From Bifidobacterium breve (lineage in GTDB: Bacteria > Actinomycetota > Thermoleophilia > Gaiellales > F1-60-MAGs149): a stretch of 41,455 nt of DNA. The notes under the pieces are model-generated. The model saw nothing but the letters and a program-made list of their open reading frames with translations. It searched no databases and was not told the DNA's origin. The DNA is taken from contig CAMAWJ010000003.1 of NCBI GenBank assembly GCA_945861955.1, positions 1 through 41,455 of the forward strand, read 5' to 3'. A program made the translations under genes and the position numbers. Below, piece by piece: positions 1 through 41,455 of this stretch (its first letter is position 1; every line of letters begins with the position of its first letter).

Positions 1-681
1 GGGCTGTGGCCGGGCCTGACGGCGCTCGGACTGGTCGTGTCCTGCGCGCGCCTGCGCGGTGTGTCAGGACCGCAAGAGGCCGCCCGGCGCGCCCTGAAGA
101 CCGTCGACCTACTCGACGTCTCTGACCGCGACGTCAAGGGCTTTTCGCAAGGCATGCGTCAGCGCGTCAAGATCGCTCAGGCGCTCGTGCACGATCCGCA
201 GGTGCTGATCCTCGACGAGCCCCTCAACGGACTCGACCCCCAGCAACGCGAGACCACCATCGCCTTGCTACGCGACCTCGGCAACCAGGGTATCGCGACG
301 CTGTTTTCGAGCCACGTGCTGAGCGAGGTTGAGCGTGTCGCCGATCGCGTGCTCGTGCTCGTCAATGGCCGACTCGTCGCTGAAGGATCGCCGCAGGGTC
401 TTCGTGAGTTGATGGACGAACGCCCACGGCGCATCCAAGTCGTCACCACGAATGCCCGTGCCATGGCCGCTGGTCTGGCCGGATTGCCTGGGGTCGTGAG
501 CGTCGAGCTCACCGACGACGGCGTCTTGATTGAGACGCGCGACGCGACAGCGCTTGCCAGGACACTCCCCGAGTTGGCCGTCGCGACGAACGCCCAATTG
601 CGTTCGGTCGAACCAACCGACGAAAACTTGGAGAGCGTCTATGGCTACCTGACCGAGCGAGCTCGCGGGGCGCGTCGATGA
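1..681 (+). CDS. ABC transporter ATP-binding protein (5' partial)
   Basis: Frame 1 is open from base 1; signature GFSQGMRQRVKIAQALVHDPQVLILDEPLNGLDP (ABC signature + Walker B); Walker A lies upstream of the window. Confidence 0.92.
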   Translation, partial: GLWPGLTALGLVVSCARLRGVSGPQEAARRALKTVDLLDVSDRDVKGFSQGMRQRVKIAQALVHDPQVLILDEPLNGLDPQQRETTIALLRDLGNQGIATLFSSHVLSEVERVADRVLVLVNGRLVAEGSPQGLRELMDERPRRIQVVTTNARAMAAGLAGLPGVVSVELTDDGVLIETRDATALARTLPELAVATNAQLRSVEPTDENLESVYGYLTERARGARR

Positions 682-1391
682 CCGTCACGCGTCTCACTGT
701 TCGCGCGCTGCTGTTGCGTCGCCGCTCGCTGGCGTTGCTCCTGCCGGTGTCCTCAGTCCTCTTCTTCGTGGGGCTGTCCATTGTTCGCGGCGATGTCGTT
801 CCTGACATTCAGGCAATCATCGTCGGACGCCTGCTCGTGACGACCGTGGCGCCACTCGTGGCACTCGTCTTGGCCGTCACGGCGATCGGTGACGAGCGCG
901 AATCGGGCACGATCGTCTACCTCGCCACCGCCCGCATCTCGCGACTGCGGATTGCTGCAGAGAAGACGCTGGCTGCAGCCATCTGCACAGCGATCTTGCT
1001 GTCTCCTGCGCTGATCGCGATCGTCATTCTTGGCAACCATCTCGGCGTTGGCACCGACAACATCCTGCGTGGCCTCGCCGGCACGCTCCTCATAGCAACG
1101 GTCTATGTCGCTGTCTTTGTAACGGTCGGGCTGCTCTTGCGACGCGCACTCGTGGCGGGCATTCTCTACATCCTCGTCTGGGAGGGCGCGATCGCCACGA
1201 TCGCTCCCTCGGCCGAGCGGTTCAGCATGACTGCGTGGGGGCGGGCAATCACCGACAGTGGGATCTACGGATTGACACCAGACCTCGTACCCACACTTGG
1301 CGCGACCACAGGCGTGATCGCTTTGGTGGTCGCCACCGGACTTGCCGTCGTCTTGGCCGGTTGGCGCCTCGGGCGGATGGACCTACCTTAA
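678..1391 (+). CDS. ABC-2 type transporter permease
   Basis: 237 aa, multiple hydrophobic segments, ATGA overlap with upstream ATPase gene. Confidence 0.85.
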   Translation: MTVTRLTVRALLLRRRSLALLLPVSSVLFFVGLSIVRGDVVPDIQAIIVGRLLVTTVAPLVALVLAVTAIGDERESGTIVYLATARISRLRIAAEKTLAAAICTAILLSPALIAIVILGNHLGVGTDNILRGLAGTLLIATVYVAVFVTVGLLLRRALVAGILYILVWEGAIATIAPSAERFSMTAWGRAITDSGIYGLTPDLVPTLGATTGVIALVVATGLAVVLAGWRLGRMDLP

Positions 1392-1402
1392 GACCTCTCC
1401 AA

Positions 1403-1422
1403 ACCTGAGAAAACTCTCAGGT
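1403..1422. terminator. Short hairpin ACCTGAGA-aaac-TCTCAGGT (weak terminator or operator)
   Basis: 8-bp perfect inverted repeat with 4-nt loop, 11 nt after permease stop; no U-tract. Confidence 0.4.
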
Positions 1423-1537
1423 AACGCGCGTCAGATTTCAGCACACGCCGGGTCAGCACCAACGACCCACCACGCGGCAACAGAGCGATTTTGTTGTCGA
1501 CATCGTGCTCGACAAACAATCTGACCCTGGAGCCATC

Positions 1538-2989
1538 ATGAAGACACCTTCGCTCACCCGCCGCGGCATCCTCGCCGTCGCGGCCTCCACCGGCGCAGCA
1601 GTGCTACTCGCACAGCCCACTGGACTCGTCGATACAGCACGAGGCTCCGCCAACTCGAACTGCGACCCACACGCCAGCATTACGCCCTACGGCATCAATC
1701 AGGCCGGGATCACCACGAACGCCCCAGAGCACCTCCAACTGGCTGGCTTCGACCTCGTTGCCGGCACCACACGCGAGCAGCTGATTGCGCTACTGCAGAC
1801 GTGGCAGGAGGCAATGGGGCTGCTGACGAAGGGACTGCCAATGCCAGATGCGGGCGCGCCGGATGTGGCTCCCGCCGACACGGGTGAGGCACTCAGCCAG
1901 AGCGCCGACCGCTTGACCATCACCATTGGCTTCGGACCGTCGCTCTTTGACAGCCGGTTTGGGTTTACGAGTCTGCGTCCCACCGCGCTCGTCGACCTCC
2001 CAGCCTTCACGGGCGACGCCCTCGACCCTACGGCCTCTGCTGGCGACCTCTGCCTGCAATGCTGCGCCGAGACCCGGCTCGTAGCCGAGCATGCACTGCG
2101 CACGCTGGCACGTCTGGCCACCGGTCGCGCCACGTTGCGCTGGACACAATCGGGCTTCAATGAACTCCCCACCAATCCAGCAGACGGTGCCGGTCGTAAC
2201 CTGATGGGGTTCAAGGATGGCACTGCCAACCTCAACCCCAAGGATCCCGCCCGCATGGCCCGCAACGTCTGGGTCGATCCGAGCGACGGGGCAGCCTGGC
2301 TCGCAGGCGGCACGTATCTGGTCTACCGCCGCGTGGTTGCAAAGCTCCGCGAGTGGGACGAGAGCGTGCTGTCCGAGCAGGAGGACGTCTTTGGGCGCCG
2401 CCGGGCCACAGGAGCACCATTTGGCGGCACGCGCGAGAACGATCCTGTGCGCAGCGAGCTGATGCCCGTCACGGCCCACATCCGACTGGCTAACCCTCGA
2501 ACGGGGCAGGACAGCGAAGATGAGCGCATCTTCCGTCGTGGCTACTCGTTCCACGACGGTCTCGACGCAACCGGCGAGTACAACGCCGGCTTGGTGTTCA
2601 TCTCCTTCCAGCGCGATGTCCGCAGGCAGTTCATCCCACTTCAGACGCGCCTGGCGGCAAGCGATGCCCTCAACGAGTACATCACACACTCGGCGTCGGC
2701 GATCTTCGTGATCCCACCCGGCACGACAGCGGCGGGCTACATCGGCGAGACACTGCTGGGTGCAGCGCCACCACGCACCACGACCCCAAACCCGGCCGCC
2801 GACCTGCGGACACCGACAGTCCCCAGCGCTCCTGCTGCGCCTGCCGCTCCTGCTGCTCCTGCTGCTCCTGCCGCTCCAGCGAAACCGGCGGCACCAGCGG
2901 CTCCAGGCGCAACGCCGAAAGCGCCAACGCGGGCACCTCGCCCCAAAGCGACCAAAGCCAAGCCGAAGCGCAAGCGTAAGAAGGCGTAG
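1538..2989 (+). CDS. DyP-type (EfeB-like) heme peroxidase, Tat-exported, with Ala/Pro- and Lys/Arg-rich C-terminal tail
   Basis: ATG at 1538 with GGAG 5 nt upstream; MKTPSLTRRGILAVAA twin-arginine leader; NLMGFKDGTANL (GxxDG) and VYRRVVAKLREWD...APFGGTRE DyP motifs. Confidence 0.93.
   Translation: MKTPSLTRRGILAVAASTGAAVLLAQPTGLVDTARGSANSNCDPHASITPYGINQAGITTNAPEHLQLAGFDLVAGTTREQLIALLQTWQEAMGLLTKGLPMPDAGAPDVAPADTGEALSQSADRLTITIGFGPSLFDSRFGFTSLRPTALVDLPAFTGDALDPTASAGDLCLQCCAETRLVAEHALRTLARLATGRATLRWTQSGFNELPTNPADGAGRNLMGFKDGTANLNPKDPARMARNVWVDPSDGAAWLAGGTYLVYRRVVAKLREWDESVLSEQEDVFGRRRATGAPFGGTRENDPVRSELMPVTAHIRLANPRTGQDSEDERIFRRGYSFHDGLDATGEYNAGLVFISFQRDVRRQFIPLQTRLAASDALNEYITHSASAIFVIPPGTTAAGYIGETLLGAAPPRTTTPNPAADLRTPTVPSAPAAPAAPAAPAAPAAPAKPAAPAAPGATPKAPTRAPRPKATKAKPKRKRKKA
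2828..2881 (+). repeat. 9-bp-period coding microrepeat (GCTCCTGCT-like, six units) encoding (AP A)n
   Basis: gctcctgct gcgcctgcc gctcctgct gctcctgct gctcctgcc gctccagcg read directly. Confidence 0.9.
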
Positions 2990-2992
2990 TAA

Positions 2993-3031
2993 CCAATGTC
3001 CAGATGGGGCCTGGCCCCTTCTGGACATTGG
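2993..3031. terminator. 39-bp near-perfect palindrome between convergent dyp and tRNA-Ala; probable bidirectional terminator/REP-like element
   Basis: CCAATGTCCAGA-T-GGGGCCTGGCCCC-T-TCTGGACATTGG; 12-bp arms, T/T mismatch, GC inner stem. Confidence 0.7.
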
Positions 3032-3044
3032 CCGACGAATGCGA

Positions 3045-3117
3045 TGGAGCCAAGGGGGATCGAACCCCTGACCTTCTGGCTGCCAGCCAGACGCTCTCCC
3101 AGCTGAGCTATGGCCCC
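3045..3117 (-). tRNA. tRNA-Ala (anticodon GGC)
   Basis: Reverse complement GGGGCCATAGCTCAGCTGGGAGAGCGTCTGGCTGGCAGCCAGAAGGTCAGGGGTTCGATCCCCCTTGGCTCCA folds as a cloverleaf; anticodon loop CTGGCAG; 3' CCA not encoded. Confidence 0.96.
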
Positions 3118-3192
3118 GTCAGCAGCGCACGATAGCAAGCCGGCTAGGAACGCCTTGACAGACCGTGCCGCTGCAACTCGCGTCGCGTGGCG

Positions 3193-3615
3193 CTAGCCCT
3201 CAGCGACGAGCGTATGTGGGACTTGGCCCCACAACTCGTCAAGGCGATACAACTCGCGCGACTCGGGCACGAAGACATGAACGACGATGTCGAGAAAGTC
3301 GATCAACACCCACGTGCCTTCCTTCATGCCCTCTGTGCGCAACGGGATCAGGCCATGCTCGCGCTTCATACGCAGCCCAACCTCTTCGGCGATGGCCTGA
3401 ACCTGGCGGGTGTTACTCCCAGTCATGACGACGAACCAGTCGGTGTACGCGACGACGCCGCGCATATCGAGCAGAACGATGTCCGTCGCGAGCTTGTCCG
3501 CACCAATAGAGGCAGCCTGCTCAGCGAGAACGGTGGTATCGCTCAGTGGTTCAGTCCCTTGCTCCAAGCACAAGCGGAACGTACCACGGCTGGCCGACGG
3601 ATCATCCGGCACCAC
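3193..3615 (-). CDS. rsfS: Ribosome silencing factor RsfS/Iojap
   Basis: DIVLLDMRGVVAYTDWFVVMTGSNTRQVQAIAEEV...EGMKEGTWVLIDFLDIVVHVFVPESRELYRLDELW; next to nadD and obg. Confidence 0.93.
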   Translation of the reverse strand: MVPDDPSASRGTFRLCLEQGTEPLSDTTVLAEQAASIGADKLATDIVLLDMRGVVAYTDWFVVMTGSNTRQVQAIAEEVGLRMKREHGLIPLRTEGMKEGTWVLIDFLDIVVHVFVPESRELYRLDELWGQVPHTLVAEG

Positions 3616-4186
3616 CCGATTGATACAGACCCTCAGCGGCGATCAGCGCCGCCACGGACGGCGAAACGAGCCCGTCAATCGACTCGCCCGCGGTAATACG
3701 GCGCCGAATCTCGGAGCTGGCGATGTCCAGCTCGGGCATCGCGATCAGCGTTGCCGAACCGGCGGCAATCTCGACCCCTAGACGGGGCGCCACCGCAATC
3801 GTGGCAAGGCCCCGAAGGCGCTCTGGGTCGTGCCAGTCGTCGAGTGTCGCGTACTGATCTGCGCCCAACAGCAGGACCAGTTCCGCATCGCCGGCGGCGC
3901 GGGCCAACTGTTCCAGCGTGTCGGCCATGTACGACGGACCCGCACGTTCGACCTCGACGCTCGAGGCCAGCAAGACGGGCTCGTCGGCGGCAGCGGCCTG
4001 GGCGAGGCGCAGACGCATGCCTGCAGTGACGGCAGACGGCTCTCGATGAGCCGGAACGCCTGTCGGCACGAGCAAGACACACTCGAGGTCGAGCTGCTCG
4101 GCCGCCACTCGCGCCAAGGCGGCGTGCCCGAGGTGTGGCGGATTGCAGAGCGAGCCAAGCACGCCGATACGACTCGAGCTAGACAC
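3602..4186 (-). CDS. nadD: Nicotinate-nucleotide adenylyltransferase
   Basis: GVLGSLCNPPHLGHAALARVAAEQL, LLLGADQYATLDDWHDPERL, ASSEIRRRI; likely GTG start at 4186 overlapping obg stop. Confidence 0.92.
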   Translation of the reverse strand: MSSSSRIGVLGSLCNPPHLGHAALARVAAEQLDLECVLLVPTGVPAHREPSAVTAGMRLRLAQAAAADEPVLLASSVEVERAGPSYMADTLEQLARAAGDAELVLLLGADQYATLDDWHDPERLRGLATIAVAPRLGVEIAAGSATLIAMPELDIASSEIRRRITAGESIDGLVSPSVAALIAAEGLYQSGGAG

Positions 4187-5507
4187 GGTACGGAACCTCA
4201 CGATCGCCGATCTTGACGATGATGCCGTTTTTGCCGCCAGCGCGCACGAGCAGCGGCGTCAGCCGGCGCGTCTCAACGTAGTGCGCCACAGCCTGGGTCG
4301 CGGCCTCATCGTCCATCCGCTTGAGGTCCTCTTCGATCGTGGCTCCAATGATGCGCACGCCGGTCTCGTCGCGCAGGACACGCACGTTGGCGCTGCCAGA
4401 GCGACCGGGACGGTAGACGAGGTACTGAGCCAACTCGGCCTCGGCGGCAGGTGTGATCTCGGGCTCGGGCACCACACGTCCAAGCGTGCTCATCAGCTCG
4501 GGCACGCCCTCGCCTGTCACGCACGAGACCGGCACGATCGATGGCTTGCCTGTTGCTTCGTCGCGCAGCACGTTGCGCAGCGCGGAAATGTCGCCGAGCG
4601 CATCGAGTGCCTCCGCGAGCTCGTTGACGAGCACGTCGCGATCCGCTTCGCCGCTGAGGTCGATGCGGTTGAGCACCACGAGACGTGGGCGCGTCGAGAG
4701 GTCTTCCTGATACAGCTCGAGCTCGCGGTGGATGGCTACGAACGCCTCGATCGACTCCTCGACAGGCAGCCCTGCATCCACGACGTGCAGGAGCAGCTTG
4801 GCGCGCTCGAGGTGGGCGAGGAAGTCGAGCCCAAGGCCGTGACCCTCGGCGGCCCCTTCGAGCAGCCCAGGCACGTCCATCACGGTGATCTGACGATCGA
4901 CTGCGAGATCGACAATGCCGAGCACTGGCTCGATCGTCGTAAACGGGTAATCGGCAACCTTCGGCTTGGCATTCGAGATGCGACGCAGGAGCGACGACTT
5001 ACCGATGTTCGGAAAGCCAAGCAGCGCGGCATCGGCCAGTAGCTTGAGCTGCAGGACGAGCGTGTAGTCATCGCCGAGGCCACCGAACTCTGCCGTCCGC
5101 GGTGCTTGGCGGACCGAGGTTCGAAAGCGTCGGTTGCCCGATCCGCCATGGCCGCCATGAGCGATCGTCGCGGAGGCACCCGGCGCAGCGAGATCGACAA
5201 TCACGACCTCATCGTCGTCCAAAACCTGGGTACCGACGGGAACCGGAATAATCGTGTCCAACCCCATCGAGCCCGTGCGGTTGGAACCCTCCCCGCTATG
5301 GCCGTCCTCGGCCTTGAGGTGCGGATTGTTGCGGACGTTGGTGAGGTCACGGAGCGACGGATCGGCAACGAGAATGACGCTGCCACCATCGCCGCCATCG
5401 CCACCCGACGGACCGCCGCGCGGCACAAATTTCTCACGTCGAAACGCGACAGCCCCATCGCCGCCTCGGCCCGCCGCGGCGTAGATCGTCGCCCGGTCGG
5501 AGAACAC
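4179..5507 (-). CDS. obg: GTPase Obg/CgtA with C-terminal OCT domain
   Basis: Gly-rich Obg fold, GFPNIGKSSLL, DYPFTTIEPVLGIV, DVPGLLEGAAEGHGLGLDFL, C-terminal ...GIIVKIGDREVPYRV. Confidence 0.97.
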   Translation of the reverse strand: MFSDRATIYAAAGRGGDGAVAFRREKFVPRGGPSGGDGGDGGSVILVADPSLRDLTNVRNNPHLKAEDGHSGEGSNRTGSMGLDTIIPVPVGTQVLDDDEVVIVDLAAPGASATIAHGGHGGSGNRRFRTSVRQAPRTAEFGGLGDDYTLVLQLKLLADAALLGFPNIGKSSLLRRISNAKPKVADYPFTTIEPVLGIVDLAVDRQITVMDVPGLLEGAAEGHGLGLDFLAHLERAKLLLHVVDAGLPVEESIEAFVAIHRELELYQEDLSTRPRLVVLNRIDLSGEADRDVLVNELAEALDALGDISALRNVLRDEATGKPSIVPVSCVTGEGVPELMSTLGRVVPEPEITPAAEAELAQYLVYRPGRSGSANVRVLRDETGVRIIGATIEEDLKRMDDEAATQAVAHYVETRRLTPLLVRAGGKNGIIVKIGDREVPYRV

Positions 5508-5524
5508 GGGCTACGCCCTGCCGA

Positions 5525-5782
5525 CTACCCCTCGGCCGGTGCGACCGAGATGATGCGCTTGCCGCGACGCTGACCAAAGTCCACGACACCATCGCACGTA
5601 GCGAAGATCGTGTGGTCGACGCCGATGCCCGTGCCTGCGCCCGGGTTGAAGCGGGTGCCACGCTGACGAACGATGATGCCGCCTGCGCGGATAGCCTGAC
5701 CTGCGAAGACCTTGACGCCAAGTCGCTGGGAATTAGAGTCGCGGCCGTTCTTCGAGGAGCCGAGTCCTTTTTTATGCGCCAT
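5525..5782 (-). CDS. rpmA: 50S ribosomal protein L27
   Basis: [48 protein letters not shown]. Confidence 0.98.
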
Positions 5783-6107
5783 CTTCAGTTCCCTTCTTGC
5801 CGAAGGCGATCGTCTCCACCTCAACGACGGTCTGCTTCGAGCGGTAGCCCATCCGACGGGCACTGCTCTTCTTCGAGCGATACGTGCGGATATTGATCTT
5901 CGGGCCGAGCTTGTGCTCCTTGACGCGCACGGAGACGGTCACAGGCTTGAGCTCGGATTCCGTCGCAAGCGTCTGCTTGCCATCCGATGCGAGAACCACA
6001 GGCGGCTTGAGGGTTGCACCCTCGTCAAGCGCCACGCGATCCACAACAATCCGCTCACCCTTGGTGACGCGGTATTGCTTTCCTCCGAGGGCGATTACAG
6101 CAAACAT
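5772..6107 (-). CDS. rplU: 50S ribosomal protein L21
   Basis: [25 protein letters not shown]...; 11-nt overlap with rpmA. Confidence 0.97.
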
Positions 6108-6203
6108 CGATGCGAGACTTTCGTACGGGTCGCCACCGGCGACAACGGGCGGGAACATAACAGAGAAGCGAAGCACAAGGCTCCGCCTCTCTGCCCTTTA
6201 CGG

Positions 6204-8678
6204 TCAGTCTTTGCCAAGGATACGGCCCAAAAGACCGCGCTTTGGCTTGGGTGCAGCAGCCGGCTTGGCTGCTGCTGGTGCCTCTGTTTTGGCTGCTGAA
6301 GTGGCTTCAGTGGTCCTGGGACGCGAATTCTGACCACGCGACTCCTGCGCGCCACCTTCGCCGTTGCCACTGGCAGTGCCTGCACCACTCCCGCTGCGCG
6401 AGCGACCGCGACCACCGCGGCTGCGACGTCGCTTCGGTCGTGCGGGGCCATCGCCATCGGCACCCTCAGCTGCGCCCTCCCGAGCGGGCTGAGCAGCACG
6501 TAGGGCTGGCTCATCGCCATCCACAGCCGGCGCGTCGCTTGGTGCATGCGCTGCAGCGGATCCACCGGTGGAACGACCGCGACCACCACGACGACCACGA
6601 CGACGACGCTTCTTGGGAGCACCGCCTTCTGCGGTCGCCTCCTCTCCGTCTTCATCCTCGTCGTCCTCATCGTCTTCGTCGTGCTCGTCGTCACCATCGA
6701 CCGACGAGTCGGACGTAGCCGTAGTCCGGCTGCGACGCCGCTTTGGCGTGGCCTCCAACTCTTCGCCCTCAACGACGACGACTTCGGGCTCTTCCGGCAG
6801 ATCAAGCGGCTCCGTCTCTTCGCCGACGGATGCCGTCATGTCGCCGGTTGGCGTATCGATCGTCGCCGATGGCGTACGACTGCGCTTGCCTTTGCGCTTC
6901 TTGCCCTCAAGGTCGATCCGCTCGCCCACGAGGCGCGGCGGCTCATGCACGTCGCTGCGAGGATCGACCATCTTGATCATCTCTTCCTCGGTGATTGGCT
7001 TCGCGTCGAGCAGCACGGCGTGCGCCTCGAGTCGACCAATCCGTTCGATCTTGATGCGCTGCTTCTCGCCGAGGTACGGGCCGGCTCCGGCAACAACCAC
7101 GCGATAGCCACCCTCGAGTACGGCAACCGCATCGGCTGCCTGGTACATGTGAGGCTCGGAGAGGGAAACCTCGAGCTCCTGTCCCGCCTCGACGGGAATC
7201 GCGTCTTCCAGCACCTCGGAGACGGTGCCTTCCTTCAGGAATGAGCAGCGCTCGCGCGGCACGCCATCGGTGGCAACGATCGAGAAGTGCTTGCCTGTCG
7301 CCATCTCCAGCTCTTCGAGGCGCGTGCCGCCGGGACCAATCATGCGTGCAGCCACGGAGGGATCAACCTCGATTAGGAAGGCCTCAGAGGCCGACTGCAC
7401 CGCGTGGCGGCGCATTTGGCGCAGATTGTCGAGGGCAAGCGTCTCGTCGCTGAGGACGCGGCCCTCGCCCGCACAGGTGGCGCACTCGCTCGTCATGATC
7501 TCGCGCACGCCGTCGGTCACATTCTGGCGTGTCATCTCGACGAGGCCCAACGGGCTGATCGAGACGAGGTAGACCTTCGAGCGATCCTTGGCAAGCTCTT
7601 CCTTGAGTGCCGTGATGACCGCGTCGCGATTCGTCTTCGACTCCATGTCGACGAAGTCGATCACGATGATGCCGCCGAGATCGCGCAGCCGCAGCTGACG
7701 AACGACCTCGCGAGCCGCCTCGAGGTTGTTGTGCACGATCGTGTCTTCGAGCCGTCCCTTGCCGACAAAGCGGCCGGTGTTGACGTCGACGATCGTGAAG
7801 GCCTCTGCGTAATCGAACAAGAGGTAGCCGCCCGAGGGAAGATCGACGCGACGCTTGAGCGTGCTCTCGATCGCCTCGTCGACGCCGTAGCGCCGCAGCA
7901 ACTCGGTCTGGGCCGTGTGGCGATGGACGCGCGTGACGAGCTCGGGGCTACGCTCCTGCACGTACGACACGATGCGTTCGTAGGTCGCCTCGTCGTCGAC
8001 GATCAACTCATCGACGTCCTGCCGAAAATCGTCACGCACGAGGCTCAACGCAATATCGACTTCGGTGTGAATGGCCGACGGCGCCACAGCGGTCTTGCAG
8101 CGCTCGATCACACCCTCCCATTGATCTTCGAGCAAGACGAGGTCACGCTCCAACTCGACGAGTTCTGCACCACGCGCAGCCGTGCGCACGATCAGACCGC
8201 CACCAAGACGCGGTGTCAGCTGCTTGACGAGCTCGCGCAGACGATCGCGCTCACCGTCGGGAAGGCGCTTCGAAACACCACCACCCTCGCCGTCTGGCAC
8301 GTAGACCAGGAACCGGCCTGCCAACGACACGTCCATCGTGACGCGGGCACCTTTTGTTTTCATCGGGTCCTTCGTAACCTGCACAAGCAGCGACTGGCCG
8401 CCCTTGACGAGGTCTTGGATCCGCTTGGAGCGGCGCGCACGTTGGTCGAGTCCGTCGATGCGGATCTCGGCGACGTGCAGGAACGCGTTCTTGTCTATGC
8501 CAGCATCGACGAAAGCCGCCTCCATGCCGGGCAACACGGTGTCGACCTTGGCAAGGTAGATGTTGCCGAGCAAGGATCGGCGCTCATCGCGCTCGATGTA
8601 CGTCTCGACGACGCGGTCGTCTTCAATCAGGGCTGCCTTTGTCTCATACGCATCGGCAGATATCAGGATTTTCTTCAT
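6204..8678 (-). CDS. rng: Ribonuclease E/G family protein with acidic and Arg/Gly-rich C-terminal extension
   Basis: GNIYLAKVDTVLPGMEAAFVDAGIDKNAFLHVAEI, GYLLFDYAEAFTIVDVNTGRFVGKG, MTSECATCAGEGRV (CxxC). Confidence 0.95.
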   Translation of the reverse strand: MKKILISADAYETKAALIEDDRVVETYIERDERRSLLGNIYLAKVDTVLPGMEAAFVDAGIDKNAFLHVAEIRIDGLDQRARRSKRIQDLVKGGQSLLVQVTKDPMKTKGARVTMDVSLAGRFLVYVPDGEGGGVSKRLPDGERDRLRELVKQLTPRLGGGLIVRTAARGAELVELERDLVLLEDQWEGVIERCKTAVAPSAIHTEVDIALSLVRDDFRQDVDELIVDDEATYERIVSYVQERSPELVTRVHRHTAQTELLRRYGVDEAIESTLKRRVDLPSGGYLLFDYAEAFTIVDVNTGRFVGKGRLEDTIVHNNLEAAREVVRQLRLRDLGGIIVIDFVDMESKTNRDAVITALKEELAKDRSKVYLVSISPLGLVEMTRQNVTDGVREIMTSECATCAGEGRVLSDETLALDNLRQMRRHAVQSASEAFLIEVDPSVAARMIGPGGTRLEELEMATGKHFSIVATDGVPRERCSFLKEGTVSEVLEDAIPVEAGQELEVSLSEPHMYQAADAVAVLEGGYRVVVAGAGPYLGEKQRIKIERIGRLEAHAVLLDAKPITEEEMIKMVDPRSDVHEPPRLVGERIDLEGKKRKGKRSRTPSATIDTPTGDMTASVGEETEPLDLPEEPEVVVVEGEELEATPKRRRSRTTATSDSSVDGDDEHDEDDEDDEDEDGEEATAEGGAPKKRRRRGRRGGRGRSTGGSAAAHAPSDAPAVDGDEPALRAAQPAREGAAEGADGDGPARPKRRRSRGGRGRSRSGSGAGTASGNGEGGAQESRGQNSRPRTTEATSAAKTEAPAAAKPAAAPKPKRGLLGRILGKD

Positions 8679-9454
8679 GTGGTCTCCGTGGCCCCCACTC
8701 GCACCGGTTTCGGCGCGGCGTGGACCGCTCGTCGGGTAATGCCAGCCACAGCGAATGCGTCGGGCGCGCAGCTCGCAAGCGCGCGCCCAACCCCACTGGG
8801 CTTGGCAGAGCCATCGTCATCGATGGCGATCTGAACGATCGCCGCCTCGCCATCGAGCCGAGGCTCGGGTGCGTAGCGGTGAACATCAACAGCGCGGTGC
8901 TGCATAGGGCTGCACTGCGGTATCCGTAACTCCGAGGCCGCACGATGGGCGGCAACGGCCTGGGCGAGTGTTTCGCCCGGCGCATCGAACACGATGCGAT
9001 AGGTCGCACCCGTGACGGCGGTCGGAGGACCGGCGAGACAGGCTTCGAGCGGGACGACTCCACGCGGACAGTTCGCGGCGAATCGGACAACGAGGTCGTC
9101 GAGGTCGTGGCTGTCACCAACGAGCTCGACCGTGCAGCGCTCATCCTCCGCATCGCGCGTGGGCGCGAGGCGGATGACAGGTCGGGGTCGCATGCCGTTT
9201 GAGAGCGCTATCTGATACCCCGCTCGCCGCAACGCAGCCAGCAGGAGTTCAACCAGCTCGAGCTGGCTGAGGTACCGCGCACGGTCCCGGATGGCGAGGC
9301 GAAGCTCGATCCTCACGGCATGCACTGCAGGATGCGTGGCACTAGGCCGCCACCAACCGGTTCCGAACGGGGCCGACATGGGCGCTGCATTCGCTGCAGC
9401 CATCCCCTCGACAATCCCCGGTCGGCCGTTCGGCGCGACGCTGCCACCACTCAT
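8675..9454 (-). CDS. TIGR03936/DUF2344 radical-SAM-linked protein
   Basis: VHAVRIELRLAIRDRARYLSQLELVELLLAALRRAGYQIALSNGMRPRPVIRLA; ATGA overlap with rng. Start uncertain (9379 possible). Confidence 0.85.
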   Translation of the reverse strand: MSGGSVAPNGRPGIVEGMAAANAAPMSAPFGTGWWRPSATHPAVHAVRIELRLAIRDRARYLSQLELVELLLAALRRAGYQIALSNGMRPRPVIRLAPTRDAEDERCTVELVGDSHDLDDLVVRFAANCPRGVVPLEACLAGPPTAVTGATYRIVFDAPGETLAQAVAAHRAASELRIPQCSPMQHRAVDVHRYAPEPRLDGEAAIVQIAIDDDGSAKPSGVGRALASCAPDAFAVAGITRRAVHAAPKPVRVGATETT

Positions 9455-9800
9455 CCAGCAGGAACTCCTTGGTCACACCGCTGCGCACGTGATCGCACGC
9501 CAGCGGGTCGAGAGGGTCGCGCTCTTGCGTCGCCTCCACCTCGAGGTCGCGTCCGGCAGCGCTCAACGCCGTCCTGTACGCGTCCTCGCGGTGGTGCTCC
9601 GTCCAGGCGTCGAAGCATGCACCTGCACGCCACGCGGCCTCGAGCACGTCCCCCGTGATTGGATCTACCCGGCCGATCGCACCTTCGAGCATGCTGGTGC
9701 GTAGATCGTGCCGGGACAACGTTAGTTCAGGCCCGTTGAGCTGACGCCGCAGGGAGCCCTGCTTGACGCGCATCTGCTGTTGAAAAACGGGCTGAGCCAC
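9342..9800 (-). pseudogene. N-terminally truncated TIGR03960-type radical SAM protein (C-terminal region only)
   Basis: LTLSRHDLRTSMLEGAIGRVDPITGDVLEAAWRAGACFDAWTEH...DPLACDHVRSGVTKEFLLDEWW...DCRGDGCSEC resembles the family C-terminus; GTG start at 9800, in-frame TAG just upstream; rodA stop only 34 bp away so no room for the SAM core. Confidence 0.72.
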
Positions 9801-9834
9801 CCCGTGAGTCTAGCGAGGTGCCGCTAACCACCCG

Positions 9835-11028
9835 TCAGACAGTGTCACTCGGTACCTCAAGTGGATCGGCGAGTCGGCTCCGAGGGCGTTCCTGCCAGCC
9901 TGGCTCCAGCGCCTGCTCGCGCACGATCCGGGCACCCACCGCCAGCACCAGACCCACAGCAGTCAGGTTCGTGATCGTGTTGGAGCCCCCGTAGGTCATA
10001 AATGGCAGCGGAATACCCGTCGTCGGTGCAATCCCTAGATTCATCCCGATATTGATGGCGACCTGCGTCAACAGCAGACCGAACACGGCAGCGGCGATGA
10101 ATGACTCCTCGAGGTTGCGTGCCCGCGGGATCATCCGTCCGACCCGCCAGAAGATCAAGAGATACAGCAGCACGACCATTGCCGAGCCAACGAAGCCGCG
10201 ATTCTCTCCCACCACCGCAAAGACGAAGTCCGTGTGATGCTCTGGCAAGAAGCTACCGGCCGTCTGACTGACGCCCCCGCCACGCCCAGCCAGGCCACCC
10301 GACCCGATTGCGATCATCGATTGTTGCGCCTGGTAGGCCGCGTCGCTACCACCCTGAGGATCAAGGAAGGCCGTGATTCGCTCTGCCTGATACGGCCGCA
10401 AAAGCGGGAGTCCGATCGAGGGCAGGATGCCGAGCACGAGCACGACCAACGCGACCGCAATACCACCGAGAACAGCCACACTGCGACCCGGCAGACCCGC
10501 CACGACGAGTACCGTGAGCGTAATCGCGATGTAGACGATCGACGTGCCCAGATCTGGCTGGATAAACACCAACGCGAACGGTGGCAGCATTAGTAGCCCG
10601 GCCCGCGTCACCATGCCCCAGCCACGAATACCGCGACGAACGCAGTCCGCGATGATGATTGACAAGCAGACGATCATCGTCACCTTGCCGAGCTCGGATG
10701 GCTGCAACGTGAAGAATGGCAGCGGAATCCAACGCTGTGAGCCGCGAGCCGCCGAAAAGCCGAGCACGATGATCAGCAGCCCGATCGTGGAGCCGTAGAT
10801 GAACCAGAATAGTCGGCGATAGATGCGGGGGTCGATCACCATCGCGACCGCGGCAAAGCCCAAGCCAGCAACGATGTAGATGATGTGGCGGCGATCGAAG
10901 AAGCCTGGATCGCCGAGTAGATCGTTGACGGTTGCGGCCCGCACTGCACGTTCTCCGATCACGAGCAACAGCAAAACTGCAGCAACCAGGAGCCAGTCGA
11001 CGCGCCGCAAGAGCAAGGTCAGGGTCAT
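9835..11028 (-). CDS. rodA: Rod shape-determining protein RodA (SEDS glycosyltransferase)
   Basis: Polytopic; FTLQPSELGKVTMIV, IQPDLGTSIVYI, LPEHHTDFVFAVVGENRGFVGS, GIPLPFMTYGGSNT. Confidence 0.95.
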   Translation of the reverse strand: MTLTLLLRRVDWLLVAAVLLLLVIGERAVRAATVNDLLGDPGFFDRRHIIYIVAGLGFAAVAMVIDPRIYRRLFWFIYGSTIGLLIIVLGFSAARGSQRWIPLPFFTLQPSELGKVTMIVCLSIIIADCVRRGIRGWGMVTRAGLLMLPPFALVFIQPDLGTSIVYIAITLTVLVVAGLPGRSVAVLGGIAVALVVLVLGILPSIGLPLLRPYQAERITAFLDPQGGSDAAYQAQQSMIAIGSGGLAGRGGGVSQTAGSFLPEHHTDFVFAVVGENRGFVGSAMVVLLYLLIFWRVGRMIPRARNLEESFIAAAVFGLLLTQVAINIGMNLGIAPTTGIPLPFMTYGGSNTITNLTAVGLVLAVGARIVREQALEPGWQERPRSRLADPLEVPSDTV

Positions 11029-13295
11029 CCGGTCGACCCTTGCGTCGTCCGGGTCGAATCCTGTGCCTGCACCTCTTGGGCGGGATCGGTGCCGAGGGCA
11101 GGACCAAAGTAGACGCCCGCCTTCTCTGCGCTCGAGATCTGACCAATCGTAGCCTCTTGCACCCCAAAAGCCTGCGCCATCACCTGTCGCACAGCCGGTG
11201 CGGACGTCACACCACCGAAGCCACCTTGCTCGATCACGCAGACCACGACCAGCGTCGGATTCGCCGCGGGTGCGTAGCCAGCGAACCAGGCAAAGTCGCG
11301 CTTGCCAAGCTTTTCGGCTGTGCCCGTCTTACCAGCCACCAGAATCGGAAAGCCCTTGAACGCCGTGTACGCAGTGCCATCCGGATCTTGCGTGACACCT
11401 TCGAGGCCTTTACGGATCGTTGCCAACACGTAGGGATCAACAGCAACTTTTTCTCCGGGCGCCGACTCGAGCTTCTCGCGCATCGTTCCATCCTGCCCAT
11501 AAACTGACGCGCCAACGTGCGGCTGCACCAGCGTCCCACCGTTGGCAATGAGGGCGTAGAGGCGCGCAATTTGGAGCGGGGTCACCTCGAGATCGCCCTG
11601 GCCAATTGACTGCAAAATTGAATCGCCTGACGTCCAACGATTGTGGACGCGATCATCGCCAAAGCGACGCTTTTTATAGGCGGCGTCGGGCACGTTGCCA
11701 GCAGCATCGCCACCGATGTCAATGCCGGTCGAGGCACCAAAGCCAAGCCGCCGCGCCCACAGCGGCTGTGGCTCGAACTGCCCACTCTTCGGCGTCGCTT
11801 CGTACAGGCGCTTCCCGAGTTCGTAAAAATAGGTGTCGCACGAGGCAGTCATGGCCTGCACCAGATTCATCGGCTCGTTGACGCCCGATTCGAAGTTGCG
11901 ATACGTCTGACCGTCAATTGTGACGTCTGGGGTGCACTGGATGACGCTGTCGGACTTGGCGACACGTCCCTCGACAGAGGCAATTGCCGTCACAGGCTTG
12001 AAGGTCGAGCCGGCTGGGTAGAGCCCGGTCATCGCACGATCAAGCAGCGGTGAAGCGTTCGTATTGCGCGCTAGCGAGTCCCAATACTTCTGCCCCCCTG
12101 GCCCAGCCAAGATTGCCGGATCAAAGCCTGGATTCGAGACCATTGCGCGAATCGCACCGGTGCGGGGATCCATCGCAATGATCGCACCACCCTCTGCTGC
12201 TGGGTGCCCATGCGTCTTCGCATACGCGATGGCTTCGCGCAGCGCCATCTCCGCTGCTGACTGGATACCCGCGTCGATCGTCAGGCGAATGTTGTCGCCC
12301 GGGCGAGCAGCCTGCGAGCGCACAATCTCACCCACGGGATCACCAAACGCGTTGACGCGTCGCTGCAACGAGCCACTCGTGCCACGGAGGTAGCGATCAA
12401 AGTATCGTTCCACCCCACGCTGACCAACGAGATCGCCAGGCTCGGCATTGCGGTAGGTGACCTGATCCTTGATCTGTTCTGCGGAAACCTCGGCGAGTTC
12501 GCCCCAGAGGTGCGGAGCCAACGGGTACGTCTTACCCTGCGTGCCGCGAGACGTGCGATATGCGCGCGCAGTGCCCTCGACAATTCGTACTCCCGGGTAC
12601 TGGGCAGCGCGTTCCTTGAGATAGAACAGCACGTTACGGTCGACGTCTTTGGCCAGCACAATCGAATCGAAGGGTGCCCTGATCGCAGCCGTATGAATGG
12701 CATCTTCCAGCTCGACAACCGTAATTCCTGACACCTGTGCGAGCTCGGCGAGCTGCGGCCACTGCTTCGTGCAGCCGGCCCAGGCGCGCACCTGGTCTGT
12801 GCCATCGAGCTCTCTTTGGATGGCCGCAATGCGTGCCACCCGCCGCGCCTTCGAGAACTTGGCTGCCTCAATCAATGCTGCCGAAATCGCAAGTGCTCGC
12901 TCGTTACTCGTGCGACCATCGAAGGGGCCCGCAACATCGCGTCCACACAACGTGAGCAAATCGGGGAACCGCGTCGGATCGATCGCAACCGCGTTCGACG
13001 GTCGACTGCCAACCAACAGCTTGCCCTGCGCATCGAGGATCTGACCACGGGAAGCCGGTACATCGATGCTGCGCAAACCATTCGAGTTAGCCTGGGCCCG
13101 ATACGTCTGAACATCGAGGACCTGCAACGACCACAGGCGCAGAATCAGAATCACCACGATCACGATCGCAACCCCGCCGAGAATCGCGACGCGACGCGAC
13201 GCACCATCGCGATCGAACACTTCGGCGGTCGCGAGCGGCTGCTTCGGTGGCGGTGGCTGAGCGATCGTGGGCTCGTCAACCGACGGCGTACTCAT
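11025..13295 (-). CDS. mrdA: Penicillin-binding protein 2 (transpeptidase)
   Basis: Signal-anchor, YPAGSTFKPVTAIA (SxxK), VAGKTGTAEK (KTG); overlaps rodA and mreD. Confidence 0.95.
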   Translation of the reverse strand: MSTPSVDEPTIAQPPPPKQPLATAEVFDRDGASRRVAILGGVAIVIVVILILRLWSLQVLDVQTYRAQANSNGLRSIDVPASRGQILDAQGKLLVGSRPSNAVAIDPTRFPDLLTLCGRDVAGPFDGRTSNERALAISAALIEAAKFSKARRVARIAAIQRELDGTDQVRAWAGCTKQWPQLAELAQVSGITVVELEDAIHTAAIRAPFDSIVLAKDVDRNVLFYLKERAAQYPGVRIVEGTARAYRTSRGTQGKTYPLAPHLWGELAEVSAEQIKDQVTYRNAEPGDLVGQRGVERYFDRYLRGTSGSLQRRVNAFGDPVGEIVRSQAARPGDNIRLTIDAGIQSAAEMALREAIAYAKTHGHPAAEGGAIIAMDPRTGAIRAMVSNPGFDPAILAGPGGQKYWDSLARNTNASPLLDRAMTGLYPAGSTFKPVTAIASVEGRVAKSDSVIQCTPDVTIDGQTYRNFESGVNEPMNLVQAMTASCDTYFYELGKRLYEATPKSGQFEPQPLWARRLGFGASTGIDIGGDAAGNVPDAAYKKRRFGDDRVHNRWTSGDSILQSIGQGDLEVTPLQIARLYALIANGGTLVQPHVGASVYGQDGTMREKLESAPGEKVAVDPYVLATIRKGLEGVTQDPDGTAYTAFKGFPILVAGKTGTAEKLGKRDFAWFAGYAPAANPTLVVVCVIEQGGFGGVTSAPAVRQVMAQAFGVQEATIGQISSAEKAGVYFGPALGTDPAQEVQAQDSTRTTQGSTG

Positions 13296-13885
13296 ACGGC
13301 TCCCCCAACCGGGACACCCATCAATCGCCGCAAAACTGGCAGCATGATGATGCCAACGAGAACCGTGAACATCACTCCAGCCGTACCGGCGATGGCAATC
13401 GAACGCCACGCAATCGACTCACTCTGAATGACAGTCGTTACGGCAATTTCGGCAGTCAGACAGAGGACGGCCGCAACCACCAGCACGACCACTGCCATTG
13501 CGAGCGACACGCGTCGTCGCCGTTGGGAAAAGACGCCAACTCCCCATCCAATTGGCGTCAACACCAGTGACGACATGCCGAGCGGAGCCTGCACTGCAAT
13601 GTCGATCAGAACCCCGGCCACGAACCCGACGGCAGCACCCCAGGCGGGACCAAAGCGCAACGCGAAGGCAACAAGCACGACCAGCGTGAAGTTAGGAATC
13701 GCACCCAGAACGCGCGCATCGATCGCCAAGGCAATCTGCAGATAGATCGCAACCACCAGAACAAGCAGCGGAATCACTCGTGTCGAGATCCAGTTCGGCC
13801 GGCGACGTGCGCTGTCTTTGACCACGTGGGCATCAGAAAACTGATCGTCGTCTGCGGCCTCGAACGTCGCCTCTGTCGCACTCAC
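13292..13885 (-). CDS. mreD: Rod shape-determining protein MreD
   Basis: Five to six hydrophobic segments, position between mreC and PBP2. Confidence 0.85.
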   Translation of the reverse strand: MSATEATFEAADDDQFSDAHVVKDSARRRPNWISTRVIPLLVLVVAIYLQIALAIDARVLGAIPNFTLVVLVAFALRFGPAWGAAVGFVAGVLIDIAVQAPLGMSSLVLTPIGWGVGVFSQRRRRVSLAMAVVVLVVAAVLCLTAEIAVTTVIQSESIAWRSIAIAGTAGVMFTVLVGIIMLPVLRRLMGVPVGGAV

Positions 13886-14784
13886 GAGTCACCACCCGCA
13901 CCCGTCAAAATGACGACGTTCGCAAACGATCCGAGTTCGACCCACGGCACGACCAACACGCTCTTATAGGTGTTTGCATCGCTCTGCCGCGCCTCGCTCA
14001 CGACTCCAATCGGCAGACCACGCGGATAGGCGGATCCAAGTTTGCCCGAGGGGTCGAGGAAGCCACTGGTGATCACACGATCACCCGGTTTCACAACGCT
14101 TGAGCCCCGCACGAATCCGAGCACCAGCACGGAGGGGTCGGCTGCGCTCGGCTGCAAGATACCGTCTGCACCTCGCCGCCCCGAGACGGTCGCACCAACC
14201 GCCACGCTGGCATTCGAGAGTAGCGAAATCACGGCTGTCTCCGGCGTCGTCCGCTCGACGCGACCAATCAGTGCAGCACCACCAATGTCCGCCGACTGCG
14301 CCACACCGACCAACACGGGATCCCCGACCTTGACGCCGACAGCGTCGCCCGCGTCGACGACGACACTGCTCGACGTCAGCGATGGCGAGCGAGCAACGAC
14401 GCGTGCCGCGCGCGGCTGATAATTCTTGATCTGCGGGAAAGCCGGCGAGCGAACGTAGTCGAGTAGCCCTCGCAGCTCCTCACCATCCTGCTGGTTGACC
14501 TCTGCTTTTGCGAGGTCGGATCGCAGCACGGCATTCTCCTGTGCCAATTGGTCGCGCTCTTGCCGTGCAGTACGAACGTCGCCAAACCAGCCGATCAGAT
14601 CTCGCACCGGCTGCGTTGCGCGCTGGGCAAACTCCTGAATGGCGACCGACCGATCTGAGGATTGCGACTGCGCCGACTCGACCTGCGCCTGCGCGCGCAT
14701 CGAGAACGTGACGAGCACGATCGCAAGCACGACGAGGACAAACGGAATGATTCGGCGAGCGAGGCGGGTGCGGGCGGTGGGCAT
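13882..14784 (-). CDS. mreC: Rod shape-determining protein MreC
   Basis: N-terminal TM plus coiled coil, AARVVARSPSLTSSSVVVDAGDAVGVKVGDPVLV, LLSNASVAVGATV. Confidence 0.93.
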   Translation of the reverse strand: MPTARTRLARRIIPFVLVVLAIVLVTFSMRAQAQVESAQSQSSDRSVAIQEFAQRATQPVRDLIGWFGDVRTARQERDQLAQENAVLRSDLAKAEVNQQDGEELRGLLDYVRSPAFPQIKNYQPRAARVVARSPSLTSSSVVVDAGDAVGVKVGDPVLVGVAQSADIGGAALIGRVERTTPETAVISLLSNASVAVGATVSGRRGADGILQPSAADPSVLVLGFVRGSSVVKPGDRVITSGFLDPSGKLGSAYPRGLPIGVVSEARQSDANTYKSVLVVPWVELGSFANVVILTGAGGDS

Positions 14785-14901
14785 CCGGGTGGCATTCCTG
14801 TAGCTGGTGCCACGACGAGAATCTTGTCGTAGTACTGGATCAGCAGACGTAAGTGTACCGTCGTGGCGACCTGTTGACGGTGGTGCGGCTTGCTAAACCC
14901 C

Positions 14902-15228
14902 TCAGACGACGGTGCCGTCGAACGGCAAACGGGCCTCAACCCACCCCTGAAGGCCACCCGCAAGGTTGATGCAGCCACTGCGACCCTCTGCCGCGAAGGC
15001 CTCTGCTGCTGCCAGTGAACGAACGCCAACGCGACAGATAAAGACCGTGCAGTCTGCGTCGGGAAGCTCGTTCAAGCGGTTAGAAAGCTCGCTCATGGGG
15101 AGGTGAATAGAGCCGGCAATGTGCCCCGCATCCCACTCCAACTGCTCGCGCACATCCACCATCAGAGCGCCAGACTTCGCGAGCTCCGCGACTTCGACGG
15201 GTAGAGACTCTTGTACTTCGGCAGCCAT
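14902..15228 (-). CDS. Rhodanese-like domain protein
   Basis: MVDVREQLEWDAGHIAGSIHLPMSEL...VFICRVGVRSLAAAEAFAAEG...NLAGGLQGW. Confidence 0.93.
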   Translation of the reverse strand: MAAEVQESLPVEVAELAKSGALMVDVREQLEWDAGHIAGSIHLPMSELSNRLNELPDADCTVFICRVGVRSLAAAEAFAAEGRSGCINLAGGLQGWVEARLPFDGTVV

Positions 15229-15249
15229 TAGGATAAAGATACCAAGGCG

Positions 15250-16665
15250 CTACGCCGTTGGTGCAGACGGTTGAGCTCGCGCAAAGGCAATCGCTTCGGC
15301 CTCGTTCGAGATGGTGCCGGCTGCCTGCTCCTCCGCGATCTGTGCAAGCAGGGCTCCGATGACAGGACCCGGCTCACAGCCGAGCACCTCGGCGAGTGTA
15401 TCGCCGCGAAGCAGTGGTGCGGCGACAGGAAGAGCAAGGGCCTGCGCCATCTCGATAGCGAGCTGCTCATGACGACGGATCCAGCGCTGGCGAGCACGGG
15501 TCCCACGCGTCGACCAACGGTCTGCCAACGACACAACCACGCTCGCGATTGCCCAGGGATCGGTCGCGACGCGATAGCGGTGCACAGCACGCGCGTCCAA
15601 CACGCCATCTGGGACGAGAAAGCCAAGCCGTAAATGCTCACGCACGAGCACCGCCACACACTTTTGCATCGCGCTGCTGTACCGCAAGCGTTCGAGAATC
15701 GCAGTGGCTAACTCGGCACCTTGCTGGGCATGCCCCGGGAAGCCAATGTGGCCGCTCTCGAACTCTACTCGGGTATCGGGCTTAGCGATGTCGTGCAACA
15801 ACGCGCCCCAGCGCACGGCCAACGCAACATCGCAGTCGGCATCGAGGAGCTCCGAAAGTGCCGTCGCCACGGCCGGGGCAGCCTCGCCGAACGCGAACTC
15901 TGGTTGCTCGATCAGATCGGTCGTCGCATCGAGCACCTGCAGCGTGTGATCCAGCACATCAAGATGGTGATAACGGTTTTGCTCGACAGCGGCCAAGGCC
16001 TTGACCTCAGGCAGCACAACGCCGAGAAGTCCCAACTGATCGAGAAATCGGAGCCCATCGACGGGATCGCGCGACAGAAGAATTCGCTCGAGCTCCGCCC
16101 GCTGCCGCTCTCCCGCCGGCTCGGCCGCGAGGGCCGCGTCGCGTTGGGCAAGCGCCACGGTTTCGGGTGCAACCGCAAGGTCCAGTTCGACGGACAATCG
16201 GACGAGGCGCAGCAGACGTAACGGGTCATCACGAAACGACGAATCCGCAACGACGCGAAGGACGCGGTCCTCGAGATCGTCAAGAGCTCCTGGGACCGCT
16301 AACGTCTTGCCGTCTGCGACCCGCACTGCGATGGCGTTGATCGTGAGGTCGCGCCGCAAGAGGTCGGCCGTGATGCCATCCGGCGCACCCGTGATGTCGA
16401 CCTCGTGGTCCTCGCCAACGACACGCCACGCGCCATGTCGCTCCGAGAGGGGAAACACGGGCGCACCGACTGCCTTCGAGTAGCAGCGCGCTGTATGTTC
16501 GGCGTCACCCGTGGTGACCAGATCCCAGTCGGACAGGGGGCGATCCAGCAACACGTCGCGTACTGCGCCGCCCACGAGCCAGAGGTCACCATCGCCTGCA
16601 AATGCTTCCTGCAGCGGAATCAGGGCGCGCGCCAGCCGCGGATCAACTGCGTGAGCCACAACCAC
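15250..16665 (-). CDS. CCA tRNA nucleotidyltransferase / poly(A) polymerase family with HD domain
   Basis: LWLVGGAVRDVLLDRPLSDWDLVTTGD, RRDLTINAIAV, RFLDQLGLL, ALLHDIAKPDTR; GTG start at 16665 or 16659 overlapping alr. Confidence 0.92.
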   Translation of the reverse strand: MVVAHAVDPRLARALIPLQEAFAGDGDLWLVGGAVRDVLLDRPLSDWDLVTTGDAEHTARCYSKAVGAPVFPLSERHGAWRVVGEDHEVDITGAPDGITADLLRRDLTINAIAVRVADGKTLAVPGALDDLEDRVLRVVADSSFRDDPLRLLRLVRLSVELDLAVAPETVALAQRDAALAAEPAGERQRAELERILLSRDPVDGLRFLDQLGLLGVVLPEVKALAAVEQNRYHHLDVLDHTLQVLDATTDLIEQPEFAFGEAAPAVATALSELLDADCDVALAVRWGALLHDIAKPDTRVEFESGHIGFPGHAQQGAELATAILERLRYSSAMQKCVAVLVREHLRLGFLVPDGVLDARAVHRYRVATDPWAIASVVVSLADRWSTRGTRARQRWIRRHEQLAIEMAQALALPVAAPLLRGDTLAEVLGCEPGPVIGALLAQIAEEQAAGTISNEAEAIAFARAQPSAPTA

Positions 16666-17752
16666 TCCTGACTGTCGCTGCGCTCGAACGTGGCCGGACA
16701 CCACAGGTAATCTCGTACGGCACGGTGCCGACGTGGCGTGCGAGCTCTTCGGCCGAGACGACGTCATCGCCACCGACACCAAGCAGCACGACCTCGTCGC
16801 CCTCCTTTACCTCAAGCTCATCTGGCAGCACCACAGCGAGCTGATCCATCGATACGGTCGCGGCCACGCTGCAGCGCTGCCCGTGGATCAGCACCTCGCC
16901 AAGACCCGAAAGTCGGCGGGGGTAGCCATCGGCATAGCCAATCGGAACGAGGGCGACGCGACACGGCTTAGCAGCAACGAAACGGCGACCGTATCCCGTC
17001 GATTCGCCCGCTGCAAGCACGCGTAGGCTGCGGACCGTGCTGGTCCAGCGCATGACCGGCACGAGCCCATGATCTGCTCCGGAAACACCGAGCGGATCAA
17101 TCCCGTACACCGCTATTCCTGGCCGTACCGCATCGAAAGCGAGCTCGGGATAGCGGAGCGTCGCCGCGGAGTTCGAGAGATGCCGTGGACACGGTGGAAA
17201 ACCAGCGGCGATGGCACGAAAGGCCTCCGCCTGCTGATCGACAAAGTCGCGATCGGCATCATCGGCCGTGGCGAGATGACTCATCAGGCCAGCCAACCGC
17301 TCGGGACGTGGCCCACTCACGATCTGATCGGCAACCGCCAACGCCTCATCCGCGCTCAGGCCCCACCGCCCCATCCCCGTGTCGACCTTCACGTGCACAT
17401 CAACCTCGTGGCGGTCATGCAAACGATCCCAGCCCTCGAGCGTCGAGACCGTCACTGCACAGCCAACCTCGACGACCGCAGTTTCCTCTCCCTCTGTCAG
17501 CGGCGACAACACGAGCAACGGCACGGTCGGTAGCTCGACGCGCACGGCACGCGCTTCGCCAAGCGTCGCCGTGCAGAGCTTCGTGGCACCCGCGGCGATC
17601 GCAGCGTGGGCGACGTCAATCGCGCCGTGTCCATACGCATTTGCTTTGACCACCGCCCACACCTCAGCGCCACCGGCGGCATCCAACAGGCGTTGGACGT
17701 TGGCCGAAACAGCAGCCAGATCGATCTCGACGAGGCTGCGATGACGATGCAC
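16643..17752 (-). CDS. alr: Alanine racemase
   Basis: VEIDLAAVSANV, AVVKANAYGHGA (PLP Lys), HVKVDTGMGRWG, TVSMDQLAV. Confidence 0.96.
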   Translation of the reverse strand: MHRHRSLVEIDLAAVSANVQRLLDAAGGAEVWAVVKANAYGHGAIDVAHAAIAAGATKLCTATLGEARAVRVELPTVPLLVLSPLTEGEETAVVEVGCAVTVSTLEGWDRLHDRHEVDVHVKVDTGMGRWGLSADEALAVADQIVSGPRPERLAGLMSHLATADDADRDFVDQQAEAFRAIAAGFPPCPRHLSNSAATLRYPELAFDAVRPGIAVYGIDPLGVSGADHGLVPVMRWTSTVRSLRVLAAGESTGYGRRFVAAKPCRVALVPIGYADGYPRRLSGLGEVLIHGQRCSVAATVSMDQLAVVLPDELEVKEGDEVVLLGVGGDDVVSAEELARHVGTVPYEITCGVRPRSSAATVRSGCGSRS

Positions 17753-17754
17753 CG

Positions 17755-18240
17755 CTATGTGACTTCCCCACCAAACTCAAAGCGATTCAGCGCGACGACG
17801 ACGTGACCACGCGTCAGCATGCCGGCGTAGACACCATGCTCGAGCACCGGTAGCTGCGAGACACCCTCCAAGGCCATGCGCTTGGCAGCCTCATGCACCG
17901 CCTCATCGGCTGTCGCGGTGATCGCGTCCGTTGTCATCAGGTCCGAGACGGTCACGGCAAACGCCTTCTCAATGTGCCGCTCCCACGAGCCGAGACTCTG
18001 CACGTAGACCATCCAATCAAGAAACGGTGCCACGTAGGGGACGTGCTCATCCGCCTCGACCTCTTGAAACAACATGTCCTGCGCAGTCACCACACCGACG
18101 ACTGCGTTGCCCGCATCGACCACGGCAACACCGTCAAGATTGTTCGTCGCCAACAGGTGCACGAGGTCCTTGATCGTCGTGTCGGGCGCAACGGTTGGTG
18201 TCGTCGGGTCCATCAATTCGCGCACAGGGCGGTCGATCAC
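17755..18240 (-). CDS. CBS domain-containing protein
   Basis: VRELMDPTTPTVAPDTTIKDLVHLLATNNLDGVAVVDAGNAVVGVVTAQDML...VSDLMTTDAITATADEAVHEAAKRM; GTG start. Confidence 0.92.
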   Translation of the reverse strand: MIDRPVRELMDPTTPTVAPDTTIKDLVHLLATNNLDGVAVVDAGNAVVGVVTAQDMLFQEVEADEHVPYVAPFLDWMVYVQSLGSWERHIEKAFAVTVSDLMTTDAITATADEAVHEAAKRMALEGVSQLPVLEHGVYAGMLTRGHVVVALNRFEFGGEVT

Positions 18241-19754
18241 AGGGTGCTCCCAGGTGGTCCGAGCACACGTAGGTGCTCGATGAGGTCTCCCGCAATGATA
18301 GCCCCGCCTCTGCGTGCGGCCGTGGCGGTACGCGCACTCTGCACATGAGCAGCCGCTCCGGCAATTGCCGCCGTCCACGAATCCGCTCCACGAGCGAGGC
18401 AGGCGCCGATGATGCCGGCGAGCACGTCGCCCGATCCAGCCGTGGCCAACGCCGCCGAGTCAAGCGCTCGAATTCCGAGCCGCCCCTCAGGCGACAGCAC
18501 CAGCGTGTCACGTCCCTTTAGGAGCGCCACCGCCCCTGTCGTTTCGACAAGCGCACGAACAGTCGCCAGACGATGCTCGGCAATCCAGTCTGTCTCTACG
18601 CCGAGCAGTTTCGCGGCCTCACCGGCATGCGGCGTGATCACGGTCGGGGCTGTGCGCTGACGCAGCAAGGCAGGCTCGCGGGCAACCCACCAGAGCGCAT
18701 CCGCGTCGACGAGCAGTGGTCGGTCGAGCGCGAGCGTGGCACGCACCAGTTCGTCGGTTCCTGGTTCGCGCCCGAGCCCCGGACCAAGCACGACAGCGCG
18801 TGCCCGCTCTGCATAAGCAGCAATCTGATGCTCGACGCGAGACGAGGCGAGTGGTCGCACCATTGCCTCGCGGAGGCTCCCCGCGACCGTCGGTTGAATC
18901 GCCTCGGGGACGAGCACAGTCACGACACCCGCTCCCGCACGCAAGGCCGCTCCCGCGACGAGCGCTGGCGCACCCGCCATACCCACAGAGCCACCAATCA
19001 CGAGCACAGCTCCCGCGTCGTACTTCGAACCTCCCATGCCGCGGCCAGGCAACAGTTCGCGACCGTCCGCAACTGCAATGGCGACCGGGGCAACTGCAAC
19101 CGCAGCGGGAATTCCTATCGGTACGACGATTACCTTGCCGGCGAGTTCGCACCCGGGGGCGATCAATAGTCCAAGCTTGGCGGTAGCGAAGCTGACGGTG
19201 ATGTGCGCACGCACGACAGCGCCCAGCACTTCCCCCGTCGAGGCGTCGATCCCACTCGGAATGTCGAGAGCGAGGACGGGAAGCCCGGAGGCACAGATCG
19301 CAGCGATCGCCTGGGCAACAGCGCCGGTGGCGGCACCCATCGCCCCCATTCCCAGCAGCGCATCCACAATCAAATCCGCGTCGCCGAGATCGTCTGCGAT
19401 CAGGCCGTCGGGCCGCTCGCATAGGGCAACTCCAGCTGCAATCGCTCCGGCCAGCATCGTCGCGGCGTCGCCACTCGCTGGGCGCGCGCTCACTCCAACG
19501 ATCCGCACGCTGCGACCATGAGCCTGCAGCAGTCGCGCAACCTCGTAGCCATCGCCACCATTATTGCCACTACCGGCTACGACCACGACGTGCCGCGCGC
19601 CGGCGAAATGCCCTCGCACCACCCGCGCCGCAGCCGCGGCTGCGCTGCGCATCAGACTCTCTCCCGAGCCGCCGAGGAGCGCGATCGCCTGCGCATCGAC
19701 TGCCTTCGCACCCGCGGCGTCGTAGACAGGAAATTGGCTTTTCGACCCATCCAT
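18237..19754 (-). CDS. nnrD: Bifunctional NAD(P)H-hydrate epimerase / ADP-dependent dehydratase
   Basis: VVVAGSGNNGGDGYEVARLL, LALDIPSGIDASTGE, GGSKYDAGAVLVIGGS, VITPHAGEAAKLLG, TAGSGDVLAGIIGA. Confidence 0.95.
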   Translation of the reverse strand: MDGSKSQFPVYDAAGAKAVDAQAIALLGGSGESLMRSAAAAAARVVRGHFAGARHVVVVAGSGNNGGDGYEVARLLQAHGRSVRIVGVSARPASGDAATMLAGAIAAGVALCERPDGLIADDLGDADLIVDALLGMGAMGAATGAVAQAIAAICASGLPVLALDIPSGIDASTGEVLGAVVRAHITVSFATAKLGLLIAPGCELAGKVIVVPIGIPAAVAVAPVAIAVADGRELLPGRGMGGSKYDAGAVLVIGGSVGMAGAPALVAGAALRAGAGVVTVLVPEAIQPTVAGSLREAMVRPLASSRVEHQIAAYAERARAVVLGPGLGREPGTDELVRATLALDRPLLVDADALWWVAREPALLRQRTAPTVITPHAGEAAKLLGVETDWIAEHRLATVRALVETTGAVALLKGRDTLVLSPEGRLGIRALDSAALATAGSGDVLAGIIGACLARGADSWTAAIAGAAAHVQSARTATAARRGGAIIAGDLIEHLRVLGPPGSTL

Positions 19755-19835
19755 TAGCCGCAGCCTATCGCCGCGGTTGGTTAGCCGTGCTGGCCCGGGG
19801 CGAACTGGAGACAATGCGCAAGCTACCTCGAGATG

Positions 19836-19937
19836 CGACGAAGGGGTCAGACCCTCCTTTCGCATTCCCACCAGATCCCTTGCTCAAGTCGGCGCGCTGC
19901 TGCGGGCATGCGACAGAAGGGTCTGGCCCCTTCGTCG
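19836..19937. repeat. Inverted pair of REP-like GGGGYCAGACCC palindromes
   Basis: Left arm 19836-19857 CGACGAAGGGGTCAGACCCTCC; right arm 19916-19937 is its reverse complement at 20/22 positions. Confidence 0.7.
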
Positions 19938-19948
19938 AATCCGCTCCG

Positions 19949-20416
19949 TTAGACGGAGGCTTTGGCTGCCTTCATTACGGCGCTGGCGATCTTCGTGTAG
20001 CCCGTGCAACGGCAAAGGTTGCCGCCGAGCGCGAGGCGAACCTCCTCTTCCGTGGGATCGGCATTCTCGCGCAGCAACGCATGCGCGGAAACGAGCATGC
20101 CCGGCGTGCAGAAACCGCACTGAACGCCACCCTGGTCAAGAAAAGCCGACTGAAGGTTGCTGAGTGTCTCGCCATCGGCAAGCCCCTCAACCGTCGTTAT
20201 CTCAGACCCGATAGCCTGGAGCGCGAGATAGGTGCAGGAATTGACGGGACGCCCGTCGATCATCACCATGCAGGCGCCGCACTCGCAGTCGTCGCAGCCC
20301 TCTTTGGTACCAGTCAGACCGATGTCGTCGCGAATCGCGCGGACGAGTGTGGTGTCACCCTCGAGCTCGACCGGATAGGCCATGCCATTGACCGTGAGTG
20401 TCGCTGCGTGCTTCAT
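19949..20416 (-). CDS. Xanthine dehydrogenase/CO dehydrogenase family [2Fe-2S] subunit (CoxS-like)
   Basis: [27 protein letters not shown] and [20 protein letters not shown]...[13 protein letters not shown]. Confidence 0.95.
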
Positions 20417-21324
20417 TGTCCAGACCCCTTCATGAATACGGGAGTAGCGGGAATCGGAAACTCCTCGCCGCGAGCACGTTGTGCAGCCACTGCAACAGCG
20501 CGCTTGGCGATCACACCGGCCATGGCGCGACGATAGTCCTCGTTGGCACGAAGATCCGAAATCGGCTTGGCGTCGGCCGAGGCACCTGCGGTGACCGCTT
20601 TGAGCGCCTCGTCGTTTCCATCGGTACCGATGATTGCGGCCTCTGCAGCGGGGCTGCGAATAATCGTCGGCGCAAGAGCCGTCAACGCAACCTTCGCGGC
20701 CGCCACGTTGCCATCGTCATCGAGCGTGATGCACGCGCTGGCGCCGACAATCGCGATTTCCATCGCCCGTCGGTACTCGAGGCGAACGTAGGCACTGCCG
20801 GTAAGAGCCGGCTGAGCCGGCACGGTGACGGCAACACAAATCTCACCCGGCTTCGCCGAAGTTTTGCCAGGACCGGTCCACAACTCTTCAATCGCGACTT
20901 CGCGGTCGCCCGCGGCGGAACGGAGCGTGACGGAGGCACCCAGCACGATCAGTGGACCACCCGTCTCCATCGCCGGCGAGGCATTCATCACGTTGCCACC
21001 AAGCGTGCCGACGTTGCGTGTCGCGTGCGATCCGACCAGCGCGGAGGCATCCGCAATCGCAGTCCAATTGCTGCGCACGCCGGCATCGGCACAGAGCGTT
21101 GCGTGGGACGTCAACGCACCAACCACCAAGTCGCCGCTCGAAGTGAGACTCCGCAGCGCATCGATGCGATGAATCGCAATCACCGTGCCCGGAAGCGACT
21201 TACCATGCCGTGCCTGCACGATCAAATCTGAGCCACCTGCAACGACGCGCGCATCAGAGCCGTCGCCTAGCAGCGCCAGCGCCTCATCGACTGTCGTCAC
21301 CGTATGGAATGCAACGTCTCCCAC
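20413..21324 (-). CDS. Xanthine dehydrogenase/CO dehydrogenase family FAD-binding subunit (CoxM-like)
   Basis: ARVVAGGSDLIVQARHGKSLPG, SHATRNVGTLGGNVMNASPAMET; GTG start; 4-nt overlap with coxS-like gene. Confidence 0.93.
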   Translation of the reverse strand: MGDVAFHTVTTVDEALALLGDGSDARVVAGGSDLIVQARHGKSLPGTVIAIHRIDALRSLTSSGDLVVGALTSHATLCADAGVRSNWTAIADASALVGSHATRNVGTLGGNVMNASPAMETGGPLIVLGASVTLRSAAGDREVAIEELWTGPGKTSAKPGEICVAVTVPAQPALTGSAYVRLEYRRAMEIAIVGASACITLDDDGNVAAAKVALTALAPTIIRSPAAEAAIIGTDGNDEALKAVTAGASADAKPISDLRANEDYRRAMAGVIAKRAVAVAAQRARGEEFPIPATPVFMKGSGQ

Positions 21325-21482
21325 GAGAACCTCCCCCGTCCGTGACGACTGTCGTCGCGGACTGTGAGGAAGCCTACGCGGAAACCCGGCGGAGTGAAAG
21401 TGCAAGCCACGCCGAACGTTCACCAGCAAGACACACGCACGCTTGCAGAAGGGGTTAGGCTGTCGCGAGGGAGGCCGCACAC

Positions 21483-22991
21483 ATGCCCGAAGCAGAACCA
21501 GAAAATCCCTTCGCCGCCGACGTTCCTGGTGTAGTTGTCAAGCCAGCAACATACGTGTTGTTTGGCGCCTCGGGCGACCTCGCGGCGAAGAAGCTCCTAC
21601 CGGCGGTCTACAACCTCTATGCCGAAGGGCGACTGCCCGAACGCTTCCGCCTGCTCGGCATCGGCAGCAGCATGCCGGAGCACAACTTCCGTGATCACAT
21701 GATCAATGAGGTGACGAGGTACTCACGCAGCGGCGTCGATGAGAAGATCCTGGCGAGTCTGCTGGAGCGGGTCGACTACATCCAGGGCGACTTTACGAAG
21801 CCCGCACTGTTTGACAAGCTCAAGAAGAACCTGACCGCGGGCGATAGCGCACTCGGTGGCCCTACCCGCCGCCTTTTCTATCTTGCCGTCGCACCGCGCT
21901 TCTTCGGTCCGATTGGTGATTCGCTGCACAAGGTAGGGCTTGCACGTGGTGCAGAGCCCGAATCGGTCCTGATGATCGAAAAGCCATTTGGCCATGATCT
22001 CGAATCGGCGATCGCACTCAACGACGAGGTGACGGACGCCTTCGACGAGTCGCACATCCTGCGTCTCGACCACTACCTCGGCAAGGAGACGGTCCAGAAC
22101 CTCTTGGTCTTTCGCTTTGCAAACGGCATCTTCGAGCCGCTCTGGAACCGACGCTACATCGATCACGTGCAGATCACGGCAGCCGAAGATCTTGGCATCG
22201 GTACGCGTGCTGGCTACTACGACCAGTCGGGCGCGATCCGCGACATCATCCAAAATCACGCCATGCAACTGGTCGCGTTGACTGCGATGGAGCCTCCCGC
22301 CACCTTTGACGCCGACTCGATTCGCGACGAGAAAGAGAAGGCTCTCAAGTCGATCCGCTGCGTCGGCTCGGCGCGCGGTCAGTACACGGCTGGCGATGTC
22401 GACGGGAGCCACGTCACTGGGTATCTCGAGGAGCCCAACGTGCCCCCCACGTCGACGACTGAGACGTACGCCGCGCTCAAGCTCGAAGTCAACAACTGGC
22501 GCTGGGCCGGCACACCGTTCTACGTTCGCGCTGGTAAGCGCATGCCGCGCCGCTCGACGGAAATCACGATCGCCTTCCGCCCGGTGCCGCACATGCCCTT
22601 CTCGGATCCCAAGGTTGCGCAGAGCATCCGACCAAACTTGCTGACGCTCTCGATCCAGCCGAACGAGGGTGCGTCTCTGCGGATCGAGGCAAAAGCCCCC
22701 GGTGCCGAGACCCAGCTTCGTCCCGTCCGGATGGACTTCCTCTACGGCGAGACCTTTACGCGCGAGACGCCCGAGGCGTACGAACGCCTCATTCTCGACG
22801 CGTTGCGTGGCGACGCAACCCTGTTTACGCGGGCCGACGAGGTCGAACAGGCCTGGCGGATCGTCGACCCGGTGATCGCCGCGTGGGAGCAGAACGAGGT
22901 TCCACTCGAGCCCTATGTCGCAGGGACGCCGGGGCCAGATTCGGCCGAAGCGTTGATTCGAGCCGACCGCAGGAAGTGGCGTCGGCTATGA
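21483..22991 (+). CDS. zwf: Glucose-6-phosphate 1-dehydrogenase
   Basis: YVLFGASGDLAAKKLLPAVYNL, IEKPFGHDLESA, RLDHYLGKETVQNLLVFRFANGIFEPLWNR. Confidence 0.98.
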   Translation: MPEAEPENPFAADVPGVVVKPATYVLFGASGDLAAKKLLPAVYNLYAEGRLPERFRLLGIGSSMPEHNFRDHMINEVTRYSRSGVDEKILASLLERVDYIQGDFTKPALFDKLKKNLTAGDSALGGPTRRLFYLAVAPRFFGPIGDSLHKVGLARGAEPESVLMIEKPFGHDLESAIALNDEVTDAFDESHILRLDHYLGKETVQNLLVFRFANGIFEPLWNRRYIDHVQITAAEDLGIGTRAGYYDQSGAIRDIIQNHAMQLVALTAMEPPATFDADSIRDEKEKALKSIRCVGSARGQYTAGDVDGSHVTGYLEEPNVPPTSTTETYAALKLEVNNWRWAGTPFYVRAGKRMPRRSTEITIAFRPVPHMPFSDPKVAQSIRPNLLTLSIQPNEGASLRIEAKAPGAETQLRPVRMDFLYGETFTRETPEAYERLILDALRGDATLFTRADEVEQAWRIVDPVIAAWEQNEVPLEPYVAGTPGPDSAEALIRADRRKWRRL

Positions 22992-23920
22992 CGCGAGCGA
23001 TGTCCACGACGAAGGAGCTTGAGGCCGGGTTGCATTGGAAGGCTTCTGACACGTCGACAGATGTCGTAGCCGACTCGCTCGGCCGCCTACTCCGCAAGGC
23101 CGATCACCTTAGTGGCGATCACGTGTCGTTGCGCACGATGAACCTGATCGTCGCTCCCGATCGCCACCGCGCCACTGCGCACCGCGCCGGCACGCGCGAG
23201 ACCGCGCTCCACCCAGCACGCATGATTCGTCTGATCGAGCACAAGGAAGACCGACTCGATGCCGAGGTGCGTGTGCGCCTGATTGAAGTGGGCGACGCCG
23301 GCATGCACGTACTCGTCGAGGACATCAATATCCACGCGAATACCAGTCGTCTCGCCCATGCACGCTCGCTCGTGGCTCCACTGCTCGCCCGCGGACTCCC
23401 AACGGTCGCCTGGTTGCCGGGCTACGACCACGGAGAGGTCGCGCTTTCGCTGTCCGAAACAGCTCACGTAACCGTCTTCGATAGTGATCGAGATCCCGAC
23501 CCCGCCCGCGCCATCACCTTCGCCCACGACGTTGCGCTCAAGCATCCGTCTCGGGACCTCGCCTGGCTCCGCACGCTCGAATGGCGGCGACGCATCAGTG
23601 CAGGCTTTCAGTCCGAACAGGCCCTGGGAACGCTCGCGTTTGCACCATCGGGCGACGTCGTCGGAAACGTACATTCGCCTTCCGCCATGCTGCTCGCCGC
23701 CTGGATTGCGGTACGCGCCGACGTCAACGTGACGCTGCGACCCGGTGCAGGCCACGCACCGGTCGAGGGCGTCTCCGTTGCTGGCATTACGATCTCTCCC
23801 GGCAGTGGCGATCCGTGTAGTTCGGGCCAACTGCAGGAAGCCCTCGACACGGTGTATGCCGCACCCCTTGGGTATGAGGATGCCCTGCAGGCGCTGGACC
23901 GGGTGGCAATCGTCGCATGA
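22988..23920 (+). CDS. opcA: Glucose-6-phosphate dehydrogenase assembly protein OpcA
   Basis: ATGA overlap with zwf; RTMNLIVAPDRHRA, ARGLPTVAWLPGY, DLAWLRTLEWRRRI. Confidence 0.9.
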   Translation: MTRAMSTTKELEAGLHWKASDTSTDVVADSLGRLLRKADHLSGDHVSLRTMNLIVAPDRHRATAHRAGTRETALHPARMIRLIEHKEDRLDAEVRVRLIEVGDAGMHVLVEDINIHANTSRLAHARSLVAPLLARGLPTVAWLPGYDHGEVALSLSETAHVTVFDSDRDPDPARAITFAHDVALKHPSRDLAWLRTLEWRRRISAGFQSEQALGTLAFAPSGDVVGNVHSPSAMLLAAWIAVRADVNVTLRPGAGHAPVEGVSVAGITISPGSGDPCSSGQLQEALDTVYAAPLGYEDALQALDRVAIVA

Positions 23921-24927
23921 GTGAGCCGACGGTTCTCGCCGGCGATATCGGCGGCACGCACGCACGTTTTGCTCGTGTTCACGCGAGCGCGGGACCTGTC
24001 GTACTCGATGATCAGCGCGTCTACGACGTACCTGGCTCGGCCTCGCTTGAAGCACTCGTCGCGCAGTACCTGCTCGATCATCCAGGCGATGTGGCCGTCG
24101 CAGCGATCGGGATTGCCGCCCCCGTTGTCGGTGGCAAGGCGAATCCCATCAACCTCCCCTGGGCGGTCTCGGAGGATGAGGTGCGTTCTGCAATCGGTCA
24201 CGCCGACGGCTTCCTGCTCAACGACCTGCTGGCAAATGCGTGGGGCATCAGCGAACTCGGGCCCGACCAATTCGAGGAACTGCAGCCGGACACGATTGGA
24301 CTCGGAGGCAACCGGGCAGTCTGCTCCGCGGGCACGGGTCTCGGCATTGCCGGAATGGTCGCGATCGGCGACCGCTGGCAGCCATTCGCCAGCGAAGGCG
24401 GCCACATCGACTACGGCCCACGTGGAACTCACGAGGATGCGCTGTTGCTGTACCTCCGCGAGCACTACCCCGACTGGGAGCACGTCAGCGCCGAGCGCGT
24501 CGTCTCGGGCCCTGGTCTCGTCCACATTTGGGAGTTCGTCACACAGACGGAGCGCGCACAGGCCGGAGCCGACCTGTTGGCCGCGATGGCTTCTGGCAAC
24601 CCCGGAGTTGCAATCTCACAGGCCGCCCTTGCAGGCTCCGACCCCAGCGCCGAGCTCGCGCTGGAGATGTTTGTGCACGCGTACGGTGCACAAGCTGGCA
24701 ACCTCGCACTCGTCTTGCTCTCGACGGGAGGCATGTACATCGGTGGTGGCATCGCTCCGCAGATCCTGCCGATTCTTCGTCGCGGCGGGTTCTTGAAGGC
24801 GTTTCAAGCCAAGGGACGCTACGACGGCCTGCTCGAGAACATGGCGGTCCGTGTGATCCTCGACGATCTCTGCGCGCTGCGCGGCTCGGCCCGCTTCGCC
24901 CTCACCCATTTAGAAGAGCGAGGCTAA
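23917..24927 (+). CDS. glk: Glucokinase (PF02685 type)
   Basis: VLAGDIGGTHARFA, AIGIAAPVVGGKANPINLPWAV, NDLLANAWGI, AGTGLGIAGMV, ASEGGHIDYGP. Confidence 0.93.
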   Translation: MSEPTVLAGDIGGTHARFARVHASAGPVVLDDQRVYDVPGSASLEALVAQYLLDHPGDVAVAAIGIAAPVVGGKANPINLPWAVSEDEVRSAIGHADGFLLNDLLANAWGISELGPDQFEELQPDTIGLGGNRAVCSAGTGLGIAGMVAIGDRWQPFASEGGHIDYGPRGTHEDALLLYLREHYPDWEHVSAERVVSGPGLVHIWEFVTQTERAQAGADLLAAMASGNPGVAISQAALAGSDPSAELALEMFVHAYGAQAGNLALVLLSTGGMYIGGGIAPQILPILRRGGFLKAFQAKGRYDGLLENMAVRVILDDLCALRGSARFALTHLEERG

Positions 24928-24929
24928 CC

Positions 24930-25286
24930 ATGCAGGTGCGTAACCTTGATCGCGACGCGGAGCCCTTCATCACTGCGGACGGCTCGACGATTCGCGAGCT
25001 CCTCAACGTCGTGCACCCACCGACGCGGAATCAGAGCCTCGCGGAGGCCTCTTTACCCGCGGGCACCGCCACAGTGCGCCATCACCACGCGGTAGCCGAG
25101 GAGATCTACTTCATCCTCGAGGGCACAGCCACAATGGAACTCGACGGCGACCAGCGCGAAGTGGCACCGGGCGACGCGATTTTGATCCCACCCGGCGCCT
25201 GGCACCAGATTTCTGCACACACAGACCTCCGCCTCTTGTGCTGCTGCGCGCCACCCTATCGTCACGAGGACACGTACTTCGACTGA
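24930..25286 (+). CDS. Cupin domain protein
   Basis: ATVRHHHAVAEEIYFILEGTATMELDGDQREVAPGDAILIPPGAWHQI. Confidence 0.92.
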   Translation: MQVRNLDRDAEPFITADGSTIRELLNVVHPPTRNQSLAEASLPAGTATVRHHHAVAEEIYFILEGTATMELDGDQREVAPGDAILIPPGAWHQISAHTDLRLLCCCAPPYRHEDTYFD

Positions 25287-25325
25287 ATCGGTATTCTGCA
25301 GCCACACGTACTGGAGGGAACAACT

Positions 25326-26399
25326 GTGGCTGGCATGGGCATCGATGGAATTAGCGAGATCCTCGGCGACAAAGCCGACGATCTGCTCGGACACACCTGC
25401 ACGACGATCGACAAGGATCGCCTGCACCTCCCAGGCCCCGACTTCGTTGAGCGCGTGATGCGCGACAGTGATCGCTCGGTGCCAGTACTCCGCAATGTGC
25501 AGACGATGTACAACGCTGGGCGCCTCGGCGGCACCGGCTACCTCTCGATCTTGCCGGTCGATCAGGGCATCGAGCATTCGGCGGGCGCCTCGTTCGCTAA
25601 AAATCCCGACTACTTCGACCCGGCCAACATTGTCGAGCTCGCGATCGAAGGCGGCTGCAACGCAGTCGCCTCGACCTTGGGCGTGCTTGGCTCGGTCTCC
25701 CGCAAATATGCGCATCGCATTCCGATGATGCTGAAGCTCAACCACAACGAGTTCCTCAGCTATCCGAACGGCTATGACCAGATCATGTTCGCCTCGGTCA
25801 ATCAGGCGTTCGAGATGGGCGCAGTCGCGGTCGGCGCCACGGTCTACTTTGGCTCGGAAGAGTCGAAGCGCCAGATCATGGAAGTCTCTGACGCCTTCCA
25901 GGCTGCCCACGAGTTGGGCATGGCGACCGTGCTTTGGTGCTACCTCCGCAACAGCGCCTTCTCGGCCAAGGATGGTGGCCCCGACTATCACGCCGCAGCC
26001 GATCTGACGAGCCAAGCCAACCACCTCGGCGTCACGATCCAAGCCGACATCATCAAGCAGAAGGCGCCCGAGACGGCAGCCCCAGGCTTCCTCGACATCA
26101 ACTTCGGTAAGACCGACAAGCGCGTCTACGAAAACCTGATGACGCCTCATCCGATCGACATGACCCGCTATCAGCTCGCTGGTTGCTACATGGGCCGCGC
26201 AGGACTGATCAACTCGGGCGGTGCCTCGGGCGACAACGATCTGCACGACGCAGTCTCGACGGCGGTCGTCAACAAGCGCGCAGGCGGCATGGGCATGATC
26301 TCCGGCCGCAAGGCGTTCCAGCGACCGCGTGCCGAGGGCATTGCTCTCCTCAACGCGATCCAGGACGTCTACCTCTGCGACGACGTCACAATCGCGTAA
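25326..26399 (+). CDS. fbaB: Class I (DhnA/FbaB-type) fructose-bisphosphate aldolase
   Basis: [64 protein letters not shown] start. Confidence 0.9.
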
Positions 26400-26402
26400 G
26401 CC

Positions 26403-26444
26403 CTAGGCGGACATCACATCCGCGCGGTTGTGATGTCCGCCTAG
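26403..26444. terminator. 42-bp palindrome (copy 1 of inverted pair) after fbaB
   Basis: CTAGGCGGACATCACA-T-CCGCGCGG-T-TGTGATGTCCGCCTAG, 16-bp perfect arms. Confidence 0.75.
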
Positions 26445-26468
26445 ATCAACGGTCGCTGGCCAACAACA

Positions 26469-26504
26469 GGACATCACAACCGCGCGGATGTGATGTCCGC
26501 CTAG
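26469..26504. repeat. Second palindrome, near reverse-complement copy of 26403..26444
   Basis: GGACATCACAACCGCGCGGATGTGATGTCCGCCTAG equals the reverse complement of copy 1 over its length. Confidence 0.8.
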
Positions 26505-26565
26505 TCCTCTACATGCCGTATGCGCGCTAGGATTGGCACGAATCCGAGACCGACGAGGACAACTC

Positions 26566-27345
26566 ATGGCCGACAAAGCAAAAACACCACCTCCCCCGAA
26601 GAAGCCGTACACCAAGGATGGTGGGTCGCGCCGCAACCTCTGGGTGATCATCGGTGTCGCTGCAGTCGTCGCCGCGATCGCTGCTGGGGTGCTGATCTAC
26701 GTCTCCCAGCAGTCGAGCACCCCCAGCAATGGGAGCGGTGCCAGCGCAACCGACGTCGCAGCTGGCAAGCTGAAGGGCGTCAAAGAGGTCACCGCACGCT
26801 TTGAGGGCATCCCACAGAACGGCAACACCCTCGGCGATCCAGCCGCGCCGGTCACGATCACGGAGTACGCCGATCTACGTTGTCCAGCCTGCCAGAGTTT
26901 CGCTCTCGACCAAATGCCTCAGGTCATCACCGACCTCGTCAAGTCCGGCCAGGCCAAGTATCAGTTTCGGATCTGGCCCATCCTAGGGACGGATTCCGTG
27001 TCGGCGGCACAATGTGGCATCGCAGCGCAGCAGCAGAACAAGCTGTTTGAGTATCAGGACATCTGGTACATCAACCAGCAGGACGAGATGACCGACTATG
27101 CAACGCCCGCCTTCTGCAACGGCATTGCCACGTCGCTCGGTCTCGATCTGACCACGTTCGATAAGGACCGCCAGAACGAGACTCTCTGGAGCCCCGAGAT
27201 TCAGGACGTCCAAGTCGTCGCGGCCCAGCAGGGCTTCGGTGGTACGCCGTCATTCATCATCACCGGCCCCAAGGGTGAGAAGGTTCTGGGTGGAGCGATT
27301 CCAACGGCCGAGACTATCGCCGCAACAGTCAAAGCCGTCTCCTAA
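26566..27345 (+). CDS. Membrane-anchored DsbA-like thioredoxin-fold protein
   Basis: Single N-terminal TM, VTITEYADLRCPACQSFALDQMPQV (CPAC), GFGGTPSFIITG cis-Pro loop. Confidence 0.93.
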   Translation: MADKAKTPPPPKKPYTKDGGSRRNLWVIIGVAAVVAAIAAGVLIYVSQQSSTPSNGSGASATDVAAGKLKGVKEVTARFEGIPQNGNTLGDPAAPVTITEYADLRCPACQSFALDQMPQVITDLVKSGQAKYQFRIWPILGTDSVSAAQCGIAAQQQNKLFEYQDIWYINQQDEMTDYATPAFCNGIATSLGLDLTTFDKDRQNETLWSPEIQDVQVVAAQQGFGGTPSFIITGPKGEKVLGGAIPTAETIAATVKAVS

Positions 27346-27348
27346 CGC

Positions 27349-28698
27349 GTGGAGGTCCCCACCGTCGACGCGGTTGCCGAATCGCCAAGCGCGATCTGGC
27401 GCCGCGTCGAGGGGGCACTTGAGGACTTGGGCGGCGGCGTTGTTGAAGCCGAGGTACAGAAGTGTTTCCGCGCCTCGTCTGGGCACGTCTATCTCGATCT
27501 GACCGATGGCGAGGCGCTCGTCAAGTGCGTGATCTGGAAGAGCAACGCCGACCGGATTACCGAGCTGCCTCACGAAGGCCAACTGATCCAGGCGCGCTAC
27601 TCAAAGATTCGCGTCTACGCCAAAAATGGTTCGGTCTCGCTCGACGTCAATGCGATTCGCGGTGCCGGCGAAGGCGAGCTGCTCGCCCGTGTCCATGAGG
27701 CACTCGCACGGTTGGTGGCAGATGGACTCACTGATCCGGAGAGCAAGCTCCCCATCCCCCGCTTTCCTCGCCGTGTCGGACTTGTGACGGGCCGCGGCTC
27801 GGACGCTGAGGCAGATGTCATCCGCGCCCTTCGGGATCGCTTTGCACCAACTCGAATCGCCGTCTCCTACTCCCTCGTCCAAGGCGTTAACGCCGTGCCC
27901 GAGCTGATCGACGCCTTGGCGCGGCTCGACATGGAGCCCGACGTGGATGTGATCATTCTGGCCCGCGGCGGTGGCAGCGTCGAAGACCTGCTCCCCTTCT
28001 CTGACGAGCGTCTCTGCCGTGCAATCGCTGCACTCGGAACACCCGTCGTGACGTCAATTGGCCACACCAAGCAGCGTCCGAACTGCGACCACGTCGCCAG
28101 CGCCGCCGCCGAGGTGCCCGCCCGGGCCGCCGAGCGCGTGGTGCCAAGCGCCGCCGAGCTTGTCGAGCGAATCGACCGTCGCATTGCGGAGCTGACGGGG
28201 ATCGCGTGGGGTGCTCTCGCGACAGCCGAGGCTCAGATCGACCGCAGCGCGATGCGTCCGGCTGGACAGGCTGCGCTGATTGCCCGTCTCGGACGCATCG
28301 ACCTTGCCGGACAGTCTCTCTCCCACGCGTTGACGATCGCCGCGACCGCGCCGCGCGAACGCATCACACGGAGTGCCACGACGATGCTTCAGGCGCTGCA
28401 GGCCGTCCCCCGCGCAGCCTCGCTCGATGCCGTCCGCGAACGTCTTGGCCGCGCCACAGGCGCCCTGCGCCACCAACTAGCGCTCGGTGCGACTTCACTC
28501 ACCGGCGCGCTCAACCTCGTGCGGGCACGCGATTGGCGCGAACGCGGGTTCGCGCTGGTTCGCCTCGCAACGGGCGACCTCGTGCCCAGCACCGACGGTC
28601 TCGCTGCCGGACAACATGTGACCATTCAGTTGAAGGGCGGAACGCTTGCTGCAACCATCGAGCACGTCCACCCCGACGAGACGGAGACCGAGCAATGA
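27349..28698 (+). CDS. xseA: Exodeoxyribonuclease VII large subunit (divergent GHExD region)
   Basis: OB-fold N-terminus, PRRVGLVTGRGSDAEADV, ILARGGGSVEDLLPFSDERLCRAIA, C-terminal RDWRERGFALVRLATGDLV; GTG start; followed by xseB. Confidence 0.93.
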   Translation: MEVPTVDAVAESPSAIWRRVEGALEDLGGGVVEAEVQKCFRASSGHVYLDLTDGEALVKCVIWKSNADRITELPHEGQLIQARYSKIRVYAKNGSVSLDVNAIRGAGEGELLARVHEALARLVADGLTDPESKLPIPRFPRRVGLVTGRGSDAEADVIRALRDRFAPTRIAVSYSLVQGVNAVPELIDALARLDMEPDVDVIILARGGGSVEDLLPFSDERLCRAIAALGTPVVTSIGHTKQRPNCDHVASAAAEVPARAAERVVPSAAELVERIDRRIAELTGIAWGALATAEAQIDRSAMRPAGQAALIARLGRIDLAGQSLSHALTIAATAPRERITRSATTMLQALQAVPRAASLDAVRERLGRATGALRHQLALGATSLTGALNLVRARDWRERGFALVRLATGDLVPSTDGLAAGQHVTIQLKGGTLAATIEHVHPDETETEQ

Positions 28699-28940
28699 GT
28701 AAGCCACAACACGTGTCGTTTGAGAAAGGCCTTGAGCGACTCGAGGCAATCGCCGAGCGACTCGGCGAGGCCGAGCTGAGTGTCGAGGAAACGATTGGTC
28801 TCCTGCGCGAAGGCAAAGGTCTAGAGCAGGCGCTGCGCGGCTACCTCGAGACGGCAGAGCACGACCTGCAGGAGATCGAAGCCGGGCGGGGACTGACGGA
28901 GTTTGTGATCGACCGCCCCGCGGATCCACCAAAGTCCTAG
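28695..28940 (+). CDS. xseB: Exodeoxyribonuclease VII small subunit
   Basis: SFEKGLERLEAIAERLGEAELSVEETIGLLREGKGLEQALRGYL; ATGA overlap with xseA. Confidence 0.95.
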   Translation: MSKPQHVSFEKGLERLEAIAERLGEAELSVEETIGLLREGKGLEQALRGYLETAEHDLQEIEAGRGLTEFVIDRPADPPKS

Positions 28941-28983
28941 CCCCAATCCGTGCACGGTGATCGCATCTGTCACGCTTTGCTCG

Positions 28984-29916
28984 ATGGCTGATCCGATCAT
29001 TCGCTGCGAAGGTGTCACCCGCACCTTCGGCAATCGCACTGCTCTCGATAACGTCACGTTGACCGTCGAGCCTGGCCGCTGCTTCGGCTTTCTTGGCCCA
29101 AACGGCGCTGGCAAGACGACGCTGATTCGTTGCCTCCTTGGGCTTGCTCGCCCGACGAGCGGCAACATCGTGGTGCGCGGCTTCGACATCAGCCGCGAGC
29201 CCGCTGCCGCACTGGCCCGCGTGGGCGCGATCGTCGAAGAGCCTCGCTTCTACGGCTACCTCAGCGGTCGCCAAAATCTCGAACTGTGGGCAGCCTACGT
29301 TGGTGCTGATGCGATCTCCCGCGTGCCCGCCTTGCTGTCCCGCGTGGGGCTTGATACCCGCGCGGGCGACAAAGTTTCAACGTACTCGCTCGGCATGCGC
29401 CAGCGCCTTGGCGTCGCGCGAGCACTCTTGTCCGATCCAGAGGTGCTCGTCTTGGACGAGCCGACGAATGGTCTCGACCCAGATGGGGTCGCCGAGTTTC
29501 GCGTCCTGATCCGCTCGCTCGTCGAGCAAGATGGTCGTGCAGTGTTCATTTCTTCGCATCTGCTCGACGAGATCGAGAAGATTTGTGACGACCTCGCGAT
29601 CGTCAACCAGGGCCGTGTGATCACATCGGGGACGTTGGCCGAGCTGATCGCCGCTGGCGGGCGCGAGTTGAGGGTTGAATGTGACGACCCAGCGCGCGCC
29701 GAAGCGTTGCTTCGCGGGCTGCCGACGGTCTCGGCAGTGACCGTCTCGGCCAACGGCACGCTGTCGGTGCAGTTGGCTCCCGATTCGACCGAGACGCGCG
29801 CCGGTGTCAATCGCAAACTGATCGAGGCCGGGCTCGCCGTCAGCCGACTCGAACCACGCGAGGATTCGCTCGAGGAGCGCTATCTATCGCTCGTGCACGA
29901 GGCGGGTCAGGCATGA
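28984..29916 (+). CDS. ABC transporter ATP-binding protein
   Basis: FLGPNGAGKTTLIRCLLGL, YSLGMRQRLGVARALLSDPEVLVLDEPTNGLDPDG. Confidence 0.97.
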   Translation: MADPIIRCEGVTRTFGNRTALDNVTLTVEPGRCFGFLGPNGAGKTTLIRCLLGLARPTSGNIVVRGFDISREPAAALARVGAIVEEPRFYGYLSGRQNLELWAAYVGADAISRVPALLSRVGLDTRAGDKVSTYSLGMRQRLGVARALLSDPEVLVLDEPTNGLDPDGVAEFRVLIRSLVEQDGRAVFISSHLLDEIEKICDDLAIVNQGRVITSGTLAELIAAGGRELRVECDDPARAEALLRGLPTVSAVTVSANGTLSVQLAPDSTETRAGVNRKLIEAGLAVSRLEPREDSLEERYLSLVHEAGQA

Positions 29917-30656
29917 TCGCCGTCGCCCGCGCCGACCTGCGCCGCATGCTTGCTCGCCGCGGTCTGATCCTCGCGAGCGTGCTCGTTCCGGTCGCAATCG
30001 TGCTGGTGCTCGCAGCCGTCTTGATGTTCCTACACACCCGCAATGCGGTCGATCACCCGTCCGTGGGTGGCTCTGCGTTTTTCTCGTTTATTTCGCTGCT
30101 CGGTATTATCTCGGTCGTGTTCGGCACGGTGATCGGTGCGATCTTTGGCGCCGAAGATGTTGCCAGCGGCACGCTGCGGTACATCTTGCTGACCGGCTTT
30201 TCGCGCCTGCGACTCTTCCTCACAAGAATCCCCGTGCTGGCAATCGTGGCGATCGGTGTGGCACTTCCGGCCTTCGTGCTCTTGCTGATCGGTGCGCTGA
30301 TTCTCCCGCACGCAGGCGAGCCCAGCGTGACGGCGAGCGAGGTCGGACGCCTGCTGCTCAGCCTCGTACTCAACGTCGGTATCTACGCGTTGATTGCGTA
30401 CGGCATCGGCGTCGCAATTCGCTCGACTGGTGGAGCGATTGCCCTCGCGCTCGGACTCAACCTGATCGGCATCAGCCTGTTCAACCTGATTACCCTCGCG
30501 GTGCCAGGCGTCGAGCCCTGGCTGCTCGATTCGGCACTCACCCGCGTGTCCGACGGCGGCGACACCAGCATTGCGATTGCGATCGTCGCGTTGATCGTCT
30601 GGCCCGCTGTGTTTCTCGCTATTGGCGTCGTTCGCGCGTTGCGCACTGAGGCCTAG
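29913..30656 (+). CDS. ABC-2 type permease
   Basis: 247 aa polytopic protein, ATGA overlap with ATPase gene; GAEDVASGTLRYIL motif of ABC-2 permeases. Confidence 0.88.
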   Translation: MIAVARADLRRMLARRGLILASVLVPVAIVLVLAAVLMFLHTRNAVDHPSVGGSAFFSFISLLGIISVVFGTVIGAIFGAEDVASGTLRYILLTGFSRLRLFLTRIPVLAIVAIGVALPAFVLLLIGALILPHAGEPSVTASEVGRLLLSLVLNVGIYALIAYGIGVAIRSTGGAIALALGLNLIGISLFNLITLAVPGVEPWLLDSALTRVSDGGDTSIAIAIVALIVWPAVFLAIGVVRALRTEA

Positions 30657-31684
30657 TGCCGCACGTTTCTTCGGAAATCGCTCCTGGCTGCTTTGCGGCG
30701 CCACTCGCCTCACTCGGGCGCGACACGGTGCCGACGGGTGAGCACTTCGTTCGCAGCCACTTCGGCGTACCGCAACTCGATACGGATCTGCACGCCATCG
30801 AGATCACGGGGCTCGTCAAGCGCTCGGTGCGTTGGACGCTGAATGACTTTCGCAAGCTGTCGCAGATCTCGACGCACGTGACGCTCGAATGCGCCGGGCA
30901 TCGCCGCCTGGAGCTCGACCCTTCGGCACCCGGCGTGCCGTGGCACCTCGGCGCGGTGAGCCACGCTCGCTGGGCGGGTGCGCAGTTGGCGGACCTTTTT
31001 GAGATTGTGCGCCCACTCCCCGAGGCCACGCACATCGTCTTGAGCGGTGCGGACGTAGGCGACGTTGAGGGGCGCACGAACCCAGAAGCGTTTGCGCGCG
31101 CAATCCCTTTGCGTGATCCCGTGGTGCGCGAAATCATCCTCGCTTGGTCGATGAACGGAAAGGGGTTGACGCCCGAGCATGGAGCCCCACTCCGTGCCGT
31201 CGTCCCCGGGTGGTACGCCGTGTCGTCGGTCAAGTGGCTCAACCGCATCGAGTTTGTCAGCCACGCGTTCGACGGCTTCTTTCAGGCGGTCGACTATCGC
31301 GTCAAGGAGGCGGGTGACGAGGGACCGGGCCGCGAGCTGACCGTCATGCCCACGCACTCGCTCATTACGTCGCCCAGCGAGTCCGAGACGATCCACGCGG
31401 GCGCAGTGGTGGTGGCGGGAACGGCCTGGGGCGGCGTCGGCGGCATTGGCCCCGTTGAACTCCAAGTCGATGACGGGGCCTGGCAGCGGGTTCGCACGGA
31501 GCCCGGCCCGGGCATTCACGCCCCGACGCAGTTTGCGCACACGATCGACCTTGCCCCCGGGACACACACGGTGCGCGCCCGTGCCACCGATCGCAAAGGC
31601 AACACGCAACCCGACTCAATCCCGTGGAACAGCCGCGGCTACGGCGTCAACACCGTGCACACGTTGACGCTCAACGTCATCTAG
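30656..31684 (+). CDS. Sulfite oxidase-like molybdopterin-dependent oxidoreductase (YedY/SUOX fold)
   Basis: VTLECAGHRRLELDPSAPGVPWHLGAVSHARWAGAQLADLF; HGAPLRAVVPGWYAVSSVKWLNRIEF; C-terminal dimerization domain; GTG start. Confidence 0.93.
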   Translation: MPHVSSEIAPGCFAAPLASLGRDTVPTGEHFVRSHFGVPQLDTDLHAIEITGLVKRSVRWTLNDFRKLSQISTHVTLECAGHRRLELDPSAPGVPWHLGAVSHARWAGAQLADLFEIVRPLPEATHIVLSGADVGDVEGRTNPEAFARAIPLRDPVVREIILAWSMNGKGLTPEHGAPLRAVVPGWYAVSSVKWLNRIEFVSHAFDGFFQAVDYRVKEAGDEGPGRELTVMPTHSLITSPSESETIHAGAVVVAGTAWGGVGGIGPVELQVDDGAWQRVRTEPGPGIHAPTQFAHTIDLAPGTHTVRARATDRKGNTQPDSIPWNSRGYGVNTVHTLTLNVI

Positions 31685-32522
31685 CGCCCTGCGACAGCGT
31701 GCTCTGCGACGCGGCCGCCACTGCACCTGCCAGCGCCTCGGCGAGCGGTACGCCCTCTGCGATGCCCGCGGCGAGTGTCCCGCAAAGACAATCGCCGGCA
31801 CCCGTCGTGTCGACGGCGTCAACGATCGGCGCAGCGATGTGCTGCACACCGTCGGCCGTACACAGCAACGCACCCTGCTTCCCAAGCGTGACAATCACTG
31901 CGGCCCCGGTCTGTTCTTGGAGCAGCACTGCGGCTTGCTCGGGGTCGCTCTCGCCCGTCAGATCGGCCGCCTCATGTTCGTTAGGTACGAGCAGCGGATG
32001 ACATGCGAGCAGGCGGGGTGGCAGCGGTCGCGATGGCGCGGGATTGACAACGACGCTCCAGCCCGCCAGCGCGGCAGCCTCAGCCGCTTGACAGAGGGCC
32101 GGGTCGGGCGCTTCGAACGACAGGAGGAGCGCGCCGCGAGCGCCAGCCAGCGCCTCCGTGGGGAACTCCTCAACGAGGCGATTCGCACCGGGAGCGACTG
32201 CAATCTGATTCCCACCGTCGGCCGCCACGGTAATCAACGCCACACCGGTCGCAGCGGCACTGGTCTGACGTACGTACGTCGTATCCACCTTGCTGCCAGC
32301 GAGGTCGGCGAGGGCAGAGGCACCGTCTGCGTCCGCGCCTACGCACCCCACCAGCTGCACCTGTGCTCCCGCCTTCGCGGCTGCCACTGCCTGGTTCGCG
32401 CCCTTGCCACCACCGAAACGCTGGAAGGAGCCACCCGAGACGGTCTGTCCCGCTTGCGGGAGGCGCTCAACCGTCACCACGAAGTCGACGTTAACGGAGC
32501 CGACGACAACCACATTGCCCAT
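31677..32522 (-). CDS. rbsK: Ribokinase (PfkB family)
   Basis: VVVGSVNVDFVVTVERLPQAGQTVSGGSFQRFGGGKGANQAVAAAKAGA; DTTGAGDCLCGTLAAG. Confidence 0.9.
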   Translation of the reverse strand: MGNVVVVGSVNVDFVVTVERLPQAGQTVSGGSFQRFGGGKGANQAVAAAKAGAQVQLVGCVGADADGASALADLAGSKVDTTYVRQTSAAATGVALITVAADGGNQIAVAPGANRLVEEFPTEALAGARGALLLSFEAPDPALCQAAEAAALAGWSVVVNPAPSRPLPPRLLACHPLLVPNEHEAADLTGESDPEQAAVLLQEQTGAAVIVTLGKQGALLCTADGVQHIAAPIVDAVDTTGAGDCLCGTLAAGIAEGVPLAEALAGAVAAASQSTLSQGAR

Positions 32523-32535
32523 CAGACGACGTTTC

Positions 32536-33090
32536 TCACGTCGTCGCCGACGCGAGGATTTCGGCGTTCGTCAGCGATGTTGCGCCGTACATCTGCTCGG
32601 CATACGCGAGCCCCGTCGCATTGTCTTCTGGTGTAAAGGCGGTAATGCCTTCCGTGGCCAAGACCACGCGATAGCCCGCGATAAAGGCATCGCCCGCGGT
32701 GTGCTGCACACAGATGTGCGCGTGCTGGCCCGTCACGATCACGGTCTCGACGCCACGCTGCCGCAGATACATATCGAGGCCCGTCTGATGAAAACCTGAG
32801 TAGTAGCGCTTGCCGAACTCGACATCTCCAGGCTCGGGCGCCAATTCCGGGATGACCTGCGCACCGGGCGTTCCCGCCAGTGCGTGCGGCCCCCACAGCT
32901 GTTCTTCAGCGTCGCCAGGGAGGTGCGCGTCGTTGACGTAACAGATCGGCCATCCGCGCTCGCGTGCGCCGTGGAGCAGCGCCGCAAGCGGCGCGATGAT
33001 TGCCTCTGAAGGCGGGTTGGCAAGCGCGCCTGTGACGAAGTCGACGAGCATGTCGGCGACGATCACTGCGGGTCGAGATAGGGGTTCCAT
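32536..33090 (-). CDS. Isochorismatase/nicotinamidase-family cysteine hydrolase
   Basis: AVIVADMLVDFVTGAL, YVNDAHLPGDAE, VTGQHAHICVQHTAGDAFIAGYRVVLATEG. Confidence 0.9.
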   Translation of the reverse strand: MEPLSRPAVIVADMLVDFVTGALANPPSEAIIAPLAALLHGARERGWPICYVNDAHLPGDAEEQLWGPHALAGTPGAQVIPELAPEPGDVEFGKRYYSGFHQTGLDMYLRQRGVETVIVTGQHAHICVQHTAGDAFIAGYRVVLATEGITAFTPEDNATGLAYAEQMYGATSLTNAEILASATT

Positions 33091-33198
33091 GACACAAAAC
33101 CGTATCAATCCGTACCCGTTTGGACTATCTGAGATGAATCTGCGGATCACGTGTGGCACCATGAGCACAGTTGTTCCCGACCACGAGGTTGTCTCCGC

Positions 33199-34368
33199 AT
33201 GCAGATGCGCACTACTCACGCACGCCGAATTCTGATCACGCTCGCCGCATGCGTTGCCCTGCTCGCCATCCCCGCACTGGCCAGTGCGAACAAGAACCTC
33301 CGTACTGGCTTTCTTGATAACTCCTACGTGATATCCGACCCGGCGGGCTTCTGGTCGGATGCAGTTGACCTGAATGTGGGCTTCATGCGCTGGGATGTTC
33401 AGTGGGTACACATGGCAGTCACCAAGCCTACGAACCCCCGCAACGTCGAAGATCCAGCCTACAGCTGGGGCGCAACCGACAATTTCGTCAGGCAGGCCGC
33501 TGAGCATGGCCTGCAAGACCGCATCATGTTTACCGTCTGGGCGACACCAAAGTGGGCCTCCTCGTTGAACGCCTCGGGCACGACTGCGGATATGCCAAGG
33601 ATCGACGCCTGGCGCGCCTTCGTGCACGTTGTCGCCACGCGCTACTCGGGCAACTACACCCCGCCCGGTGCTACCACCCCGCTGCCGCGCGTTATCTCGT
33701 ATGAGACTTGGAACGAGCCCAACGCCTCGTTTGCTCTGCGACCTCAGATCGTCAATGGCAAGGCCGTCTCGCCCGGCAACTACGTCAAGCTGCTGAACGC
33801 GTTGAAGTCGGAGGTCACGAAGGTCGTCTCTTTCAAGCCAACCTTCGTCGCAGGTGCGCTCTACAAGCAGGGTGGACGGCGTAGCGTCACACCGATCAAC
33901 TTTATACGTGGAATGGCGGCCGCGAAAGCGAAGTTTGACGTGCTATCGATGCACCCTTACAACAACACGCCGCGGCTCGGTCTCAAGGATGGGCTCGACC
34001 AGAGCAAGACGAATCCGAAGTTCATCGGCATCGGTAACTTCGATACCTTCATCACGTTGTCCAACCAGATCTTTGGCAAGAAGCGCCCGATCTGGGTGAC
34101 AGAGTTTGGTTGGCAGACGCCGAGAGACGGCAAGAACCAGTACGTCGCCACCGTCCAGCAACAGGCGCAATTCGCCTACGAGTCCGTGCAGCGACTCAAG
34201 CAACTGCCTCAGGTTGAGCGGGCTGCGTGGTTCCTCCTCCGCGACGATCCGCCCGGGAATGGCACGCGCTACACCACCGGCTTGCGTACCTTCGATGGCA
34301 CCAAGAAGCCCTCCTTTAACACGTGGAAGTCAGCAACCACGAAACTGCGGCGCTCGCCGATCAGGTAG
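33199..34368 (+). CDS. Secreted clan GH-A glycoside hydrolase (GH39/GH5-like)
   Basis: Signal peptide ITLAACVALLAIPALASA; VISYETWNEPNASF (acid/base Glu) and IWVTEFGWQTP (nucleophile Glu). Confidence 0.85.
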   Translation: MQMRTTHARRILITLAACVALLAIPALASANKNLRTGFLDNSYVISDPAGFWSDAVDLNVGFMRWDVQWVHMAVTKPTNPRNVEDPAYSWGATDNFVRQAAEHGLQDRIMFTVWATPKWASSLNASGTTADMPRIDAWRAFVHVVATRYSGNYTPPGATTPLPRVISYETWNEPNASFALRPQIVNGKAVSPGNYVKLLNALKSEVTKVVSFKPTFVAGALYKQGGRRSVTPINFIRGMAAAKAKFDVLSMHPYNNTPRLGLKDGLDQSKTNPKFIGIGNFDTFITLSNQIFGKKRPIWVTEFGWQTPRDGKNQYVATVQQQAQFAYESVQRLKQLPQVERAAWFLLRDDPPGNGTRYTTGLRTFDGTKKPSFNTWKSATTKLRRSPIR

Positions 34369-34371
34369 CTC

Positions 34372-34417
34372 GTTGTTGGTGGTGCGGCGGATCTATTTCG
34401 GCCGCACCACCAACAAC
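34372..34417. terminator. 17-bp perfect-arm hairpin after glycoside hydrolase gene
   Basis: GTTGTTGGTGGTGCGGC - 12 nt - GCCGCACCACCAACAAC; immediately downstream of stop; no U-tract. Confidence 0.8.
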
Positions 34418-34458
34418 TAAACCCCATATTCGCTGGGCACGGCTCAGTCGCTAGGGGC

Positions 34459-34510
34459 AGTCTCTACGCTATGTCTCTATGCAGTGTCTCTTTGCAGTGT
34501 CTCTATGCTG
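34459..34510 (+). repeat. Four tandem 13-bp repeats (TGTCTCTATGCAG-like) upstream of MBOAT gene
   Basis: agtctctacgcta / tgtctctatgcag / tgtctctttgcag / tgtctctatgctg. Confidence 0.85.
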
Positions 34511-34636
34511 TGGGCGACCGCGAATGCTGACCATCGATGCGCCGCAGCAACAGCAATCCGAGCTCAGCGATGGGCTCCAGACCCTCACTCGTCGTCTTGC
34601 GTTGCACCAGGACACCGCCGTCGCGTTGGCCGTTCG

Positions 34637-35827
34637 ATGCTAGCCACCTTCACGGTTCTCGTCGTGCTGACGACCGTCGCAAGCCTGATCTACAACGCGA
34701 TCCCGAGCCAAGTCACCTGGCTGCGACGCGGGCTGATTCTGCTCGTCTCAGCGACGGTCATTTACACGTTCAACCCCCGCACGCTCGCAATTGCCATTCT
34801 GATCACGGTTTTTGCCTTCGGTGTCTACATCCTCGCGCGCCGATTTCCTTCGCTCTCATGGATCCCTTGGCTGGTGATGGCCCCACTCGTACTGAACGCC
34901 ATCAGCGAGGTCGCCTTCGACCGTAACTGGGGCGATCTGCTGCCCTTCCCAACTGGATCTCCCGTCAGCCCGATGATCACGCAACTGGCCACGCTCGGGC
35001 TCTCGTTCTACTCCTTCAAGCTCTACATTTCGATCAAGGAGGGTCTTCATGCCGATCGACTACGCGTGCGCGACATGTTGACGGGAGTGCTCTTCTTTCC
35101 CAGTTTCCCAATTGGGCCGATCGATGGTGCCGCCGCCTTCAACGACGCGGCGATTCGTCGCCCTGCGAACCCTCGTCTATGGCTGCTCGGACTTGCCCGC
35201 ATCGGCATGGGTGGTGCGAAGGTCTACCTCGTCGCCGACTGGCTCACGAACGCACTGCCGGCCGCCCTCGGCTTCCACTCGCTCGAGTTTGTACAGACCC
35301 ATGTCTTTACGAGCCCCGGGCGAGCGCTCACCTTCATGCTGCTGAGTTTTTTGCTTCTCTACCTCAACTTCTCAGGCTTCTCGGACATCGCCATTGGCGC
35401 CGGCATGATGTTCAATCTACGCCTGACCGAGAATTTCCACTACCCGCTCCTGAGCAGCTCGATCCAAAACTTCTGGCAGCGCTGGAACCTCTCACTAGCC
35501 TCGTTTATTACAACGTACCTATTTAAGCCACTGCTGCGCACGACGGGCCGCCCGGTGGTGTCGCTGATCATCGCTTTCACGTTGATCGGACTGTGGCATC
35601 GCGTGTCGCTGGGCTACCTCTTTTGGGGCGTTGCTCACGGCACGGCACTCGGCGTGGCGCTGTGGTGGCGGAAGCGCGGTGGCAGGCCACTGCCGATTCC
35701 CAACAGCGTCCGGCAACTCGGTGGAATCGCACTGACCCTGCTCTTTGTCTCGTTCGTTTCGACGATCGCAAACATGCCGAATTGGCGTCGCACCCAACAG
35801 TTCTTGGAGGCCCTCGTTGGACAGTGA
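34637..35827 (+). CDS. MBOAT-family O-acyltransferase (AlgI/DltB-like)
   Basis: Polytopic; LLLYLNFSGFSDIAIGAGMMFNLRLTENFHYPLLSSSIQNFWQRWNLSLASFITTYLFKPL and LIGLWHRVSLGYLFWGVAHG (conserved MBOAT His). Confidence 0.93.
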   Translation: MLATFTVLVVLTTVASLIYNAIPSQVTWLRRGLILLVSATVIYTFNPRTLAIAILITVFAFGVYILARRFPSLSWIPWLVMAPLVLNAISEVAFDRNWGDLLPFPTGSPVSPMITQLATLGLSFYSFKLYISIKEGLHADRLRVRDMLTGVLFFPSFPIGPIDGAAAFNDAAIRRPANPRLWLLGLARIGMGGAKVYLVADWLTNALPAALGFHSLEFVQTHVFTSPGRALTFMLLSFLLLYLNFSGFSDIAIGAGMMFNLRLTENFHYPLLSSSIQNFWQRWNLSLASFITTYLFKPLLRTTGRPVVSLIIAFTLIGLWHRVSLGYLFWGVAHGTALGVALWWRKRGGRPLPIPNSVRQLGGIALTLLFVSFVSTIANMPNWRRTQQFLEALVGQ

Positions 35828-35978
35828 CCACAGCCAGCAGCCGCTTCACGAGCGTGCGTGGGCGTTCGCGCAGGAACACGCATTGTGGATCCAGATAGCG
35901 ATTGGCATCATCGCGTGGCTCGCGATCGCATTGGCCTTCCCACTCACCTCCACAACACCGATCTATGCCAGATACTGA
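35817..35978 (+). CDS. 53-aa single-TM small protein ending ...TTPIYARY, candidate DltX-like acyl-relay peptide
   Basis: TTG start with GGAGG (35806-35810) 6 nt upstream; overlaps MBOAT stop and SGNH start; (M)DSDHSQQPLHERAWAFAQEHALWIQIAIGIIAWLAIALAFPLTSTTPIYARY. Confidence 0.65.
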   Translation: MDSDHSQQPLHERAWAFAQEHALWIQIAIGIIAWLAIALAFPLTSTTPIYARY

Positions 35979-37065
35979 GCCTATGCCTACAGACTCTTCG
36001 TCGTCGCACGGACGCTATCGCCTGACGCGCACCAACATCGTCTTTGGTGTCTTCGGGCTGTTCTCTGTGGTGCTCGTGGCACTGCTGCTGTGGTGGTCTG
36101 ACACGGCACCAGCACGCTACGCCGTCATGCCCTGCCAGTACAACGCGATCTTCGAAACTGCTGGTCCAGTCGGTGCCGTCGTGCTCGGCTCGTCGCGTGT
36201 GCAGCACGCTGTCTCGTCCCGCATCCTCTCCGCCGATTTGGCGGCTGCTGGTCGGCCAGACAACGTGATCAATCTCGCGCGGGGTGGTCGGGGACCAGAG
36301 CAGCTCTATCAAATGCTGCTCGACGTCGATCGGCAGCGCGGGCTGCAGGGCCCAATCATCGTCGAGTACTCGCCGCAGGACACGGCCTTTTGGCGCAACA
36401 CGCCGCTGTACTACCAGTACTACCCTGGCTTCGGTGCGAACGCCGAGTTTACGTCACTGACCGAGGATTGGCGTGCAAAACCACGCGAGCCTGCCTACAG
36501 CCGTCTCCGCGATCTATTCGGGTTGCTCGAGTATCGGCTCGATGCAGCGATCGAGAACAGCACCAACGGTAAGGCCAGCCGTAATCGTGTGCTGGCTACC
36601 GCAGGGCGGAACCACGACACTACGGTCTCGTGTTTGACCCGCCAAAAAAAAGGCCAAACTGCAGGACAACGCAATCAGCTTCGCCGTGTCTATGCCAAAA
36701 CAGTTCGCGTCTACGGGACAGACCCCACACCTGGCGACGTCCCGCCGGTGGCGAGCCAACTGCAGCTGATCAATCAGGATGCTCAGAATCACTACCTCGA
36801 TCTGATCATCTCGCTTGCCAAGCGGCGCGGCGTCCCCGTCTACCCCATCGTCGTTCCAGGATTCTTCGAGCCGGCTCCGTCGCCTGAAACGTTCACAGAG
36901 TTCGAAGCACGCTTCGGGATCCCCCTGCTCTATCCGGATTCCCAAGAGCTCGCTGCCTACGGCGACACGACACGATTCTTGGACGCCTTTCACCTCAACC
37001 TGACCGGCAGCGAGGCCTACACCGATTGGCTCGCCAGCATCATCGTGCAGGCACCCACCAGCTAG
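35965..37065 (+). CDS. Membrane-anchored SGNH/DltD/AlgJ-like protein
   Basis: N-terminal TM, VVLGSSRVQHAVSS (catalytic Ser block), INLARGGRGPEQLYQMLLDV, FLDAFHLNLTGSEAYTDWL (D-x-x-H block); adjacent to MBOAT. Confidence 0.82.
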   Translation: MPDTEPMPTDSSSSHGRYRLTRTNIVFGVFGLFSVVLVALLLWWSDTAPARYAVMPCQYNAIFETAGPVGAVVLGSSRVQHAVSSRILSADLAAAGRPDNVINLARGGRGPEQLYQMLLDVDRQRGLQGPIIVEYSPQDTAFWRNTPLYYQYYPGFGANAEFTSLTEDWRAKPREPAYSRLRDLFGLLEYRLDAAIENSTNGKASRNRVLATAGRNHDTTVSCLTRQKKGQTAGQRNQLRRVYAKTVRVYGTDPTPGDVPPVASQLQLINQDAQNHYLDLIISLAKRRGVPVYPIVVPGFFEPAPSPETFTEFEARFGIPLLYPDSQELAAYGDTTRFLDAFHLNLTGSEAYTDWLASIIVQAPTS

Positions 37066-37137
37066 GCCTACCCGTCAGGCTGGGTCGAACTGGTTCCTTG
37101 TCGAACGCCCAGCGCTGAACGTCAAACAGCGGTAAGG

Positions 37138-38643
37138 CTATGGACAGCCGGTCGCAGTACCGGCCGTGGCAGCCAAGACGGTCGCTGGACTCAAGGTAGG
37201 GAGCGACGCTGGATCCGTCCCGACAGGTACGACGACTTGCACGGTCGCCGCAGGGAGCGTGTCTGCCACTCGGTTGACGACGAGACAGGGCGCCGATGGA
37301 AGCATGTCGAGTGCCAGCAGCGTCCCCAATGGCGCAGTCGCTTTCGGTGCGGTCACTGTCTTCCATGGCACGAACTCGCCCTTCTTGGAGTAGCCGAACC
37401 GATCCTGGTACTTGCGGTAGCGCACTCCTACCCCAGCCGACCAGGTGCCGTTTGGCTTCTTGTAGGTTGGGCGTCCGCGCTTCGTCCGCCAGCCACCATC
37501 GCGCCAGGCCGGCGCCCCCTTCGACCAAGTCCCGTCTGCGCGTTGCATGGTCTTCGTACCGGCTGCATTGACCCACCAGCCACCACCGAGCGCCACAATC
37601 GTCTTGCCTTTTCGCGTCACGCCGACCGAGCGTGCCACGACACCGTTCGTGCCGTAGAGGAAATCCTCTTGAAGGTTCTGGTTCTTGAGGCCGGCCACAG
37701 CCGATTTTGCTGCGCTGGCGGTCTGCTCACCCGCTGGTATCAGGTAGGCCAGGTTGAGGTTGCCAAGCGGACCTGGCGCGAGCGCGACTGGCGGCGGACA
37801 GTCGACGCCCTTCGGAACGAGCGTGAGGTCTCCCTTCGCTGGCAGTTTGAGTGTCTTATCGGGCGGGATCAGCACGTCGATGTGTTTACCGATGATCGCA
37901 CCACCTGTGTCATCCGCCGAGAAGCACCCCTTCGACGGCGTGTCCTTGAGCGCCTCGATGTAGATCGTGGTGCCCTTCGGAATCACCGACCGGTCCGTCG
38001 CAATCGAACGCCACGGCGTCACATTCGTACCAATACCAATGCCAAACGTGTCAGGGTAGCCACGGAAGTTGAGATCGTCGGGCTGCCCGAGAGCGACCGC
38101 TGCACGGTTGCAGACAACCGTGTACGCGGCCGGGTTGGTGGGCGGTGGGTTCTGCCAGGTGCCATCATTGTTGGCGAAGGTGGGTCGTTTGTTGTCGGTG
38201 GTCGTCGGAATCGGCACGCCGGCTGCGTCGATTGCCCACCAGACGCAGCCGCCAGGGCGCGAATAGGGCGAACCGTTGGTAAAGCCACTCGCTGCGGTTC
38301 TCGTCTCGGCACCCTCCTTGTTGACCCAGGGGCCAGCCCCGCTGCGCCAGTGCAACAGCACCCCGTCATCCCCGGTGCCCGTGCCTTGCATCGCGATGCC
38401 CCGCGCGGAGTAAAGAAAGTCTTCCCGGTAGGCGACCTTCAACCCGGGCGCGACCATTTTCTTGGCGGTAAACCAACCCTCGGGCGCAAACCAGTAGTAG
38501 GTGATCCAGTATGAGCCGAGTGCTTGAGGACGTGGCGGCATCGTCTGCGCCTCAGTGCTGTGCGTGCCAATCAGCGAGACGCCGCCGGCAAGCAGACACG
38601 CCGCAACCAGCAGTCGACCCGCGATACCGGCGTTCAATTGCAT
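37138..38643 (-). CDS. Secreted 3D (Asp-Asp-Asp) domain protein with internal duplication
   Basis: Signal peptide LLVAACLLAGGVSLIGTHSTEAQ; SIATDRSVIPKGTTIYIEAL...GCFSADDTGGAIIGKHIDVLIP 3D motif; related second half. Confidence 0.8.
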   Translation of the reverse strand: MQLNAGIAGRLLVAACLLAGGVSLIGTHSTEAQTMPPRPQALGSYWITYYWFAPEGWFTAKKMVAPGLKVAYREDFLYSARGIAMQGTGTGDDGVLLHWRSGAGPWVNKEGAETRTAASGFTNGSPYSRPGGCVWWAIDAAGVPIPTTTDNKRPTFANNDGTWQNPPPTNPAAYTVVCNRAAVALGQPDDLNFRGYPDTFGIGIGTNVTPWRSIATDRSVIPKGTTIYIEALKDTPSKGCFSADDTGGAIIGKHIDVLIPPDKTLKLPAKGDLTLVPKGVDCPPPVALAPGPLGNLNLAYLIPAGEQTASAAKSAVAGLKNQNLQEDFLYGTNGVVARSVGVTRKGKTIVALGGGWWVNAAGTKTMQRADGTWSKGAPAWRDGGWRTKRGRPTYKKPNGTWSAGVGVRYRKYQDRFGYSKKGEFVPWKTVTAPKATAPLGTLLALDMLPSAPCLVVNRVADTLPAATVQVVVPVGTDPASLPTLSPATVLAATAGTATGCP

Positions 38644-38752
38644 CGGCTGACGGGTTCGCTTTGGGGCCACGCACCCCTCTTTTTCGATCCTGCGCACATC
38701 CCTCATAGTGCCCTAGGTTCAGGAAGAGGGGCCCTGCCGTCACACTTTCGTT

Positions 38753-39430
38753 GTGACCCTGCTCGCTGCCATCGCCATTGCTCTCGGCTGCATCATCGCG
38801 GCCGAGCCCCGGTTGCTTGGTCGCCGCTGGCCGCCCACCCTGCTGGCTGCGGGTGCTGGCATCGGGATTGCCTACGTGGTCATCCATCTGCTGCCCGAGA
38901 TTGCGATCGGCGCCGAGATTGTCCAGCGCTCCACCGAAGGCCGGCTCCCCTACGCCGAGCTGCACGCCTATCTGTTGGTTCTGATTGGCATCCTCGGCAC
39001 CTTGTTTCTGCGTGGGCTCCAGAGCGGCCTCCACGGCATGACGCCTCATCCGCGGGTGCGGATTATTCAACCCGCACTCTCGGCGCTGATCGTTGGCTAC
39101 CTCCTCGCGGTGCGCGACGATACCGAGGTCGGCTCGATCCTGCTCTTCACACTCGCCATCGGCCTCCATATCGCGCTCAATGCGCACGGCCTAGCGGTCA
39201 AGCTCAACTCGCCGCAGGGCGGGCTCGTGCTGGCCGGTGCGATCGCGGTTGGATATGCCCTTGGTGTCGGCTGGGAGGCGCCAGAAGTAGTCGTGGCTGG
39301 GCTTGTCGCACTGCTCGCCGGTGGTGTCATGACCCGCACGATCCACGAGGTGCTCGATGAGGAAAGCCACCTCGTCGCGCTGACCGTGGGTGCCACACTC
39401 GAGGCAGCACTGCTGCTCGGTGTGACCTAA
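38753..39430 (+). CDS. Integral membrane protein, possibly ZIP-like
   Basis: 225 aa, about seven hydrophobic segments, AYVVIHLLPEIAIG and LHIALNAHGLAVKL; GTG start. Confidence 0.65.
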   Translation: MTLLAAIAIALGCIIAAEPRLLGRRWPPTLLAAGAGIGIAYVVIHLLPEIAIGAEIVQRSTEGRLPYAELHAYLLVLIGILGTLFLRGLQSGLHGMTPHPRVRIIQPALSALIVGYLLAVRDDTEVGSILLFTLAIGLHIALNAHGLAVKLNSPQGGLVLAGAIAVGYALGVGWEAPEVVVAGLVALLAGGVMTRTIHEVLDEESHLVALTVGATLEAALLLGVT

Positions 39431-40692
39431 CGGACGAGCAGCATTGCTTCCTGGAGCGTCGCGAAAGGAGCGGCCACAGGCGGCACGCCGCTGCACTGCG
39501 GCGTCGGAGTGGCTCCATCGAAGAGTGCTCGCAGCCACGGGACGATCGTTGGTGCAGCCGTCGTGCCGGCGGCAACATGACCAACCCCACCCAGCCACAG
39601 CATCGTCAGGTTCGACCCGGCCGCACACCACGTCTCTTGAAGTGCGGCATTCGACTCGGGCGGAATCACCGTGTCGGCAGTGCCCTGAGCAATCAGGAGC
39701 GGGAGCGTCGCCGGCAGCGGCTTCGGTGTCTGTTCGGCGGCAGCCTTGGCGATGCGTGGTTCGTTGATGGGGTTGCCATTGAAGTACGGAATCCCAACGG
39801 CGGCGGCGGCGACGCCGAGCAGCAACGGCACTGGCACGCCCTCACCGAGACAGGCATCGGCTACCTCTGCCGTCCAGCGCTGGCCCTCGCTGGTAATCGC
39901 TGCGTCGATGTCGAGAGATGGGTAATTGGCTGTCCAAGACTGAGCAACTTCGGCACCTACTCCCCAACCAACGCCCGTGTTCCATTGCTTGCTGATGATC
40001 ATCGGGAGATCGGCAGCTGGGGCGGCAGCAGCAACGCCAAGCAGCGTACGTTCCGGCATTTCCTGGGCGGCAAGTTGGCCCGTCCAGAGCGCTGAATGCC
40101 CGCCCTGGGAGTGCCCGAAGACAACCCATTCCTGACTCGGGTCGGCTCCAGGAACCTGCTCGAGTGCCCGCACAGAGTTGACGATGTCAAGCGACTCGGC
40201 CTGGCCGATCAAGAACAGGTTGGGTCCGACCGTCCCAATGCCGGCGTAGTCCGTGGCCACGACGACGAAACCAGAGGCAATTGCCTGCGCGTACCACGCA
40301 TTGGGCCCAATCGGGTCGGTCCGACGCGAGGGCGCACAGCCTCGTCCCTGCCCGATCGTGCCGTGCGCATAGGCAAGCACAGGGCGACCCGCTACCGGGG
40401 CGGGAGCGATCGGTACGAAGACCATGGCTCCGGAGACCGTGGCGGTACCGTCTGGTCGCTCGGTGCGGTAGAGGACACGGAACGAGGACGCACCCACGAC
40501 GGGCGCCGTTGCGAGCGTTTCGACGCGGAAGACGGTGCCCGGCTTAGCCGCGTCGACTCCAGCGGGCGTGGCGTAGAAGGCGTCGAGAGCATTCTGCTGA
40601 CGAGAGTCCGCGACACGATGGGCGAGCGTGGACAAGCCGATTGCCAGCGCGATAACACCGATCGCGACGAGGATGATCTTTTTGAGCGACAC
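39427..40692 (-). CDS. Secretory lipase-like alpha/beta hydrolase
   Basis: N-terminal signal/TM, VLAYAHGTIGQGRGCAPSR, WVVFGHSQGGHSALWTGQLAAQ (GHSQGG), PLLIAQGTADTVIPPESN. Confidence 0.88.
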   Translation of the reverse strand: MSLKKIILVAIGVIALAIGLSTLAHRVADSRQQNALDAFYATPAGVDAAKPGTVFRVETLATAPVVGASSFRVLYRTERPDGTATVSGAMVFVPIAPAPVAGRPVLAYAHGTIGQGRGCAPSRRTDPIGPNAWYAQAIASGFVVVATDYAGIGTVGPNLFLIGQAESLDIVNSVRALEQVPGADPSQEWVVFGHSQGGHSALWTGQLAAQEMPERTLLGVAAAAPAADLPMIISKQWNTGVGWGVGAEVAQSWTANYPSLDIDAAITSEGQRWTAEVADACLGEGVPVPLLLGVAAAAVGIPYFNGNPINEPRIAKAAAEQTPKPLPATLPLLIAQGTADTVIPPESNAALQETWCAAGSNLTMLWLGGVGHVAAGTTAAPTIVPWLRALFDGATPTPQCSGVPPVAAPFATLQEAMLLVR

Positions 40693-40775
40693 ACAACGAG
40701 AGTATCAGCGCCTTCACCATCTCCGCGGCTCCTGCCCGGAACCTGATCACGACGAGATGTGGAACGATCCGTCCT

Positions 40776-41288
40776 GTGAAGCACACTCCGAAGACCCAGC
40801 CTGTCGCGTACATCGAGATCCCGAAAGGGAGCCGCAACAAGTATGAGTTCGACGAGACATACGGCACCGTCGTCTTGGATCGCACGCTGCGCGGCAGCAC
40901 GCACTACCCGACGGATTACGGTTTTTTGCTCGATACGTTGGGCGAGGACGGCGATCCACTCGACGTCCTCGTACTCCTCACCGAGCCGACCTTTCCTGGC
41001 TGTCTGATCCCCTGCGACCCGATCGGCGTGCTGCATATGATCGACGAGGCGGGCGACGATCCAAAACTGCTGATGATCCCGCATGACGATCCGTCGTGGT
41101 CGCACAAAGAGCATGTCGAGGACATCAACCCGGCATTGCTCGAAGAGATCGCGCACTTCTTCTCGGTCTACAAAGACCTCGAGGAGAACAAGAAGGTCGC
41201 GATCGATGGCTGGGAAGACCGCGATGCCGCCGAGGCAATCATCATCGCCGGCCGAGCCCGCTTCGCAGCCGCGCATCCCGAGAACTAG
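40776..41288 (+). CDS. ppa: Inorganic pyrophosphatase (family I)
   Basis: YIEIPKGSRNKYEFDETYGTVVLDRTL, YPTDYGFLLDTLGEDGDPLDVLVL; GTG start. Confidence 0.97.
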   Translation: MKHTPKTQPVAYIEIPKGSRNKYEFDETYGTVVLDRTLRGSTHYPTDYGFLLDTLGEDGDPLDVLVLLTEPTFPGCLIPCDPIGVLHMIDEAGDDPKLLMIPHDDPSWSHKEHVEDINPALLEEIAHFFSVYKDLEENKKVAIDGWEDRDAAEAIIIAGRARFAAAHPEN

Positions 41289-41339
41289 CCACCTCGTCGG
41301 CCCGCGTCGCGCCTTAGCGGCGGCTTGTTAGCTCACAGA

Positions 41340-41369
41340 GGACATGACACGTGCGCACGTGTCATGTCC
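41340..41369. terminator. 30-bp perfect palindrome between convergent ppa and MFS genes
   Basis: GGACATGACACGTGC|GCACGTGTCATGTCC, 15-bp arms, no spacer. Confidence 0.8.
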
Positions 41370-41374
41370 GCCAG

Positions 41375-41455
41375 CTACGCAGGCTGCTCGTCGAGCCCTT
41401 CCATCGACTCAAGCTCGGCACCCTTCGTCTCTTTGACGAAGCGCCAGACGTAGAA
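41375..41455 (-). CDS. MFS sugar-porter-type transporter, C-terminal end only (partial)
   Basis: Reverse-strand FYVWRFVKETKGAELESMEGLDEQPA*, matching the VPETKG-x-x-LEE ending of sugar porters. Confidence 0.7.
   Translation of the reverse strand, partial: FYVWRFVKETKGAELESMEGLDEQPA

Follow-up and report, generated by a model that had tools for sequence, protein, structure and literature searches.

A 53-residue peptide encoded between MBOAT and SGNH genes in a genus of freshwater Actinomycetota: a probable DltX-like tyrosine shuttle outside the Dlt system

The acyl-shuttle motif FXYXXF has been described with its tyrosine acetylated in PatA (Neisseria PatA ends FIYANF), and the motif tyrosine was reported to carry the acyl group in both PatA and DltX (PMC12148441). 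In the published view, a free-standing shuttle microprotein is found only in the Dlt system and elsewhere the motif is carried by the MBOAT protein; the non-Dlt MBOAT/SGNH pathways treated in that 2025 paper are without a DltX-like microprotein (PMC12148441). In the Dlt system, DltC docks on helix HC of DltB (contact residues Met302, Val305, Ile306, Met309 and Lys312; PMC11035591). In the control Dlt operons used here, taken from other Actinomycetota, the MBOAT gene is preceded by a DltA-like gene and accompanied by a DltX-like peptide (C-termini e.g. SPVYAEF, APLYAEF) and an SGNH gene.

The window, i.e., the whole stretch of 41,455 nucleotides that was analysed, belongs to a genome of 1.1 Mb (68.7% complete); its relatives with names are Thermoleophilia/Actinomycetota MAGs, several of lake origin (e.g. 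Baikal). The following features were located:

34637..35827, + strand: MBOAT acyltransferase, 396 aa (Pfam MBOAT, E 7.8e-13; TIGR04091 DltB, 95 bits; 6bug/8jem alignment).
35806..35810, + strand: GGAGG, Shine-Dalgarno-like sequence, 6 nt ahead of the TTG start.
35817..35978, + strand: single-helix microprotein, 53 aa, proposed acyl shuttle (13 homologues; purifying selection; FXYXXF register).
35964-35966, + strand: codon of Tyr50, the residue of the C-terminal hexapeptide PIYARY that is proposed as nucleophile (invariant in homologues).
35965..37065, + strand: SGNH/DltD-like, membrane-anchored acyltransferase, 366 aa (14-homologue alignment; AlphaFold2 model).

The peptide encoded by 35817-35978 is MDSDHSQQPLHERAWAFAQEHALWIQIAIGIIAWLAIALAFPLTSTTPIYARY (TTG start, C-terminus TSTTPIYARY). 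Coordinates of the three ORFs, spacing of the GGAGG and the TSTTPIYARY end agree with the original prediction. Overlap of all three frames had also been claimed: that of MBOAT and peptide (11 nt) was confirmed; that of peptide and SGNH (14 nt) holds if the SGNH frame starts at 35965, a start that is uncertain; if translation began at another in-frame ATG, at 35983, this overlap would vanish. The cassette is flanked in the window by a glycoside hydrolase-like gene upstream and a 3D-domain protein downstream; flanking genes vary between lineages, and no clear polymer is indicated by the neighbours. Short imperfect direct repeats (gtctctatgca / gtctctttgca) are present at 34459-34510, just 5' of the MBOAT gene. 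The genus MBOAT set comprised 15 loci (identity 48–100%); at 13 of them an ORF of 51–61 aa with one hydrophobic helix is kept at the same position, between the MBOAT and SGNH genes, as expected of the conserved gene that had been proposed.

The MBOAT profile matched solved DltB with E 5.5e-20, and the model of the window protein (mean pLDDT 70) gave DltB as top structural match (E 3.7e-8, TM 0.66). His321 aligns with the catalytic His336 of DltB and Asn284 with DltB His289 (6bug/8jem); the latter position is Asn in the window protein and its closest relative (FWQRWN), whereas the remaining genus members shown have His. Asn also occurs at this position in some eukaryotic MBOATs. The protein is of DltB-like length, is without a C-terminal shuttle helix and ends ...FLEALVGQ with no fused motif; in the MBOAT tree, the genus forms a deep lineage apart from the Dlt and fused clades, the branches being long and their exact order uncertain. 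For the window SGNH protein, no Pfam or NCBIfam match was obtained, and a PDB sequence search with the SGNH profile was likewise without a match. Its AlphaFold2 model (pLDDT 79.7, pTM 0.82) gave DltD structures as all four best PDB matches (top 3bma and 7dxm; E 2.7e-4 to 1.9e-3), at the fold level, the TM to DltD being low (about 0.33). G75-x-S77-R78 and D340-x-x-H343 are invariant in 14 homologues and fit a Ser-Asp-His triad. At one locus (L051; MBOAT match at 1733), apparently two tandem SGNH genes follow the microprotein, 1357-3426 downstream of the MBOAT start.

Dlt family models and genome searches placed the cassette outside the Dlt system. With TIGR04091 DltB (cut-off 375 bits), the window MBOAT scored 95 bits and other genus members 118 and 99, versus 480 for the control DltB; the DltD models TIGR04092 and PF04914 matched neither the window SGNH protein nor its homologues (control DltD, 234 and 244 bits). 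The one control Dlt operon scored was thus above the DltB and DltD cut-offs, and the window cassette above neither. The original prediction had noted no dltA or dltC nearby, and this extends to whole genomes: dltC was found in 0/21 (among them three from the genus with a completeness of 91% or higher, the window genome itself being 68.7% complete; control genomes detected), and dltA above cut-off also in 0/21 (the highest score in the genus was 62 bits against a cut-off of 560; the control DltA, at 491, falls slightly under the same cut-off, yet passes NF003417). The spacing of the catalytic residues that bracket the docking helix is 37 in every genus MBOAT tested vs 47 in 12/12 DltBs (fused MBOATs mostly have 40–42, and three of them 57); the genus MBOAT is shorter by 10 residues in the segment holding the DltC-docking helix of DltB.

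These data bear on the strongest rival explanation, a true but diverged Dlt system that transfers D-alanine and has unrecognised DltA and DltC encoded elsewhere. Such a system would account for DltB and DltD as the closest solved folds and for the similarity of the peptide to Dlt-operon DltX peptides; it is nevertheless unlikely in view of the low DltB score, the lack of a match to DltD models that the control DltD matches, the absence of dltC from genomes searched alongside detected controls, the shortening of the very segment that carries contacts Met302–Lys312 (PMC11035591), and the separate deep lineage of the MBOAT. As judged by sequence comparison, the cassette very probably works like DltB-DltX-DltD and is not a Dlt system. 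Since dltC is missing, dltA is not found above cut-off and the docking segment is short, acyl-CoA is the most economical donor to infer, and probably the one used.

The C-terminal motif was compared with the published one. All 13 homologues end P-[IV]-Y-A-x-[YF], i.e., with Y-x-x-aromatic at the very C-terminus; invariant positions include Pro48, Tyr50 and Ala51, and position 53 is Tyr in 10 and Phe in 3. The register is that of FXYXXF, with Pro standing in for the first Phe of the full motif, a change also found in several control Dlt-operon peptides (e.g. SPVYAEF). All of 68 distinct fused MBOATs from class surveys end x-x-Y-x-x-F. Conservation of the terminal tyrosine had been anticipated; it does not hold for Tyr as such (Phe in 3/13) and does hold for an aromatic position, as FXYXXF predicts. 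Tyr50 aligns with the motif Tyr, so Tyr53 would be the counterpart of the last Phe, and the likely nucleophile is Tyr50 of P-I-Y50-A-R-Y53, not the C-terminal Tyr53. Alignment of the genus peptide profile with control Dlt-operon peptides by hhalign extended through the C-terminus (probability 69.8%, E 4.2e-5), a moderate match to be read with the caveat that short membrane helices can look alike by composition. Against Pfam, the peptide gave a weak SdpI match only (E 0.017, under the cut-off); no Pfam DltX match was obtained, which is uninformative, the control DltX-like peptides being equally without one. When the PDB was searched by sequence with the profile of the peptide, only a transporter match came up, judged to be due to chance; matches of this profile to genera elsewhere in the class (E 0.004–0.1) lie mostly within long frames.

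By analogy with DltX, the 53-residue membrane peptide in all likelihood ferries an acyl group, bound to a tyrosine, between two enzymes outside the cell. The scheme preferred here, in which we place considerable confidence, is an envelope acylation machine fed without DltA and DltC. The MBOAT protein would draw on a cytoplasmic donor for the acyl group; the likeliest donor is an acyl-CoA (acetyl-CoA, for example). His321 of the MBOAT protein would move this group onto Tyr50 of the microprotein, whose C-terminus is predicted to lie outside the cytoplasm; the acylated peptide would then swing to the SGNH protein (topology and complex as predicted), which would pass the acyl group via Ser77 to a presumed envelope polymer. 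The DltX-like tyrosine relay originally proposed for a non-Dlt MBOAT/SGNH system thus draws support from conservation, motif register, gene order and DltB/DltD-like folds, and also from the missing dltC, the lack of dltA above cut-off and the shortened DltC-docking segment.

Counter-evidence came from loci without the peptide. At L037 (G001:C26) and L005 (G012:C108), the MBOAT and SGNH genes overlap directly, the SGNH frame starting at −11 (TTG) from the MBOAT stop, which is the start position of the window peptide; each of these genomes holds another complete cassette, and sharing of the shuttle in trans, or its loss, is possible. Further, 12 MBOATs of family f6 of the class have neither a fused motif nor a nearby microprotein. 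The f6 proteins (L096–L107) are of about 415 aa, and at several of these loci an SGNH-like gene (YLFGGSGT...D-x-x-HLL) follows. A C-terminal Tyr shuttle may, therefore, not be universal. The same loci, where both enzymes are kept without the peptide or no shuttle motif is visible, are what would be expected if the small ORF were real and encoded an assembly or regulatory subunit, with a structural Tyr50 and direct transfer from MBOAT to SGNH protein or acceptor; this is improbable, more so than a diverged Dlt system, because the exact C-terminal Tyr register, as in PatA and DltX, is among the most conserved parts of the peptide.

The ORF is a real gene by the comparative evidence. GGAG precedes the start in 13/13 homologues, the start codon itself differing among them (TTG, GTG, ATG); in some lineages the ORF starts past the MBOAT stop, without overlap, and is, therefore, translatable on its own. 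In-frame dN/dS amounts to 0–0.41 (11 close pairs), which corresponds to purifying selection and is not the value near 1 that would have spoken against the gene; the two other forward frames, where they yield a defined ratio, reach about 0.8 or higher. Among 2,701 stop-to-stop ORFs of 30–150 codons, drawn from the window and from 15 genome-contig loci, no more than 13 have Y-x-x-[FY] at their end; the fuller motif is matched by 11 of them. That the frame is open merely by chance, where two genes overlap, might be suggested by the TTG start, the short length and the overlap with both neighbours; this reading is already refuted for practical purposes by maintenance of the frame in 13 loci under purifying selection, by a Shine-Dalgarno-like sequence ahead of every one, by independent starts (ATG, GTG or TTG) and by non-overlapping placement in other lineages.

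A second split type was found in three other genera (L092–L095, L126 and L168; genomes G070, G047, G079 and G045, of another genus of the same order; G127, of another family of the class; G335, from elsewhere in the phylum). Here, a motif-less MBOAT is followed by a separate helix of 36–44 aa that ends FIY[VI]DF, FIYIAF or FLYIDF and overlaps the MBOAT stop in several loci; the gene order is SGNH-MBOAT-microprotein, with the SGNH gene just upstream where read. The MBOATs are nearer to the fused clade and have its PLGGxR sequence, so the peptide looks like a separately detached last helix; this type is likely of separate origin. Profile comparison of the genus peptide with the second split type gave no match. 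No dltA was found among the neighbouring genes, the whole-genome search having covered only some of these genomes.

Compared with known systems, the genus cassette shares with DltB-DltX-DltD an MBOAT without its own shuttle helix, a separate single-helix Tyr-motif microprotein and an SGNH partner, together with the nearest solved folds of both enzymes; it differs in lacking dltC as well as any above-cut-off dltA, in falling under the Dlt family cut-offs, in the DltC-docking segment (10 residues shorter), in the position of the peptide gene between MBOAT and SGNH and in the motif (P-[IV]-Y-A-x-[YF] instead of FXYXXF). With PatA-PatB-like pairs (alginate, cellulose, secondary wall polysaccharide) it has in common two-enzyme acylation, an invariant Tyr in the C-terminal hexapeptide and the lack of carrier-protein genes; in those pairs, however, the MBOAT itself carries the motif, fused on with two extra C-terminal helices, whereas in the genus cassette it is a separate gene. 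The second split type is alike in its motif-less MBOAT, separate Tyr-motif peptide and lack of adjacent dltA, and unlike in gene order (SGNH-MBOAT-peptide), FIY/FLY motif and an MBOAT nearer to the fused clade.

The genus cassette and the second split type are counter-examples, in at least two MBOAT lineages, to the rule that free-standing shuttles are confined to Dlt. No earlier description of a non-Dlt free-standing shuttle was found in a literature search whose scope did not take in the primary DltX mechanism paper. Whether the genus represents a third MBOAT/SGNH class, neither Dlt nor PatAB-like and defined by a deep lineage, a free tyrosine shuttle and a carrier-free donor, with free shuttles having arisen at least twice outside Dlt, is in our estimation evenly balanced. 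The 53-residue peptide, from a freshwater actinomycetotal host, is easily overlooked by gene callers, and a tiny ORF ending Y-x-x-[FY] beside a short MBOAT gene may serve as a search rule for further overlooked microproteins. Because the shuttle has a gene of its own, it can be removed, mutated or swapped in these cassettes, which provide a naturally occurring system free of DltA and DltC; if free shuttles did arise at least twice outside Dlt, shuttle and MBOAT would be evolutionarily separable modules.
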